Shown here one piece after another: positions 1 through 64,000 of a DNA stretch of 64,000 nt. Source of the stretch: Frankiales bacterium (GTDB lineage Bacteria > Actinomycetota > Actinomycetes > Mycobacteriales > Geodermatophilaceae); contig JAODNJ010000212.1 in NCBI GenBank assembly GCA_025465155.1, positions 62,001 to 126,000 of the forward strand, given 5' to 3'. Within the stretch, counting starts at the first letter, position 1. The number at the start of each line of letters is the position of its first letter. The notes under the pieces are model-generated. The model saw only the letters and a program-made list of their open reading frames with translations, was not told the DNA's origin and ran no database searches. Both the position numbers and the translations under genes were made by a program.

Positions 1-576
1 CACCGCCGCGAACCGTCCGACCGTGTAGAGCGCGAGGTGTCCCGGCTTGCGCTGCGGGGGACGCTCCTTCATCCCGGTGGCGTTCATCGGGCCGCCGAAC
101 GCCTCCAGCACGATCGATGTGGCCTCGTGGTCACGGTAGGGCCCGGTCTGCCCGAAGTTGCTGATGCGTGTAACCGAGACGCGCGGGTTGACCTCCTGCA
201 GCTCGCTGGGTCCGAGCCCGTGCCGCTCGAGCGACCTCGGGCGGAAGGACTCGACCACGAGGTCGGCCGACGCCGTGAGATCGAGCAGCACCTCGCGGCC
301 CGCGGAGTTCTCGAAGTCGAGTGCGATCGATCGCTTGTTGGTATTGAGGTGGAGGAACAGCGCGCTGCGTTCGGGGTCGATGACGTCGTCCGGGAACGGC
401 CCCTCCCACCGGGTGAGACTGCCCGTGCCCGGGCGTTCCACCTTGATGACCTCGGCACCGAAGTCGGCGAAGATCTTGGTGCAGAACTCGCCGGCCACCG
501 TGCGCGTCAGGTCGATGACTCGGATGCCGGAGAGCACCTGTCGAGGGAGCACGGGATCGGAGGCGGTCTCCGTCAT
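1..576 (-). CDS. CaiB/BaiF family (type III) CoA-transferase, 3' part cut off by window edge
   Basis: Reverse-frame translation MTETASDPVLPRQVLSGIRVIDLTRTVAGEFCTKIFADFGAEVIKVERPGTG...; ATG at 576 overlaps the stop of the upstream ACAD (ATGA). Confidence 0.85.
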   Translation of the reverse strand, partial: MTETASDPVLPRQVLSGIRVIDLTRTVAGEFCTKIFADFGAEVIKVERPGTGSLTRWEGPFPDDVIDPERSALFLHLNTNKRSIALDFENSAGREVLLDLTASADLVVESFRPRSLERHGLGPSELQEVNPRVSVTRISNFGQTGPYRDHEATSIVLEAFGGPMNATGMKERPPQRKPGHLALYTVGRFAAV

Positions 577-1718
577 GCGGTCGCTCCCAACCCGAGGGCA
601 CCGGCAAGTCGGCGCATCTGCACGTCGACCGCGCCCCCGGTCAGCTCCGTCACCTTCGCCCGCTCCGACCACAGGTGGAGGTCGGTCTCCCGCAGATAGC
701 CCATGCCCCCGTGGAGCTGGTGTGCGGTCAAGGTGGCCCGCTTGTACGCCTCGTTGCAGCAGGCCTTCGCGATCACGGTGAACCGCTCGGCCAGCTCGCC
801 CTCGGCCAACCACCACAGCGCCTGGTAGGTCGCCAGGCGCGCTCCGTCGACGCCGATGCGCACGTCCGCGACCTGGTGCTGGACCGCCTGGAAGCCCCCG
901 ATGGGGCGGCCAAACTGGTGGCGGGTGCGGACGTAGTCGAGCGTCCGCTCGAGCACCGCCTGCGCGCCGCCCACCATCTCGGCGCAGCGAAGGGCGAGGT
1001 CGGCGTTGCGCAGCCAATGCACCGAGCCGGCCTCCGCCGAGCCGGCGTCGTGCCGACTGATCACGGCGTCGTCGGTGACGGCCACGTCCCGGAGATCGAC
1101 GGTGAACTGGCTGTCCCGGCCGAAGGTCATCACCCGGCTCGACGTCACACCCTCGGCGGGTAGGCGAAGCAGCACGATCACCGTCTGCTCAGGCCTGGTG
1201 GGCTCCGAGGTTTGCGCCGCCACCAGGAGGTAGTCGGAGGCCTCGACGTTCGGAACGAAGCCCAGCCGGCCGCTCAGCCGCCACCGGCCCGCGGCGTAGC
1301 GAGCCTGTACGGCCGGCCGGTCGAGCTCGCCATCGGGATGCCACAGGGCCGACGTGCCCCGGAGCTGGCCCTGGGCGATCCGACCGATGAGGTCCTTGCG
1401 AACGTCGTCGTCGGCCAGTCGGTCGACGGCCAAGCCGAAAGCCATCGTGCTGTAGACGTCGGTCGGGCAGAGCACACGTCCGGCCTCTTGGTAGGCGAGG
1501 CCGAGGTCCAAGAGCGACCCGCCCTCGCCGCCGACCTCGCCGTCGAACGGGAGACCGAGGAATCCGACCCTCACCAAGGCCGACCAGAGCTGAGGCGGAA
1601 CGGGCGCCGGATCGGGGTTGCGCAACGAGCGCACGAGCTCGACCGTGCACTCGCGCTCCAAGAGCTGGCGCAGACTGTGCTGGTACTCGATCTGCGGGGA
1701 CGTGAGCGTGAGCTTCAT
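573..1718 (-). CDS. acyl-CoA dehydrogenase (second subunit of a tandem ACAD pair)
   Basis: MKLTLTSPQIEYQHSLRQLLERE...; TRHQFGRPIGGFQAVQHQVAD, LHGGMGYLRETDLHLW ACAD motifs; internal start chosen within ORF 573..2414. Confidence 0.85.
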   Translation of the reverse strand: MKLTLTSPQIEYQHSLRQLLERECTVELVRSLRNPDPAPVPPQLWSALVRVGFLGLPFDGEVGGEGGSLLDLGLAYQEAGRVLCPTDVYSTMAFGLAVDRLADDDVRKDLIGRIAQGQLRGTSALWHPDGELDRPAVQARYAAGRWRLSGRLGFVPNVEASDYLLVAAQTSEPTRPEQTVIVLLRLPAEGVTSSRVMTFGRDSQFTVDLRDVAVTDDAVISRHDAGSAEAGSVHWLRNADLALRCAEMVGGAQAVLERTLDYVRTRHQFGRPIGGFQAVQHQVADVRIGVDGARLATYQALWWLAEGELAERFTVIAKACCNEAYKRATLTAHQLHGGMGYLRETDLHLWSERAKVTELTGGAVDVQMRRLAGALGLGATA

Positions 1719-1741
1719 CGAGTCGGTGTCCTCTTCCGGAA

Positions 1742-2920
1742 TCAGCGATCGTGCCGAGGGAGGCCTTGACCACGCTGGGCGATCACGTCGCGAAGCACCT
1801 CGTTGGCCCCGGCCCCGAACCGCATGAGGGGCGCCTCGCGATAGAGCCGTTCGATTCGACCGCGCAGGGGGGCTTCGCGGTCGTGCCAGTCGAGCTGGCC
1901 GTACATGCCGAGCAACTGGGTTCCCCAGTCGGCCACTCGCTGGCGGAGTTCCGACTGGAAGATCTTCGCCTCCGTGGCCGGAATGGTCGGCACCTGGCCG
2001 TCCTCGATCAGCGACGCCGACTCGAGGTTGAGGAGCCGGGCGACCTCGACGTCGGCGTCGAGCGCGGCGAGCCGGTGCCGTACCTCTGCTCGGTCGGCGA
2101 GCCGCACGCCATCGAGCAGATGGGTGGAGCAGAAAGCCATGAGATCGTCGAGGATGACCCGCAACTGCATCGCGCTCGCCAGCGCTCCGCGCTCCAGGTC
2201 CAGGGCGCCGGTGATGTACGACCAGCCCCGGTTGACCTCGCCGATGAGATTGCGGGCCGGAACCCGGACATCGGCGAAGTAGGTGAGATTGGTCCGAAGG
2301 TCGGACCATGCCACCAGCGGTTGGATCTCGATGCCCGGGCTGTCGATCGGCACCATGATCACAGAGATGCCCTTGTGTTTCGGTGCGGCTGGGTCCGTGC
2401 GGACGCACAGCCACTCATGGGTGGCGATGTGGGCGATACTGTTCCAGATCTTGGCGCCGTTAATGACCCACTCATCACCATCGAGCTCCGCGCGGGTCGA
2501 GAGGCTGGCGACGTCGGTGCCGGCGTCGGGCTCCGAATAGCCGACGGCGCAGGTGATCTCGCCGCGCGCGATCCCGGGCAACCAATCGGCCTTGTTCGCC
2601 TCGGTGCCGTGCCGCATGATCATCGGCGCCACCGAGGTCGCCGTCAGGTCTGGGCCCGGCACTCCGCGGGCAGTGAACTCATCGATCAGCATCTGCTGCT
2701 CGACGGCGGTGAGGCCCAGCCCGCCGTATTCGACCGGCCAGTTGAGGCCGTACCACCCGCGGTCCCCCACCGCCTTACGGAACCGGGTGACCAGCGGACC
2801 GCGGACGTCGGAGCCGCCGTGTCGGATCTCCTCGAGCAGCTCATCGCTGACCTCACGGTCGAGGAACGTCCGCAGCTCATCGCGCCAGGCCAGCTGCTTG
2901 TCGGTGTAGTCGAATCTCAT
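1742..2920 (-). CDS. acyl-CoA dehydrogenase
   Basis: 392 aa; GYSEPDAGTDVASLSTRAELDGDEWVINGAKIWNS and GAGANEVLRDVIAQRGQGLPR ACAD signatures. Confidence 0.9.
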   Translation of the reverse strand: MRFDYTDKQLAWRDELRTFLDREVSDELLEEIRHGGSDVRGPLVTRFRKAVGDRGWYGLNWPVEYGGLGLTAVEQQMLIDEFTARGVPGPDLTATSVAPMIMRHGTEANKADWLPGIARGEITCAVGYSEPDAGTDVASLSTRAELDGDEWVINGAKIWNSIAHIATHEWLCVRTDPAAPKHKGISVIMVPIDSPGIEIQPLVAWSDLRTNLTYFADVRVPARNLIGEVNRGWSYITGALDLERGALASAMQLRVILDDLMAFCSTHLLDGVRLADRAEVRHRLAALDADVEVARLLNLESASLIEDGQVPTIPATEAKIFQSELRQRVADWGTQLLGMYGQLDWHDREAPLRGRIERLYREAPLMRFGAGANEVLRDVIAQRGQGLPRHDR

Positions 2921-2959
2921 CGGGTCCGTTCACTACCAGGCGGTCGTGCACACCGAGTG

Positions 2960-2982
2960 GGTGTGGAATGGGCTTCCACACC
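2960..2982. promoter_or_regulatory. perfect inverted repeat GGTGTGGAA-N5-TTCCACACC, candidate operator upstream of the ACAD/CoA-transferase operon
   Basis: Read directly; 9-bp arms; related element at 6611-6631. Confidence 0.6.
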
Positions 2983-3040
2983 ATAATGGGAGAATGAGGC
3001 GGGGTGCCAGGGGTCACACCGACCCCTGAGCCGAGGCGAC

Positions 3041-3932
3041 TCCGGGCCGGCCGACCACCCCGACGACCTCCAGAACGCCGAGGCGCCTCCGTGGTTCACC
3101 GCCGCCCTGGCGTCGACGCCGGTGCGGGGCAGCCTCGAGGTCGACGGCAGCCGCATCGCGTACCGGAGCTGGGAGGAGCCGCGTACACACAGCATCGCAC
3201 TCCTCCACGGCGGGGCCGCACATGCCGGCTGGTGGGACCACATCGCTCCACTGCTCACCCCCTACGGGCGAGTCGTGGCGCTCGACCTTTCCGGCCACGG
3301 CGACCTCGACTGGCGCGAGCAGTACGCCATCGACACCTGGGCACGCGAGGCCCTGGCCATCGCCGCGACCACGGGAGCCGCGCGCCCGACCATCATCGGC
3401 CACAGCTTGGGCGGGTTTCGTCGCCCTGCACGCCGCGACGGCCTACAGCGAGTACCTCACGGGTGCGATCATCGTCGTCTCGCCGCTGCGAGCGGCGACA
3501 CGCGAGGACGACACCACCCGGCACGCGCGCGCCAGCCGCGAGTCTCGCCTCTGCGCCAGCGAGGCCGAGGCGATCGCCCGGTTCCGGCCGCTGCCCGACC
3601 AGCCGTCACTCCCCACGTCCGCCGTCACGTCGCAACCGACTCCGTCACCGAGTCGGCCGACGGGTGGCGATGGAAGTTCGACCGGCGTATATACGACCGC
3701 CCCCGCTTCAGGCCGACTACGTCGGATCGGTCAGCTGCCGAATGGCTGTGCTTCGGGGCGAGCACGGAATGTCCCGGGCTCCCGAGTGCGCAGCGCTCTC
3801 CGCGCGTTCCGGCAGCTTCCGATCATCGAGATCCCCGACGCCGGCCACCACATCATGCTCGACCAGCCGCTGGCTCTCGCCACGGCCCTTTGGGCGCTCC
3901 TCGCGATCTGGACGCCGCTCGTCCCCAGCTGA
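3041..3932 (+). pseudogene. alpha/beta hydrolase, frameshifted
   Basis: Homologous segments alternate between frames: PPWFTAALASTPVRGSLEVDGSRIAYRSW..GHSLGGF (frame 2), VALHAATAYSEYLTGAIIVVSPL (frame 3), HVATDSVTESADGWRWKFDRRIY (frame 2), PIIEIPDAGHHIMLDQPLALATALWALLAIW (frame 3); intact relative at 63358-64000. Boundaries approximate. Confidence 0.75.
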
Positions 3933-3958
3933 CGAACGTAGACTCCAATCAACATTAG

Positions 3959-4450
3959 ATGTATGCAGTACACATGCGAGAGCAGGAGGTAACCTTCCGC
4001 CAGCTGGACGATCTACTCGCCCGGGTCCGGGTCACCCAGCAGCGCCCCTGGTATCGGGCCCGCCTCCTCGGCACCGACAGCGTCGGCTCGCCGGCGGAGC
4101 TGCGCGTCCTCCGAGCCGTTGAGACCAGGAGCGTCGGAGGCGGCCAGCCCGCCATCCGCGAGGTGGCCGAGGAGCTCGCCCTCGAGCACTCGTCGGCGAG
4201 CCGGGCCGTCGATGCCGTGGTGCGCAAGGGACTGGTCGCCAAATCCCCAGCCGTCCACGACTCGCGCCGGGCGATCCTGAGCCTCACCGACGCCGGGCGA
4301 CGTGCGCTCGCCGTCACCACGCAACGACGCATGACCCTCTTCGTCGAGGCGACCCGGGGCTGGGACCCCGACGACGTCGCCCGACTCACCGGGCTGCTGG
4401 GCCGACTCGCCGACGACCTCGACAGCCTGGAGCCCGACCATGGCGATTGA
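3959..4450 (+). CDS. MarR family transcriptional regulator
   Basis: IREVAEELALEHSSASRAVDAVVRKGLVAKSPAVHDSRRAILSLTDAGRRAL winged-helix motif; start could be 3974. Confidence 0.8.
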   Translation: MYAVHMREQEVTFRQLDDLLARVRVTQQRPWYRARLLGTDSVGSPAELRVLRAVETRSVGGGQPAIREVAEELALEHSSASRAVDAVVRKGLVAKSPAVHDSRRAILSLTDAGRRALAVTTQRRMTLFVEATRGWDPDDVARLTGLLGRLADDLDSLEPDHGD

Positions 4451-5693
4451 GGCCGGCCTGCGGGCTCCCCGCACCACCGTCCAGCTCCTCGTCGACCCCG
4501 CCTTCGGTGGCCTGTTCTGGGGCAAGATCTGCTCGGTCGTGGGCGTCTGGATCCACAGCGTGGTGGCCGCCGTCCTCACCTACGACGTCACCCACTCGGC
4601 GGCGGCGGTGGGCCTGGTGGGCGTGGCGCAGTACGGGCCACAGCTGGCCTTCGCCCCTCTCAGCGGAGCGCTGACCGACCGTGGCTACGTTCGCTCGCAG
4701 CTCATCACCGGCCGCCTGCTGTGCACGATCGGCTCCGGCGCGCTCGCGGTCTGGCTCATCGTCTTCGGTGCCGACTCCGGCTGGACGACGGCCTGGGCCG
4801 TGCTGGTCGCCTCACTGGTCGTCGGCCTTGGCTTCGTCGCGGGCGGACCCGCCCAGCAGTCCGTGGTTCCCCAGCTCGTCGAGCCGGAGGAGCTCCCGAC
4901 CGCGATGGTTCTCAACACGGCGCCGAACGTCCTCGGCCGCAACGGCGGCCCGATCCTCGGCGCGCTGGTGCTCGCCGCGTGGGGCTCGGCCGCGGCCTTC
5001 GCCGTGGCCGCGGTGACACATCTTGTCTTCACCGCGATCCTGACCGTGATCAAGCTGCCAAAGCAGGCCCGACTCACGCGGCGACCCGAGCACTCCTTCA
5101 CCCATGCGCTGCGCCATGTCGTCCGAGACCGTCCACTGCTACTGCTGCTCATCGCAGGCACCGCATCGGCGGTGGGGTCCGAGCCGACGATCACCCTGAT
5201 GCCCGCGATCGCCGACCAGCTCCACGGCAGCGACCACATCTTCACGATCCTGAGCATCGCCTTCGGTGGCGGATCGACGGTCGCGTTCGCTTCTACTGCC
5301 GTCGTCGCTCGACGCACCTCGCAGAGCCTCGTCGTGGCCGCCGGCCTCGTACTGCTCACCGCCGGCTCCCTGCTGGCCACGGTGACCGTATCGCTGGTCA
5401 CCGACAGCGTTGCGTTCGCAGCCGTCGGGTGGGGCTTCGGCTGGACGATGACGGCCACGACGACGCTGATCCAGCAACGCACTCCTCACCATCTGCGCGG
5501 CCGCGTCATGGCGATGTGGCTCATCGGCTTCGTCGGAGGACGCCCCTTGGCGTCGGCGCTCGTGGGCTCGCTGGCCGACGTCGGCTCGGTGGCGCTGGCG
5601 TTCGGCGTCCTGACGATCCTGATGGGCGCCGTGGTGTTCGCGTGCCGCCCCGGCCGGGTCGGAGCGGTCCCCGAGCAGGCCACGCTTCCCTGA
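4440..5693 (+). CDS. MFS transporter
   Basis: 417 aa with many hydrophobic helices; GALTDRGYVRSQLITGRLL; overlaps end of the MarR gene. Confidence 0.8.
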   Translation: MAIEAGLRAPRTTVQLLVDPAFGGLFWGKICSVVGVWIHSVVAAVLTYDVTHSAAAVGLVGVAQYGPQLAFAPLSGALTDRGYVRSQLITGRLLCTIGSGALAVWLIVFGADSGWTTAWAVLVASLVVGLGFVAGGPAQQSVVPQLVEPEELPTAMVLNTAPNVLGRNGGPILGALVLAAWGSAAAFAVAAVTHLVFTAILTVIKLPKQARLTRRPEHSFTHALRHVVRDRPLLLLLIAGTASAVGSEPTITLMPAIADQLHGSDHIFTILSIAFGGGSTVAFASTAVVARRTSQSLVVAAGLVLLTAGSLLATVTVSLVTDSVAFAAVGWGFGWTMTATTTLIQQRTPHHLRGRVMAMWLIGFVGGRPLASALVGSLADVGSVALAFGVLTILMGAVVFACRPGRVGAVPEQATLP

Positions 5694-5761
5694 CCCGACT
5701 CAAGGCCGATCTCCCCACTTATCGTTATGCGGAAGCCAAGTCCACCATGCGAGGAGCAGAC

Positions 5762-6544
5762 GTGACGGAGTTCGAGCAGTACAAGGACAGCTACAAGTCC
5801 ATCAGGATGGAGCGACGCGACGGCATCCTCCAGATGACGTTCCACTCCGAGGGCGGACCGCTCATCTGGGGCCACGTCGGCGGCCCGCACGCTGAGTTCG
5901 CGCATGCCTTCGGCGACGTGGCGCGCGACCCCGGGAACCAGGTCGTCATCATGACGGGCACCGGCGACATCTTCTCCGGCCCGCCCGCAGACAAGACGAC
6001 GTTCCCCAGGGGCGACGCCGACAACTGGGAGATCATCCGCTTCAACGGCATGCAGCTCACGACGAATCTGCTCGAGATTCCCGCCCCCGTCATCAGCTGC
6101 ATCAATGGGCCCGCCTATCGGCACGCGGAAATCCCGTTGCTGGCCGACATCGTGCTGGCCTCGGACGACACTGTGGTGCAGGACAGTGCCCATTTCCCGA
6201 ACCGCACCGTGCCCGGCGACGGCGTCAACCTCTTCTTCCCGCTGCTGATGGGCTGGACCCGCGGGCGCTACTTCTTGCTGACCGGCCAGACGATCGACGC
6301 CCACGAGATGAAGAACCTCGGCCTCGTCAACGAGGTGCTCCCCCGCGAGGACCTGCTCCCGCGCGCCTGGGAGCATGCGGAAAAGCTGATGGAGCAGAGC
6401 CCGCTGGTCCGGCGGTATACGCGCTTGACGCTCACCATGCCGCTGAAGTCGATGGTGCACCAGTACCTCGGCCACGGCCTCGCGCTCGAGGGCCTGGCGG
6501 CCGTGCACGAGTCGACCGGGCGCGTCGGCTACTCGTGGGAATGA
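5762..6544 (+). CDS. crotonase-fold beta-diketone hydrolase, 6-oxocamphor hydrolase-like
   Basis: VTEFEQYKDSYKSIRMERRDGILQMTFHSEGG...RHAEIPLLADIVLASDDTVVQDSAHFPNRTVPGDG...GRYFLLTGQTIDAHEMKNLGLVNEVLPREDLLPRAWEHAEKL; resembles OCH from memory; GTG start has upstream GAGGAG. Confidence 0.75.
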   Translation: MTEFEQYKDSYKSIRMERRDGILQMTFHSEGGPLIWGHVGGPHAEFAHAFGDVARDPGNQVVIMTGTGDIFSGPPADKTTFPRGDADNWEIIRFNGMQLTTNLLEIPAPVISCINGPAYRHAEIPLLADIVLASDDTVVQDSAHFPNRTVPGDGVNLFFPLLMGWTRGRYFLLTGQTIDAHEMKNLGLVNEVLPREDLLPRAWEHAEKLMEQSPLVRRYTRLTLTMPLKSMVHQYLGHGLALEGLAAVHESTGRVGYSWE

Positions 6545-6610
6545 CCGGCCGAACGACCCGTCGAACGACCCGTCGTAATTGACACCACGACCGTCTCAGC
6601 ATAGGTTTTG

Positions 6611-6631
6611 GTATGGAACCGAACTCCACAC
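6611..6631. promoter_or_regulatory. operator-like palindrome GTATGGA-N7-TCCACAC upstream of the mutase operon
   Basis: Same arms and spacing as GTGTGGA-N7-TCCACAC at 2961-2981. Confidence 0.6.
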
Positions 6632-6680
6632 TATGAAGGTTCGGTAGACGGGTCGCCGGCTCCGCGATCCGGAGAGCGAG

Positions 6681-8273
6681 ATGACGGTGACTCCTGACGA
6701 CGACTTCGACCCCACGGCGAACACGTCGTCCGGGATTCCCGTCCCCCCGTGGAGCGGCCCCGCCGACGCGAAGCCCGGCACCTACCCCTACACGCGCGGG
6801 ATCGCCGAGGACCTCTACCGCCAGGACACCTGGGTCATGGGGCTGTACTCCGGCTACGCGTCGCCCCGCGAGACGAACCTCCGCATCAAGTCGCTGCTGG
6901 CTGCCGGCCAGAAGGGCTTCTCGATCGCCCTCGACCTGCCCACCCAGAGCGGCCTCGACTCCGACGACTCGAAGGCGCGCGGAGAGGTGGGCCGGGTCGG
7001 CACGCCGATCGACACCGTGCTCGACGTCGAGTCGCTGCTCGACGGCATCGACCTGAGCAACGTGGCTCAGATCCGCACCACCGCCAACGCCATCGGTCCG
7101 CTCGCGGTGGCCTGGCTGGTCGTGCTCGCCGAGCGGCAGGGCGTCGACCCGAACTCGTTCCGTGTCCTCCTGCAGAACGACGTGCTGAAGGAGTACGTCG
7201 CCCGCGGCACCTACATCTTCCCGCCGGCCGCCGGGCTGCGGTTCAGCGTCGACACCGTGGAGTACTGCCGCAAGCAGCTGCCCCACTGGGAGCCGATCGA
7301 GTTCTGCGGCTACCACATCCGGGACTCCGGCTCGAACGCCGTGCAGGAGGTTGGCGTCGCGCTGGGCAACGCGATCGAGTACCTCGACGAGGCCGTCCGG
7401 CGCGGCGTCTCTATCGACGACCTCGCGCCGCACACCTTCATGTTCCTATCGGCCGGTCTCGACATCTTCGAGGAGGTCGCGAAGTTCCGGGCCGCCCGAC
7501 GGCTGTGGTCCTCGCTCATGCGCGAGCGCTACGGCGTCGCGCCGGAGAACTGCGGGCTCAAGATCTTCTCCTACACGCTCGGCAGCCCGCTGACCAGCGC
7601 CGAGCCCCTCAACAACGCCGTGCGCGTGGCGTACGAAGCGCTCTCCGCGGTGCTCGGCGGAGCCCAGACCCTCGCCACCTCGTCGTTCGACGAGGCACTC
7701 GGCCTGCCGTCCGAGGAGGCCGTGCACCTCTCGCTGAGGACGCAACAGATCCTCGCGCACGAGACCGGCGTCCGGCGCTCGACCGACCCGCTCGGTGGCT
7801 CCTACCACGTCGAGGAGCTCACCGACGAGCTCGAACGGCGCATCACCGTGTACGTCGACAACCTGCACAGCATGGGTGGTGCGCTCGCCGCTCTCGAGTC
7901 GGGCTGGTTGAGCCGTGACCTCTCGGATGCGGCCTACAGGATGCAACTCGAGACCGAGCGCGGCGTACGGCCGGTGGTGGGCGTCAACGTCGGCGCCGAC
8001 ACCACGCGCGCGAGGTCGGAGGTCCGCGCGTTCGCGATTCGAGACGAGGGCGAGGGCGAACAGGTCGCTCGCCTCGAGGCGGCGCGCGCGCGACGAGACG
8101 AGCACGCGGTGGCGACGGCGCTTGCGAAGCTGCGGGCGGCCGCGGCATCGGGCGAGAACACCGTGCCGTATGTCATCGACGCGGTGCGGGAGATCGCCAG
8201 CGTGGGAGAGATCTGTGGCGCACTGGCCGAGGTATGGGGACTCGAGGAGGCGGCCGCGTGGCATCTCTCGTGA
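6681..8273 (+). CDS. B12-dependent acyl-CoA mutase large subunit (methylmalonyl-/isobutyryl-/2-hydroxyisobutyryl-CoA mutase family)
   Basis: 530 aa; TYPYTRGIAEDLYRQDTWVMGLYSGYASPRETNLRIKSLLAAGQKGFSIALDLPTQSGLDSD; LQNDVLKEYVARGTYIFPP; GYHIRDSGSNAVQEV; no B12-binding domain. Confidence 0.93.
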   Translation: MTVTPDDDFDPTANTSSGIPVPPWSGPADAKPGTYPYTRGIAEDLYRQDTWVMGLYSGYASPRETNLRIKSLLAAGQKGFSIALDLPTQSGLDSDDSKARGEVGRVGTPIDTVLDVESLLDGIDLSNVAQIRTTANAIGPLAVAWLVVLAERQGVDPNSFRVLLQNDVLKEYVARGTYIFPPAAGLRFSVDTVEYCRKQLPHWEPIEFCGYHIRDSGSNAVQEVGVALGNAIEYLDEAVRRGVSIDDLAPHTFMFLSAGLDIFEEVAKFRAARRLWSSLMRERYGVAPENCGLKIFSYTLGSPLTSAEPLNNAVRVAYEALSAVLGGAQTLATSSFDEALGLPSEEAVHLSLRTQQILAHETGVRRSTDPLGGSYHVEELTDELERRITVYVDNLHSMGGALAALESGWLSRDLSDAAYRMQLETERGVRPVVGVNVGADTTRARSEVRAFAIRDEGEGEQVARLEAARARRDEHAVATALAKLRAAAASGENTVPYVIDAVREIASVGEICGALAEVWGLEEAAAWHLS

Positions 8274-9796
8274 GCTGGATCCAGACCGCGGAGCTGGAAT
8301 TCGCGTCCAACACCGCGGTGGTCGACGGCGATCGCCGCCTTACGTTCGCCGAGGTCGCGGAGCGCTCCGATCGCGCGGCCAACGTCCTGGGCGAGACGGT
8401 CGGATGGGAGCCGGCCAACGTCGCCCTGCTGGTGGGCAACGCCGCCGAGGCCGTCGAGCTGGATCTCGCGCTGATGAAGGCGGCCCTCGGACGCGTCAGC
8501 CTCAACCCGCGCCTGACCAACGACGAGCGTCTTTACATCCTCGGTGACTCCGTGGCGAGCGCGCTCGTCTACGACCCCGAGTACGCCGATTTCGCCGAGC
8601 TCGTGGCCGAGGAGCTGCCCCACCTTCCGATCTTCGCGACCGGGAGAGCCTCCAGCCTCGTCGGCAGCAGCTACGAGGAGGCACTCACGGCGGCCAGCGC
8701 GCAGTGTCCCGCGGTCCACCCAGCGCCTGAGACACCGAGCCTGATCATGTACACATCCGGAACGACCGGACGCCCGAAGGGTGCGGTGTGGACGCTGGCC
8801 AGCCGTACGGCCGGCACCACCAACATGCTGCTCAACGAGCTCGACCGGGCCGCTTCCGTCGGCATGGTGCACGCCGCCTCGGTCTCCCATGGCAGCGGCT
8901 CGAAGGTCCTGCCGGTGTTCCTCCGCGGTGGCGTGAGCATTCTGCTGCGCAGGTTCGACCCGGCTGACTTCTTCGAGGTCGTCAACCGCGAGCGCGCGAC
9001 CGCCAGCTTCATGGTGCCCTCGATGGTCCAGATGCTCGTCGAGCACGCGGCGACGTCCGGCGCACGGATGCCGTCGATGGTGCAGATCACCTACGGCGGT
9101 GCGAAGATGCCGCTGCCGACCATCCGGGAGGCGCTGCACCTGTTCGGTCCCGTGTTCGCCCAGGTCTACGGCTCGTGTGAGGCGCCCCACCCGGTGCTCA
9201 CCCTCGCCCGTCACGAGCACCGCATCGACGAGGAGCGGGTCCTCTCCTCCGCGGGCCGTCGGGCGCTCGGCGTCACCATCCGGATCGGGGACACCAAGGC
9301 ACTGCCCGCGATCGGCGACGTCGGTGAGCTCATGATCGGCGGAGACCACGTCTTCGGGGGCTACTGGAAGAACGAGGACGCGACCGATGAGTCGTTTCTC
9401 GACGGCTTCTACAAGACCGGTGACATCGCCGAGCTGATCGACGGCGGCTTCGTCGAGATCGTCGGCCGGGTCAAGGAGATGATCATCACCGGCGGCTTCA
9501 ACGTGTACCCGGCCGAGGTCGAGCGGGTGCTGCTCGAGTACCCCGGCGTCGCGGGCGCCTGCGTCTACAGTCGGCCGAGCCGACGATGGGGCGAGGCCGT
9601 CTTCGCGGCCATCACCCCGGCGCCCGGCACCACGATCGACACCGCCGCTGTCATCGCGGCGTCACGGGAGAAGCTGGCCAACTACAAGGTGCCCAAGGGC
9701 ATCTGGGTCACCGACGCCCTCCCGCTCGGCACCACGGGCAAGGTGCAGCGCTCGGAGGTGGCGGCCGTCCATCCCGCAGCACTCGATGAGGGCTGA
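8258..9796 (+). CDS. acyl-CoA synthetase (AMP-forming)
   Basis: MYTSGTTGRPKGAVW and GFYKTGDIAELIDGGFVEIVGRVKEMIITGGFNVYPAEVE motifs; GTG start overlapping mutase end. Confidence 0.92.
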   Translation: MASLVSWIQTAELEFASNTAVVDGDRRLTFAEVAERSDRAANVLGETVGWEPANVALLVGNAAEAVELDLALMKAALGRVSLNPRLTNDERLYILGDSVASALVYDPEYADFAELVAEELPHLPIFATGRASSLVGSSYEEALTAASAQCPAVHPAPETPSLIMYTSGTTGRPKGAVWTLASRTAGTTNMLLNELDRAASVGMVHAASVSHGSGSKVLPVFLRGGVSILLRRFDPADFFEVVNRERATASFMVPSMVQMLVEHAATSGARMPSMVQITYGGAKMPLPTIREALHLFGPVFAQVYGSCEAPHPVLTLARHEHRIDEERVLSSAGRRALGVTIRIGDTKALPAIGDVGELMIGGDHVFGGYWKNEDATDESFLDGFYKTGDIAELIDGGFVEIVGRVKEMIITGGFNVYPAEVERVLLEYPGVAGACVYSRPSRRWGEAVFAAITPAPGTTIDTAAVIAASREKLANYKVPKGIWVTDALPLGTTGKVQRSEVAAVHPAALDEG

Positions 9797-9805
9797 GAGG
9801 ACGAC

Positions 9806-10210
9806 ATGATCGGACCGCGCATCATCATCGCCAAGCTGGGCCTCGACGGGCACGACCGGGGCGCCAAGATCGTGGCACGCATGTTCCGCGATGCCGGGTA
9901 CGAGGTCATGTACACGGGCCTGCGCCAGACGCCGGCGATGGTCGCGACCGCTGCACTGCAGGAAGACGCCGAGTTGGTCGGCGTCTCCCTGCTGTCCGGT
10001 GCACACAACACGTTGGTGCCGGAGCTGCTGCGGCTCCTGAAGGAGAACGGCAGTGACGCCGTTGTGCTCCTCGGCGGCATCATCCCGGCCGCCGACCGGC
10101 CGGCGCTGCTCGACGCCGGCGTCGCCGCCATCTTCGAGCCGGGCGAGCAGACCGAGAGCATCCTCGCGGCCACCCGAGCCGCCCTGGACGGCACCAGCGT
10201 GGGGGCCTGA
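9806..10210 (+). CDS. acyl-CoA mutase small (cobalamin-binding) subunit
   Basis: 134 aa; [29 protein letters not shown] contains B12-binding DxHxxG. Confidence 0.95.
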
Positions 10211-10213
10211 ACC

Positions 10214-11398
10214 GTGAGCGGCATGAGCGACGACGTGGTGATCCTGGGCGCGGCGCGCACCCCGTTCGGCAGGTACGGCGGCACGCTTCGCGACTTCTCG
10301 CTGCCCGAGCTCTCCACGATCGCGGCGACGGCCGCTCTTGCGCGGGCCGGCGTCGACCCCGCGGAGGTGGAGGAGTTCGCCCTCGGCGTTAACCTCCCGG
10401 GCTCGGACCGTTCGATCGCCCGCCAGGCAGCGCTGCGGACCGGCGTGCCCGAGGAGACCAACTCCTACTCCGTCGACCGCGCCTGCTGCTCCTCGCTCAC
10501 CGCCACCTCTCTCGTGAGTCGCGGCATCCGGGCCGGCGAGATCACGGTCGCGATGTCGGGGGGCGCCGAGAACCTCAGCAAGGTGCCGTACTTCCTGGAG
10601 AACCTTCGCTGGGGCCGCGGGCTCGGCGACGTGACGATGACCGACCAGCTCGTCATCTCCTGCCCCTACACCCACGTCCCTCGGGCCGTCCAGGCCGCCG
10701 ACGAGGCAGACAGGTACGGAGTGAGCCGGGCGGAGCAGGACGCGTGGGCGCTGCGGAGCCAGATCCGGTTCGCGGATGCGGACGCTCGTGGCGCGCTCGA
10801 CGGCGAGCGCGTGCCGGTCGCGCTGGCCGACGGCACGCTGTTCACCAGCGACGAGTCGGCGCGGCCGGACAGCACCCTCGAGAAACTCGCAGCTCTGAAG
10901 ACCGTCTACGGCAGCAAGTCGGTGACCGCGGGCAACGCGCCGGGACTCTCCACCGGCGCCTCCAGCCTCGTACTGGCCTCCCGGGCCGAGGCCGATCGGC
11001 GAGGCGCAACGCCGATCGCCACCATCGTGGCCGCCGCCATGGCGTCGGGTCATCCCGCGGGCATCGCCTCGATCCCCGCGGTGGCCGCGCGCCGCGCGTT
11101 GGACCGTGCCGGGCTCACCCTCGACGACATCGACCTCATCGAGATCAACGAGGCATTCGCGGCCGTGGCGCTGGCGTCGACCGCAGAACTCGGCATCGAC
11201 CCGCAGAAGGTGAACGTCAGCGGAGGCGCGATCGCCATCGGGCATCCGATCGGAATGTCTGGCGCACGGCTCGTGCTGCACCTGGCGCTTGAACTGCAAC
11301 GCCGAGGCGGCGGAATCGGTGCGGTGGCGCTCTGCGGCGGCGGCGGCCAAGGCGATGCGCTGATCGTGCGGGTTCCCAAGGCCCAGGTCAGGGCGTGA
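10214..11398 (+). CDS. thiolase (acetyl-CoA acyltransferase family)
   Basis: VILGAARTPFGRYGGTLRDFS, VDRACCSSLTA, NEAFAAVAL, GGAIAIGHPIGMSGARLV, ALCGGGGQGDALIV. Confidence 0.93.
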   Translation: MSGMSDDVVILGAARTPFGRYGGTLRDFSLPELSTIAATAALARAGVDPAEVEEFALGVNLPGSDRSIARQAALRTGVPEETNSYSVDRACCSSLTATSLVSRGIRAGEITVAMSGGAENLSKVPYFLENLRWGRGLGDVTMTDQLVISCPYTHVPRAVQAADEADRYGVSRAEQDAWALRSQIRFADADARGALDGERVPVALADGTLFTSDESARPDSTLEKLAALKTVYGSKSVTAGNAPGLSTGASSLVLASRAEADRRGATPIATIVAAAMASGHPAGIASIPAVAARRALDRAGLTLDDIDLIEINEAFAAVALASTAELGIDPQKVNVSGGAIAIGHPIGMSGARLVLHLALELQRRGGGIGAVALCGGGGQGDALIVRVPKAQVRA

Positions 11399-11990
11399 CG
11401 ACGATTCCGCTGACGATGAGTGTCGCGAGTTCGGAGTAGGTCTCGGCGTCGGTCAATCCGACATTTCTCGAGAATGCCCGCTGCTGGATGCGCACCATCA
11501 CCGACGTCATCACCTCTGCGATGAAGCCCGTGGAGACTGGGCGGAAGACGCCCGCGTCGATGCCGTCGAGAATCAGTTCCTGAACGCGCTGGGTGGCGAT
11601 CGCCGTGTTGCGCTCGTAGACCTCGTGGGCAGGCGGGAAAGCGGCCACGTCGTCCATGAAGTCCGCGGAGGCCGGCCTCAGTTCGTCGGCCACCGCCCCC
11701 AGGTACACCTGAACCCGCCTGATCGGGTCGGACTCGGCCGCGAGCCGCTCTTCGACTCGGGCGGCCGCGTCACGAAAGAACGACACCACGACGCTTCGTA
11801 TGAGCTGCTCGCGGCTGCCAGCCAGCGCATAGATCGTCGACTTCGAGCAGCGCAGGTCGGCGGCCATCTCCTGGAGGGTGTAGTCGGCGAAGCCCTTCGT
11901 GAGAATGGTGCTCAACAGGGCGTCAAAAATGTCGGATTGGCGAGAGGTGATCTTGCGACGGGGCCGATCCGCACCGAAGGAGAGGGTCAT
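11388..11990 (-). CDS. TetR/AcrR family regulator
   Basis: N-terminal HTH LQEMAADLRCSKSTIYALAGSREQLIRSV; paralogous to 22639-23250. Confidence 0.85.
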   Translation of the reverse strand: MTLSFGADRPRRKITSRQSDIFDALLSTILTKGFADYTLQEMAADLRCSKSTIYALAGSREQLIRSVVVSFFRDAAARVEERLAAESDPIRRVQVYLGAVADELRPASADFMDDVAAFPPAHEVYERNTAIATQRVQELILDGIDAGVFRPVSTGFIAEVMTSVMVRIQQRAFSRNVGLTDAETYSELATLIVSGIVVTP

Positions 11991-12039
11991 AGATCAACTA
12001 TCGCAGATCGGCTTCACCGCAGACGGCGGCCGCTTCGGC

Positions 12040-12789
12040 TCACATCATGAGCATCTGGCCCCCGTCGACGGCGAGCAGTTGCCCATTCACATACGTACCG
12101 TCGAGAGCGAGAAAGAGAATGGCTGCTGCCATTTCTTCTGCTTCGGCGATGCGGTGCAGAGGCGTCATCGCCTCACTCTTCTTGACCTCTTCAGGGTCTT
12201 TGAGGCGCTCGGCGTTCATGGGCGAGCGGAACGACGCCGGCGCGATGGCGTTCGTACGGATGCCGTAGGGCCCGAGATCCACTCCGAAGTGCTTCGTCAG
12301 ACCGACCAGCCCGGCCTTGCTCGCCCCGTAGTCGATCGCGTGAAAATCGGGCGCCACAGTCTCGGCCGCGGTGGAGGCGACGTTGACGATCGACCCGTGC
12401 ACCCCGTTCGCGATCCACTCCTTCGCTGCCAGCTGACCCACAAAGAAGGGCGCATTGAGGTTGACGGCTATCGCGAACTCCCAATCCGCCTGAGTCAGGT
12501 CGCGAAGGTCGGGCTTCGGACTGAACACTCCGGCATTGTTCACCACCAGATCGATGGGGCCGAGCTCTTCGCCTGTCTTCTTCCAGGCCGCCTCGATCGA
12601 CGCCCAGTCACGCAGGTCGCAGGCGACCGCGACAGCGGCGACGCCCCAGCGCTCGCGCACGCCGGCCGCCACGCGCTCTGCGTTATCGATCGCAACGTCG
12701 ACGACGCCGATGGCCACCCCCCGTTCGGCGAAAGCGTGTGCGACGGCGGCTCCAAGGCCCCCTCCACCGCCCGTCAAGAACAGACTCAT
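12040..12789 (-). CDS. SDR family oxidoreductase
   Basis: FLTGGGGGLGAAVA, NNAG, IDYGASKAGLVGLTKH, LAVDGGQMLMM. Confidence 0.9.
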   Translation of the reverse strand: MSLFLTGGGGGLGAAVAHAFAERGVAIGVVDVAIDNAERVAAGVRERWGVAAVAVACDLRDWASIEAAWKKTGEELGPIDLVVNNAGVFSPKPDLRDLTQADWEFAIAVNLNAPFFVGQLAAKEWIANGVHGSIVNVASTAAETVAPDFHAIDYGASKAGLVGLTKHFGVDLGPYGIRTNAIAPASFRSPMNAERLKDPEEVKKSEAMTPLHRIAEAEEMAAAILFLALDGTYVNGQLLAVDGGQMLMM

Positions 12790-12944
12790 CCTGGTACTCC
12801 TTTGTGTCAGTCGATGGCTCGAAGCGTTCCAGCGTCGGTGCCCATCGGTGTGCCTGGGGCCACTTACGCTCTCAAATGAGGATACCGTATTGTCCGGACG
12901 TAGACTGGAAGGAGAAGAGCGTACTAAATCTGATCTGGAGCACG

Positions 12945-13802
12945 ATGTCGTCTGACGAGTCACCTTCAAAGAACGTTCGCACCGACGATCCTTACCACGC
13001 GATCGCGGTGCACCAGCCGAGCGCCGTGGCCGTCGGTGGGGCCCTGATTACGCTTGTCGAGCCGCACGCCGGCCACGACGACGATTACAACCGCTGGTAC
13101 GAAGACGACCACTTCTACGCCGGAGCGATGGCGGGGCCGTGGACGTTCGCCGGTCGGCGGTTCGTCGCTCCGCGCCCTCTGCGAGAGAATCGGCTCCCTG
13201 CCATTTCGCCCATCGCCTCACCGCTCACGGCCGGCTCGTACATCAGTCTGTACTGGATCACCGCGGGCCATCTCTACGACAATCGCGGTTGGGCCATGGA
13301 TGCGATGTACGAGGAGCTCACCCCGGCTGGGCGCGGCAATCTCGACCGGGATCACATTTATACCTCGTTTCACGAATTCGCCTTCGACCACGTATTCGAT
13401 CCCGAGCCGATGAAATCGATTCACGCTCTGTCGCACCCATATCAGGGTCTGGTCGTCGAGATCGTCGGTGCTTTGCCTGGCGTCGGCCGCGGGGCACTGC
13501 TTGACTGGCTGAGGAACACGCTCGTGCCGAGCCGCCCGCTCGAGGCCGGTCAGTGCGTCGCCTTCATTCCCACGCCAGAGCAGCCGGCGGTGCTCGATTC
13601 GGTGAAGACCGACCACGTCGACATGGCGACCTGCGTCTGTCTGCTCTGGTTTCTTTCGGCAGAGCCGGGTGACGGATGGCCGGGTGCCTTCGCCGAGCAC
13701 GAGGCGCTGCTGGCGCAATCCGGCCTGGGTGAACTACTGCTCGCCGCCCCCTTCATTCCCACTGTTCCCGGTACGCGCCGCTACGTCGACGAACTGCGCT
13801 GA
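12945..13802 (+). CDS. conserved hypothetical protein, possibly EthD-like dimeric alpha-beta barrel
   Basis: ORF MSSDESPSKNVRTDDPYHAIAVHQ...GGALITLVEPHAGHDDDYNRWYEDDHFYAGAMAGPWTFAGRRFVAPR; YNRWYEDDH resembles EthD-type sequences. Confidence 0.6.
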   Translation: MSSDESPSKNVRTDDPYHAIAVHQPSAVAVGGALITLVEPHAGHDDDYNRWYEDDHFYAGAMAGPWTFAGRRFVAPRPLRENRLPAISPIASPLTAGSYISLYWITAGHLYDNRGWAMDAMYEELTPAGRGNLDRDHIYTSFHEFAFDHVFDPEPMKSIHALSHPYQGLVVEIVGALPGVGRGALLDWLRNTLVPSRPLEAGQCVAFIPTPEQPAVLDSVKTDHVDMATCVCLLWFLSAEPGDGWPGAFAEHEALLAQSGLGELLLAAPFIPTVPGTRRYVDELR

Positions 13803-14926
13803 CGTGCTGCTCGACGCGGCCAGAGCCGGATAGCGTTTGTAGGGCACCGAGAGCAACCGCCGAGCCCTGGTGAACAGCGCCCAGCTGATCGGGCCCTCTG
13901 GATAGTTGGTGACGACGATTCCCGAGGGGGCCGTGTAGTAGTTGCGTGTTCCGCCGTCGATCCAGGAGGTGCCCCTCATGCGACTCTGCAGCCAGCGGTT
14001 GTATCGCTCGACGGGCGCCGATCTGACATCGATGGCCGACAGGTGAGAACGCATCATCCACCTGATATTGCGAACAACGTACTCTGCTTCGCGCTCCGCG
14101 ACGAAAAGGTAGCTTCCGGCTCCGTTGGCGTTCGGGCCGTAGATCATGTAGAAGTTGGGGAACCCTGGGACGACCACGCCGAGAAACGCAGTAGGGCTGT
14201 CGCCCCAGCTCGTGTGCAGGTCGCGTCCACCCGGACCGACGACCTGCAGGGTCGAGAGATAGCTCGACGCCTTGTATCCCGTCGCCATCACGATCACGTC
14301 GACCGGGCGCTCGATGCCGTCGGCATCCACGATCCCGTGGGCTGTCACGCGCTCGACCGGCTTCGCCACAAGTTCGACGTTGTCGTGCAAGAGAGAGGCG
14401 TAGAACGTGTCATTGAACATCTGGCGTTTGCCCGCGTACGGATAGGTCGGGGTCACTGCAGTTCGCAGGTCAGGCCGATCGGCGAACACGTCGTCGATGA
14501 AGGCGCGGGCGGATGCTTCGCGCTTCACGTTCTTCGCGCTGCCGATGTGGTGGAACTCCTTGCCGACGTACAGTCTCAGAACGCCGAGCCAGAGCCGCCA
14601 GCGCCGCAGGCGGCGCGCGAGCCGGCTTTCGTATTTCTTGCGCTCTTCCGGCGTGAACAGCCGCTCGCAGCCCACCGCCGATACGACGATCTCGAATTCG
14701 TGCTCGTCTCCAGCCGAGGTGCGCAGCCGATACCCCTGAAGCGCGTCATCCCAGTGCACCGAAACCACATCGGTGCCGAATCGGATGTACGGCTCGAGCT
14801 GATAGTCGTCGACCACCTCGTTCAGATAGGCCAGAATCTCTTGGCTCGTCGCAACTTCACAGCGAGTCCGATTCCGCCCATACCCGCGCCGATGATAGCG
14901 ATGCGAGGGCTTCGCGACGCGGGCAC
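13734..14926 (-). pseudogene. Baeyer-Villiger monooxygenase remnant with two internal deletions and a frameshift
   Basis: VPASRSPRIAIIGAGMGGIGLAVKL in one frame, then ATSQEILAYLNEVVDDYQLEPYIRFG in another; later HEFEIVVSAVG joins directly to CERLFTPEERKKYESRL, without fingerprint or NADPH Rossmann; intact C-terminus. Confidence 0.8.
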
Positions 14927-14932
14927 AGAGCC

Positions 14933-15145
14933 TCACTCCTGCAGCAGAATCGCGGCCACGGGGCAGGCGTAGACCGCGCGGCGAATTCGCTGGAGATCGG
15001 CTTGCTCGACCGTGTCGTCGAGCAGGATGACCGTGGCATCCTCGTCGCTCTGATCGAAGTGGCTCTCGGCCACGTCGACGCAGTTGCCCGCCCCGATGCA
15101 CCTGCCGGGCACGATCGACAGGCGCCCGGCCGCAGCGCCGGTCAC
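14933..15145 (-). CDS. [3Fe-4S]-type ferredoxin (P450 partner)
   Basis: VTGAAAGRLSIVPGRCIGAGNCVDVAESHFDQ...RAVYACPVAAILLQE; GTG overlaps P450 stop. Confidence 0.85.
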   Translation of the reverse strand: MTGAAAGRLSIVPGRCIGAGNCVDVAESHFDQSDEDATVILLDDTVEQADLQRIRRAVYACPVAAILLQE

Positions 15146-16362
15146 CAGGTCACCGGCAGCGAGTCGACGCCGTACACGATCGACGAGCGGAACGTCAGCG
15201 AGCTGAGATCCTGCGCGAGTCTCAGATTCGGAAAGCGCCGGGGCAGAGCCTGAAACACCGACCGCAGTTCGACGCGGGCAAGGGCCTGGCCGAGGCACTG
15301 GTGCATTCCCTTGCCGAAGGCGAGGTGCTCTCGGGCATCCCGTCTGATGTCGATGTCATCGGGATGCTCGAATTTGGCCGGATCGTGATTGGCGGCCATG
15401 GTCAGGGCGATGATGGCGCGCCCTTCGGGTATCTCTTCGCCGCCGATGCCGACGGGCCCGGTCGTCAGCCGGAAGACCGAGTTGTGGGCGACACTCACAT
15501 AGCGGATGATCTCTTCCACCGCCGTGTCGACGAGTTCGTCGTCGGGGTTCTCCGCAAGCTCGCGCCACGCAGATCCATGCTGCAGCAGAGATGCGGTGCC
15601 TAAAGCGATGGTGTTCGCCGTAGTGTCGAAACCCGCCGTAATCAGAAGGTGCAGGGTGAGCACCAGCTGCTCGCGACTGAGGTTGCCGGGCACCAGCTGG
15701 TCGCGCACCAACCGCGAGATGAGGTCGTCGGCGTCACCGGTCGACCGCTCGTCGATCACGTTCTCGAGATAGGCGCTGATGTCGGCCATTGCCTGGCGAA
15801 TGTCAGCGGGATCGTTGGTGTCGCTCATCCAGCGCTGCACCCTGTCGAGAAAGAAGTCGGCATCGGAGAGCGGAAGATCGAGCATCTTCGCGATGACAGC
15901 AGCGGGAATCGGCTCGGCGAAATCTTTCACGAGGTCGATGGGGCCGCCGCGGCTCTGCATATCGTCGAGCAGATCAGAGACCAGCTCATCGATGAACGGC
16001 CGCAGCTGCCTCACCCGCTTGACGGTGAAGTCTGCGGCGAGCATAAACCGCTGGTGGTCGTGTTCGGGCGCATCCAGCCTGTCGATGGTCGGGCGGCCGC
16101 CGCGATTGGCGCGCGACGCTTCGCTGATGTAGGGATAGCCGGGTTTGCGACCATCTGACGAGACATTGCCGCTCATCAGCAGGTCGCGAACGTCGTCGAA
16201 CCGCGTGAGCATGGTGCACTGCGTGCCGTCGTAGAGGCTCACATCGGCCAGCGGAGAGCTGTCGCGGAGTTCGGCCAGCCGCGGGGGCGGCAGAACGGGG
16301 CAGCGTGCGTCTCGCGGGAATGGCCAGACATCAGTGTGCCCGGCTTGTGATTCAGTTGTCAT
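15142..16362 (-). CDS. cytochrome P450
   Basis: I-helix LITAGFDTTANTIALG, EEIIRY, heme motif LAFGKGMHQCLGQALARVEL. Confidence 0.95.
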   Translation of the reverse strand: MTTESQAGHTDVWPFPRDARCPVLPPPRLAELRDSSPLADVSLYDGTQCTMLTRFDDVRDLLMSGNVSSDGRKPGYPYISEASRANRGGRPTIDRLDAPEHDHQRFMLAADFTVKRVRQLRPFIDELVSDLLDDMQSRGGPIDLVKDFAEPIPAAVIAKMLDLPLSDADFFLDRVQRWMSDTNDPADIRQAMADISAYLENVIDERSTGDADDLISRLVRDQLVPGNLSREQLVLTLHLLITAGFDTTANTIALGTASLLQHGSAWRELAENPDDELVDTAVEEIIRYVSVAHNSVFRLTTGPVGIGGEEIPEGRAIIALTMAANHDPAKFEHPDDIDIRRDAREHLAFGKGMHQCLGQALARVELRSVFQALPRRFPNLRLAQDLSSLTFRSSIVYGVDSLPVTW

Positions 16363-16399
16363 CGTCGACCCTTTCGTAGCAACTCGGTTCAGTACAATC

Positions 16400-17116
16400 T
16401 CAAGCCATGTAGGCGCCGCCGCTGATGACGATCGTCTCCCCGGTGATGAACGACAACGGGGTGTCTCCGGCCAACGCCCACACCCAGTCGGCGAACTCGG
16501 CGGGTTCTGCAAGGCGTTTCAGCGGGACGGTATTGCGGAACTCGTCATTGCCCGCGCCGCCGGCAGAATTCGCGGTCATCACGGGGCCCGGAGAGATGCC
16601 CACCACCCGGATGCCGGGAGCCAAATCGGTGGCGAGAGTGCGAGTGAGCGACACGACGGCAGCCTTTGACGCCTTGTAAAGGAATCGCTCGGCGCCGGAG
16701 GTGTACGCAGCGATCGAGGCGAAGTTGACCACCACCGCCTCTGTCGACTTTTCGAGATACGGCAGCGCGGCGCGGGTGGTCAGCAGTGTGCCGAGAACGT
16801 TGATACTGAAGTGAAGCTGAAACTGCTCCACTGTGAACTCCCGGAACGACGACGGCGGATAGATGCCTGCGACGTTGATGCACGCATCGATGACGTCTGC
16901 TCCCGACGCGGCCATCGCCTCTTTCAGCGCAGTCTCATCGGTGATATCGACTTCGAAGCCCGAGACGGCGGGGTTCTCGCCCCACTCCGAGGTGAGCTTC
17001 TGACCGTCGCGATCGAGGGCGATGACGCGCCAGCCGCCTGCGACGAAGCGGGCCACCACCTCGCGCCCGATGCCCGCGGCCGCACCAGTGACCACGACTG
17101 TGCCGTTGTTGACCAT
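16400..17116 (-). CDS. SDR family oxidoreductase
   Basis: VVVTGAAAGIGREVV, INVAG, FLYKASKAAVVSLTRTLA. Confidence 0.9.
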   Translation of the reverse strand: MVNNGTVVVTGAAAGIGREVVARFVAGGWRVIALDRDGQKLTSEWGENPAVSGFEVDITDETALKEAMAASGADVIDACINVAGIYPPSSFREFTVEQFQLHFSINVLGTLLTTRAALPYLEKSTEAVVVNFASIAAYTSGAERFLYKASKAAVVSLTRTLATDLAPGIRVVGISPGPVMTANSAGGAGNDEFRNTVPLKRLAEPAEFADWVWALAGDTPLSFITGETIVISGGAYMA

Positions 17117-17145
17117 GATGAGTTCTCTTTCAGTTGCCGACAGTT

Positions 17146-18276
17146 TCAGTTGCCGAGGGATGGTTCGAGCAGGGCTGCGGTTCGTGCTGGGTCGTATGGC
17201 CGAAGGCGCTCGAATTCACCACGCGCTACGATCTGCGGCCAGTCGGGGTTGGCAAGCAGATTGCGGCCGACGCCCACGAGATCAAAATCTCCGCGATCCA
17301 TCATCTCGACGAGTGCACGCAGATTGTCGATCGAAACGGCCGTTGCCGACTGCTCGCTCACGCGAATCCCGTCAAGTGGCCCCTCGAGGCCCACTGAGCC
17401 CACGGCCATCGTCAATTTTCCGGTGAGCTTCTTCGCCCAGCCCGCCAGGTTCATCGGGCTGCCGTCGAACTCGGGCAACCAGAACCGGCGCATCGATGCA
17501 TCGAAGATGTCGACGCCGGCCTCGGCAAATGGCACGAGCAATTCTTCGAGTTCGGCGGGAGTCTTCGCGAGCTCTTGGCCGTAGAGGTTGCCTTTCCACT
17601 GCGAGATGCGCAGCAGCAACGGAAAATTCGGGCCGATCGCAGCGCGCACAGCCTTGACGACCTCGACGCCGAAGCGCACCCGATTTTCGGCGCTGCCCCC
17701 GTAGGCATCGGTTCTGCGGTTGGTGCGCGGCCACAAGAACTGGTCGATGAGGTAGCCGTGCGCGCCGTGGATGGCCACGCCGTCGAACCCGATCTCACGA
17801 GCCGCACGGGCTGCCTCGGCGAACGCGGCGATCACGTCGGCGATATCGTTCTCGGTCATCGGCCTGCTCGGAAACCTGCCGACCTGAGAGGGGGCGATGT
17901 TCATGTCGTCCGGGTTCGCGGTCTCGTCGCGCAGTCGGTAGAGCCCGGTGTGCCACAGTTGCGGAAAGATTCGCCCGCCCGCCGCGTGCACGCGCTCGAC
18001 GACGCCCTTCCACGCCGCGAGGGCGTCGGCGCCGTAGAAATGCGGCACCTTCGCCGTGTGGTGAGACACCGGATGCCCGATCGAGGTGCCCTCGGTGATG
18101 ACGAGTGCCGCTCCACCCTCGACGCGGCGGGCGTAGTACTCAGCGGCGGCGGTGTCGAGGATGCCACCGGGCGCGAATTCGCGGGTCATCGCCGACATCA
18201 CAATGCGATTGGGCAGCTCGAACGTCGGTAGCGTGAGTGGGCGGAACAGAGGGGCAGGGTCGAATACCTCGGTCAT
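17146..18276 (-). CDS. NADH:flavin oxidoreductase / Old Yellow Enzyme family
   Basis: GFDGVAIHGAHGYLIDQFLWPRTNRRTDAYGGSAENRVRF. Confidence 0.93.
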   Translation of the reverse strand: MTEVFDPAPLFRPLTLPTFELPNRIVMSAMTREFAPGGILDTAAAEYYARRVEGGAALVITEGTSIGHPVSHHTAKVPHFYGADALAAWKGVVERVHAAGGRIFPQLWHTGLYRLRDETANPDDMNIAPSQVGRFPSRPMTENDIADVIAAFAEAARAAREIGFDGVAIHGAHGYLIDQFLWPRTNRRTDAYGGSAENRVRFGVEVVKAVRAAIGPNFPLLLRISQWKGNLYGQELAKTPAELEELLVPFAEAGVDIFDASMRRFWLPEFDGSPMNLAGWAKKLTGKLTMAVGSVGLEGPLDGIRVSEQSATAVSIDNLRALVEMMDRGDFDLVGVGRNLLANPDWPQIVARGEFERLRPYDPARTAALLEPSLGN

Positions 18277-20228
18277 GCAGTCGTTCCGTCCGCGGGAGTC
18301 CGAATCGTCGACCAGTCGTGGAGCCCGTCGATCACGAGGGCTGGTCGACCCCGAATGATCTCGTGTGCCGCCGCTTCATCGCCGCCGAGCAGCAACCGGG
18401 CCCGCTGCGCGTCGGAGAGTGGATGCTGCAGCCCATGATCTTCGGTGAGGCCGATGGCCCCGTGCAGCTGTATGGCCTGTTCTACTACCCACGCGGTTCG
18501 AGAGGCGAACAGTTTCGCGAGCCATGAGGATTCAGCCGCAGCAGGCTCGTCACCCTGCCACGCAGAGGCGGCTCTGGCCACGAGCGCCTCACCCAGCACA
18601 GTGGCCAGATGCATGTCGACTACCCGGTGCTGCACGGCCTGGAGCGACCAGAGTGTCTGGCCGAACTGATGTCGGTTCTGTACATACTCGAGGGTGCGAG
18701 CCGTGGCGTTAGCCGCTCCCGCCACGGCCGCAGCGGCTAACGCGAACGCCACCCGGGCTCGATGGTCGTCGGCCTGATGCCGCGTTGCGACCAGCGACCG
18801 CAGGTGGCGAACGTCGATCTCGACGCGGACGACACCGCCGAGGCAATCGAGGGGCTCGGGTGTGAGTCGCGCGTCGGCCGCCTCGGCGAATGCCAACGAA
18901 CCCTGTGGAGTGAGCGCCAGGATTCCGCCCGCGGGGTCGCCCCAGACCCGGCCGACAATGGTGCCGCGATTGGAGAACCGGGTGTCGATCATCACTGCCG
19001 TGGCGGTTTCGTGAGATCGATCGAGCTCACGAAGCGTTGACGTCGCGGCCCACGCAGGTCCCGTCGGCACGTCGCCGGGCTCGGCCGTGACGTTCGATGG
19101 ATTCGCCGACACCGAAGACGCACTCAGTACGCGCTTGGCCAGAACGTTGCGAAGAACCTCGTTCGCTCCGCCCGCGATGGTGTATGACGGTGAGTTGCGG
19201 TAGTTGTCTGACCACCGCAGAGCCCAGGCGTCGGGCACCGCCTCAGGGTGTGCGGCCGCGAGTTCGATCGCAACCTGGTGCAGACGCTGATTCAGATCTG
19301 AGTAGGCAATCTTGCTCAGGCTGTCGCTTCCGGGCAGGTCTGCGTTCGATTCGACGACTCGGAGCAACGCGTCGACCTCGGCTGCGAGTTCACCCATTCG
19401 CAGCCGGAGGGAATCGGATGCGGCAGCACCCAACGAGTCGAGAATTCGCAGCATGCGGATGAGCTCCGATTCGAGCCCGACCACAAATCGTCCCACCACT
19501 CGACGCTCTTCCGATAGCGTGGCCATCGTCACGGCCCAGCCCTCGCCCGGTTCGCCGAGCACCGCGTTCGCCGGCAGCCGCACATTTTCGAGCGTCACGC
19601 CCGCAAAGTCAGCGCTGCCCATGAGCTTTCGAATGGGCCGAGCGGTGATTCCGGGCGTATCCATGCGCACGAGAAACATGGTCAGGCCGCGGTGTCGTTC
19701 GCCGGGGGCGCCTGTGCGCGCCAGCAGGTACCCCCAGTCGGCGACGTGCGCGTACGTGTTCCAGATCTTCTCGCCGTTGACCGCCCATCCATCGCCGCTT
19801 GGCACCGCTGTGGTCTGCAATGACGCGAGATCGCTTCCGGAAGCGGGCTCGGAGAAGAGCTGAGTCCAGACCGTCGATCCGCTGGCGATGGTGGGTAAGT
19901 GGGCTGCACGCTGCTCTGGCGTACCGAAGCGCATGATCGAAGGCCCGACAAGGGTGATACCGATGTCGTTGAGCGGTAGCGGTGAACCGGCTTGTGCGAG
20001 CACGCGAGAGACCGCCCTGGTCTCGGCGGCGTCGGCACCGGCGCCACCCCACTCGACAGGCCAATGTAGCACTCCGAGTCCGGCCTGATGGAGGTCGGCG
20101 CTCCATCGCGCCCACGCGGCGTGTTCTGTGGGGCTTCGGGGAACGCGCGATCCGGCCGGCGCACCGGGCGGCGGTGGATGCTCGTTGCTCCACGCCACGG
20201 CACGCTGGGTCCACTCGCTTACGCTCAC
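18273..20228 (-). CDS. fused di-domain acyl-CoA dehydrogenase
   Basis: 651 aa; complete ACAD (SEPASGSDLASLQT...IAGGANEVLRNVLAKRVL) followed by a second ACAD-like half (TLEYVQNRHQFGQTLWSLQAVQHRVVDMHLA...QLHGAIGLTEDHGLQHPL). Confidence 0.88.
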   Translation of the reverse strand: MSVSEWTQRAVAWSNEHPPPPGAPAGSRVPRSPTEHAAWARWSADLHQAGLGVLHWPVEWGGAGADAAETRAVSRVLAQAGSPLPLNDIGITLVGPSIMRFGTPEQRAAHLPTIASGSTVWTQLFSEPASGSDLASLQTTAVPSGDGWAVNGEKIWNTYAHVADWGYLLARTGAPGERHRGLTMFLVRMDTPGITARPIRKLMGSADFAGVTLENVRLPANAVLGEPGEGWAVTMATLSEERRVVGRFVVGLESELIRMLRILDSLGAAASDSLRLRMGELAAEVDALLRVVESNADLPGSDSLSKIAYSDLNQRLHQVAIELAAAHPEAVPDAWALRWSDNYRNSPSYTIAGGANEVLRNVLAKRVLSASSVSANPSNVTAEPGDVPTGPAWAATSTLRELDRSHETATAVMIDTRFSNRGTIVGRVWGDPAGGILALTPQGSLAFAEAADARLTPEPLDCLGGVVRVEIDVRHLRSLVATRHQADDHRARVAFALAAAAVAGAANATARTLEYVQNRHQFGQTLWSLQAVQHRVVDMHLATVLGEALVARAASAWQGDEPAAAESSWLAKLFASRTAWVVEQAIQLHGAIGLTEDHGLQHPLSDAQRARLLLGGDEAAAHEIIRGRPALVIDGLHDWSTIRTPADGTTA

Positions 20229-20273
20229 GACGGTGTGCTCCTCTAGGACTACGGTTGCGCAATTGAGTCTACT

Positions 20274-21245
20274 CTATTGGTCAGCACCCGGGAACAAGCT
20301 GACGCTGCACGCCTTGAGGTAGTCCTGTCGCAGCCGACGCACGATCTCAACCACAGGCAGAATCTGGTCGATGAGCTCGACGCCCTGTCCCGCGCTCCAG
20401 ATATCGCGCCAGGGCCGCACCCCGGGTGGCAGATGGCGATAGTCGCCGCGGCCCGCCGAAACGGGAAGAGCGGCCGGGTCGAGGCCGACGGCTTCGAACG
20501 AGAGCCGCATCCAGTTCGCAGCAAGCCCCGAAATGTCGCTCGTGTAGAGCAGGTCGGCTGCGCCAGAGGCGACGATCTGCTCGCGGTACGCCGCCGGCAC
20601 TCGTGCCTCGCGTGATGCAATGAAGCGAGTGCCGAGGTAGGCGAGGTCGGCGCCGAGCACTTCGGCGGCCCGCACGCCCTCACCGGTCGATACTGCGCCG
20701 GCAAGCAGAATGGTGCCGTCGAACATGCGTCGCACAGCGGGGATGAAGACGAGGGGGTTGAGGGTACCGGAGTGACCGCCGCCGCCGGCCACGATGCAGG
20801 TCACGCCGTCGACACCCCGGTCGATCGCCTTCTGCGCATGAACGAGGGTGGTCACGTCGTGAAAGAGCAGGCCACCCCAATCGTGAACGATCGCGCAGAG
20901 TTCGCCGGGGTCGCCCATGGCGTTGACGATGACTCGCACTCCGAATCGGGCACACACGCCGAGCTCGTTCTGAACTTGGGAAAGAGCACTCCTGCTCGAG
21001 AAATTCACTGCGAGGGGCCCGATCGGCAGGCCGGGATTCTGAGCGGAGAACTCGTCGACGGTCTGGCGGATCCACTCCAGCCAGCGCGCGAACTCGTCTG
21101 CGCTCGCAGCATTCGAACGGGGCAGCACGCCCATGATGCCCGCGGTGCACGCGGCGGCTACCAGCTCGGGCCCCGTCACCGCGGTCATCGGGGCGGCGAC
21201 CACGGGCAGCGAAAGACCAGCGCGCAGGCTGGCGTCGAGCGTCAC
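20274..21245 (-). CDS. nitronate monooxygenase / NPD family flavoprotein
   Basis: LPVVAAPMTAVTGPELVAAACTAGIMG; GVTCIVAGGGGHSG; VLGADLAYLGTRFIASREA. Confidence 0.85.
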   Translation of the reverse strand: MTLDASLRAGLSLPVVAAPMTAVTGPELVAAACTAGIMGVLPRSNAASADEFARWLEWIRQTVDEFSAQNPGLPIGPLAVNFSSRSALSQVQNELGVCARFGVRVIVNAMGDPGELCAIVHDWGGLLFHDVTTLVHAQKAIDRGVDGVTCIVAGGGGHSGTLNPLVFIPAVRRMFDGTILLAGAVSTGEGVRAAEVLGADLAYLGTRFIASREARVPAAYREQIVASGAADLLYTSDISGLAANWMRLSFEAVGLDPAALPVSAGRGDYRHLPPGVRPWRDIWSAGQGVELIDQILPVVEIVRRLRQDYLKACSVSLFPGADQ

Positions 21246-21287
21246 CGGCTGCCTCGTGCCGGCAGACGGCCGACGTTCACCGGGCGC

Positions 21288-21584
21288 CTAGGCGGCGGTC
21301 GAACGAGTGAACGTGCGAGTGGACAAGGGCCCGGCCAGCGCACTGGCCAGGGGCGGTGGCGTGGCGGCCGCCGCCCGCCATGCCAGGTAGGCGTCGTGAT
21401 CGGCCGGCGACTCCCATTCCTCTTGAATGATCACCAGCGACGGATCTTTTTCGTCGATGAATACGCTGACGCCGACGTTCCCCGCAAACTCCCGTGTCGC
21501 TTTGAGTGTCTCGTGTACTTTCGCGTGCGCGTCTTCGATCGAGTCTTTCTTCAGCTGGATGTCGAGCAGAACGATTTGCGTCAT
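21288..21584 (-). CDS. antibiotic biosynthesis monooxygenase (ABM) domain protein
   Basis: 98 aa; VSVFIDEKDPSLVIIQEEWESPADHDAYLAWR. Confidence 0.8.
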   Translation of the reverse strand: MTQIVLLDIQLKKDSIEDAHAKVHETLKATREFAGNVGVSVFIDEKDPSLVIIQEEWESPADHDAYLAWRAAAATPPPLASALAGPLSTRTFTRSTAA

Positions 21585-21661
21585 TGCTTTGGTTCCTTAC
21601 GTCTGATTTTCTTTGATATTTCGGTGTTCTTCGTAGTGCGATGGCCGCAGCCGCGGCTTCG

Positions 21662-22642
21662 CTACGCCACCACGGTTCGGGCCAGGCGTTCGGTGATCAC
21701 ATTCTCGGCTTCGGCGATGATCGTGTCGACTACGTTCTGCACCGAATCCACTTCGTGAATGAGCCCCTGTGCCTGGCTGGCCCACCACATTCCGTTTTCC
21801 ATCTCTCCGCGGCCGAGCACGTTCTCGCGGCCGCGCGCGCCAGAGGCGAGGTGAGCGATGTCGGCGAACGTCGCCCCCGGCCGGCTGCTGATCTCGGCGA
21901 TCTCTTCGGAGATCGAGTTGCGCGCCACCCGAGCAGAGTTGTGGAACTGCCGGAACACGATCAGGGTGTCACGCTCAGTGTTCTTCACGACCTGCAGTTT
22001 GACGTTCTCGTGCACCGGTGCCTCCGTCGTCGCGATGAAGCGGGTACCCATATTGGCGGCGCAGGCGCCGAGAGCGAGTGCCGCCACAAGCCCTGCGCCG
22101 GTGGCGATGCCTCCACTGGCGATCACCGGGATCGACAGTGCTCGTACGGCTGCCGGAATCAGAATGAGCCCGGGTACGTCGTCTTCGCCGGGGTGGCCGG
22201 CGCACTCGAATCCATCGATGCTGATGGCATCGACGCCTTTCTGCGCAGCCGAAACAGCGTGCCTCACCGAGGTCGCCTTGTGGATGACCTTCACCCCTGC
22301 CTTGCGAAAGTCGTCCATGTGAGGCTCGGGTGACGAGCCCGCCGTCTCGACGACCTTCACCCCCGACTCGATGATGGCCGCTCGGTATTCGTCGTAAGGA
22401 ACCGGGTTGATGGTGGGCAGAATGGTCAGATTCACTCCGAACGGTTTGTCGGTGAGATCGCGCGTGCGTGCTATTTCACGAGACAACGCCTCGGGAGAAG
22501 GCTGAGTCAGTGCGGTCAGAAAGCCAAGAGCTCCGGCGTTCGCCACTGCCGAGATCAGCTGCGCGGTGCCCAGCCCGGTCATGCCGCCGCAGAGAATCGG
22601 ATGCTCGACCCCGAAGGTCTCGGTGAACGTCGTCTTGATCAT
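21662..22642 (-). CDS. nitronate monooxygenase family flavoprotein
   Basis: VEHPILCGGMTGLGTAQLISAVANAGALGFLTAL; DAISIDGFECAGHPGEDDVPG; ALALGACAANMGTRFIATTEA. Confidence 0.9.
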   Translation of the reverse strand: MIKTTFTETFGVEHPILCGGMTGLGTAQLISAVANAGALGFLTALTQPSPEALSREIARTRDLTDKPFGVNLTILPTINPVPYDEYRAAIIESGVKVVETAGSSPEPHMDDFRKAGVKVIHKATSVRHAVSAAQKGVDAISIDGFECAGHPGEDDVPGLILIPAAVRALSIPVIASGGIATGAGLVAALALGACAANMGTRFIATTEAPVHENVKLQVVKNTERDTLIVFRQFHNSARVARNSISEEIAEISSRPGATFADIAHLASGARGRENVLGRGEMENGMWWASQAQGLIHEVDSVQNVVDTIIAEAENVITERLARTVVA

Positions 22643-23250
22643 GTGTCTCTTTCTGTTGATGCCGAGACGCCCGCAGCAATGAGGGTGGCCAGGGCGCGGT
22701 AGGCAGCCGAGTCGTCGAGGTGGCTGTCGGCTTCGATGTCGCCGCGGTGAATGGCTTCCATGATCTGGCCGGCCACTGCGCCGAGAAAGGTCGGGTCGAT
22801 CGCGGCAGACTGAGGAACCGCCTCGACGACCAGCTGACGCACGCGTTCTGCTGCGATGCGCGTGTTGCTGCGGTAGATCTCGCGCGTGGGGGGAAAGGCG
22901 TCGAGATCGGCGAAGAACGCCGGGCTCGCCGGAGCGAGTTCACGTGAGATCGCCATCAGGTACACCTGGATGCGCTTACTGTCGTCGCTCGCGGCCAGGT
23001 CGAGCTCGATGCGTTCGGCTGCGCGTCGAAAGAACGCCCTGATGACGGTGATGAGCAGCTGCTCTTTGCTGCTCTCGATCGTGTACAGAGTCGACTTGGA
23101 GCAGCGCAGTTTTCGTGCCACGTCTTCGAGGCTGAGGTCGAGAAAGCCCTCGGCGAGCAGCACGTCGATGATTCTGGAAATCATCGCTTCTCGTCGCGCG
23201 GTCGCCTTTGTGGTTCGCCCGCGCCCCGCCTCCACCACCATCCGTGCCAT
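22639..23250 (-). CDS. TetR/AcrR family regulator
   Basis: SLEDVARKLRCSKSTLYTIESSKEQLLITVIRAF; divergent to the ACAD at 23312. Confidence 0.88.
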   Translation of the reverse strand: MARMVVEAGRGRTTKATARREAMISRIIDVLLAEGFLDLSLEDVARKLRCSKSTLYTIESSKEQLLITVIRAFFRRAAERIELDLAASDDSKRIQVYLMAISRELAPASPAFFADLDAFPPTREIYRSNTRIAAERVRQLVVEAVPQSAAIDPTFLGAVAGQIMEAIHRGDIEADSHLDDSAAYRALATLIAAGVSASTERDT

Positions 23251-23258
23251 ACTAAAAA

Positions 23259-23298
23259 CAGTACCAGGGAATGGTCCACAGTACCAATAGCAGTACCA
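23259..23298. promoter_or_regulatory. three CAGTACCA repeats in TetR/ACAD divergent intergenic region
   Basis: Copies at 23259, 23279 and 23291; read directly. Confidence 0.55.
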
Positions 23299-23311
23299 GA
23301 ATGGAGTTTCG

Positions 23312-24460
23312 ATGCCTGCATCACGCCTCATGGTCAGTGAAGAAGCTGACGACATCGTCGCTCTGGCTCGCGAGCTCGCCACCCAAAAACTCGCGCCACG
23401 AGTGGCAGACGACGAGAAACAAGCCATCTTTCCCCGAGACATCTTCGCTCTGCTCGGCCAAGCGGGCTTGATGAGTTTGCCGTACCCGGAGCAGTACGGT
23501 GGCGGTGCGCAACCTGCTGAGATCTACCTCCAGGTCTTCGAAGAGATCGGTGCAGCCTGGGCGAGCGTCGGCGTCGGCATCTCGGTTCACGCACTCTCGT
23601 GCTTTCCCCTGGCCAATTACGGCTCAGAAGAGCAGAAGAGTCGCTGGCTGCCCGAGATGCTCTCAGGTGACACGCTCGGCGCATACTGCCTCTCTGAGGC
23701 GCATGCCGGTTCGGATCCGGCGGCCATGCGCACCAAAGCCACCAGAACCGAAGGCGGCTACCTCATCAACGGTGCGAAGGCGTGGACGACGCACGGCGGT
23801 AACGCCGACTTCTACACCGTGATGGCTCGTACGGCAGACACCGGCGGTCGAGGCATCTCCTGCTTCCTGGTGCCGGCCGACGCCGAAGGGCTATCGGCGG
23901 CCTCCCCCGAGCAGAAGATGGGCCTCACGGGTTCGCCGACGGCCACGATGAATTTCGACAACGTGTTCGTCGAAGAGGCCCGGCGCATCGGCGCCGAGGG
24001 CCAGGGGCTCTCGATTGCTTTGGCAGCGCTCGAGTCCGGCCGGTTGGGCATCGCCGCGGTCGCGACCGGTCTCGCGCAGGGCGCACTCGACCTCGCCGTC
24101 ACCTACGCGAAAAGCCGAGAGGCGTTCGGTAAGGCGATCATCGATCATGAAGGCTTGGGCTTCGTGCTCGCCGACATGGCGGCCGATGTCGAATCCGCTC
24201 GTGCGACGTATCTCTCCGCAGCACGGCTCAAAGACGTCGGGCGCCCGTTCGGCAAGCAGGCCGCGATTGCGAAGCTGGTCGCCACCGACAATGCCATGAA
24301 GGTGACGACCAACGCGGTGCAGGTTCTGGGCGGAGCGGGATACACGAAGGACTTCCCGGCCGAACGATTCATGCGCGAGGCGAAGGTGATGCAGATCTTC
24401 GAGGGTACGAATCAGATTCAGCGCCTTGTCATCTCTCGAGACTTGGCCCGAGCGTCGTAG
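23312..24460 (+). CDS. acyl-CoA dehydrogenase
   Basis: LSEAHAGSDPAAMRTKATR; QVLGGAGYTKDFPAERFMREAKVMQIFEGTNQIQRLVISRDLA. Confidence 0.93.
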   Translation: MPASRLMVSEEADDIVALARELATQKLAPRVADDEKQAIFPRDIFALLGQAGLMSLPYPEQYGGGAQPAEIYLQVFEEIGAAWASVGVGISVHALSCFPLANYGSEEQKSRWLPEMLSGDTLGAYCLSEAHAGSDPAAMRTKATRTEGGYLINGAKAWTTHGGNADFYTVMARTADTGGRGISCFLVPADAEGLSAASPEQKMGLTGSPTATMNFDNVFVEEARRIGAEGQGLSIALAALESGRLGIAAVATGLAQGALDLAVTYAKSREAFGKAIIDHEGLGFVLADMAADVESARATYLSAARLKDVGRPFGKQAAIAKLVATDNAMKVTTNAVQVLGGAGYTKDFPAERFMREAKVMQIFEGTNQIQRLVISRDLARAS

Positions 24461-24635
24461 TCAGCCCGAGCTATTGACTATGGTCATAGAGGAGATGGTG
24501 CCGGCAAGCCTCTCTGTTCAGTATTCGGAGCATCTTGTCAAGCGCCCAGTCGGCCGAGGCTTAGTGGAAACATTAGGTATACTCTTTCAGTCATCAGTGA
24601 AGTGAAAGACGTCACGCAGAAGTGAGGTACGAGCG

Positions 24636-25409
24636 ATGCGAATCATCGTTTTAGTCAAAGAGGTACCCGACACCTACGGAGATCGCAAGCTCGATCTCGA
24701 GACGGGTCTGGCAGACCGCTCGGCCAGCGAGAAAGTGCTCGACGAAATCGGTGAGCGGGCGCTCGAGGTCGCCATCTCGTACGCAGAGTCACATGCGGGC
24801 ACCGAGGTCGTCGCTCTCTCGGTCGGCCCGGACTCGGTGCCCACCACGCTTCGCAAAGCTCTAGCCATGGGTGCCACGAGCGCGGTGCATGTTCTCGACG
24901 ACGCGTTGCGCGGGTCGGATCTGACGCTCACTGCCGAGGTTCTGTCAAAGGCAATCGAACGCACGACGTTCGACCTGGTGATCGCGGGAAACCTGTCGAC
25001 CGACGGAACAGCAGGTGTCATCCCGTCGATGGTCGCCGAATTGCTCGGCGTGCCCCATGCGACGAACCTCGGAAGCATCGACATCAGTGAGAGCGAAGTG
25101 CGAGGTATGCGAACCACCGATGACGGAACGATGGAGATCGTCACCCCGCTTCCGGCAGTGGTGTCGATCACCGAGCGCATGCCCGACGCGCGCTTCCCGA
25201 ACTTCAAAGGCATCATGGCGGCGAAGAAAAAGCCGTTCGAAACAGTCTCTCTGTCAGACCTGGGCATCGATGCCGAAGCCCCGGTGCCGCGGTCGATCGT
25301 TGTGGCCGTCGCCGAGAAGTCGGCGCGTGCCGCCGGTGTCAAGATCATCGATGAAGGCAACGGCGGCCAGCAGCTCGCCGATTTTCTCATCGCGAATAAG
25401 CTGGCGTGA
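24636..25409 (+). CDS. etfB: electron transfer flavoprotein beta subunit
   Basis: [20 protein letters not shown]...[28 protein letters not shown]. Confidence 0.93.
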
Positions 25410-26401
25410 GGAGCGCGATCGTGACCGATTATCCTGCAGACTCTATTCTCGTGCTCGCGGAGGTTGCTGCCTCTGGAACGCTCTCGAAGGCGGTACCGGC
25501 GCTGCTCGGTGCGGCAGCGAGCGTCGGCACGCCGGTCGCGCTCATCGTGACGTCGCCGGGGAGCGCCCAATCCGCCGCCGCGGCCGCCGGCGACCTGGGG
25601 GCGGCATATGTGCTCACAGTCGAGACCGAGCGTGCCGCATCTGTACTCACTCTTCCGCTGGTCGACGCCCTTGCGGCGGCGCTCGATGTGGTGCATCCCG
25701 CTGCTGTGCTCATCTCGAACTCGATCGAGGGTCGGGATGCAGCGGGCAGACTGGCCGCCCGCGTCGGTGCGGCGATCTCGGTCGATGCAGTCGGTATCGC
25801 GCGCGACGCCGAAGGAATCGTGGCGTTGCAGTCGGTCTACGGCGGGGCGTACAACGTGCAGTCGGCAGTCACTTTCGGCGTGCCTGTGATCACGGTGCGT
25901 CAGGGGGCGGTGGATGCCCGTGCCGAAGCACGCACCCCGCACGTCGAACCGCTCACGGTAACGGAATCCTCCGCGCCGAGCACGACCGTCACGTCGTTCA
26001 CAGAGGCCGCTCGAACATCGACCCGGCCTGAATTGCGCGGCGCGACCAAGGTCGTCTCCGGCGGTCGCGGGCTCGGGTCTCTCGAGAAGTTCACCCTCGT
26101 CGAAGAACTGGCAGACGCCCTCGGGGCCGGCGTCGGTGCGTCGCGTGCGGCGGTCGACGCCGGTTACGTTCCGCAGAGCCATCAGGTCGGCCAGACGGGT
26201 GTGTCTGTCTCGCCTCAGCTGTACGTGGCCCTCGGAATCTCGGGTGCCATTCAGCACCGGGCCGGCATGCAGACGGCGAAGACCATAGTTGCGATCAACA
26301 AAGACGCAGACGCGCCGATATTCGAGATCGCCGACTTCGGTGTTGTCGGTGACCTCTTCACTGTCGTTCCGCAGCTCATTCAAGCGCTCCAATCGAAATA
26401 G
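25406..26401 (+). CDS. etfA: electron transfer flavoprotein alpha subunit
   Basis: [103 protein letters not shown]. Confidence 0.95.
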
Positions 26402-26412
26402 AAATAAGGTCA

Positions 26413-27921
26413 GTGGCGCATCCGCACGCATCGACAGGCCGAATTCGGCGAGGTCTACCGCGACAGGCCGGTGGTGAACCGTGGCCTCCCGGCCTCGGCG
26501 CGCCCGTCGAGCAGGCGGCAGAGCCTCTGGGCGCCACCGGTGTCGCGACGCTCGCTAGTTCTGCCGCTTCGTCGGCGGTCGCGCCGTCTCCAGCGCGCCC
26601 TGCCGGCGCCGTTCGTCGCGGGTTGCCCCGTACCCCGGGCGCGGCGGGAGCTGCCGCGGCCGCATCTCCGACGGTCGCCTCCGCTGTAGCGGCCGCTTCT
26701 CCTACGGTCGCCGCCGCGGCAGCACCGGAGGCCGCGCCTGTGGACTCGAGTGCTGCAGCGCCAGCCCTAGCCCCGGCTGGCGCCCCTTCGGCGAGTGCAC
26801 CTCGAAAGCGGCTCGGCGCCGAATCTACCGTCTCCGCCCGGTCGACTGCCTCGGCGTCGACCGCTGCGACCTCGACTGCGCCGGTTTCGCCGGCTGTGGC
26901 TCCGTCTGCGGTGAAACCGGCGGGTGCCGCTCCGGCCCCCGCGGTTGGCAGCACCAGAACGGGAGCACCGACAACGACCGCGAAGGCTGCGGCCGCAGCG
27001 TCGGCTGCCGGCTCCTCTGCCGGCGCCGGTTCATTCTTCAGGCGGCTCACGCCCGTCAGGGCGGTGCTGGGCATTCTCGGCGTTCTCGTGGTGGTGGCCA
27101 TTCTTGTGCTCGCCGCGCGCGGGTTCGTCGGGCTGCCGTTCATGAGCGATTTCATGCGCACCTACTCGGGTGAAACTCCTCTTCCTGACGGAACTCCGGT
27201 CGGAATTCCGGCCTGGGTGGGTTGGCAGCATTTCTTCAACGTGTTTCTGATGGTGTTGATCATCCGGAGCGGGTGGCAGGTGCGTACAGAGAAGCGGCCG
27301 ACGGTGTTCTGGACATCGCGGCGGCCTGAGGCCCGAAAGATCAGTCTCGCCCTGTGGTTCCATCAGTCGCTGGATCTGTTGTGGTTCGTCAACGGCCTGA
27401 TCTTCGTGGTGCTGATCTTCTCGACCGGTCAGTGGTTGCGCATCGTGCCGACGAGTTGGGCGATCATTCCGAACGCCATCTCTGCCGCGTTTCAGTACGC
27501 GACGTTGCAGTGGCCGACCGAAGACGGCTGGGTGAACTACAACAGCTTGCAGCAGCTGTCGTACTTCGCGACCATCTTCCTTGCCGCTCCACTGGCTGCC
27601 ATAACAGGTATTCGCATGTCTGCGCTGTGGCCGAAGAAGACCACACGCTTGAACCGCCTCTACCCGGTCGAGTGGGCGCGCGCGATCCACTTTCCTGTGA
27701 TGTTGTATTTCGTGTTCTTCATAGTTGTGCATGTGACTCTGGTGTTGGCCACGGGGGCGCTGCGCAATCTGAACCACATGTACGCCTCGCAAGACGCGAT
27801 CAACTGGGTCGGGTTCTTCATCTTCGTCGCATCGTTGCTGGTGATCATCGGTGCATGGATCGCCGCGCGTCCGATCGTGCTGGCACCGATCGCACGAGTC
27901 TTCGGCAAAGTCGGCCGGTAG
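26413..27921 (+). CDS. membrane cytochrome b (b561/NarI-like) protein with long Ala/Pro-rich N-terminal extension
   Basis: About 200-aa low-complexity N-terminus, then multi-helix domain with several histidines (GWQHFFNVFLMV, WFHQSLDLLWF, ARAIHFPVMLYFVFFIVVHVTLVL). Confidence 0.75.
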   Translation: MAHPHASTGRIRRGLPRQAGGEPWPPGLGAPVEQAAEPLGATGVATLASSAASSAVAPSPARPAGAVRRGLPRTPGAAGAAAAASPTVASAVAAASPTVAAAAAPEAAPVDSSAAAPALAPAGAPSASAPRKRLGAESTVSARSTASASTAATSTAPVSPAVAPSAVKPAGAAPAPAVGSTRTGAPTTTAKAAAAASAAGSSAGAGSFFRRLTPVRAVLGILGVLVVVAILVLAARGFVGLPFMSDFMRTYSGETPLPDGTPVGIPAWVGWQHFFNVFLMVLIIRSGWQVRTEKRPTVFWTSRRPEARKISLALWFHQSLDLLWFVNGLIFVVLIFSTGQWLRIVPTSWAIIPNAISAAFQYATLQWPTEDGWVNYNSLQQLSYFATIFLAAPLAAITGIRMSALWPKKTTRLNRLYPVEWARAIHFPVMLYFVFFIVVHVTLVLATGALRNLNHMYASQDAINWVGFFIFVASLLVIIGAWIAARPIVLAPIARVFGKVGR

Positions 27922-27970
27922 ATCTACTGCAACAGTGGGCTTCGAAACGCGAAAGGCCGGTAAACGACCA

Positions 27971-28945
27971 GTGACCACAACCGACGACGGCCTCGGGGCT
28001 TCGGCACAGAGCAAGGTGGCGCTTGTCACCGGAGCGAGCCGGGGAATAGGAAAGGCCATCGCGGTTTCGTTGGCAAGGGCAGGCTTCGATGTCGCCATCA
28101 CTGCACGCACGATCGAGCCCGGTGAGCGGCGAGAGCATTCGCCGACCGTGGCCTTCTCCGATTCGTCGGCGTTGCCGGGAAGCTTGTCGGAGACGGCTGT
28201 GCTGATCGAGCGCGAAGGCGCCCGCGCGATGGTCGTTCCGGCCGACATTCTCGACGAGAATTCCCTCGAATACGCCGTCGGCGAGGTGCTCGGCGCGTGG
28301 TCGCGCATCGACGTGCTCGTGAACAACGCTCGATTCATCGGCCCCGGCCACATGGACACGGTGCTCGAAACCTCACCCGACGTTCTGCTTCAGCATCTGC
28401 GAGGCAACGTTCTCGCGCCGCTCGCGCTCGATCGGCTGGTGCTGCCTGGCATGATCGCGCGAGGCTCCGGCACGATCATCCACCTGACATCGGCTGCGGC
28501 CTATTCAGACCCAGTGAAGCAGATCGGTTCCGGGGGCTGGGGGCTCAGCTATGGTGTGTCGAAGGGCGCGATTCATCGGCTCACCGGATACCTGGCGCTC
28601 GAGCACGCCGGCGACGGCATCAGCTGCTTCAACGTGCAACCCGGAACGATTGCAACCGAGCGCATCGCGCAAGACATGGGCGCCGTCGGCATTTCGAATG
28701 TGGGGGAGCCGACCGAGGTGGTCGGCGCCGTTGTCGCGTGGTTATGCACCGACCCGCGAGCCGCGCTGTTGAATGGGCGCACCATCGAAGCGCCGTTCTT
28801 GTGCAGCGAGCTCGAGCTGCTGCCCGAATGGAACGGGCCCTCTCTGATCGTGCAGGGGAGGCACGATGTCGCGGCATCGACGCTGACTCAGCTCGAGGCG
28901 GCCGTAGCAGAAGGTCGCCGGCCGCCTCGTTATCTCGTCGATTAG
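27971..28945 (+). CDS. SDR family oxidoreductase
   Basis: VALVTGASRGIGKAIAVSLARAG; LSYGVSKGAIHRL; GTG start chosen. Confidence 0.85.
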   Translation: MTTTDDGLGASAQSKVALVTGASRGIGKAIAVSLARAGFDVAITARTIEPGERREHSPTVAFSDSSALPGSLSETAVLIEREGARAMVVPADILDENSLEYAVGEVLGAWSRIDVLVNNARFIGPGHMDTVLETSPDVLLQHLRGNVLAPLALDRLVLPGMIARGSGTIIHLTSAAAYSDPVKQIGSGGWGLSYGVSKGAIHRLTGYLALEHAGDGISCFNVQPGTIATERIAQDMGAVGISNVGEPTEVVGAVVAWLCTDPRAALLNGRTIEAPFLCSELELLPEWNGPSLIVQGRHDVAASTLTQLEAAVAEGRRPPRYLVD

Positions 28946-28973
28946 CGCCCGCTCGGCCTCGACGAGAGCGCCC

Positions 28974-29720
28974 TCAGTATTGCGTGAGGCCCCCGTCGAT
29001 GGTGAAGGTCGCTCCGTTGATGAACCGCGCTTCGGGTGAGAGCAGGTAGGCAATGAGCCCGGCGACCTCCGACGGCTCGGCGGCACCCGCGATGACGTTG
29101 GGCGAGGGGGCAGCCAGCACACTCTTCTGTCTCACGAGATCGAGCATCGGCGTCTGGGTCGAGCCGGGTGCGACGACGTTGCAGCGGATGTTCTCCGACG
29201 CATACTGATACGCCACGGTTCGGCTGAGCCCGAGAATGCCGTGCTTCGACGAGACGTAGGCGCTGCCCCCGAAGCCGCGCAGCGACGCGATCGACCCGAC
29301 GTTGACGATCGACCCACCGCCCTGCGCGCGCAGCGCCGCTATCGCGTTTTTCGACATGAGAAAGGTGCCGCGCAGATTCACGGCGATCACCCTGTCGAAA
29401 TCGTCGTCGGCGAGGTTCTCCAGTTTCTGGTCGGCCAGCAGGCTGATGCCGGCGACGTTCGCGACGGCCGAGACGCCGCCGAAGCGAGCTGTGGCGGCTG
29501 CATACAAAGCGGTGACGCTCTCGGAGTTCGAGACATCGACGGGCTGAACGAGCAGACTCTCGTTGTGCGCGTGCGCGTGAGCGCTCGTGAGCGCATCCAC
29601 ATCGATGTCGGCCGCCGTGACTCTCCAGCCATCGTCGAGCAGTCGGGTGACGGCGGCCAGGCCGATGCCCGAAGCGCCTCCGGTGACGATGACGGAACGA
29701 AGGGGAAGCGAGTCGGTCAT
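28974..29720 (-). CDS. SDR family oxidoreductase
   Basis: VIVTGGASGIGLAAV; NVAG; AYVSSKHGILGLSRTVA; FTIDGGLTQY. Confidence 0.9.
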   Translation of the reverse strand: MTDSLPLRSVIVTGGASGIGLAAVTRLLDDGWRVTAADIDVDALTSAHAHAHNESLLVQPVDVSNSESVTALYAAATARFGGVSAVANVAGISLLADQKLENLADDDFDRVIAVNLRGTFLMSKNAIAALRAQGGGSIVNVGSIASLRGFGGSAYVSSKHGILGLSRTVAYQYASENIRCNVVAPGSTQTPMLDLVRQKSVLAAPSPNVIAGAAEPSEVAGLIAYLLSPEARFINGATFTIDGGLTQY

Positions 29721-29841
29721 GACGGTGCCGCTTTCTGCTGGGATGCGGGTCGCAGGTAGTCGTATAGCGACGGAGCTGCAGTGCTCGAACGCAATTAAGT
29801 ATCCTACATTTGACAAGAACCGTCTTCGTGGTTCGTGCGGT

Positions 29842-30849
29842 TCAGTCGGAGAAACCGCCCGAGCCGAGGAATTCGAGGTGCAACGCCGTCTGGCTGAGAG
29901 CCGAGTAGAGAAAGAACCCGGTCATGTTCTGCCATCCGAGCGTCCACCGCAACTGAGAGGCGACCTCGAAGACGGTGGCGCCGGGCTCACGTGCGATGAT
30001 GGCTGCCGCTTCGCGCGAGCGCTTCAGATGGTGAGCCTTGATCTGGTCGATGCGCTCTGACAGCCCGAAGAACCGGTAAGCGTGCCCGGGTGCGACTTCG
30101 TAGGAGTCGTAGTTCGCGATGCGGTCGAGAGACTGAAAGTAGTCGGCTATCGGATTCGTGTCCGTCGCCCCGCCCAAGCCGAGCCCAGGATAGATCTTCG
30201 GCAGTACGTGGTCGCCGGTGAACAGAACACGATCGAGATCTCCGATGACGCACGCGTGGCCTGGAGTATGCCCCGGAGTCCAGAGGAGCTTCAGCGCTCT
30301 GCCGGGAATGTTCCAGAGGTCGCCGTCTTCGAGTGTCACGTCGGCCCTCGTCGCCTCGCTTCGGCCGGACATGCGCAGCATCACGTGCAGCTCATCGTGG
30401 CGATGAGGCGGAACACCCCACGCGTCGAGTGTCGCTTCGATGTCGTGTGACCCCTCAGCCAACCGCAGCGCTGCGCGCTGTTCACGAGCGAGCATCATCA
30501 CCGTCGAGCCCGAAGCGCCTCTGACCCGTTCAGCGAGCCCCAGGTGATCGGGGTGCAGGTGCGAGATGAAAACCGAGGCCACCGCATGCGGATCGTGCCC
30601 GAACTGCCTGAGAGCGGTGCTGAGCCGGTTCCAGTTCTCGTCGGTGTTGTAACCGGGGTCGAGCAGATGCAAAGACCCGTCGGCACCCTCGATGGCATAA
30701 CACAGTGAGTACGGATTGCGCGGGTCTGGCATTGCCAGCGGAATCGACCAGATGCCGTCTGCGACCATATCGGGCTCGGCCATCGTGTTGGCAATGGAAG
30801 CTGCGTACTGTGTCTCGACTGAAGGTCTCACCCTTTCAGTCTGGACCAT
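29842..30849 (-). CDS. MBL-fold metallohydrolase
   Basis: ISHLHPDHLGL (HxHxDH), TPGHTPGHACV, LFTGDHVLP; true start may be further in. Confidence 0.88.
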   Translation of the reverse strand: MVQTERVRPSVETQYAASIANTMAEPDMVADGIWSIPLAMPDPRNPYSLCYAIEGADGSLHLLDPGYNTDENWNRLSTALRQFGHDPHAVASVFISHLHPDHLGLAERVRGASGSTVMMLAREQRAALRLAEGSHDIEATLDAWGVPPHRHDELHVMLRMSGRSEATRADVTLEDGDLWNIPGRALKLLWTPGHTPGHACVIGDLDRVLFTGDHVLPKIYPGLGLGGATDTNPIADYFQSLDRIANYDSYEVAPGHAYRFFGLSERIDQIKAHHLKRSREAAAIIAREPGATVFEVASQLRWTLGWQNMTGFFLYSALSQTALHLEFLGSGGFSD

Positions 30850-30938
30850 CCCACTGTTCCGGCGCGTCGGTGCCCGGTCGTTCTTCGTTCAGCGAGCCGA
30901 CTCGCTGCTCGTGTGCTTCGCCCGCGGCTGCGGCGAAC

Positions 30939-32015
30939 TCAGACGCCGAGCAGTTCGAACGACTCGAGGTCAGAGACGGCTGTGCCGAGTCGTGTCGTGA
31001 ATTCGACGATGATGGGCGGGGCGACATAGCGCGTGATGCCCCACAGGTAGTAGCCGTAGACGACGTGCGATCGGTACGCGTTCCACGCGGCATCCCACCC
31101 GGGGGCGTCGATGCCCAGAGCTGAAAGGGCGTCGAGGTACGACTGCAGAAGCTCGCGTTCACTCGATCGTCGATCGTCGACAGAAAGCACCGCTCCAAGG
31201 TGATATGCCACATCGAGTGCCCAACTGTTGAGCTGCAGCAGTTGCCAGTCGATGATCGCCGGGCGCCCGTCGATCTCGAAGATGTTGCCCGCGTGGGCGT
31301 CGCCATGAATCAATGACTGCGGTTGGGCCGTCGCCGCGCTCGACAGTGCGCGCATTCCTCGAAGCAAGCGTTCGGCGCTGCGAATGCCCGGCTCGAGCGC
31401 GTCGCCGCGTTTCTGGTCGAGGTGGCCCTGCAATTCATCCAGCGCCATCGGACCGGCCGCGAACTCAGCCAATCGATTCGTCAGCCACGGTGTTGCGCCG
31501 GCGCCGCTGCCGTTCCAGCTCTCGGCGTGAAGGGTCGCGAGCTGCTGCAGACTAGCGGCGGCCTGATCGGTCGAGTACGGCTCCAGTGCGGTCAAGAACC
31601 GGCCGCCCGATGCGATGACATCATGCATGATGACGAGGCCGTGCCCTGTCGTGTCGTTGACGCCCGAGTAGAGGGAGGTCGGCACGCGCACCTTCGAGGT
31701 CGGAGCGATGTCGCGGTAGAAACGCGCCTCCGTGCGTGAGACGCGCGAGTTGATCGGTGAGAGCTCTCCGTCAGCGAAGAACCCCTTCACGCACAGAGAC
31801 CGGGTCGGATGCTCGGCATCGTCGGTGTCGATCTCGAACCGTACCTTCGTCGCGGCGACAGTGATCGTCTCGATCACCCGCACAGCGAGCAGGCGCGTCG
31901 CTGTGTTCCCGAACAGTGCCGTCGAGAGCCACTCGGGCGACAGCACTTCGTCGAGGTCTCGAGGAGCCGGATCGAACGCTCCTGGGGAATTCTTCGTTTC
32001 AGACAAGCTGTGCAT
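30939..32015 (-). CDS. phosphotransferase (APH/choline-kinase-like fold)
   Basis: LVIMHDVIASGGRF; SLIHGDAHAGNIFEIDGRPAIIDWQLLQLNSWALDVAYHL kinase catalytic motifs. Confidence 0.88.
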   Translation of the reverse strand: MHSLSETKNSPGAFDPAPRDLDEVLSPEWLSTALFGNTATRLLAVRVIETITVAATKVRFEIDTDDAEHPTRSLCVKGFFADGELSPINSRVSRTEARFYRDIAPTSKVRVPTSLYSGVNDTTGHGLVIMHDVIASGGRFLTALEPYSTDQAAASLQQLATLHAESWNGSGAGATPWLTNRLAEFAAGPMALDELQGHLDQKRGDALEPGIRSAERLLRGMRALSSAATAQPQSLIHGDAHAGNIFEIDGRPAIIDWQLLQLNSWALDVAYHLGAVLSVDDRRSSERELLQSYLDALSALGIDAPGWDAAWNAYRSHVVYGYYLWGITRYVAPPIIVEFTTRLGTAVSDLESFELLGV

Positions 32016-32079
32016 CCTCTCCGTAAACAAGCGAGCCTCATTCTAGGGGCCTCAAGGTTATATAAGATAGACTTGAGAG

Positions 32080-33153
32080 ATGACGAACCCAATGACGGGC
32101 GCTCCCATCGTGGCACCGGCCCTTCGAGACCTCGCTCGGTTGGCAAACCAGCTCGAGAACTGGTTGCGACCGAGACTCGACGCCGATGACGTGCGCGTCT
32201 CGGGCCTTGACTATCCACGTGGCTCGGGTCAATCGCACGAGACCATCTTGTTCGACGCGCGCTGGTCGAACGGCGGCGAGTCGTTCGAGCGCGGTCTCGT
32301 CGTGCGCATCAAGCCGACCAGCTTCACGGTATTCCACGACGACCTCTTCATCGAACAGTACGAGATCATGCGCGCCCTGCGCGGCCAGGTTCCGGTGGCC
32401 GAGGTGCTCTGGCTCGATGAAGACCCGGCGCTGCTCGGTGCACCGTTCTTCGTGATGCAGAAGCTCACGGGCAGAGTGCCCGTGAGCCATCCGTCGTACA
32501 TGAAAGAGGGCTGGGTGGCGAAAGCGACCCCAGAACAGCGAGCGCTGATCTGGGAGAACGGGGTGCGTACACTTGGCACTTCGGCCCGGGTCGACCCGCA
32601 GAGCCTCGACTTTCTGCGGCCTCCGGGCCGCACCGTCGACGGGTTCACGCTGGAGTGGGAGCGCTGGCAACGCTTCTACGAATTCATCGCCGAGCGATTC
32701 GCTCTTCCCTTTCACCTCGAGGCTATGCAGCAGCTCGAGCGTTCTGCGCCGGCATCCAGGCCGGAAGGACTCGTGTGGGGAGACGCGCGGCTGGGCAATC
32801 TGATGTTCGACGACGAGTTCCGGGTGGTCGCGATGATGGATTGGGAGCAGCCCTCGCTCGGCGGTTCCCTCAACGATCTGGGCTGGTGGCTGTTCAACGA
32901 GCGAATGAAAGTCGCCGACAATGGTGGCCGTCTTCCTTCGGGGTGGGGCGATGCCGCGGACACCGTGGCTCTCTGGCGCGAGATGAGCGGGCGCGATACG
33001 GCCGACTTGGCTTGGTTCGAGGCGTATTCCGCCTTCAAATGCTCGTGCCTGACCGTGCGCACTATGGAGTTGCGCGATCAGTCGCCTCCGGGCGGGGACT
33101 GGGCGAGCCTGCCGATCGCCCGAGCTCTCGACGGACTGCTTCGAGCCCTCTGA
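32080..33153 (+). CDS. phosphotransferase (APH/ACAD10-kinase-like family)
   Basis: EVLWLDEDPALLGAPFFVMQKLTGRVP; GLVWGDARLGNLMFDDEFRVVAMMDWEQPSLGGSLNDLGWWL. Confidence 0.88.
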   Translation: MTNPMTGAPIVAPALRDLARLANQLENWLRPRLDADDVRVSGLDYPRGSGQSHETILFDARWSNGGESFERGLVVRIKPTSFTVFHDDLFIEQYEIMRALRGQVPVAEVLWLDEDPALLGAPFFVMQKLTGRVPVSHPSYMKEGWVAKATPEQRALIWENGVRTLGTSARVDPQSLDFLRPPGRTVDGFTLEWERWQRFYEFIAERFALPFHLEAMQQLERSAPASRPEGLVWGDARLGNLMFDDEFRVVAMMDWEQPSLGGSLNDLGWWLFNERMKVADNGGRLPSGWGDAADTVALWREMSGRDTADLAWFEAYSAFKCSCLTVRTMELRDQSPPGGDWASLPIARALDGLLRAL

Positions 33154-33260
33154 GGGCCGGCCTTCGTCGGCTCGGCTACACTGTGGGGCAGGCGCGGCAG
33201 CGCCGACGCAGTGCGGTCGCGTCAGCGACGGACTGATTCAACGGCCACGATGGGAGCAGT

Positions 33261-34145
33261 GTGAAACCAGCGCTCGCTGCCGACCGTGCGCTTCGTGTGC
33301 TCAACTATTTCACCGTGAATCCTCGCTCGACCTTCACCCTTTCCGAGTTGTCGGCCGCCCTTCAGGTCAGCCATGCTTCGATGTCGTCGGTGCTGCTCGC
33401 ACTCACCGAGAACGGCTACCTTGTGCGGCATCCGCGGCACAAGACCTACGACCTCGGCCCCATGGCGATGGCGTCGGGGCAGGCCGCATCGATGCGTTAT
33501 CCCGTAGTGGAGCTCGCAAAGCCGTGGATGCCCGATCTCGCCGCTCTCGGCACGGAATGCATCGGCATGGCGCTCGTAGGCGATCAAATGGTGGTTCTCG
33601 ACATCGAGGGGCAGGCGTCTTTGGCCAGCCGCGAGGTCAGGCTCGGTCAGCGCCTGCCGCTGATTCCACCATACGGGCACGTGTTTCTCGCCTGGAGTCA
33701 GCCGCGTGCAGTTCAGAAATGGCTCGCCGCGCTGGGGCCCGATCAGGCGAGGCTCCGCGAGGCCGAGTTCGAACGCTCGCTGGCGTTCACGAGAACGAAT
33801 GGGTTCGCTGTGGCGCTCGATAACGAGCGGGTCGCAGGGGTGCAGCAGATGTTCGGTGAGTTGGCTCGGCGACCGTGGGATCAGGAGACGCGCTCCCGAA
33901 TCAGCGCGCGCATTCCCGAGCAGTCAGACGAGTACGCTCTGGCCGAACTCGACCCCGATCGCGAGTACACCATCGATCATGTCAGCGCGCCCGTGTTCGA
34001 GCCGAACGGAACGGTGGGCTACGCGCTGACGATCAATGGAATCGGCACGAGTTCGGGCGAACGCATCGCCGCCATCGGCCGGGAACTCAGCGCCGTGTGT
34101 CTGACGCTCACCCGAAACCTCGGCGGTCGCGCTCCCATAAGTTGA
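33261..34145 (+). CDS. IclR family transcriptional regulator
   Basis: ALRVLNYFTVNPRSTFTLSELSAALQVSHASMSSVLLALTENGYLVRHPRHKTYDLGP. Confidence 0.87.
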   Translation: MKPALAADRALRVLNYFTVNPRSTFTLSELSAALQVSHASMSSVLLALTENGYLVRHPRHKTYDLGPMAMASGQAASMRYPVVELAKPWMPDLAALGTECIGMALVGDQMVVLDIEGQASLASREVRLGQRLPLIPPYGHVFLAWSQPRAVQKWLAALGPDQARLREAEFERSLAFTRTNGFAVALDNERVAGVQQMFGELARRPWDQETRSRISARIPEQSDEYALAELDPDREYTIDHVSAPVFEPNGTVGYALTINGIGTSSGERIAAIGRELSAVCLTLTRNLGGRAPIS

Positions 34146-34303
34146 GTAGTGCACTGTTTTCGAGTCGATTAGTGATTTCGTTGACGATGCTCTAACCTAG
34201 ATCGGGTATAAGGGCACTCTTTAGCGTTCTGGCGATGCGGCCGGCGCAAGGTAGGAGTGTCTTTTTGCATTCGACAACGAGGTTCATCTCAGCGAGGAGA
34301 AAC

Positions 34304-35506
34304 GTGAAGTTACGTACGAGAAACAGGGCACTTGCGGCCTTCGGAATTGTCTTGGCCAGCACACTGCTGGCTGCGTGTTCGGGTTCGGGCAGCGCATCGT
34401 CGACCGATGCCGGGGGTTGTACCGTGAACACGCTGCTCGTCGCCAACGCGACCGGCGCCCAGAGTTCCAACGGTGTAGCAGCGTTCGCTGCTGCAAAAGC
34501 GGCCACGAAGTACGTCAACGACAACGGCGGAGTGAACGGCTGCACCCTCGTGCTGAAGACCGTCGACGATGGCAGTGATTACACGAAGACGCTGCCGCTG
34601 ATGCAGGCCGCGATGGCCACCACGACCTTCGCGAACGTCTCCGTCAACGACTATGGAACCGCCAGCGCGGTACCGTACCTGATGCGCCAGAAGGTGTTGT
34701 CGATCTCGGCGAACGGAACGGCGTCACTGGCAGACCCGAAGACGGGCCCGTACTATTTCGATACGTCGTCTCCCGACGCTACGGTGTCGCAGTACATGAC
34801 GAAGTACGCCCTCAGCCAGGGCACGAAGAAGTTCGCCGTCGTCGCCGACAACACGACCACGGGAGCCTCGGCGATTGCGGCTATCAAGGCCACCGCTGAG
34901 GCGGGCGGCGGCGATGTCGTCGCTTCTGTTCAGGTGGATGCCACGACGGTGAACATGACGCCCGCGGTTCAGCAGCTCAGCAGCAGCGGCGCCGACGGCG
35001 TGATCATCAGCCTGTACGGCCAGCCGGCCGGGTTCTTCATCCGTGACCTGAAGGCCAGTGGCTGGAACGTTCAGCGGTACGGCTCGGTCTCGCTCGGTGC
35101 GACGAACCTGCCGGCGCTGCTTCCGGTCGAGGATTATCAGGGCATCGTGGTTGCGGGAGCCGCCGACGGGTCGGCACCATCGTTGTACGGTGTGGCCGAC
35201 ATGCAGACACAGATCAAGGCGACCGGAGGTGATCCTTACACCTCGGTCGTCGGCCTCTCGCAAAACTATGCCGACATTCTGATTCTCGCGAACGCGATCA
35301 ATGCGACCAAAGCGACGGACGGACCGACCTTGGCGAAGTACCTCGAAGATCACGGTACTGACAAGATTCCCGGCAACCCCATCGCCGAGACGACGGGTTA
35401 CTCGTCGACCAACCATCAGATGATCGCACCCGGCAGCATCGCCACGGCGACGGAAGGTCCGCTCGACGCGAACGGCCTGCTGCCTCGCCTGCAGATTCTG
35501 AACTGA
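34304..35506 (+). CDS. ABC transporter substrate-binding lipoprotein (branched-chain amino acid/LivK-like)
   Basis: Lipobox LLAAC after VKLRTRNRALAAFGIVLASTLLAAC; periplasmic-binding fold sequence; GTG with GAGGAGA upstream. Confidence 0.85.
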   Translation: MKLRTRNRALAAFGIVLASTLLAACSGSGSASSTDAGGCTVNTLLVANATGAQSSNGVAAFAAAKAATKYVNDNGGVNGCTLVLKTVDDGSDYTKTLPLMQAAMATTTFANVSVNDYGTASAVPYLMRQKVLSISANGTASLADPKTGPYYFDTSSPDATVSQYMTKYALSQGTKKFAVVADNTTTGASAIAAIKATAEAGGGDVVASVQVDATTVNMTPAVQQLSSSGADGVIISLYGQPAGFFIRDLKASGWNVQRYGSVSLGATNLPALLPVEDYQGIVVAGAADGSAPSLYGVADMQTQIKATGGDPYTSVVGLSQNYADILILANAINATKATDGPTLAKYLEDHGTDKIPGNPIAETTGYSSTNHQMIAPGSIATATEGPLDANGLLPRLQILN

Positions 35507-35519
35507 TTCTCTCGCAGGC

Positions 35520-35556
35520 AGAAGGGGCCCGGCGCGTGTTGCGCTGGGCCCCTTCT
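35520..35556. terminator. strong, probably bidirectional intrinsic terminator
   Basis: AGAAGGGGCCC ... GGGCCCCTTCT perfect inverted repeat between convergent genes. Confidence 0.8.
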
Positions 35557-35587
35557 GCGTGGTCTGACTCGCCGCGGCAGAGCCGGG

Positions 35588-36964
35588 CTAGGCCGCTGGA
35601 ATGATCGCGGGGTCGGCGTTCGCGGGGTCGACTGTGCGCCCGTGCTTCTGCCAATCGCTGACCGCAGAGACGACGGCATCTGTCTGCAGCTTCGTCGGAT
35701 CGAGGTAAAGCGTCGCGCTGCGCGAGGCGAGCATCACGTCTACGTTCTCGGACTGTACGGCGGCGAGCACCCCGCCGAGTGCCTGCGAGTCGTTCGACGG
35801 CGGGTCGAGGTTGACGAACTCGGCGCCCTCGTACCCCGCATCGACCGCGACAGCGGTGTCGAACGCGACGTCGACGAGTGGTGCGATGGCCTGCTGTACA
35901 CGCTGGGCGAAACCGTCGACATTGCCGCTCTCGGCGAGCGTGTCACGGATCGCGATGGCGCCGGCCGAGGCCATTGTCATGCCTTGCCCGTACAGCGGAT
36001 CGAACGACGCCACGGCGTCACCGATGACAACGAAGCCTTCGGGTCGTCTGCCCAGGCGTTCCCAGTAGCGGCGCTGATTGCCCGGCATGCGGTAGGTGTG
36101 AATCGCACCGATCGACGACGCGTTGGCGAAGCTCTCACCGATGATGGGCGTGGGGAGCTTCGCGAGAAAGTCACTCAACCCCTCGACGTCTCCGGGCGGG
36201 TAGTTGCGCATCATTCCGTAGGCCGCGACGATGTGGTTGCCGTGATCCGTCGGCCGGATGGATGCCCCGATGGGGAGCGCCTTGCTCGCACCGCAGGTGA
36301 CTCCGGCCAGCCCGAAGGGAAGGGCGTCTGGGGCGAGCTCGACGGCGACGGTCGCGTACCCCATGTACACGTTGAGGTGTGCCTCTTCGGGGCGATCGTA
36401 GCCGAGGTCTTCGATCCAGTTCGGCGCTTTCGAGCCTCGCCCCGTGGCATCCACCACCAGATCGCCCAGAAGTTCATCGACGTGGCCACCCCTGACCGAC
36501 ACACCGGTCACGCGGGAATGGTCGTCGGTCGAGACGAGCGAGCTCGCGGTGCCCTTGACCGCGGTGACGTTCGGCAGGGCCAGTACCCGGCGACGAATGA
36601 CCCATTCGAATACGGGGCGTCGAAAGCAGGTGATCTCGAGATCGCTCTGCGAGCGCACCCGCCAGACGCCCCCGAGGTACTGTGCGAACGATGCCGCCTC
36701 GTCGAAGTGCTCGCTGCCGTTGGCCAGCAGGTCATCATCGACGCCAGGAACGAGACTTTCGATGTTGTCTCTGCCGAGCGAGAGCAGGTGGTGCACCTGG
36801 TCGCCTTGGGGAACACCGCGTCGAGACGCTCGGGCCTCGGCTCCGTCGACCAGAAGCACGTCTCTGTCGACGATGATGACTTCGTCGAAGGTGGGTGAAA
36901 GGGCTGCCGCGGCAAGGAGCCCGGCAATGCTTCCGCCGAGAACGATTGCGCGATCAGTTGGCAT
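35588..36964 (-). CDS. FAD-dependent monooxygenase/oxidoreductase
   Basis: AIVLGGSIAGLLAAAALS; LVVDATGRGSKAP; VVIGDAVASFDPLYGQGMTMAS. Confidence 0.88.
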   Translation of the reverse strand: MPTDRAIVLGGSIAGLLAAAALSPTFDEVIIVDRDVLLVDGAEARASRRGVPQGDQVHHLLSLGRDNIESLVPGVDDDLLANGSEHFDEAASFAQYLGGVWRVRSQSDLEITCFRRPVFEWVIRRRVLALPNVTAVKGTASSLVSTDDHSRVTGVSVRGGHVDELLGDLVVDATGRGSKAPNWIEDLGYDRPEEAHLNVYMGYATVAVELAPDALPFGLAGVTCGASKALPIGASIRPTDHGNHIVAAYGMMRNYPPGDVEGLSDFLAKLPTPIIGESFANASSIGAIHTYRMPGNQRRYWERLGRRPEGFVVIGDAVASFDPLYGQGMTMASAGAIAIRDTLAESGNVDGFAQRVQQAIAPLVDVAFDTAVAVDAGYEGAEFVNLDPPSNDSQALGGVLAAVQSENVDVMLASRSATLYLDPTKLQTDAVVSAVSDWQKHGRTVDPANADPAIIPAA

Positions 36965-37039
36965 GGGTCACTCCTTTATCTATAGCGGATGATGCGAGTT
37001 CGTCGACTCGGGGTGCGATCGCGCGCCGATCCGCGCGAT

Positions 37040-38011
37040 TCACAGGTCGAGCACCAGTCGTTTGCTGAGACTGCGGCTCACGCAGATCATCATGGTCTCG
37101 TTCGACTCGTGCTCGTCGTCGTCGAGATAGCTGTCGCGGTGATCCGGCACCCCGTCGAGCACGACCGTTTCGCAGGTGCCGCAGTGTCCTTCTTCGCACG
37201 AGAACGCGACGTTCGGCACGATCGGGCGCACGGCATCGAGAATCGACACTCCCGACGGCACGATCACCGACGCTTTGCCTCGGGCCAGTTCGACCTCGAA
37301 GGCGTCACCGTCGAGGTCGACATCGTCGGGATTCGCCGTAAAGCGCTCGACTCGCAGCCAGTCGCGCCATCCGTCTCGTTCGGCCAGCGCAGAGAGAGCA
37401 TCGAGCATCGGCGTCGGGCCGCAGGCGTATACCAGGGCATTTGGGCCGAGCTTCGCGAATTCTGCGGCGAAATCGGGAAAGCCCAGCTCGTCTTCCGGGT
37501 GGATGACGAGGGATTCGGCGTGCGATTCAGGGTCGGTGAGCAGACCAGCGAGTTCGGGAAGAAAGGCCATCGAGGCGCGCGAACGGCCGCCGTAGACGAG
37601 CCGCCAGGCGCGGCCGCTCGCCTCTACGACGCGAATCATGGCCAGAATCGGCGTGATGCCGATTCCGCCGGCGAGAAAGAGGTACTCAGCCGCGGTCTCC
37701 AGCGGAAAGTTGTTTCGCGGGGCGCGCACGACGAGGTCGAGGCCCGCGCGTGCGATCTCGTGCAACTCTTTAGAGCCTCCCCGGCCAGTGAGCTCGCGAA
37801 GCACGGCGACCGTGTATGAACCGCGATCACGCGGGTCTCCGCAGAGCGAGTAGTGCCGAATGAGTCCAGACGGCAGGGTGAATTCGAGGTGGGCGCCGGG
37901 CTCCCAGACGGGCAGATCGGCTCCGTCTGACTGTGCAAGAGTGACGGCGATGACCTGGTCGGTCTCACGCACCACCTCGGTCACGCGCAGCGTCAGCTTG
38001 TCGGCGATCAT
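37040..38011 (-). CDS. PDR/IA-type oxygenase reductase (FMN/NAD + [2Fe-2S])
   Basis: RHYSLCGDPRDRGSYTVAVLRE; FLAGGIGITPILAM; FSCEEGHCGTCETVVLDGVPDHRD...ICVSRS. Confidence 0.93.
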   Translation of the reverse strand: MIADKLTLRVTEVVRETDQVIAVTLAQSDGADLPVWEPGAHLEFTLPSGLIRHYSLCGDPRDRGSYTVAVLRELTGRGGSKELHEIARAGLDLVVRAPRNNFPLETAAEYLFLAGGIGITPILAMIRVVEASGRAWRLVYGGRSRASMAFLPELAGLLTDPESHAESLVIHPEDELGFPDFAAEFAKLGPNALVYACGPTPMLDALSALAERDGWRDWLRVERFTANPDDVDLDGDAFEVELARGKASVIVPSGVSILDAVRPIVPNVAFSCEEGHCGTCETVVLDGVPDHRDSYLDDDEHESNETMMICVSRSLSKRLVLDL

Positions 38012-39570
38012 ATGACCTCCCCCAACACAGGAACTCCCGCCGAGACCGATTCGCGCTCGGGACCGTAGCTCAGGCTCGAGGCGCTCTTGCGTTTTGTTCG
38101 CACGTCGTGTGCGTATCTCTTGTGTGACCACGGCCACTGCGTCACGTTGGTTCCGCTCTCCGACACGTAGTAGTTGTGGCAGTTGCCGTCCCACGCCTCG
38201 ACCTCACGAATGCCCGACTGCAACTCGATCTGGAAGCGGTCGAACACCTCTCGGCGCACCTCGATGGCTGTCGCCTTGTGATCCGAGAGCCGTTTGACAT
38301 CTTTGGCGATGGATTCGGCCTGACGCTCGATCGCGAAGCTGACGACCGTGCCGTGCGTGTTCGGGCCGTAGAGCAAGAAGAAGTTCGGAAAGCCGGGAAC
38401 GGTCATGCCGAGGAACGCTTTCGGATCGCCCTCCCAGAAGTCGTGCAGGCCGATTCCGTTTCGGCCGGTCACCTCGAGCGTCGCGAGGTAGTTCGTCGAC
38501 TGAAAGCCTGTGGCCAGCACGATAGCGTCGACCTTGTACTCCGTGCCGTCGTCGTCGACGATGCCATCGGTCGTGAGGCTGCGCACTGAATGCGGCACGA
38601 GTTCGACGTTGGGCTTCAAGAACGCCTGCAAGAAGATGTCGGATGCGACAGGACGCTTGCAGCGAAGAGGAAATTCGGGCACGAGATGCGCGAGCAGGTC
38701 AGGGCGACCCTCGAGTGTCGAGGTGATGTAGCCCGTGACGCGCGCCCGCGCTGCGAGCGCGTCGGGGCCGTCGACGTCGTTGCCGACGGCGAGTTGCGAG
38801 TCGGCCCCGTCGAGAAACTGCCTTCGCAGCTTCTTTCGAGCGCGCACGGTCGAGAGTGCCTCGAACTCCTCGGCCGTCAAGGTGTGATCGCCTTTGGGTG
38901 AGACCCAGTTCGGTTCACGCTGGAACGACAGCAGGTGTCCGACGGAGTCGGAGATGTTCGGCACGATCTGCGCCGCAGAAGCCCCCGCGCCCACCACCGC
39001 GACACGCTTGCCCGCCGGGTCGAAGTCCTCTTTCCAGCGGGACGAATGAAAGATCTCACCCTGAAACGCGTCGACGCCTGGCCAGGAGACCTCGTTCGGC
39101 ACGTTGAGCATGCCGACAGCGCTGATGACCACATCGAAGTCGTGGGTCTCACCGTCGGTCGTCGTGACGGCGTAGCCCTGAGCATCCTCATTCCATACCG
39201 CGCGCTCGACGCCGAGCCCGAAACGGATTCGGTCACGGAACGAGAACAGGTCGATGATCTCGTCGATGTACTGCTGCAGCTCGGGTTGGGTCGCGTGCGT
39301 CTTCGGCCAGTTGATGAGGTGAAAATCGAAGGAGTACAGCATCGAGGGCACGTCGCACTGGGCGCCAGGGTACCGGTTGTCGTACCAGGTGCCGCCAGCG
39401 CCCGGCGACTTCTCGAAGATAGTGAAGGTGGGGATGCCCGCTTGCACGAGCTTCACGGCCTGCGCCACGCCGCCCATCCCCGCGCCGATGATGGCGATGC
39501 GAGGGGTGAGGCTACCGCCGTAGAGAGACGCGCTAGTGTCGGTTCTTTCAGTGATCGTCTGATGTGGCAT
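38008..39570 (-). CDS. Baeyer-Villiger monooxygenase (class B flavin monooxygenase)
   Basis: IAIIGAGMGGVAQAVKL; GGTWYDNRYPGAQCDVPSMLYSF; FQGEIFHSSRWKED; VAVVGAGASAAQIVP. Confidence 0.93.
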   Translation of the reverse strand: MPHQTITERTDTSASLYGGSLTPRIAIIGAGMGGVAQAVKLVQAGIPTFTIFEKSPGAGGTWYDNRYPGAQCDVPSMLYSFDFHLINWPKTHATQPELQQYIDEIIDLFSFRDRIRFGLGVERAVWNEDAQGYAVTTTDGETHDFDVVISAVGMLNVPNEVSWPGVDAFQGEIFHSSRWKEDFDPAGKRVAVVGAGASAAQIVPNISDSVGHLLSFQREPNWVSPKGDHTLTAEEFEALSTVRARKKLRRQFLDGADSQLAVGNDVDGPDALAARARVTGYITSTLEGRPDLLAHLVPEFPLRCKRPVASDIFLQAFLKPNVELVPHSVRSLTTDGIVDDDGTEYKVDAIVLATGFQSTNYLATLEVTGRNGIGLHDFWEGDPKAFLGMTVPGFPNFFLLYGPNTHGTVVSFAIERQAESIAKDVKRLSDHKATAIEVRREVFDRFQIELQSGIREVEAWDGNCHNYYVSESGTNVTQWPWSHKRYAHDVRTKRKSASSLSYGPERESVSAGVPVLGEVI

Positions 39571-40741
39571 TGTCGGGGCTTCTCCTTGAAATGTCGGTCT
39601 GCAGCAGTTCGGCGAAACGCCGAAGCGCATCGATAACGAGGTTCGGGGTCTCGAATGCCGCGAAGTGGCCACCTGCTTCGGGCACGACCCAGCGAACTAT
39701 CTCGGGGTAACGCGGCTCGGCCCACCGGCGAATGGGCGGCACGATGTCGTGTGGGAACGCGGCGACCGCGGTCGGAACGCGAATCGGCTCTGCAACCCCC
39801 CACTTGCCGAAGGCCTCCTGGTAGAACCGAGCCGACGAGCCCGAGGTTCGGGTGAACCAGTAGATCGCCGCTGTCGTCAGAACATCGTCAGCCGCAACCG
39901 GATGAGCGGGGTCTGCCCACTCGTGCATCTTCTCGGCGATCCAGGCCAGCTGCCCGACGGGTGTGTCGGTCAGCGCGTACGCGAGCGTCTGCGGACGTGA
40001 CCGCTGCAACACGGCGTAGGCGGATTTGTCTCGGTCGTATTCGCGATAGCGCTCAATCGCCCTCAACTCGACAGCATCGTCGGTGGGAGTGTCTTTGTTC
40101 TCGCCGGCGAGACGCACGCCACCCAGATTGAGGTGCAGCCCGATGACACGATCGGGAAACGCCAGCGCGATTTCGTTCGCGACCTCGAGCCCGGTGTCGC
40201 CCCCGTGCACGATGAACCGTTCGTGGCCGAGTCTGGTCATGAGTTCGGCGATGGCCCGCGCCATACGCACGGCATTCCACCCGCGGTCAGGCGTTGGCCC
40301 CGAGAACCCGAATCCGGGCAGGGAGGGTGTTGCAACGTGGAATGCCGGTTCGTTCTCGCCGCCGGGCTCGACCAGGTCGCCGATTATGCCGTGGAATTCA
40401 GCGAACGAGCTCGGCCAGCCGTGAAGCAGCAGCAGCGCCACCGCGTCGGATGATTCCGAGCGCGCGCTCACCGTATGCACGGTCGTGCCGTCGATCTCGG
40501 TGACGAACTGCGGGTAGCGGTTCAGTTCGTTCTCGACCGCTCGCCAATCGAAGCCGTCGCTCCAGCGGTCGACCAGAGTGTGGATGCCCGACGGCAGCAT
40601 TCCATCGGTCCACTCTGCATCGGCCAGCTCATTCGGCCAGCGGGTGCGGGCGAGCCGCACGTGCAGGTCGTCGAGCTCGGACTGCGGGATCGAGATCTGA
40701 AACGGGGTGAGCATCGCGCTCGCGGTGGTCGCGTCGCTCAC
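39548..40741 (-). CDS. epoxide hydrolase family alpha/beta hydrolase
   Basis: FQISIPQSELDDLHVRLARTRWPNEL N-terminal EHN domain; LLLHGWPSSFAEF; GFGFSGP; HGGDTGLEVANEIAL; GGHFAAFETPNLV. Confidence 0.9.
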   Translation of the reverse strand: MSDATTASAMLTPFQISIPQSELDDLHVRLARTRWPNELADAEWTDGMLPSGIHTLVDRWSDGFDWRAVENELNRYPQFVTEIDGTTVHTVSARSESSDAVALLLLHGWPSSFAEFHGIIGDLVEPGGENEPAFHVATPSLPGFGFSGPTPDRGWNAVRMARAIAELMTRLGHERFIVHGGDTGLEVANEIALAFPDRVIGLHLNLGGVRLAGENKDTPTDDAVELRAIERYREYDRDKSAYAVLQRSRPQTLAYALTDTPVGQLAWIAEKMHEWADPAHPVAADDVLTTAAIYWFTRTSGSSARFYQEAFGKWGVAEPIRVPTAVAAFPHDIVPPIRRWAEPRYPEIVRWVVPEAGGHFAAFETPNLVIDALRRFAELLQTDISRRSPDNATSDDH

Positions 40742-41511
40742 GCCGGCATGAACCGTCCGCCGTCGACGAGCATGTTCTGCCCGGTGACGAAATGCGATTC
40801 GTCGCTGGCGTAGTACACGGCGATGCCAGTGAGATCCTCCGGCTGGATGCGGCCTACGATCGCCTGCTCTGCGAGCAGCTTGTCCATGGCCGCAGGGTCG
40901 ACGTTGCCGATGGCAGGCGTAAAGGTCATTCCCGGTGTGATCGCGTTCACTGTGACGCCGAACTTGCCCAGCTGGCCCGCGGTGAACTTCGTGAGCCCGA
41001 TGACCCCGTATTTCGACTGCGAGTAACTGAACGAGCTGAGGCCGCCGAACTCGTCGGTGGGGCCGTTCCAATGGTGGTTGTAGGCGGCCGTCGACGCTTG
41101 GTTGATGACGCGTCCTGCGCCGCTTTTGATGAGGTAGGGCGCGGCGGCGCGGGTCATCAGCCAGAGGCTGTGAAGATTCACGTCGAACACGCGTTTCAGG
41201 TTCGTGAGGCTTTCGTCGGAACTGTCCCAATCGGCCAGCAGTGCGGCATTGTTGAGCAGCACGTCGATGCCGCCGAGTTGCGCTGCCGCCGCCTCCACGA
41301 AGTGCTGAACCGATTCTTCGTCAGACACATCGACGCGGAGAAACGAGATCTCGCCATGATCTTTGAGCTCTTCGACCGTCTTCTCGGCATTGACCACGTC
41401 GATGTCTCCGATGAGAACGTGGGCACCTTCTGCCAGAAAGCGCTCGACATAGGCGCGGCCGATGCCGCGCCCGCCACCGGTGATGATCGTCTTTTTGCCG
41501 ACAAGGCGCAT
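40738..41511 (-). CDS. SDR family oxidoreductase
   Basis: TIITGGGRGIGRAYVERFLAEG; LNNAA; FSYSQSKYGVIGLTKF. Confidence 0.9.
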   Translation of the reverse strand: MRLVGKKTIITGGGRGIGRAYVERFLAEGAHVLIGDIDVVNAEKTVEELKDHGEISFLRVDVSDEESVQHFVEAAAAQLGGIDVLLNNAALLADWDSSDESLTNLKRVFDVNLHSLWLMTRAAAPYLIKSGAGRVINQASTAAYNHHWNGPTDEFGGLSSFSYSQSKYGVIGLTKFTAGQLGKFGVTVNAITPGMTFTPAIGNVDPAAMDKLLAEQAIVGRIQPEDLTGIAVYYASDESHFVTGQNMLVDGGRFMPA

Positions 41512-41633
41512 GTTGTCTCTCCATCGAGGTTCGTAAGCAAAACAGCCTCCGGCTGTTGCACTTAGTAAACTATGACAGATTCATGACTCGACGTAAAGAG
41601 TGTGCTTATAACGACCAGTCGTGAGCGTACGGG

Positions 41634-42410
41634 TCAGCGCTGAGTGTCGCGCAGCGTGATCTCCAGGCTCGAGTGGATCTCGGCATCAGCCTCGACATCC
41701 ATGTGCTCGGCCCAGTAGGAGCGAGCACCAGAAGCGTCGCCGGCAGCGAAGAATTCGATGGCCCGCGCGTGCGCTTCGAGAGTGCCCCGCTGCAGCGCGA
41801 GAGCGTCGGAGGCTCCCTCGAGTCGGCGGATCGACAACCGCTCGCAGATGCGGCCGAGCGCCTCCGCGATGATCGCGGCCGTCGCGTTGCCGCTCATTTC
41901 GAGCACGGCCTGATGGAATTGATATGACGACGCCGAGAATGCCGCGATGTCGTCGAGCAGCGTGTGGGCGTGCTCGAGCAAACGACGGAGCTCGGCGATA
42001 TCGGCCGAGCCCATGCGCTTGGTCGCCTGCTCGACTGTGCGGGGCTCGAAGTACGAGCGAAAATCGTAGACGTCTGCCAGTGTGCCGTCGCGCAGTTGCA
42101 GTTGCACCGCAACGCTCTCGGCTGCGATGGTGATATCGGGCAGACTCACGATGGGCCCGCGATGCGACCCGCGGCGCACGGTGATGAGATTCTGAGCTTC
42201 GAGCAGACGCAATGCTTCGCGCAGGGTCGGACGAGACACCTCGTAGGTCTCCATCAGCTGCGATTCGGAGAACAGCGAGTCTCCCGGAAGCAGCTCGCCG
42301 TTGAGAATGCGGTTGCGAAGATCGGCGGAGATCACCTCGGCCATTTTCGGAATGCGGTGTGCATCACCTCGCTTGGGGCGAGGCTCGCCGCTTGTGGCTG
42401 GTGCAGTCAT
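41634..42410 (-). CDS. GntR family regulator, FCD subfamily
   Basis: DLRNRILNGELLPGDSLFSESQLMETYEVSRPTLREALRLLEAQNLITVRRGSHRG. Confidence 0.92.
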   Translation of the reverse strand: MTAPATSGEPRPKRGDAHRIPKMAEVISADLRNRILNGELLPGDSLFSESQLMETYEVSRPTLREALRLLEAQNLITVRRGSHRGPIVSLPDITIAAESVAVQLQLRDGTLADVYDFRSYFEPRTVEQATKRMGSADIAELRRLLEHAHTLLDDIAAFSASSYQFHQAVLEMSGNATAAIIAEALGRICERLSIRRLEGASDALALQRGTLEAHARAIEFFAAGDASGARSYWAEHMDVEADAEIHSSLEITLRDTQR

Positions 42411-42510
42411 CTCGTGATCCCGATCCGGTCGTCGCCGCTAACGGCCTGAGTCCTATGGTGGCACGAAACTGGTTGCACGAAACGATACGGTACGGCCGCT
42501 TCGTCGCTGG

Positions 42511-43914
42511 TTACGCGCTCTCTCGCTCCATGAACTCTGCGACGAACGCGGTGTTGAAATCGCCGCTGGTGAACTCGGCGCTCTGGATGATCTTCTTGTG
42601 GAACGGCGCGGTGGTGGTGACGCCGTCGATGACGAGCTCGTCGAGGGCTCGTGTCATGCGGGCGATGGCTTCTTCGCGGTTCTGGCCCCAGCAGATGAGC
42701 TTGCCGATCATCGAGTCGTAAAAGGGCGGAATGGTGTAACCCGTCTCGATGTGGGTGTCCATTCTGACGCCGAACCCACCCGGCGCACGGAAGCGCGAGA
42801 TAGCTCCCGGCCCCGGCGCGAAGCCGCGGACGGGGTCTTATGCGTTGATGCGGCACTCGATCGCGTGGCCTCTGATGACGACGTCGTCCTGCGTCAGGCT
42901 GAGTGGCACGCCGCCGGCGATCTGCAGCTGCAGTTTGATGAGGTCGATGCCGCTGACTTCTTCAGACACCGGGTGCTCCACCTGGATGCGGGTGTTCATC
43001 TCGATGAAGTAGTAGGTGCGCTCGATGTTGTCGAACACGAACTCGATGGTGCCGGCGTTCTTGTAGCCCACCTCCTGGCACAGGGCGACCGCTGCAGTTG
43101 CGAGTCCCCTCCGCAGCTCGGCATCGAGCACCGGAGAGGGCGACTCCTCGATGAGCTTCTGGTTGCGCCGCTGGGTGGTGCAGTCGCGCTCGCCGAGGTG
43201 CAGTGTGGTGGTGCCGTCGGAGATGACTTGGATCTCGATGTGCCTGATGTCAGTGAGGTAACGCTCGATGTACACCGAGGGGTCACCGAAGGCCACTTCG
43301 GCCTCCGACATGATTTCGGCGAGGTCTTTCTCGAGCGTCTCGGCCGCCTGCACGACACGCATGCCGCGCCCGCCGCCGCCCGCCGCCGCCTTGATCAGAA
43401 GCGGGTAGCCGACGTCGCTCGCCACGGCGAGAGCCTCTGTGTACTCGGCGATGGCCCCCACCGAGCCGGGGACGGTCGGCACCCCGGCCCGGCGGGCGAT
43501 CTTCTTCGCTTCGATCTTGTCGCCCATGTTGCGGATGACCTGCGAGGCAGGCCCGATGAAGACGATGCCCTCCTCCTCGCACTGGGCGGCGAAGTCGGCG
43601 TTCTCCGAGAGAAACCCGTAGCCGGGGTGAATGGCGTCGACCTTGAACGCCAGTGCCGCCGAGATGACGGCGCTGGCGTTGCGATAGCTCAGTGCGGCCT
43701 GGGGCGGACCGATGCAGATGGCCTGGTCGGCCAGCTTCACCGGCAGCGAATCGGCGTCGGCCTCGGAATAGACGAGCACGCTCCGGATGCCCAGCTCCTT
43801 GCAGGCGCGAATGATGCGAAGTGCGATCTCGCCCCGGTTCGCGATGAGCACGCTCGTCAGCGCACCCGCATTCAGTGGTGCAGCCACCCGCTTCTCCTTC
43901 TCTGTGAGTGTCAC
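42511..43914 (-). pseudogene. accC: biotin carboxylase (AccC-like) interrupted by one in-frame TAA codon
   Basis: [92 protein letters not shown]; both halves in the same frame, stop at 42838-42840. Confidence 0.88.
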
Positions 43915-44441
43915 GCGGCGCGCTTGATCACCATGAGCGGCTGACCGTACTCGACGGCCTGGTTGTCGTTCACCAGAATTCGGGTGACGGTGCCGTCGAC
44001 CTGTGCCTCGACGTTGTTCATCAGCTTCATGACCTCGACGATGCAGAGAACAGTCTCGGCGCTGACGGTGTCGCCGACTGCGACGAAGGCCGGTGATCCG
44101 GGCTTCGGTGAGGCATAGAACGTGCCGACCATCGGAGCCTTGATGAGAACCTCGTCGGGCGCGAGTGCGTCGGGCGACGCGGGTGCAGCTGCCGCGGGGG
44201 CTACCGGGGCCGGCGCTGCAGGGGCCGCGGGGGCCGCGGCCTGAGCGGCTGCAGCGGGTGCGGCTGCCACGGGAGCGGGGGCTGCGGCCGCCTGGCCGGC
44301 GGGCCGCTGGCGGTCGCGGGAGATGAACAACTCTACGTCGCCGAATTTGATCGACAGTTCGCGTACGTCGGCGGTCAGGTTGACCCAGTCGACGATGTCT
44401 TTGAGTTCTTTGGCGTCGGGCGGGTTAAGCGGCATCTTCAC
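43911..44441 (-). CDS. accB: biotin carboxyl carrier protein
   Basis: Ala/Pro-rich linker; APMVGTFYASPKPG; IVEVMKLMNNVEAQVDGTVTRI biotinylation motif. Confidence 0.92.
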   Translation of the reverse strand: MKMPLNPPDAKELKDIVDWVNLTADVRELSIKFGDVELFISRDRQRPAGQAAAAPAPVAAAPAAAAQAAAPAAPAAPAPVAPAAAAPASPDALAPDEVLIKAPMVGTFYASPKPGSPAFVAVGDTVSAETVLCIVEVMKLMNNVEAQVDGTVTRILVNDNQAVEYGQPLMVIKRAA

Positions 44442-45966
44442 TGTCTCCTTTTTCGAGAATGATCTGCAGGTCGGTCGTTTTCAGCGACTGTGTTCCGGTG
44501 GGGCTCTTGGCGTAGAGCGATTTGATGAGGCCGAGAATAGGCCCGTAGATCTCGTCGGGGTTGCCCCCGGCGGCTACGGTCTTCTTCATCTCATCGACCT
44601 GGGAGCCCGCGAACATCGCCCGCAGCAGAATGAAGTCGATGCTCTCGTCGGGGTGCAGCGCTTTCAGCGCCGGCAGCATCGGTTCGATCTCGCCCGGCTC
44701 CAGCGCGATGTTCGAGGCGCCGTTAGCGATGATCTTTTCGAGGATGTCGGGCGCGATCGGCCCGAGCAGCTTGCCGTAGTAGCCGAGCGCGTACTTCTTG
44801 ATCTCGTTCGGCACCAGCTTGTAGCGCTCGCCCGAGATGACGTTCATCACCGCCTGGGTTCCCACGAACTGAGCGAACGGGGTGATCATGATGGGGTAGG
44901 CGAGCTCTTCGCGTACCCGGGCAGTCTCGAGCAGCAGCTCGTCGTACCGATCGGAGAGCCCGGCCGTCGCCAGCTGAGACTCGAAGTTCGACAGCATGCC
45001 ACCCGGCAGCTGGTGCATGTAGTGCAGCCCGTTGTAGGCGACGGGAACGCCGAGCGGCTTGCCCTCGGCTTCGGCGATCTCGGCGATCTGCGTGCTGATC
45101 GTGTCGACGCGGGCGCTGTCGATGTTCACCGTATAGCCGAGGGCACGCAGGTCGCGCACAACGGTCTGGGTCGCCGGCTGGGCGTTGCCGTTGGCCAGCG
45201 GCGCGATCGATAGGTGCAGGGCATCCGCACCCAGTTCGACGGCCTCGAGGTAGACGAGCGGGGCGAGCCCGGTGAGGCAGTGGCTGTGGATCTCGAGCGA
45301 CTTGTCGCCGATGACCTCTTTCAGGGCAGGAACGAGGCTGCGGATTCGGTCGGGCGTCAGCAACCCCCCGGCATCTTTCAGCATGATGGCGTCGACATCG
45401 GCCTTCTCGATGAGCTCGATCGCCTTCGAGACGAACAGCTCGTCAGTGTGCACCGGGCTCTCAGAGAACGAGACGGCGCCGAAGGTCGTCGCGCCGAGCT
45501 CCTTGGCACGAATCAGGCCGGGGGCGATGTTGTCGATGTCGTTGAGCCCGTCGAACGAGCCGATCACCCGGAAGCCGTTGGCGTAGAGATTCTCGACCCA
45601 GGCCAGAATGACGTCGTCGGCGAGAAAGTCGAACGCCGCGATGTTGCGCGAGCGGATCAGCGCCCGGAACGTGGTGTTCGGCGCGTTCTTGTGGGCGAGG
45701 CGCACGCGCTCCCACGGGTCTTCTTTGAGGTACCGCACAGCGACGTCGAACTGGATCGGCGCGACGAGGTCGACTTGCTCGAATCCGACTTTGTCGAAAT
45801 CGGGCGCCATCTGAACGATGTGCTCGGTGCGCATGCGGGTCGCCCACAGGCTCTGGTGCGCGTCACGCAGAGTGGTGTCGATGATCTTGATCTCGCGACG
45901 GCTGTTCGCCGGTCGCCCACCAAGGCCCATCACGGAGGCGATCGACTCCGAACTGGTCTGAATCAT
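44425..45966 (-). CDS. carboxyltransferase subunit (pyruvate carboxylase subunit B / oxaloacetate decarboxylase alpha-like)
   Basis: IKIIDTTLRDAHQSLWATRMRTEHI; AIMLKDAGGLLTPDRI; LEIHSHCLTGLAPLVYLEAVELGADALHLSIAPLANGNAQPAT. Confidence 0.92.
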   Translation of the reverse strand: MIQTSSESIASVMGLGGRPANSRREIKIIDTTLRDAHQSLWATRMRTEHIVQMAPDFDKVGFEQVDLVAPIQFDVAVRYLKEDPWERVRLAHKNAPNTTFRALIRSRNIAAFDFLADDVILAWVENLYANGFRVIGSFDGLNDIDNIAPGLIRAKELGATTFGAVSFSESPVHTDELFVSKAIELIEKADVDAIMLKDAGGLLTPDRIRSLVPALKEVIGDKSLEIHSHCLTGLAPLVYLEAVELGADALHLSIAPLANGNAQPATQTVVRDLRALGYTVNIDSARVDTISTQIAEIAEAEGKPLGVPVAYNGLHYMHQLPGGMLSNFESQLATAGLSDRYDELLLETARVREELAYPIMITPFAQFVGTQAVMNVISGERYKLVPNEIKKYALGYYGKLLGPIAPDILEKIIANGASNIALEPGEIEPMLPALKALHPDESIDFILLRAMFAGSQVDEMKKTVAAGGNPDEIYGPILGLIKSLYAKSPTGTQSLKTTDLQIILEKGDSEDAA

Positions 45967-46078
45967 TCAGGCTCCTTTGCGTGTCAAGATAGTGAAAGTG
46001 ACGTTTCAAATCTGACATACTATGGACACCATTGTGTAGAAGTGTCAAGAGCTGCCGGGAAAGGATTGCGGGCGAATC

Positions 46079-46873
46079 ATGGAAGCCGAAGCCGAAGCCG
46101 AAGCCGGAGCCGAAGCCGGTCAGGTAGAACCGAAACGCCGGCAGACCATCCAATCGGTCGCCCGCGCCTCGCGAATTCTGCTCGCCATCGCCCGGTCGCC
46201 GCAGGGGCTTACTGCAACCGAGGTCGCCGCTCTCGTCGACCTCACCATGCCGACGACCTACCACCTGCTCGCCACCCTCGAAGACGAGGGGCTGCTGGGC
46301 AAGGGCGCCGGCAAGCGGTACCAGCTCGGCTCGGGCGCGGTCGACATCGCCAACGCGCCGGGGCTCCGCCCCCGCGTGAACCCTCGGCACCGTGAAGCGC
46401 TCACCCAACTCGCCGACGCCACCCAGGAGACGGCCTACCTCACCGGATGGTTTCGCGGCGAGATCCGCATCCTCGCCCGGGTCGAGGGCTCGCTCGCCGT
46501 GCGCGTCGCCGGGCTGGAGGTCGGCCTCACTACCGACGTGCACGCGCGGGCCAGCGCCAAGGTGCTGCTCGCGTACGCCGACGACGACCAGCGTTCGTCA
46601 ATTCTCGACGGCTATCACTACACCCGGTTCACCGACGTGACGGTGAGCGACCGGCAGAGCTTCGAGACGCAGCTGGCCGAGATTCGCCGCACCGGAATCC
46701 TCTACGATCGTGGCGAGTACCGCGACGACGTGCGCTCGCTGAGCGCGCCCATCCGCCACGAGGGCCGCGTGATCGCGGCGCTCGCGGTCACCGTGCCCTC
46801 CGTGCGCTACGAGCGCACCGAGCCCGACGTGGTCGCCGCCCTGCTGGCCGCCGTCGCCTTCGCCGAGCACTAG
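46079..46873 (+). CDS. IclR family transcriptional regulator
   Basis: RRQTIQSVARASRILLAIARSPQGLTATEVAALVDLTMPTTYHLLATLEDEGLLGKGAGKRYQLG. Confidence 0.92.
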   Translation: MEAEAEAEAGAEAGQVEPKRRQTIQSVARASRILLAIARSPQGLTATEVAALVDLTMPTTYHLLATLEDEGLLGKGAGKRYQLGSGAVDIANAPGLRPRVNPRHREALTQLADATQETAYLTGWFRGEIRILARVEGSLAVRVAGLEVGLTTDVHARASAKVLLAYADDDQRSSILDGYHYTRFTDVTVSDRQSFETQLAEIRRTGILYDRGEYRDDVRSLSAPIRHEGRVIAALAVTVPSVRYERTEPDVVAALLAAVAFAEH

Positions 46874-47120
46874 ACGCCGCCTTGCGACGCGCACCAGTTC
46901 ACAGCGGTAATCACTGAGAGATCACAACTGCTCTCGCGACCGGCTTGCGGGGCTCAAGGCTGCCGGTCGAGGGATGATCGCCGACCCGTCGTTCTTTCAC
47001 CGCGCGTCCCGGCAGCGGTTCGGGGTGACGCCGGGTTCGCTGCGTGAGAAATGAGGCAGCGCGAATTGCTGTCGGGGCGTCAGGCGAAGACAATGGTGCA
47101 ACGCGACCACAACCCAAAGG

Positions 47121-47585
47121 ATGCCCGTGACGAACGTAGAACCCGACTATTCGATCGCTCAGCTCGAGGCCGTTCCCGAGGCGCGGTTCGCCGACTTCAC
47201 GCGCGACGACGCCGTGCGTCTGGGTGAGCTCGCCGTTGCGGTGACGCGGGAACGAGGGCTCAGCCTCGAAACCGACGTGCACATCGGCGAGCAACTCGCC
47301 TTTCGTGCGCAGCTGGGTAAGACCGGTCAGCAGAACGCCGATGTCATCGTGGGCAAGCGACTCGTGGCGCAACACTTCAAGCACAGCTCACTGCTCGCTC
47401 GGCTGAAGAAAGACGCAGACCCCAGCATTGCCGACGGCCTCGGCGACGAGTACAAGTTCTGGGGAGGGTGCATTCCGATCTTCGTCGAAGATGACATCGT
47501 CGCGACCATCTCGGCGTCGGGAGAGCCCGACGTCGTCGATCACGCGGTGATCGCCGAGGCGCTGCAGCGATTCTCGGCCCGGTAG
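47121..47585 (+). CDS. UPF0303/heme-degrading-domain family protein
   Basis: KRLVAQHFKHSSLLARLKKDADPSIADGLGDEYKFWGGCIPIFVEDDIVATISASGEPDVVDHAVIAEAL; GTG or ATG start uncertain. Confidence 0.75.
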   Translation: MPVTNVEPDYSIAQLEAVPEARFADFTRDDAVRLGELAVAVTRERGLSLETDVHIGEQLAFRAQLGKTGQQNADVIVGKRLVAQHFKHSSLLARLKKDADPSIADGLGDEYKFWGGCIPIFVEDDIVATISASGEPDVVDHAVIAEALQRFSAR

Positions 47586-47732
47586 AACCGGTAACAAGCC
47601 CTAGGGCACAAGGCGCCCCGCGTGGAGTGCTGATGTGCGCACTGGCGCGAATGCGCCGTGCGACTGCGCGACCAAAGGCCCTCGCCACTTCGCAGCCGAC
47701 CGTCGTCGACGTGGCGAAGGTCACAGGTGATC

Positions 47733-49205
47733 TCAGCCGAGGTGCACGAATTCGGCTGCGCCGCCGGGCGACAGCTGCGACTTCGGGCCGCGAATGAAGA
47801 TGAAAGCGATGATCGCTGCCCCGATCATCGCGATCGCCGAAGCGAAGAACACCGCGGAGTAGCCCGCCGTCAGGGCCACCAGGCCCGGCGATGAGGCGGC
47901 CGCGTCAGCGCTCGTCGACACGTAGATGGCCGTGAAGATCGAGAGCCCGATAGAACCGCCGATCTGCATCGACGCGTTGATGGTCGCCGATGCGGCACCG
48001 GCGTCGTGCGGTGCGATGCCGCTCAGGGCGACGTTCTGCAGCGGAATGAAAATGAACGCCATGCCGATGCCGAGCAGCACCATGCCGGGCAGAACCTGGG
48101 CGAGGTAGCTGCCGTCTGCGGTGATGAAGCTCAGGTAGAACAATCCTGCAGCGACGATGATCGGGCCCCCGATCATCAGGGGTCGCGCACCGATCGACGC
48201 AAGCAGCTTCGTTGCCAGAGGCGCGACTGCCGTGATGGCGATCGGCAGCGGCAGCGTGGCCAGACCCGCTTCGAGAGGCTGCATGCCCAGCACGATCTGC
48301 AGGTGGAAGGTGAGATACAGCATCGCGCCGATCATGACGCTGCCGGCGATGGCCTGCAACAAAAAGGCGCCGCCGCGCACTCGGTTCGTCAGCACGCGCA
48401 GGGGTAAGAGGGGCTGCCTCACCTTCGACTCCACGACGACGAAGAGAACGAGCAGGCCGACTCCGGCGGCCAAGAATCCGATGGTCTGCGGGGTTCCCCA
48501 GCCGGAATCGGCGAGGCTGAAGCCGTAAACGAGGGAGCCCAGGCCGAGGGTCACCGTGATCGCGCCGAGAATGTCGTACTTGTTGTCGCCCTCTGCCTTG
48601 CTCTCTGCCACGAAGAGCAGGGCGCCGACGAGTCCGACGATCACGAAGAACACGTTCACCAGCAGGCACCAGCGCCAGCTGGCATACTCGGTGAGCACCC
48701 CGCCCAGCACGAGGCCCACGGCGGCGCCGGCGCCGGCGACGGTTCCGAAGACGGCGAACGCGGTGTTCCGTTCTTTTCCGTGCGTGAACGTCACGGTCAG
48801 CAGCGCCAGGGCCGCCGGTGCGAGCAGGGCGGCGAATGCGCCCTGAAGCCCACGGGCGAGGATCAGCTCGGTGCCGCTCTGGGTGATACCGCCGAGAACG
48901 GATGCCGCACCGAAGCCGATCATCCCGACGATGAAGGTGCGTTTACGACCCCAGTAGTCGGCGATCCGGCCGCCCAGCAGCAACAGCGAACCGAACGCGA
49001 GAGCGTAGGCGGTCACCACCCACTGTCGCTCGGTGTCGGTCAGCCCCAGGTCGATCTGAGCCTGCGGCAGCGCGATATTGACAATGGTGCCATCGAGCAC
49101 GACGACGAGCTGTGTCAACGAGAGCACGAACAGTGCGCGCCACCGATTCGGATCGGCGGCCGGCGACGAGGGCAGCCCCGTGCTCGATGAGACGGATGCA
49201 GACAT
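47733..49205 (-). CDS. MFS transporter, DHA2/EmrB-QacA-like
   Basis: 490 aa; VVLDGTIVNIALPQAQIDLGLTDTERQWVVTAYALAFGSLLLLGGRIADYWGRKRTFIVG. Confidence 0.93.
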   Translation of the reverse strand: MSASVSSSTGLPSSPAADPNRWRALFVLSLTQLVVVLDGTIVNIALPQAQIDLGLTDTERQWVVTAYALAFGSLLLLGGRIADYWGRKRTFIVGMIGFGAASVLGGITQSGTELILARGLQGAFAALLAPAALALLTVTFTHGKERNTAFAVFGTVAGAGAAVGLVLGGVLTEYASWRWCLLVNVFFVIVGLVGALLFVAESKAEGDNKYDILGAITVTLGLGSLVYGFSLADSGWGTPQTIGFLAAGVGLLVLFVVVESKVRQPLLPLRVLTNRVRGGAFLLQAIAGSVMIGAMLYLTFHLQIVLGMQPLEAGLATLPLPIAITAVAPLATKLLASIGARPLMIGGPIIVAAGLFYLSFITADGSYLAQVLPGMVLLGIGMAFIFIPLQNVALSGIAPHDAGAASATINASMQIGGSIGLSIFTAIYVSTSADAAASSPGLVALTAGYSAVFFASAIAMIGAAIIAFIFIRGPKSQLSPGGAAEFVHLG

Positions 49206-49207
49206 AA

Positions 49208-49298
49208 AAAAACCTCCGGGTTCTTTTTACGGATGCCGGAGGTTTCAAGCCTCGGATCAGAGGCGCCATGCGCCTCAACCACACGAGCCAACGTGGCT
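49208..49298 (-). promoter_or_regulatory. structured 5' leader / candidate attenuator of the MFS transporter gene
   Basis: On - strand: AGCCA-CGT-TGGCT, GAGGCGC-ATG-GCGCCTC, then AAACCTCCGG-N16-CCGGAGGTTT followed by TTTT directly before ATG; SD GGAGG lies inside the last hairpin. Confidence 0.65.
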
Positions 49299-49351
49299 AG
49301 TCAGACGACAAGGCTATCAGCTGTGTGCCCTTGCGTGGCGGGTGGGCGCCA

Positions 49352-50461
49352 TCAGCTCCACACGCGGCGGGCGATGTCGATGACCTCGGCCATCTTCGCC
49401 CACTGCTGCTGCTCGGTGAGCACGTTACCCTCTTCGGTCGACGCAAATCCGCACTGCGGGCTGAGCGCCAGCTGCTCGAGCGGTGCGAACTGTGCCGCCT
49501 CGGTGATGCGCTGGATGACCGCGTCGGTGTCTTCGAGTTCACCCGACTTCGACGTGATCAGGCCGAGCACCACCCTCTTGTCACCGCGCGGCAGAAAGCG
49601 CAGCGGCTCGAAGCCGCCGGCCCGCTCGGAGTCGTACTCGAGAAAATAGCCGTCGTAGTTGCAATTGGTCAACAGGTTTTCGGCGACGGGTTCGTAGCCG
49701 CCGGAGGCGATCCATGATGACCGGAAGTTGCCGCGACAGACGTGAGTGGTGACGACCATGTCTGCCGGCTTGTCGCGCAGCGAGTCGTTGATGAGCTTCA
49801 CGTACGCGGCCTGAATGTTGTCGACGTCGAGGCCGCGGGCGCGCGCCTTCGCCAGCTCGTCTTCTGAACACAGGTAGGCCCAGGCGGTGTCGTCGAACTG
49901 CAGGTAGCGACAGCCGGCCGCATAGAACGCGGCGACGGCGCCCCGATATGCGGCAGCGAGGTCTTCGAACAGCGAGTTGCGGTCGGGGTACAGGGGGGTC
50001 AGCAACGAGTCGTGCGCCAGCCGGAAGTGCAGCACGGTCGGCGACGGAATGGTCATCTTCGCCAGGCGATCGGTGTGCGCCTGCAGAAAGCGGTAGTGCG
50101 CGAGCATGGGATGGTCGGTGGGAAACCCGAGCTTGCCGACGATCTCGACGGCCACGGGTTTGATGGCCTGGCCCTTGAAGTCCATGCCCGTCGAACTTTC
50201 ACCGAGTTCGACGCCGTCAAGGCCGGCGAAGAAGTCGAAGTGCCAGTACGCGCGACGGAACTCGCCATCGGTGACCGCTTCGAGCCCGAGCTTCTCTTGC
50301 TCTTCGATGAGGGCCACGATGTCGCGGTCTTCGATCGCCGCCAGGGACGCGTCGTCGATCTCGCCGGCGGCGTGCCGAGTGCGAGCTTCGTGAACGGCAT
50401 CGGTGCGCAGGTAGCTGCCTACCGCGTCGGCGCGGAAGGGGGGAGTGGTGGTCGGCTGCAT
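49352..50461 (-). CDS. cobalamin-independent methionine synthase-like (MetE C-terminal/UROD-type) protein
   Basis: FRADAVGSYLRTDAV; LGLEAVTDGEFRRAYWHFDFF; CRYLQFDDTAWAYL; TTHVCRGNF; LSPQCGFAS. Confidence 0.88.
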   Translation of the reverse strand: MQPTTTPPFRADAVGSYLRTDAVHEARTRHAAGEIDDASLAAIEDRDIVALIEEQEKLGLEAVTDGEFRRAYWHFDFFAGLDGVELGESSTGMDFKGQAIKPVAVEIVGKLGFPTDHPMLAHYRFLQAHTDRLAKMTIPSPTVLHFRLAHDSLLTPLYPDRNSLFEDLAAAYRGAVAAFYAAGCRYLQFDDTAWAYLCSEDELAKARARGLDVDNIQAAYVKLINDSLRDKPADMVVTTHVCRGNFRSSWIASGGYEPVAENLLTNCNYDGYFLEYDSERAGGFEPLRFLPRGDKRVVLGLITSKSGELEDTDAVIQRITEAAQFAPLEQLALSPQCGFASTEEGNVLTEQQQWAKMAEVIDIARRVWS

Positions 50462-50588
50462 AGCGTCGACGTTAGCAAATGGGGGTGACAGGGCATCCAC
50501 TCTTCTCGTTAAAGCGAAATGCACAGGCGCTGCGTTCGTGCACGCTCGTACAATTGCCTCAGGTAGAAACACAGAGAGGTGTTGCGAC

Positions 50589-52082
50589 ATGACCGACACG
50601 ATTGAGACGGGTTCTTCGCTTGTCACCGGGCTTTTCATCGACGGGCGGCAGCGCACGACCGAGCAGACCATCGAGGTGGTCGACCCCGGCAAACCGGGCG
50701 TGGTCGTCGGTTATGCGGCCGCAGCTTCGACCGCCGACGTCGACGATGCGATCGATGCGGCGCGCCGCGCGTACCCTGCGTGGTCTGGCCTGTCTGCTCA
50801 GCAGCGGGCCGCCGCGATGACCGAGGCGGTCGCCGACCTCGCCGAGCACCGCGACGAGGATGCCCAGATTCTCTCTCAAGAGAACGGAAAGATTCGCTTC
50901 GAGGCGTTCATCGATGCGCTCGTCTTCGAGATTCGCTGGCAGCTCGCCGTGTCGATCGCCGACGACGTGGAGCAGGCCCGGGTGCTCGAGCCTGCCCCGG
51001 GCATCCCGGTGCGCACGGTCGTGCAGCATCAGTCGCTCGGGGTCGTCACGATCATCGTGCCGTTCAACTGGCCGATCGCCATACTCGCGGCGTCGCTGCC
51101 GCATGCCCTGCTCGCGGGCAACACTGTCATCGTGAAGCCACCGCCCTCGGCGCCGCTGGCCACGGCGCGGCTGGTCGAACGCATTGCGGCGAAGCTCCCG
51201 GCGGGCGTGCTCAACGTCGTGACCGGCCGCGACGCCGACATGAGCGCGCTGATCGAGCACGACAGTGTTGCGAAGGTGCACTTCACCGGCAGTGTGGGCG
51301 GGGGCAAGCGCATCATGCAGCTCGCTTCGCAGTCGCTCACCCGTGTCGTGCTCGAGCTCGGCGGCAACGACCCGGCGATTCTGCTCGAAGACGCGATCAT
51401 CGACGACGAGCACCTCGACCGCCTCTACTCGTCGATCTTCGACAGCACCGGTCAGATCTGCATGAACGCGAAGCGCATCTACGTTCACCGTTCGCGGCTC
51501 GACGAGGTCGTCGACGGCCTGTCGGCCCGCCTCGACAAAGCCGTCATCGGTTACGGGCTCGATGCCGATACCACCCTCGGGCCGTTGCATTCGCCGATTC
51601 AGAAAGCCTTCGTGCTCGACCTCATCGAAGAGGCGAAGGCCTCGGGTGCCGATGTGCGCGAGTTCGGCGAGCTGCCGACGCGGGCGGATCTCGTCGGGGG
51701 CAACTTTCTACGCCCGGCGCTGGTCATCGACCCCGACCCGGCGCTGCGGGTCGTCACCCAGGAACAGTTCGGCCCGGTCATCCCGCTGCTGCCGTTCGAC
51801 ACCGAAGACGAGGCGGTCGCGGCGGCCAACGACACGTGGGGTGGCCTGTGTGCGTCGGTCTGGACCGCCGACCCGGCCGCGGCTCAGCGGGTGGCTTCGC
51901 AGATCGTGGCCGGCTACGTGTGGATCAACGACCACGGCGCAGCGCGGCTCGACCTGCGTGCGCCCTTCGGCGGCATGAAGTCGAGCGGTTTCGGTCGCGA
52001 GCAGGGCATCGACGGCATCCGTTCCTTCCAAGACACCCGCGCCATCGCGGTGCTGCAGCCCCCCGCCCCCGCCTCGTCGTAA
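50589..52082 (+). CDS. aldehyde dehydrogenase family protein
   Basis: VPFNWPIAILAASLPHALLAGNTVIVKPPPSAPL; VLELGGNDPAILLED; GQICMNAKRIYVH. Confidence 0.93.
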   Translation: MTDTIETGSSLVTGLFIDGRQRTTEQTIEVVDPGKPGVVVGYAAAASTADVDDAIDAARRAYPAWSGLSAQQRAAAMTEAVADLAEHRDEDAQILSQENGKIRFEAFIDALVFEIRWQLAVSIADDVEQARVLEPAPGIPVRTVVQHQSLGVVTIIVPFNWPIAILAASLPHALLAGNTVIVKPPPSAPLATARLVERIAAKLPAGVLNVVTGRDADMSALIEHDSVAKVHFTGSVGGGKRIMQLASQSLTRVVLELGGNDPAILLEDAIIDDEHLDRLYSSIFDSTGQICMNAKRIYVHRSRLDEVVDGLSARLDKAVIGYGLDADTTLGPLHSPIQKAFVLDLIEEAKASGADVREFGELPTRADLVGGNFLRPALVIDPDPALRVVTQEQFGPVIPLLPFDTEDEAVAAANDTWGGLCASVWTADPAAAQRVASQIVAGYVWINDHGAARLDLRAPFGGMKSSGFGREQGIDGIRSFQDTRAIAVLQPPAPASS

Positions 52083-52111
52083 CGGCTCTTGTTAGCCGGC
52101 TGTCACTTATA

Positions 52112-52203
52112 CCTCCAAATCGACCGATAGAATGCCTCCAAATCGACCGATAGAAATCCTCCAAATCGATCGATAGAGTGCCTCCTAATCGACCGATAGC
52201 ATC
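52112..52203. repeat. four tandem 23-bp direct repeats (CCTCCAAATCGACCGATAGAATG-like)
   Basis: Units at 52112-52134, 52135-52157, 52158-52180, 52181-52203, no spacers. Confidence 0.95.
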
Positions 52204-52239
52204 CATCGTGGTTGTAGAGTGGCCTCGAAGGGGCAACGA

Positions 52240-53514
52240 ATGACGGACGATTACCAGCCACGCATCATCGACACGGCCCTTGATGAACTATTTCCGCACT
52301 TCGCCGCTGTGGCTATCGAGGGCGCTCGGGCTATTGGCAAGACCTCGACCGCGCGACAGCGAGCAGCAACGGTAATCGATCTTGATCTGCCAGAAGTGCG
52401 AGCGATTGTCGAAGCTGACCCTTCGTACATCAGGCGAGCCGCGACACCGGTACTTATCGATGAATGGCAGATACTGCCCGAGGTGTGGGACCGAGTTCGG
52501 CGCCTGGTCGATGAAGACGCCACCGGAGGGCGGTTTATTCTCGCAGGCAGTGCCTCGCCGCAGGGCGCCAGAATCCACTCTGGCGCAGGCCGAATTCAAG
52601 GCTTTCGCATGCGACCGCTCTCCCTGGCTGAGCGCAATCTGGCGTCGCCGACAGTACATGTAGCGGATCTTCTTGCAGGAAGATCGGCGCCAATCGGTGG
52701 AGAAACTGCGGTGGAACTCCCGGACTACGTGCACGAGATCGTCGGGTCGGGGTTCCCGCAAGCCAGAGTCATGCCCGATCGACCCCGGCAGGTCTGGCTG
52801 GACAACTACATCAATCGGCTCGTCACTCACGACTTCAGTGAGCAGGGTCAGCCCGTTCGTCAGCCCGAAACTCTGCTGGGCTGGCTCCGCGGCTATGCGA
52901 GGGCCACCGCGACGTCAACCACGTGGGCGAAGATCTCGGCCAGTGTGGAGCCAGGTGAATCGAATCCACCCGCAGCCTCGACTGCGCTCAGGTACCGGGA
53001 CATCCTGAGCAGTCTGTACATTCTGGATCAGGTCGAGGCGTGGTCACCAAGCCGCCGCGTCATCGCCCGCGCGGCGACGGCGCCAAAGCATTTTCTCGTA
53101 GACCCTGCACTCTCGGTACGACTCCTCGGGCTCAACGAAACGCGCTTGATGTCAGCTGGTCAGGGCACCGTGAACGACGGGGATCGAACGCGTCTCGGTG
53201 TATTCTTCGAAGCCCTTGTCGCTTTGAGCTTGAAGACATACGCGGCTGCAAACGATGCGAGCCTCAGCCATTTTCGTGACCGGGACGGTGTGCGTGAGAT
53301 CGATTTCGTCATACACAAGGGCGATTCGACAGCGGTGGCGGTAGAGGTGAAGCTGAAGGCGACTGTCAGCGATGACGACGTGCGACACCTTCTCTGGCTT
53401 CGGGATGCTCTGCCTGACCAAGTCGTTGACATGGTCGTCATTACTACGGGTCCGTATGCTTATCGGCGGCCTGACGGAGTGGCGGTCGTGCCTCTTGCGT
53501 TGTTGACTGCGTAA
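52240..53514 (+). CDS. AAA+ ATPase with DUF4143-type C-terminal domain (PD-(D/E)XK-like)
   Basis: FAAVAIEGARAIGKTSTARQRA (Walker A-like), ATPVLIDEWQILPEVWDRVRR, FILAGSA; C-terminal REIDFVIHKGDSTAVAVEVKLK. Confidence 0.88.
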   Translation: MTDDYQPRIIDTALDELFPHFAAVAIEGARAIGKTSTARQRAATVIDLDLPEVRAIVEADPSYIRRAATPVLIDEWQILPEVWDRVRRLVDEDATGGRFILAGSASPQGARIHSGAGRIQGFRMRPLSLAERNLASPTVHVADLLAGRSAPIGGETAVELPDYVHEIVGSGFPQARVMPDRPRQVWLDNYINRLVTHDFSEQGQPVRQPETLLGWLRGYARATATSTTWAKISASVEPGESNPPAASTALRYRDILSSLYILDQVEAWSPSRRVIARAATAPKHFLVDPALSVRLLGLNETRLMSAGQGTVNDGDRTRLGVFFEALVALSLKTYAAANDASLSHFRDRDGVREIDFVIHKGDSTAVAVEVKLKATVSDDDVRHLLWLRDALPDQVVDMVVITTGPYAYRRPDGVAVVPLALLTA

Positions 53515-53586
53515 GGGGTGCGGAGTGGGCCGCGGCCACGGGCCGGCGGGGTTACGCGGCCGGCGGGGGCTGCAGCAGAATGGAGC

Positions 53587-54027
53587 ATGGTCACATCGAA
53601 GAGGCTGACGCCCGACATTCGGCAGGTGGTGCTCGACACTGAAGACGCCCGGAGCCTCGCGGAGTTCTACCGGGAGCTGCTCGGGCTGCACTACCGCGCC
53701 GGAGACGAGCCGCCGACAGACGGGTCGCCCGACGTGAACGGTGGCGACTGGGTCACGCTGCTCGACCCGGCGAGCAGCTGGCGCTATGCCTTCCAGCAGG
53801 TTGCACACCTGCCCGAGCCGACCTGGCCCGAGGGTCCGAGGCCGCAGATGATGCACCTCGACTTCGCGGTCGACACCGTGGCCGAACTGGCCGAACAGCA
53901 CGAACGAGCGCTGGGCCTCGGGGCGCGCGTGCTGCAAGACCGGTCGACGGATGCCGAAGAACCGCTTTATGTGTACGCCGACCCGGCCGGGCATCCGTTC
54001 TGCATCTTCGTGCGAACGTCGCCCTGA
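53587..54027 (+). CDS. VOC/glyoxalase family protein
   Basis: RQVVLDTEDARSLAEFYRELLGLHYR; MMHLDFAVDTVAEL; YADPAGHPFCIFV. Confidence 0.87.
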   Translation: MVTSKRLTPDIRQVVLDTEDARSLAEFYRELLGLHYRAGDEPPTDGSPDVNGGDWVTLLDPASSWRYAFQQVAHLPEPTWPEGPRPQMMHLDFAVDTVAELAEQHERALGLGARVLQDRSTDAEEPLYVYADPAGHPFCIFVRTSP

Positions 54028-54056
54028 GCGCTTTCGTGCTCGACGCCGACGGGGCG

Positions 54057-55316
54057 CTACCCCAGCTCGTTCGAACGCACGGAGACCGTGAGAGCGCCGG
54101 ACTCACGGCCGCGCAGCGCGATCAGCGCGAGCAATCCGGCCGCCAAAGCGAGCCCGCCGATCATGGCGGCGGTGGCGCCCCATCCGGCCGCGTCGAAGAA
54201 GACGCCGCCGAGCCAGCCGAAGAGACTCGAGCCGGCGTAGTAGGCGAGGTTGTAAAGAGAGGATGCCTGGGCTCGGCCGACCGGTGCCGCTGCTGCCGTC
54301 CATCCGGAGGCCGTCGCGTGGGCGGCGAAGAACCCGGCTGTCGCGAGAACCAGCCCGGCGAGCACCACCGCGAGTACCGGAGTCAGGGTGAGCGCCACGC
54401 CGACGACCATGACTGCGATCGACATCAGCAGCACGGGCCAGCGGCCGAGGCGAGCGGCCAGAGCGCCTGCCTGCGGGGCCGACCATGTTCCGGCGAGATA
54501 GGCCACGAAAACCAGGCTCACCACGGCGGGCGGTAGCCAGAAGGGTGCGGCGGCCAGGCGAAAGCCGAGGTAGTTGTAGAGCGCCACGAACCCGCCCATC
54601 AGCAGAAAGGCCTGCGCGTAGAGCACGAGTTGCCGGGGCGCGCGGAGGTTCGCCGCGAGTCGTTGCCAGAGCGTTTGTGAGGTCGGCGCATCCCGAAGCG
54701 CCGGCGGAACGAAACCGCGCGCGGCGGGTGCGAGTCTGATGAACACGATTGCTGAGGCCGTGCAGAGTACGGCAACGGTGAACACCCCGATGCGCCAGCT
54801 GAAGAGTTCGGCGAGCGGCCCGGCGACAAGTCGGCCGAGCAGGCCCCCGATGGTCGTGCCGGCCACATACGTTCCGGCAGCGCGAACGGCGTGACCGGGG
54901 TGGATCTCTTCGCTCAGGTAGGCGATGGCAATAGCGGGCACCCCGCCCACCATCATTCCCTCGAGAAACCGGCCGGCCAGCAGCAACTCGACCGTCGGCG
55001 CGAATGGCACGAGCAGGCCGAAAGCGGATGCGGCGATCACAGCGACCGACATCGACTTCAGCCGCCCGAACCGATCGGCGGCCACCGACCACGGAATCAC
55101 GCCGATCGCCAGCCCGATGGTCGCCGCCGAGATCACCAGCGAAGCGGATGCCGCACCGATGTGAAGGTCAGCGGAGATCTGTGGCAGGGCCGACTGCGGC
55201 GAGTACAGCTGCGCGAAGGTCGCGATGCCGGCGAAGAAGAGCGCCGCGAGCAGCCGGCGGTAGTCGGCGCTGCCCTTTTTGTGCCCGGCCCATTCGTCGA
55301 CGGGTTCTGCGGGCAT
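54057..55316 (-). CDS. MFS transporter
   Basis: LFFAGIATFAQLYSPQSALPQISADLHIGAASASLVISAATIGLAIGVIPWSVAADRFGRLKSM. Confidence 0.9.
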   Translation of the reverse strand: MPAEPVDEWAGHKKGSADYRRLLAALFFAGIATFAQLYSPQSALPQISADLHIGAASASLVISAATIGLAIGVIPWSVAADRFGRLKSMSVAVIAASAFGLLVPFAPTVELLLAGRFLEGMMVGGVPAIAIAYLSEEIHPGHAVRAAGTYVAGTTIGGLLGRLVAGPLAELFSWRIGVFTVAVLCTASAIVFIRLAPAARGFVPPALRDAPTSQTLWQRLAANLRAPRQLVLYAQAFLLMGGFVALYNYLGFRLAAAPFWLPPAVVSLVFVAYLAGTWSAPQAGALAARLGRWPVLLMSIAVMVVGVALTLTPVLAVVLAGLVLATAGFFAAHATASGWTAAAAPVGRAQASSLYNLAYYAGSSLFGWLGGVFFDAAGWGATAAMIGGLALAAGLLALIALRGRESGALTVSVRSNELG

Positions 55317-55398
55317 GACTCCAGGCTCTCACGAGTGTGGCCATTCGACGTTCGTGCGGGTACGCCGACCTCAGCGCATCGACCTCAGCGCATCGGCG

Positions 55399-56184
55399 TC
55401 AGCGCATCATCCAGACCGGGCTGCGTTTTTCGCGGAAGGCGGCGACCCCTTCTCTCATGTCGGCCGTTCCGAAGGCCTCGGCCAGTTGAGACTGCAGAAC
55501 CTTCAGAGCCTCGGCGAGAGGCAGGTCGCGGGTGACATCGATGGCCTCTTTGCCGAGCCGCATGAGAAGGGGCGATTTGGCGGCGATGCGTCTGGCCCAC
55601 GCGAGCACCTCGTCGTCGAAGTCGGCGTCGGCCACGACACGGTTGACGAAGCCGATCTCGCGACCCTCGGCCGCGGTGACGAGGTCACCGATCATCATCA
55701 GTTCGTTCGCCTTCATGCGGTCGATGTTGCGGTAGATCAGCGCCGAGATCATGAAGGGAAAGACTCCGACGTTGATCTCGGGGCAGCCGAATTTCGCCGA
55801 CTCCTTCGCGATGACGAGGTCGCAAGCCAGCGCCAGACCGAAGGCACCGGCAAGAACGTCGCCGTTCGCAGCACAGATCACCGGTTTGCCGAGAGAGCCG
55901 AGCAGGGTGAACAGGCGGGGAAAGCGGCCGAGGCCTTCGTATTTCTCGGTGATGGGGCGATCGTCGGCGAAGGCCTTGAGGTCTCCGCCGGCTGAGAAGA
56001 TGCGGTCGTGAGACGAACGGATGACGACCACCCGCACCTCGCTGTCGTCGCGAGCCGCCTCGAGTGCCGCAAGCAGCTGGTCGACGAGCGCATCGCTCAG
56101 CGCGTTGCGCGTAGCCGGGCTGTCGAGAACGACGACGGCGATGCCCGGATCCGGTCGATCGGTGCGAACAAGGGTGTCGGTCAT
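55399..56184 (-). CDS. enoyl-CoA hydratase/isomerase
   Basis: IFSAGGDLKAFADD; ICAANGDVLAGAFGLALACDLVIAKESAKFGCPEINVGVFP. Confidence 0.92.
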   Translation of the reverse strand: MTDTLVRTDRPDPGIAVVVLDSPATRNALSDALVDQLLAALEAARDDSEVRVVVIRSSHDRIFSAGGDLKAFADDRPITEKYEGLGRFPRLFTLLGSLGKPVICAANGDVLAGAFGLALACDLVIAKESAKFGCPEINVGVFPFMISALIYRNIDRMKANELMMIGDLVTAAEGREIGFVNRVVADADFDDEVLAWARRIAAKSPLLMRLGKEAIDVTRDLPLAEALKVLQSQLAEAFGTADMREGVAAFREKRSPVWMMR

Positions 56185-56254
56185 GATCTCTCCATCGTCG
56201 ATCAGGTGCCCATCAATTGGTCTGACCATTGTAGTGTGAAGTCCAAAGAAGGGG

Positions 56255-56977
56255 ATGATCGTGGCAGACGGCCCACCAGAGAAAACCAGTAACACTTCAT
56301 CGTCGACTCTCGCGCAGAACCGGGCAGCGCTGGCCGCACTCGGCAGCGCTCTGCGCGAGGCTGGGGCGGCGCTCGCCGCGACCGACGTCGATTCCGGGCA
56401 GCTCGACCGCGCTGCCGCACTCGCCCGCGAGATCACCGCCATCGTCGGGGCGAAGAGCCGGCCGATCTGGGAGCTTCCATCGGTCGACGACATGGCCAAG
56501 GGCATCCGCTTTTTCAACCCGGTCACGGGGCTCGGCAGCCCGGCCTCTCCGCCCATCGTCTTCGAAGACACAAGCACCGGCGTCGAGGTGCGTACGACTC
56601 TCGACCGCCGTTTCGAGGGGCCGCCCGCGCACCTGCACGGGGGAGTTGCCGCGTTGATTCTCGACTCGGTTCTGGCCCAGGCGGCAACGCAGGCCGATCG
56701 GTGGGGAATGACCGCCTACCTCAACGTCAGCTATCTTTCTGCGCTGCCGCTCGAGGCCGAACTCGTGATCCGCTCGAACATCGTGTCGACGTCGGGGCGC
56801 AAGACGTTCGTGAAGGGCACGATTGTGCTGGCTTCTGCTCCGGAGGTCGTCTGCGTCGAGGCAGAAGCGCTGTTCGTCGAGCCCAGTGCCGAGAAGAGGG
56901 GCACCTACTTCTCGCAACTCACCGATGCTCAGGGTGCCGCGCAGGGGCCGGGTTTCGGCTCCCGCGCGGCGCCGTGA
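56255..56977 (+). CDS. PaaI-type hotdog thioesterase
   Basis: LDRRFEGPPAHLHGGVAALILDSVLAQAA; TAYLNVSYLSALPLEAELVIRSNIVSTSGRKTFVKGTI. Confidence 0.82.
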   Translation: MIVADGPPEKTSNTSSSTLAQNRAALAALGSALREAGAALAATDVDSGQLDRAAALAREITAIVGAKSRPIWELPSVDDMAKGIRFFNPVTGLGSPASPPIVFEDTSTGVEVRTTLDRRFEGPPAHLHGGVAALILDSVLAQAATQADRWGMTAYLNVSYLSALPLEAELVIRSNIVSTSGRKTFVKGTIVLASAPEVVCVEAEALFVEPSAEKRGTYFSQLTDAQGAAQGPGFGSRAAP

Positions 56978-56988
56978 ACGCCCCTCTC

Positions 56989-58467
56989 TTACGTGAGGTA
57001 CACCCGGAAGGCGTCGGCGGAATCGGAGACGACCTGGCCGATGACGGCCTGAAACTGATCGTCGAGCAGCGCGCGGCCGATCAACCCGTCTGCAATACCG
57101 CGCTCTTGGGTCACATTGGCCACGGTGCGCTTGTGGGTGAACGTGTCGAAGCCGTTTTTTCCGTGATAGGAACCAGAGCCGGAATTGCCAGATCCGCCGA
57201 AGGGCGCTTCGGGAAGAAAAGCGTGCACGATGCCGTCGTTGAGGGTCACCCCGCCGCTGTTCGTTCTGTCGAGGAAGCTGCGGAAGTCACCGTCGTCTTC
57301 TCCGTACCAGTACGAACCGAGCGGTGTGGGTCGAGCCTGCAGGTACGAGATGACCTCCTCGAGATCGGAGTACACGTAGATCGGCAGAATCGGGCCGAAG
57401 ATCTCTTCGTCGGCGATGGTCGCCGTTTCGGGCACGTCGAGCAAGAGGGTCGGTGCGATGCGCCGGGTTGCGCGATCGGGCAGTGAGCCGAGTTCGCTCT
57501 CGGGTGCGATGACGATCTTCGTGGCCCCCTTCGCGACGGCGTCGTCGACCAACCCGACCACGCGGTCGAAGTTGCGCTCGTTCACGATCGCAACGACGCC
57601 GGGGTTTTCGAGAAAGTCGGGGAAGAGGGCCTCGAATTCGGTGCGGAGCGCGGCGATCAGCTCGTCTTTGCGGTCGGCCGGAACGAACACGAAGTCGGGG
57701 CACAGGCAGATCTGCCCGCTGTTGAGGGCCCTGGTGCCGGCGATGCGGTGCGCGGCGAGTTCCATGTCTGCGTTCGGAGCGACCACGATGGGGTTCTTGC
57801 CGCCGAGCTCGAGCGTCACCGGAACGAGGTTCTTCGCGGCGGCCTGTGCCACCAGGCTGCCCACCGTGGGAGAGCCGGTGAAGAACAAATGGTCGAGGTG
57901 CAGTTCGGCGAATGCCCGTGCTGTGGCCAGGTCGCCCGTGATGAGGGCGAATTCCGATTCGTCGAAGCGTTCGCTGAAGATGTTCGAGAGAAGGCGCCCG
58001 GTGCGCACGTGGAACTCCGAGAAATTCAACATGACCCGGTTTCCTGCAGCCAGAGCGGCCATGGCGGGTTCGAAGGCGAGGATGATCGGAAAGTTCCAGG
58101 CACCGATGACCCCTACTACGCCCTTCGGCTTCTGCTGCACGAATCCGCCCGGAATGTCGATGGGTTTCATCCACTCGTCGAGGGAGGCGAGAGTCGCCTG
58201 CACGTCGGGCACCCATGACGTGGCCTCGAAAGCCTTCGTGAGCTCGGGCGGCCGAAAACCGTAGTCCAGGCTGAGGGCCGCAGCGATCTCGTCGATGTTC
58301 TCGAGGATGGCCAAGGCCATTCTGCTCACTCGGTCTTTACGCACCGCGGCGCTCACGGCGCCTTCGGCGAGAAACGAGCGGCGCTGCAGCGAGAGGATGC
58401 GCTGCAGCTCTTCTCGCGAGACGTGTTGTGGCTCGAATAGATCGAGGGTGGGAGTTTCAAATGACAT
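56989..58467 (-). CDS. aldehyde dehydrogenase (coniferyl-aldehyde-dehydrogenase-like)
   Basis: VIGAWNFPIILAFEPAMAALAAGNRVMLNFSEFHVRTG; VTLELGGKNPIVVAP; NSGQICLCPDFVFVP. Confidence 0.92.
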   Translation of the reverse strand: MSFETPTLDLFEPQHVSREELQRILSLQRRSFLAEGAVSAAVRKDRVSRMALAILENIDEIAAALSLDYGFRPPELTKAFEATSWVPDVQATLASLDEWMKPIDIPGGFVQQKPKGVVGVIGAWNFPIILAFEPAMAALAAGNRVMLNFSEFHVRTGRLLSNIFSERFDESEFALITGDLATARAFAELHLDHLFFTGSPTVGSLVAQAAAKNLVPVTLELGGKNPIVVAPNADMELAAHRIAGTRALNSGQICLCPDFVFVPADRKDELIAALRTEFEALFPDFLENPGVVAIVNERNFDRVVGLVDDAVAKGATKIVIAPESELGSLPDRATRRIAPTLLLDVPETATIADEEIFGPILPIYVYSDLEEVISYLQARPTPLGSYWYGEDDGDFRSFLDRTNSGGVTLNDGIVHAFLPEAPFGGSGNSGSGSYHGKNGFDTFTHKRTVANVTQERGIADGLIGRALLDDQFQAVIGQVVSDSADAFRVYLT

Positions 58468-58623
58468 CGTGTTCTCTCCAATCAGCGCCGGAGCTCCGAT
58501 GCTCGGGCGATGTTGTTCGAAAGTGTAGGCCCGGAAGGGCGCCGTGCCAAGAGTTTTGTGAACGCTGGTTCATAAGATTGTGTACGGTAGTTCAAGAAAT
58601 GCACTCAATGGAGAGGGAACATC

Positions 58624-59709
58624 ATGAAAGCAGTTGTCGTCGACACCTTCGGTGGCGGATTCCACACAGAAGAGATCACGATCGACGATCCGATCGGGCT
58701 GGAGGTGCTGGTCGAGGTCAAGGCCTCTGGTCTCTGCCACAGTGACATGAGCGTGGCCAATTACGACCTCGGTTACCCGGTGCCCGCGGTCTTCGGTCAT
58801 GAATTGGCGGGTGTCGTCACGAAAATCGGCCCCGACGTGACCGATTTCGCGGTGGGAGACCACGTGGTCGGCTCTCTGATTCAGTATTGCGGTCGGTGCA
58901 ACAACTGTTTGGCCGGGCGCAGCTTTCAGTGCCTGCACCCGGAAGCGACAGTGCGCACGCCCGAGCAGCCGCCACGTCTCAAGCGCGAGGGTGCTGATGT
59001 CACCCAGGGCTTCGGCCTCGGGGCCTTCGCTCAGCAGGCGCTCGTGCACTCCAACCAGCTCGTGAAGATCGCCGACGAGATGCCCTTTCCGCAGGCGGCG
59101 CTTTTGGGATGCGGGGGCCTGACTGGCACGGGAGCCGTCTTGAATACCGCGAATGTGCAACCCGGCCAGAGCGTTGTGATCGTCGGCGCAGGGGGCGTCG
59201 GCCTCAATGCCATCAACGGTGCCGTCGTGGCAGGTGCCTCACCGATCATCGTCATCGATGTCGCAGCAGAGAAACTCGAGAAGGCGAAACAGTTCGGTGC
59301 GACGCACGTGATCGACTCGCGCTCGGTCGACGCGGTCGATGCCGTGAAGCAGATCGTGGCGGGCGGCGTCGACTACGTCTTCGATTTTGTGGGCATCGGC
59401 GCGGTGCAAGAGCAGGGCGTGGCGATGCTGGCCAAGGGCGGCGGCCTCTACGTGATCGGCGTGACGCCGGGCCAGACGATGACAGTCGACGGGTACGATC
59501 TGCTGCAGGGTCAGAAGACCATCACGGGCATCTACATGGGCTCTGGAACCCTGCGACGCGACGTGCCGACGTATGTCGACATGTACCTTGCCGGCAAGAT
59601 TCAGCTCGACGGTCTTGTGTCACGCGAGATCTCGCTCGACCAGGTCGTCGAGGGGTACGAAATGCTGAAAGATCCGTCTGTGGCGCGCGTGGTCATCACC
59701 TCGTTCTGA
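58624..59709 (+). CDS. zinc-dependent alcohol dehydrogenase
   Basis: GLCHSDMSVANYDLGYPVPAVFGHELAGVV; CGRCNNCLAGRSFQC structural zinc; VVIVGAGGVGLNAINGAVVAGA. Confidence 0.95.
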   Translation: MKAVVVDTFGGGFHTEEITIDDPIGLEVLVEVKASGLCHSDMSVANYDLGYPVPAVFGHELAGVVTKIGPDVTDFAVGDHVVGSLIQYCGRCNNCLAGRSFQCLHPEATVRTPEQPPRLKREGADVTQGFGLGAFAQQALVHSNQLVKIADEMPFPQAALLGCGGLTGTGAVLNTANVQPGQSVVIVGAGGVGLNAINGAVVAGASPIIVIDVAAEKLEKAKQFGATHVIDSRSVDAVDAVKQIVAGGVDYVFDFVGIGAVQEQGVAMLAKGGGLYVIGVTPGQTMTVDGYDLLQGQKTITGIYMGSGTLRRDVPTYVDMYLAGKIQLDGLVSREISLDQVVEGYEMLKDPSVARVVITSF

Positions 59710-59787
59710 TCAGGCGAGGGTGCCGGGTGGCTGTTCACCGCTCGGCACCCTTCGGGTCTAGGTGTCGACACGCCATAGGCTCTAGAC

Positions 59788-60495
59788 GTGAGTTCCTCTG
59801 AGCCGACGCCCATCGAGAGTGTCAGGCGCACGCACGAAGCCTCGCGCGACCCTCGGGTCTACCGCACGCGGGCTAAGATCTTCAGCGCGGTCGAATTGCT
59901 GATCGCGCAGTCTCCAGAGAGCATCTCGGTGGCCGATATCGTGCGGCAGGCGGGCATCTCGAAGACATCGTTCTATACCCACTTCTCGAGCTTCGACGAT
60001 CTCGCCCTGCAGGTCGTCGAACGGGCGTACGAGCACCTGCGTGACATCAACCGGCGCCTCGCTGCGGCACCAGCATTCGATCCCGCCTCGGTCGTAAGGG
60101 AGTCGTATGAGCGGCTGATCCGGCACTACATCGAACATCGTACGTTCTACGTCGCCGTGCTGGCGCTTCCCCTTTCGCGAGAGGTGCATACCAACGCGGT
60201 TCGGGCGATGGCGGCCGATATCGAGCCGTGGATCGCCGGGCATCCGAATCTGCCGACGTCGATTCGGCCTCATCTGGCGGCGAGCCTCATTTCGAGCGCC
60301 GTCGTCGGGTTTCTCGACGAGTGGCTGGAGAGCGATTTCGAAGCCACCGCCGACGAGCTGCTCGAGCATCTGCTGCAGCTGCTGCCGGCGTGGTACACAG
60401 GACGCGACCACGCGACCGCGGCCGAGGAAACAAACACTGTCGGTGCCAGAGACGAAGCTGAGGCTGCGAACGGAGCCGAGGCTACGCCGCGCTGA
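59788..60495 (+). CDS. TetR/AcrR family regulator
   Basis: SVADIVRQAGISKTSFYTHFSSFDDLALQVVERAYEHL. Confidence 0.88.
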   Translation: MSSSEPTPIESVRRTHEASRDPRVYRTRAKIFSAVELLIAQSPESISVADIVRQAGISKTSFYTHFSSFDDLALQVVERAYEHLRDINRRLAAAPAFDPASVVRESYERLIRHYIEHRTFYVAVLALPLSREVHTNAVRAMAADIEPWIAGHPNLPTSIRPHLAASLISSAVVGFLDEWLESDFEATADELLEHLLQLLPAWYTGRDHATAAEETNTVGARDEAEAANGAEATPR

Positions 60496-61270
60496 TTCCG
60501 CCGTTCACGCTGATCGCCTGGCCCGTGAGCCGCCGAGCCGCGGGACTGGCCAGAAAGACCACCAGGTCGCCGAGATCGTTCGCATCGGGTACGCCCAGAT
60601 GCGCCTGTTCTGCGGCTTTGGCGAACAGTTTCGCGCTGAATCCGTCGCCGGTGATGCGAGCAGTGGATGCTGTGCCGTGCACCAGCGACGGGGTCAGTAC
60701 GTTCGCCCGAATGCCGTTTCGTTTTCCTTCGACTGCGATCGTACGGGTGAACATGATGATCGCAGCCTTACAGGCGCCGATGATCGTCTCGCCGGGCGTC
60801 GCTGTCTTGCCCGCGTCGGAGGCGACGGTGATGATCACCCCGCCGCGTCGTTGCGCCATGTGGGGCATGACCTCGCTCACCAGCTGCATCGGAGGCAGCA
60901 GCATCTCGTGCAGAATGCCGCCGATAGATTCAGTCGGAATATCGCGGAACAATTCCGGTCGGTTCTCTGCCACGGTCGACACCACCAGAATGTCGATGCC
61001 GCCGAGCAAGGCCTCGGCCTCGCGGGTGATGCGGGCGGCCTCTGCGGCGCTGGTGGCGTCGCCCTGAACGAAGTGCACCGTCGCGCCGGTCTGGGCCAGG
61101 CGCTCCCGGGCCTCTTCGCCGCGCTCGACGTTGCGGGCGACGATCACGATTCGGCGCACACCGCCGAGGGCGAGCTTTTCGGCCGAGGCGTAACCGATGC
61201 CCGCCGACCCGCCGACCACCAATGCGCCGCTGTCGGCGAGCGACTTCGGTTCGGGCAGGGGCTCGGTCAC
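60482..61270 (-). CDS. SDR-fold protein with non-canonical active site
   Basis: ALVVGGSAGIGYASAEKLAL; TVASDAGKTATPGETIIGACKAAIIMFTRTIAVEGKRNGIRANVLTPS; GTG overlaps ACAD stop. Confidence 0.88.
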   Translation of the reverse strand: MTEPLPEPKSLADSGALVVGGSAGIGYASAEKLALGGVRRIVIVARNVERGEEARERLAQTGATVHFVQGDATSAAEAARITREAEALLGGIDILVVSTVAENRPELFRDIPTESIGGILHEMLLPPMQLVSEVMPHMAQRRGGVIITVASDAGKTATPGETIIGACKAAIIMFTRTIAVEGKRNGIRANVLTPSLVHGTASTARITGDGFSAKLFAKAAEQAHLGVPDANDLGDLVVFLASPAARRLTGQAISVNGGISAA

Positions 61271-62421
61271 AGCGACACCGTCTTTCTGGCCAGGATCTCT
61301 TTGGAGATGATGCCCTTCTGAATCTCGGCCGTGCCGTCGGCCACGAGGTACGCCATCACGTCGCGAAAGCGCTGCTGAAGGGGGAACTCTGCCGAATACC
61401 CGAGGTTGCCGTGGATCTTCATCGAGGCCTCGATAGCGTCTTTCGCGACCACCGGAGCCCACCACTTGCTCATCGAGGCGAGAGAGGTGTGCGGACGGTC
61501 TTGCTGCCGTAGCCACAGTGCGCGGTAGCAGACCCAGCGTGCCCCCTCGATGTACGTCGCGTGTTCGGCCAGCGGAAACGAGACGCCCTGGTATTCGGAG
61601 ATCGGCTTGCCGAAGGTGGTGCGCTGGGTGGCGTACAGGGCGGCCTCTTCGAGGCTCTGCTCGGCTGCACCCAGACACATCAGGCCGATGGCCGCGCGGC
61701 TGAAGTCGAAGTGATTCATTGCCACCTGGAACCCGCGCCCCTCCTCGCCGATCAGGTGACTGTCGGGCACGAAGACGCCGTCGAGTGCGATCGACCCCCA
61801 GCCCAGCGGAAGACAGCCCATGCCGATCATGTGGCGAACGGTGACGCCGTCGGAAGCCAGGTCGACGACAAAACAGCTCACTCCGCTCGACCGAGTCGTC
61901 CCCTCTTCTCTGGCGTAGATGAGGGCGGCCGAAGCGCTCATGGCCCAGCTGATCGCTGTCTTCTCGCCGCTGAGCAGCCAGCCGCCGGTAACCCGCTTGG
62001 CCGTCGTTCGAAGTGCGCTCGCGTCAGAACCAGACTCCGGCTCGGTCAGCGCGATCGCGAGATTCTCTTCGCCGGCGATCATGGGGGGAAAATAGCGCTG
62101 CTGAACCTCTTCTGTGCCGTGCAGCAGCTGCGCCCCGACCAGTCCGACCTGAATGGGAGCGGAGGCGAGGTTCACATCGCCGTATGCCAGAGTCTCCGAA
62201 GCGATGCCGAGCAGCACGGGGTCGTCTTCTCCCGTTCCGCCGAACCGTTCGGGCAGACCGATGCCGAGTACACCGAGATCGCCGATCTTCTTCAGCAGCG
62301 CAAAAGGAAATTCCGAACTCGCAGATCGCGCGGTGTAGCCAGGCAGCAGCTCCTTTCGGGCGAAGGCAGAGAGGGTCTTCTGAAATTCCTCGTGGTCTTC
62401 AGAGAAGCTGAAATCGAGCAT
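61267..62421 (-). CDS. acyl-CoA dehydrogenase
   Basis: MLDFSFSEDHEEFQKTLSAFARKELLPGY; LTEPESGSDASALRTTAKRV; KIHGNLGYSAEFPLQQRFRDVMAYLVADGTAEIQKGIISKEI. Confidence 0.93.
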   Translation of the reverse strand: MLDFSFSEDHEEFQKTLSAFARKELLPGYTARSASSEFPFALLKKIGDLGVLGIGLPERFGGTGEDDPVLLGIASETLAYGDVNLASAPIQVGLVGAQLLHGTEEVQQRYFPPMIAGEENLAIALTEPESGSDASALRTTAKRVTGGWLLSGEKTAISWAMSASAALIYAREEGTTRSSGVSCFVVDLASDGVTVRHMIGMGCLPLGWGSIALDGVFVPDSHLIGEEGRGFQVAMNHFDFSRAAIGLMCLGAAEQSLEEAALYATQRTTFGKPISEYQGVSFPLAEHATYIEGARWVCYRALWLRQQDRPHTSLASMSKWWAPVVAKDAIEASMKIHGNLGYSAEFPLQQRFRDVMAYLVADGTAEIQKGIISKEILARKTVSL

Positions 62422-62480
62422 GTGTACGTGTCCCAACGAGTGACGGTCTGGCGCGCGACTCTGCGCGACCGGTCTATTAT

Positions 62481-62493
62481 CTGCTATTGGTAC
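62481..62493. promoter_or_regulatory. CTGCTATTGGTAC motif, exact reverse complement of 23281-23293
   Basis: Read directly in the divergent ACAD/SDR intergenic region. Confidence 0.55.
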
Positions 62494-62571
62494 AATATAC
62501 GAAAAGGTCAGGCCAAAACGGCGACCTTTTTGCTCGCCCGCCAGTGTCGCCGTTTCGAGAAGAGAGAACCG

Positions 62572-63354
62572 ATGCCCGTAGTACGCACGTACAAAGAAGC
62601 TGCAGTCGTCATAGCGGGGGGCTCGAGTGGTGTCGGTTTCGCCTCGGCAACAGGGTTCCTCGATGCCGGCGTGAGGCGGCTTGCTCTCTTGTCGCGCTCG
62701 CCAGAGCGGGGGCTAGCGGCACGCGACCGCCTGCGCGAACACTGCCCCGATGCCACGATCGAATTCGTTGCGGTCGACGTCGACGATCTCGACCAGGTCA
62801 CGCGAGCGATCGAGAAGGCGCACACCGCCCTCGGCTCGATCGACGTGCTGCTGAGCTCGGTGACGGCCCAATACCGGCCTGAGTTGCTGCACCGCATCGA
62901 TCCGAACGACATCACGCGCATCCTGACCGCCCAGGCGCTGCCGCCCATGTATCTGACGCGTACGGTGCTGCCGATCATGCAGGAGCAGGGCGGCGGCAGC
63001 ATCGTGCTGGTGGCCTCAGATGCCGCAAAGGTCGCTACACCGGGTGAATCGGTGCTGGGTGCGGCCATGGCCGCGATCGTGATGTTCTCGCGAACGGTGG
63101 CCATCGAGGCCAAGCGCAACGGAGTGCGCGTCAACGCGGTGACTCCCTCGCTCATCGCCGGCACCGCGACCGCCGAGCGTGTGCTCACCGACGGGTTCAG
63201 CAAGGCGCTCTTCGAGAAGGCGGCGAAGCTGGCTCATTTGGGCGTGGCAGAGGCCGAAGACCTCGCGGCGCTCATCGTCTTTCTCGGCGGGCCGGCCGCG
63301 GCTAAGATCACCGGGCAGGCCATCAGCGTGAACGGCGGAATCTCGGCGAGCTGA
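62572..63354 (+). CDS. SDR-fold protein lacking canonical catalytic Tyr and Lys
   Basis: VVIAGGSSGVGFASATGFLDAG; LVASDAAKVATPGESVLGAAMAAIVMFSRTVAIEAKRNGVRVNAVTPS. Confidence 0.88.
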   Translation: MPVVRTYKEAAVVIAGGSSGVGFASATGFLDAGVRRLALLSRSPERGLAARDRLREHCPDATIEFVAVDVDDLDQVTRAIEKAHTALGSIDVLLSSVTAQYRPELLHRIDPNDITRILTAQALPPMYLTRTVLPIMQEQGGGSIVLVASDAAKVATPGESVLGAAMAAIVMFSRTVAIEAKRNGVRVNAVTPSLIAGTATAERVLTDGFSKALFEKAAKLAHLGVAEAEDLAALIVFLGGPAAAKITGQAISVNGGISAS

Positions 63355-63357
63355 GTC

Positions 63358-64000
63358 TCACTCGTCGGCAGCGGCAGCGGCAGCGGTAGTGGCGGCGGCG
63401 GCGGCTCGTGCGTTCTCGGCGTTCCAGGCCGCAAAAGCGGTGCGGATGCCCGTGACGAGCGCCAGCGGCTGATCGAGCATGGGCGCATGACCCGCCTGCG
63501 GCAGCTCCACGAAGCTGGCTCCGGCGCGTTCGACGACGGCCCGCACCGACGCACTCACGACACCGTACTCCGCGCGAAAATACGCGAGCCGAGCATCCAT
63601 CGCGGTGAATTGTGCGGCTAGCAGGTGACCGCCGGCGAGAATGGTGCTGTCGAACTTCCAGCTCCAGCCCTCGGGCGTCTCGACCACTGATGCTGCGGCG
63701 ATGTAGTCGGAGACGAAAGCGAGCGACTCCTGTGCCGGCACGGGCCTGAAGCGGGCGATCGTCTCAGCCGCGCTCGGATAGAACTTTCTCTTCACCTCTG
63801 ACAGGCCCTGGGCTTCGACAGGAACCTTCGAGCCGAAGACGCCGATGGGCGAATCGATGACGATCGCCTCCCGCACGGGCGAGGGTGCCCGCTTAGCGAG
63901 CTCGAGAGTCACCAGGCCGCCCAGGCTGTGCCCGACGACGGTGTACCCGGGTTCGAACCCGTTTGCTTCGGCGACGGCGACGATCTCCTCTGCCCAGGTG
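63358..64000 (-). CDS. alpha/beta hydrolase, 5' end beyond window
   Basis: Frame open to window edge: WAEEIVAVAEANGFEPGYTVVGHSLGGLVTLELAKRAP...VETPEGWSWKFDSTI...FVELPQAGHAPMLDQPLALVTGI. Confidence 0.9.
   Translation of the reverse strand, partial: TWAEEIVAVAEANGFEPGYTVVGHSLGGLVTLELAKRAPSPVREAIVIDSPIGVFGSKVPVEAQGLSEVKRKFYPSAAETIARFRPVPAQESLAFVSDYIAAASVVETPEGWSWKFDSTILAGGHLLAAQFTAMDARLAYFRAEYGVVSASVRAVVERAGASFVELPQAGHAPMLDQPLALVTGIRTAFAAWNAENARAAAAATTAAAAAADE

What the first reader, a model, noticed from the sequence alone, without database searches (positions are those of the whole stretch)
52112..52203. Four exact-period 23-bp iteron-like repeats upstream of an AAA+/DUF4143 ATPase
Four contiguous 23-bp units each contain ATCGAYCGAT, a perfect palindrome in unit 3 (ATCGATCGAT) and one mismatch in the others. 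They end 36 bp before the ATPase ATG (52240). The period and dyad look like arrayed dimer-binding sites or an unstable promoter spacer, perhaps autoregulation of an ATPase/nuclease-like module of unknown biology.
Basis: partly seen in the sequence, partly recalled or inferred. Interest (0 to 1): 0.75.

Follow-up and report, generated by a model that had tools for sequence, protein, structure and literature searches.

The report
Defence-candidate ATPase carries its own operator array
A widespread but untested bacterial anti-virus gene family (an ATPase joined to a nuclease-like domain) nearly always sits behind its own row of 23-base repeats whose sequence differs from gene to gene in step with the protein's DNA-reading residues, which suggests that each protein recognises and switches its own promoter.

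Summary
In detail: four 23-bp units (52112-52203) end 36 bp before the ATG of an AAA_14-DUF4143 gene (52240-53514), which matches PADLOC's untested defence candidate PDC-S01.

The repeat sequence itself is private to this locus, but the architecture is not. In 151 of 161 homologues a 23-bp tandem array lies directly upstream, with 150 different unit sequences. Homologues of about 30% identity in Bacteroides, Collinsella and Sulfitobacter share the 23-bp period. More distant PDC-S01 members use 23 or 32/33 bp, one helical turn apart; one array mixes 23, 33, 23. Paralogues within one genome carry different arrays.

Unit bases co-vary with protein residues. Residue 246, at the start of the modelled winged-helix recognition helix, predicts unit base 5 (Lys→G, Arg→T; 74% against 33% baseline, close relatives excluded). 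Residue 247 predicts base 10 more weakly. In 99 of 145 homologues a TANNNT −10 element lies 6-8 nt before the start codon, so the last unit overlaps a probable leaderless promoter.

Best reading: the ATPase binds its own asymmetric repeats and represses itself. Autoregulation is supported; dimer-binding dyads are not. Binding, repression and any antiviral role are inferred, not shown.

The parts
52112..52134 (+). repeat unit 1, CCTCCAAATCGACCGATAGAATG
52135..52157 (+). repeat unit 2, CCTCCAAATCGACCGATAGAAAT
52158..52180 (+). repeat unit 3, CCTCCAAATCGATCGATAGAGTG (perfect ATCGATCGAT)
52181..52203 (+). repeat unit 4, CCTCCTAATCGACCGATAGCATC; would cover the -35 region if 52215-52220 is the -10
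   Evidence: promoter placement inferred
52215..52220 (+). putative -10 hexamer TAGAGT (TANNNT)
   Evidence: sequence; inferred by analogy with the TANNNT peak in homologues
52228..52233 (+). putative Shine-Dalgarno AAGGGG, 6 nt before the ATG
   Evidence: sequence; inferred
52240..53514 (+). AAA_14-DUF4143 ATPase, 424 aa; PADLOC PDC-S01 (PDLC04790, E=3e-78)
52240..52773 (+). AAA+ ATPase domain, residues 1-178 (Walker A G28..GKT35; Walker B D74 E75)
52777..53094 (+). winged-helix region, residues 180-285
   Evidence: AlphaFold2 model, pLDDT 88.8, pTM 0.91; domain name inferred from its secondary structure
52975..52980 (+). residues 246-247, start of the modelled recognition helix (246-258), co-varying with unit columns 5 and 9-11
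53095..53502 (+). PD-(D/E)XK-like domain, residues 286-421; E353, D355 invariant, E369 and K371 nearly so
   Evidence: fold assignment by motif, PDC-S01 so described in PMC12988326
53281..53283 (+). residue R348, tentatively co-varying with unit column 0
   Evidence: weak after relatives are excluded

Best explanation
The repeats are a self-specific operator array. The AAA+/winged-helix/PD-(D/E)XK protein encoded directly downstream binds its own 23-bp asymmetric units head-to-tail, one protomer (or one assembly step) per unit, and thereby holds its own promoter down until ATPase state, oligomerisation or depletion during infection releases it. Each copy evolves its own unit sequence together with its recognition residues, which insulates paralogues that share a genome. 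SHOWN by computation: the array, its conserved period and position, its locus specificity, the covariation with residues 246 and 247, and the -10 element at a leaderless position in most homologues. INFERRED: direct binding by the ATPase, cooperative assembly, repression rather than activation, the release signal, and an antiviral function.
For: Period: in 81 loci the best upstream lag is 23 (68) or 46 (10); mean best-window identity at lag 23 is 0.69, against about 0.34-0.41 at all lags that are not multiples of 23 and 0.38 at 1.3 kb upstream. 151 of 161 homologues exceed the 99% null, with 150 distinct units; unit identity is 0.63 within arrays and 0.40 between. Distant phyla show it too. 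Paralogues in one genome have different arrays. Covariation: S247 x column 10, z=9.1, and R348 x column 0, z=8.5, against a maximum of 7.4 in 40 permutations. A246 x column 5 is the top column of 412 in two of three divergence strata and second in the third, and predicts the base 0.74 against 0.33 with relatives above 60% identity left out. Over 17 tree-independent Lys/Arg pairs, 7 changed G/T in the expected direction and none in the opposite, the best of 79 control columns. L041 (Lys, GATCGG) and L059 (Arg, GATCTG) are a near single-base natural swap. Residues 246-247 start the modelled recognition helix. TANNNT lies 6-8 nt before the start in 99 of 145, chance 1.55 per position. Helical phase: periods of 22/23 and 32/33 dominate, and L214 mixes 23-33-23.
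Against: No binding or expression data. Residues 348 and 111 give no gain over baseline once relatives are excluded, so contacts outside the winged helix are uncertain; residue 247 gains only modestly (column 9 0.61 against 0.52, column 10 0.61 against 0.44). Seven of the 17 independent Lys/Arg pairs changed to other bases and 3 did not change. In the window the array ends 36 bp before the ATG and the -10 is outside it, so activation is as possible as repression there. Many distant family members show no significant array (70 of 105; Thermus, Agrobacterium).
Confidence: 0.68

Rival explanations
1. Sensor platform: the ATPase-nuclease is parked on its array as a primed STAND-like assembly, and the array is part of the defence mechanism (trigger or licensing site) rather than only an operator.
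For: Foldseek hits include the archaeal AAA+ ATPase Sso1545 and plant NLR resistosomes as well as ORC/Cdc6 on origin DNA. R348, a few residues before the catalytic E353/D355, may read unit column 0. Spacing keeps helical phase over 23 and 33 bp.
Against: The array sits on the promoter in most homologues, which a simple operator explains. The R348 signal is weak after relatives are excluded.
Confidence: 0.2
2. The array is bound by a different, host-encoded regulator or is a set of tandem -10 promoters.
For: Many units contain TANNNT-like motifs, and the last one matches a leaderless -10.
Against: Paralogues in one genome have different units, and unit bases track the ATPase's own residues. Tandem promoters do not require locus-specific sequence outside the -10 hexamer.
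Confidence: 0.07
3. The array is a replication or partition iteron set, or a transposition/homing target of the module.
For: Direct repeats of 22-23 bp resemble plasmid iterons (general knowledge); some homologues lie on plasmids.
Against: Many loci lie on long chromosomal contigs; here the flanks are metabolic genes. Virtually absent from IMG/VR. No clean empty site was found.
Confidence: 0.04
4. Chance tandem duplication without function.
For: The window's repeat sequence is unique to this locus.
Against: Same period and position in 151 of 161 homologues and in several phyla.
Confidence: 0.01

Closest known systems
PDC-S01 phage-defence candidate (PADLOC; AAA_14 + DUF4143, ATPase fused to PD-(D/E)XK)
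   Same: The gene is a member by profile: PDLC04790, E=3e-78. PDC-S01 is reported as the fourth most common predicted defence across prokaryotes, with validation pending for most PDCs (PMC12988326).
   Different: In the PDC-S01 and DUF4143 papers I found and read or searched in part, no upstream repeat array or autoregulation is described.
RptR repressor of an EPEC defence island (PMC12255303)
   Same: Direct repeats overlapping the -10 of a defence promoter, bound by the product of the first gene; at least two repeats needed for full repression.
   Different: RptR is a separate 9-kDa repressor on 9-bp repeats with a 6-bp palindrome. Here the presumed binder is the ATPase-nuclease itself, the units are 23 bp and asymmetric, and the specificity differs from locus to locus.
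Iteron arrays of plasmid Rep proteins (from general knowledge)
   Same: Winged-helix protein and direct repeats of about 22 bp near its own gene.
   Different: No replicon genes here; AAA+ and PD-(D/E)XK domains; often chromosomal.
Orc1/Cdc6 and archaeal AAA+ ATPases (Sso1545, 2fna)
   Same: AAA+ plus winged helix; moderate overall fold similarity (2fna TMq 0.41).
   Different: 13% identity; Orc1/Cdc6 mark origins rather than their own promoters (general knowledge).

Membership tests
PDC-S01 / AAA_14-DUF4143 family | profile match over the whole protein | tested here: met
   PDLC04790 residues 1-423, E=3.1e-78; PF13173 and PF13635 above cut-off
PDC-S01 / AAA_14-DUF4143 family | conserved ATPase and PD-(D/E)XK catalytic residues | tested here: met
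   G33, K34, D74, E75, E353 and D355 invariant; E369 and K371 nearly invariant
PDC-S01 / AAA_14-DUF4143 family | antiviral activity | not testable with these tools
   no experiment; reported as unvalidated for most PDCs
Autoregulatory operator array | repeats positioned over or next to the gene's own promoter | tested here: met
   array abuts the start in most homologues; -10 at 6-8 nt before the start in 99 of 145
Autoregulatory operator array | binding-site sequence tracks the regulator's recognition residues | tested here: met
   residue 246 x column 5; residue 247 x columns 9-11, weaker
Autoregulatory operator array | protein binds and changes promoter activity | not testable with these tools
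   needs EMSA and reporter assay
Dyad (dimer) operator | inverted symmetry in the unit | tested here: not met
   family units no more palindromic than shuffled ones
Plasmid iteron | linked replication functions | tested here: not met
   flanks are aldehyde dehydrogenase, glyoxalase and MFS genes

The most novel reading that the evidence does not exclude
One of the commonest predicted prokaryotic defence families is a class of self-addressed DNA sentinels: each STAND-like ATPase-nuclease assembles on its private 23- or 33-bp-phased array through a winged-helix residue/base code, and loss or perturbation of that assembly both derepresses the gene and arms the nuclease.
Probability: 0.2. Interest if true: 0.92.

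Novelty: new variant of a known kind. Interest (0 to 1): 0.8.

Why it matters
PDC-S01 is reported as the fourth most common predicted defence in prokaryotes, yet no mechanism has been shown for it in the papers found (PMC12988326). A conserved, gene-specific DNA target beside nearly every close homologue gives the family a concrete biochemical handle: what the protein binds, which residues read the bases, and how the gene is probably regulated. It also offers a natural residue-to-base code (Lys/Arg at 246 to G/T at column 5) that can be tested by a single substitution, and it explains how many paralogues could coexist in one genome without cross-regulation.

Tried and rejected
Searching for the literal repeat elsewhere: absent from 25 congeners as an array and from viral contigs. 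Structured RNA: no Rfam match; fold of the array-leader z = -1.1. Phage origin: no relative of the window protein in IMG/VR, one for the Bacteroides homologue. Solved homologue by sequence: none significant. Empty-site comparison in congeners: synteny not conserved, no clean boundary. Covariation of R111 with column 5, and of R348 with column 0: striking in weighted scores but no better than baseline when relatives above 60% identity are excluded; R111 dropped, R348 kept as tentative. An 18-bp period in L279 looks like a glycine-rich coding repeat and was discounted. Several loci from the genome search on the minus strand are delivered unflipped and first looked negative.

Full report
WHAT IS THERE. 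The four 23-bp units are real and exact. They lie between an aldehyde dehydrogenase gene (ends 52082) and a 424-aa AAA_14-DUF4143 gene (52240-53514), whose best defence-library match is PDC-S01. Flanking genes are metabolic: MFS transporters, aldehyde dehydrogenase, glyoxalase. Only one such ATPase is found in the genome, and none in the 25 congeners searched.

THE SEQUENCE IS PRIVATE, THE ARCHITECTURE IS NOT. The repeat core is found nowhere else in the genome or, as an array, in congeners. But the first three homologues inspected, from other genera of the family, had different repeats with the same 23-bp period. I therefore fetched 80 homologues. In the 180 bp before the gene the best autocorrelation lag is 23 in 68 of 81 loci and 46 in 10; mean identity at lag 23 is 0.69, while lags that are not multiples of 23 lie at 0.34-0.41 and a control 1.3 kb upstream gives 0.38 at lag 23. 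With more genomes, 151 of 161 homologues carry an array above the 99% null, with 150 distinct unit sequences and mostly three or four copies.

DEPTH. Homologues of roughly 30-48% identity in Chlorobi, Bacteroides, Collinsella, Lentilactobacillus, Sulfitobacter and faecal contigs also show significant 23-bp arrays; Thermus, Agrobacterium and some others do not. In 105 broader DUF4143 loci of the same phylum, 35 have a significant period, dominated by 23 (12), 32 (8) and 33 (7), with 46 (2) and single cases of other lags. Ten of these proteins, with either period, all match PDC-S01 profiles. In L214 one core is spaced 23, 33, 23 bp. The two spacing classes differ by about one helical turn, which is what contact between neighbouring bound proteins on the same helical face would demand. 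That last step is inference.

LOCUS SPECIFICITY. Four paralogues in genome G228 have four different arrays; other genomes behave likewise. One Collinsella strain carries two proteins 56% identical with unrelated arrays, while 96%-identical proteins in two strains keep the same core and diverge in the spacer. A single host regulator cannot easily explain this.

A RESIDUE/BASE CODE. Aligning units and proteins of 151 pairs, the two strongest residue-base pairs are S247 x column 10 (z 9.1) and R348 x column 0 (z 8.5); 40 permutations reached at most 7.4. Within bands of equal protein divergence, residue 246 is the best of 412 columns for unit column 5 in two bands and second in the third. Leaving out all relatives above 60% identity, residue 246 predicts column 5 at 0.74 against a 0.33 baseline, residue 247 predicts column 10 at 0.61 against 0.44 and column 9 at 0.61 against 0.52, and R348 and R111 give no gain. 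On a tree built without these columns, 17 independent Lys/Arg pairs at 246 give 7 changes in the expected direction, 0 opposite, 7 other, 3 unchanged; no other of 79 control columns does as well. L041 and L059 differ Lys/Arg and GATCGG/GATCTG. In the AlphaFold2 model (pLDDT 88.8, pTM 0.91) residues 246-247 start helix 246-258 of the winged-helix region, the expected recognition helix (inference from fold topology). The simplest reading is that the ATPase itself reads the repeat.

PROMOTER. In 99 of 145 homologues a TANNNT hexamer ends exactly 6, 7 or 8 nt before the start codon (75, 17, 7; 1.55 expected per position). That is the spacing of a leaderless actinobacterial promoter (general knowledge), and the last unit overlaps it. 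A protein on the last unit would be expected to block RNA polymerase. In the window and its sister clade the array lies somewhat further upstream; TAGAGT at 52215-52220 with AAGGGG at 52228-52233 is a plausible promoter and ribosome-binding site, and unit 4 would then cover the -35 region.

NOT DYADS. The palindrome in the window's units is not a family feature. The units are asymmetric direct repeats.

NOVELTY. DUF4143 appears in one paper of the library, on Thermus Argonaute, where TT_P0211 (AAA_14, DUF4143) was among the genes up-regulated when both TtAgo and a plasmid were present (PMC4406477). PDC-S01 papers found do not mention tandem arrays in the passages searched. Searches for 23-bp tandem or direct repeats gave nothing related. 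Most subscription papers and preprints were not searchable, so prior description cannot be excluded. The regulatory principle (operator array) is known; the family-wide, self-specific, phase-locked array on a defence-candidate ATPase-nuclease appears to be new.

LIMITS. No experiment was done. The alignment of units rests on rotations fitted by expectation-maximisation. Sampling is mostly actinobacterial; archaea, which hold many PDC-S01 genes, were not sampled. Covariation can be inflated by ancestry; the leave-relatives-out and independent-pair tests are the figures to trust.

Noticed in passing
L214:785-873: One DUF4143 homologue has its core TTCCCACATT spaced 23, 33 and 23 bp in a single array.
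   Followed up: partly
G842, G1024, G922, G1032, G1034: Some actinobacterial genomes carry ten or more DUF4143 matches each.
   Followed up: no
L139:1-3802: In Actinomyces oris the ATPase gene lies next to a type I-U cas3 gene.
   Followed up: no
window 55366-55408: A 14-bp unit repeated 3.1 times (CGACCTCAGCGCAT), second-best tandem repeat of the window.
   Followed up: no
window 46082-46118: GAAGCC repeated about six times, coding a Glu/Ala run at the N-terminus of an IclR-type regulator.
   Followed up: no
L327 (Pseudomonas mendocina plasmid), upstream of 1492: A 57-bp repeat upstream of the DUF4143 gene, near 23+33 but not resolved.
   Followed up: no

Follow-up and report, generated by a model that had tools for sequence, protein, structure and literature searches.

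A discrete, apparently undescribed clade of SDR proteins without the canonical catalytic tyrosine, encoded among genes of acyl-CoA metabolism

SDRs normally need the tyrosine of the YxxxK motif for catalysis. Here, we describe a discrete and apparently undescribed clade of classical-length SDRs in which, as judged from sequence comparison, this tyrosine was lost in the common ancestor. Two members, termed SDR-A and SDR-B, are encoded close together in the stretch of DNA that was analysed (64,000 nucleotides, positions 1-64000, hereafter the window). Tentatively, we regard the clade as NADP(H)-binding SDRs whose substrates are acyl-CoA intermediates. The reacting bond is probably C=C and not C=O, and Ser, Asp and Glu would take the place of the tyrosine. 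Members on plasmids and genomes are annotated as 'SDR family oxidoreductase', a label that hides their different active site. Should their reaction prove to be new, one of the largest enzyme superfamilies would gain a chemistry. The features of the locus are as follows.

60482-61270, minus strand: SDR-A, GTG start at 61270, stop ending at 60482; Tyr-less with the Lys kept (VASDAGKTATPGETIIGACK), K branch, pLDDT 93
61267-62436 (longest ORF; probable ATG at 62421), minus strand: ACAD (acyl-CoA dehydrogenase), overlapping SDR-A, with Asp at the position of the usual catalytic Glu
62437-62571, no strand: divergent intergenic region with the palindrome TATTGGTACAATA (62485) and the element GGTCAGGCCAAAA (62506)
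62572-63354, plus strand: SDR-B, Tyr-less with Met at the Lys position (VASDAAKVATPGESVLGAAM), M branch, BCR/HAD neighbour, pLDDT 93.2
63358-64000, minus strand: 3' part of an alpha/beta hydrolase gene that runs past the window end as L092:7358-8371 and is followed by HGD-C, HGD-B and the ATPase activase

The coordinates, reading frames and motifs (IGACK, LGAAM) given in the original prediction all hold. SDR-A and the ACAD are encoded divergently from SDR-B. The two SDRs had been called paralogs, and they are indeed 49% identical. The proposed translational coupling of the ACAD to one SDR is borne out by a 4-nt overlap (GTGA, 61267-61270) between the start of SDR-A and the stop of the ACAD, and a -4 overlap between SDR and ACAD is also seen in relatives at loci L054 and L057.

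At the YxxxK site SDR-A reads IGACK and SDR-B reads LGAAM. The serine and the glycine motifs (GGSSGVG and GGSAGIG) are kept in both proteins, as had been predicted, and the window SDRs match Pfam PF13561 and PF00106. Among the 84 aligned clade members the Tyr column holds Ile in 63, Leu in 19 and Ala and Val in one each, and Tyr in none. The catalytic Ser, an Asp directly after it (S+1) and a Glu at S+10 are each present in 84/84, and a Lys at S+4 is found in 83/84, the remaining sequence having Arg. This defines a clade motif, S-D-A-[AG]-[K/R]-x-x-T-P-G-E. The Glu of the PGE triplet had been suggested as an alternative catalytic residue, and with its invariance it stands as a candidate; it occupies the Lys-7 position, where FabI carries its Tyr. 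The NNAG motif is gone and variable Ser, Thr, Cys or Asn residues are found instead, while the helix-4 Asn is replaced by Gln, Leu or Met. A displaced Tyr that could serve as a replacement was sought in a 64-sequence alignment, and none there was invariant or nearly so. Nearly invariant in that alignment are G16, G20, G22, R42 at the end of strand 2, D69, T191-P192 and T198. These residues and the retained glycine motif and Ser lie where SDRs usually bind NADP(H), and cofactor binding is therefore a fair assumption. When, as a control, 68 other SDRs were placed on the same profile, Tyr was found in 39, a gap in nine, and several of the others resemble the Tyr-less DECR/PECR types. Judged by these alignments, the residue changes in SDR-A and SDR-B are a real loss of the Tyr, and in SDR-B of the Lys too, in keeping with the original prediction that one of the two had also lost the Lys. 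Decay to pseudogenes is ruled out by the strong conservation in about 90 members.

The clade was assembled from a scan of genome contigs with two peptide patterns, which returned 80 loci with relatives. The aligned set, at a threshold of at least 200 bits, consists of 82 relatives, loci from the genome search included, and the two window proteins; leaving aside pieces of the window genes, other SDRs scored far lower, mostly below 75 bits. Identity of the members to the window proteins falls to the low 40s. A pattern-free tblastn search of plasmids added seven distinct members, all with SDAxKxxTPGE and all without the Tyr. An artefact of the search patterns is ruled out, since the Tyr column lies outside them and the pattern-free plasmid search agrees. 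The Lys column is different in this respect: a Lys is found in 34 sequences, SDR-A and its branch, and a Met in SDR-B and 49 others, and these counts may be biased, as one of the two patterns covered this column and favoured K or M. On the tree K and M are separated by two changes, K comprising the SDR-A branch (33 rows) and one Sulfuricaulis sequence and M being found nearly everywhere else. The root of these trees is not secure, and with it the choice between an ancestral and a regained K.

A phylogeny had been proposed as a check on the IGACK/LGAAM clade. In quick trees with long branches, which do not resolve the sister group, the Tyr-less sequences form a single group on a long stem. DECR1 and PECR look-alikes from the same loci form a group of their own (97*) with the clade outside it, in a quick tree that likewise has long branches; membership of the clade in DECR/PECR is thus unsupported by the tree. 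A family-level search found a member in 2/115 genomes, the source genome and one other, and 397 genomes of the phylum held no further clade member and no HGD-B protein. Our literature searches returned no description of a Tyr-less SDR with an ACAD, nor of an aerobic BCR/HAD in Rhodococcus.

The neighbours over the whole clade are acyl-CoA ligases, ACADs, enoyl-CoA hydratases, CoA-transferase III and BCR/HAD genes. K-type loci carry ACAD, acyl-CoA ligase, LuxR regulator, enoyl-CoA hydratase and zinc dehydrogenase genes, the second-best model of the ligase being cyclohexanecarboxylate-CoA ligase. The best NCBIfam model of the window ACAD is cyclohexanecarboxyl-CoA dehydrogenase (TIGR03207), with 316 bits against a cut-off of 575. 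In the ACADs directly linked to SDR-A types, the window one included, Asp replaces the usual catalytic Glu (VADGTAEIQK), and the ACADs linked to M types read ADGTAQIQK. In just 16 of the K-type cases is the SDR immediately preceded by an ACAD in the same orientation. On a Mycobacterium paragordonae plasmid (L099:11072-12774) the position of the ACAD is taken by an alpha/beta hydrolase that the A-type SDR overlaps by 4 nt, and genes for a P450, a ferredoxin and an NDMA-dependent alcohol dehydrogenase lie nearby. A heteromeric complex of the two SDRs and the ACAD had also been put forward for checking. As an obligate complex this does not survive, since the A and B types are found apart, in separate genomes, and in the 34 searched genomes A-type and M-type SDRs are often found alone. 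Some of the clusters also encode a second, PECR-like family of Tyr-less SDRs (NMIADIWHGWP...HSAAAR; L016:1551-2432, L036:11940-12818, L046:9590-10507 and L081:7006-7935), sometimes with DECR1-like SDRs alongside (L028, L033, L055).

The M types have a different company. Excluding the window, HGD or activase genes are present within the locus in 28/49 M-type cases and in 0/33 K-type cases. Typical M-type loci encode two HGD-D subunits, a BadF-type activase and an acyl-CoA ligase, often together with a PaaX regulator and CoA-transferase III. By our own count, among genomes chosen for holding the SDR, a strong HGD-B match occurs in 19 of the 23 that have an M-type SDR; of the 11 with K-type SDRs only, one has such a match, and this is a fragment. 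On plasmids, HGD-B has five matches with 49% identity or more, each accompanied by the SDR, and two distant matches, which are not. Past the window end, the source genome continues with genes for alpha/beta hydrolase, HGD-C, HGD-B and activase, in this order, and about 1 kb separates SDR-B from the first HGD gene; these BCR/HAD genes were invisible to the original prediction, lying just outside the window. The region L092:8378-11703, about 1-4.3 kb past SDR-B, contains a complete-looking BCR/HAD pair and the start of a BadF-type activase gene. The HGD subunits retain their conserved Cys residues, and the set expected of BCR/HAD, two HGD-D subunits with Cys and a BadF-type activase, is present. 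HGD-B scores best against 2-hydroxyisocaproyl-CoA dehydratase (80 bits, versus 44 for 3-methylbenzoyl-CoA reductase), and HGD-C leans to benzoyl-CoA reductase C. The pair beside SDR-B may thus be either a dehydratase or an aryl-CoA reductase. Homologous BCR/HAD sets occur in many aerobic actinobacteria and some proteobacteria. ATP-driven steps of this kind are known mainly from anaerobes. With a BCR/HAD-type radical enzyme linked to the M branch in genera of aerobes (Rhodococcus, Gordonia, Nocardioides, Amycolatopsis, Sphingopyxis), it can be tested whether aerobes, too, carry out such a dehydration or reduction. Among the papers searched, none names both '2-hydroxyacyl-CoA dehydratase' and Rhodococcus.

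AlphaFold2 models of both proteins are confident SDR folds (pLDDT 93.0 for SDR-A and 93.2 for SDR-B). In Foldseek searches SDR-B found DHRS4 at rank 1, AerF at ranks 3 and 8, a nepetalactol cyclase at rank 14 and PECR at rank 49, and SDR-A found isopiperitenol dehydrogenase, with FabG and others nearby. By sequence and profile, the closest solved structures are mostly carbonyl/alcohol SDRs (FabG, DHRS4). Several known systems share single traits with the clade. The 2,4-dienoyl-CoA reductases and the peroxisomal trans-2-enoyl-CoA reductase act on acyl-CoA C=C bonds, and like the clade these DECR/PECR proteins have an SDR fold without the canonical Tyr, with bacterial look-alikes in the same gene clusters. 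However, they carry motifs of their own (HSGAAR and VPSAMAK types), are separate on the tree and do not have SDAxKxxTPGE. AerF, a top structure match of SDR-B, has both Y and K replaced, by K and N (KSGVVN in the PDB sequence), but it is only about 26% identical, uses a secondary-metabolite substrate without CoA and has neither the Asp at S+1 nor the PGE Glu. BacG is a conjugate-reducing SDR alongside AerF. FabI has a phenolic Tyr at Lys-7, where the clade has an acidic residue; FabI is absent from the close matches, and with Glu at Lys-7 in 84/84 the clade does not show the Y-x6-K pattern. SimC7 keeps the Ser, has Ile for the Tyr and has lost the Lys (PMC5039031), but it is a polyketide ketoreductase with a special phenolic substrate, His for the Lys and another motif. 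BadH and MrcD resemble the window set in being SDRs within ligase-ACAD-hydratase clusters of alicyclic acid pathways (PMC4109377). In contrast to them the window SDRs are missing the Tyr, and the BadH model (TIGR03206) gives 108 bits against a cut-off of 431.

From the residues, the clade, the gene neighbourhoods and the fold prediction we infer cofactor binding, an acyl-CoA substrate and a reaction, as follows. SDR-A and SDR-B would bind NADP(H) and use acyl-CoA intermediates of a CoA-dependent degradation pathway, probably of an alicyclic or aromatic carboxylate. The gene company is what suggests CoA thioesters as substrates, and the loss of the Tyr suggests that these enzymes are not chiefly concerned with protonating a carbonyl oxygen, as SDRs usually do. 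The most likely chemistry would be hydride transfer to or from carbon of a thioester-conjugated C=C, that is, reduction or oxidation of an enoyl- or dienoyl-CoA. The thioester enolate might be handled by the Ser with the invariant Asp and/or Glu, and a phenolic acid for a carbonyl oxygen would be unneeded at C=C. SDR-B might act at a step around the BCR/HAD-type radical dehydratase or reductase, and SDR-A at a step after the alicyclic-type ACAD. The DECR/PECR and AerF-type precedents suggest such a division of labour, with hydride transfer at a conjugated C=C, although AerF and PECR entered our analysis as structure and sequence matches alone.

Several observations argue for such C=C chemistry: the Tyr is absent and Ser, Asp and Glu are invariant in 84/84, with seven independent members in agreement; the clade is one group on a long stem, with conserved cofactor-site residues including R42 and confident SDR folds; its neighbours belong to CoA metabolism and the M types are associated with HGD and activase genes; SDR-B has AerF, whose PDB sequence is without the Tyr and Lys, and PECR as structure neighbours; and Tyr-less SDRs of the enoyl-CoA reductase-like DECR/PECR type occur in the same clusters. 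These same DECR/PECR-like proteins also speak against it, as they could already perform C=C reduction. Moreover, the nearest solved structures are mostly carbonyl/alcohol SDRs, the clade stands apart from DECR/PECR, and nothing that we searched holds a known activity for any clade member. The Lys of YxxxK normally holds the nicotinamide ribose; its absence makes productive hydride transfer in SDR-B uncertain. The main rival is a non-redox isomerase, tautomerase, epimerase, hydratase or cyclase of acyl-CoAs on an SDR fold, with Asp or Glu as general base and NADP structural or transient, which we consider less likely. Three of four tetrad residues are lost in SDR-B, the Asp, the Lys at S+4 and the Glu are (nearly) invariant, an SDR-fold nepetalactol cyclase is among the structure neighbours of SDR-B, and BCR/HAD and ACAD enzymes would yield unsaturated products that may need double-bond shifts. 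Yet the strong conservation of the cofactor-site residues is what redox use would lead one to expect, and the clusters already contain crotonase-family proteins, the usual isomerases and hydratases. A further reading, which we consider rather unlikely, makes the clade a new Ser-Asp-Glu class of SDR enzymes. Their step on a cyclic acyl-CoA would not involve a carbonyl and might not be redox at all, and it would belong to an unrecognised catabolic pathway of aerobic actinobacteria and proteobacteria that has an ATP-dependent BCR/HAD radical enzyme at its centre.

It seems improbable to us that the clade consists of ordinary alcohol or ketone dehydrogenases for hydroxyacyl-CoAs, with the role of the Tyr taken over by some other residue or by the substrate. 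The BadH step would be in keeping with an SDR encoded next to a ligase, an ACAD and a hydratase, and the nearest solved sequences are of the FabG and sorbose reductase types. But BadH and MrcD-type pathways employ ordinary SDRs, and the low score of the BadH model points the same way. The precedent is SimC7, which reduces a ketone with Ser-Ile-His in place of Ser-Tyr-Lys but depends on a special phenolic substrate (PMC5039031). Least likely of the readings, and quite unlikely in itself, is that the proteins are non-catalytic partners, SDR-A stabilising the ACAD or channelling to it and SDR-B doing so for the BCR/HAD enzyme. The coupled translation of SDR-A and the ACAD would fit, as would the company of HGD genes in the M branch. 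However, the charged motif of the active-site helix is invariant over about 90 sequences and stays constant while the neighbour varies (ACAD, alpha/beta hydrolase, HGD). The original prediction had considered a binding or scaffold role; a pure scaffold is unlikely in view of the nearly invariant cofactor-site residues and new motif.

The source of the DNA calls for caution. The G+C content of the window is 65%, versus 72-75% in most other fetched pieces of the assembly (one has 67%), and HGD-B is 94% identical to its counterpart in a Subtercola MAG. The contig may be foreign (horizontally acquired) or mis-binned in its MAG, and for this reason the host should not be read from the assembly. The clade result is unaffected by possible mis-binning.

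Between the ACAD and SDR-B, at 62485-62518, lie the palindrome TATTGGTACAATA and the element GGTCAGGCCAAAA. A sigma-70 promoter scan of the region found none. The element GGTCAGGCCAAAA is present upstream of the ACAD in L057 too, and related TTTTGGTCTGACCA-like sequences recur at L048, L054, L057, L058, L077 and other loci; they are reminiscent of GntR/FadR operators.
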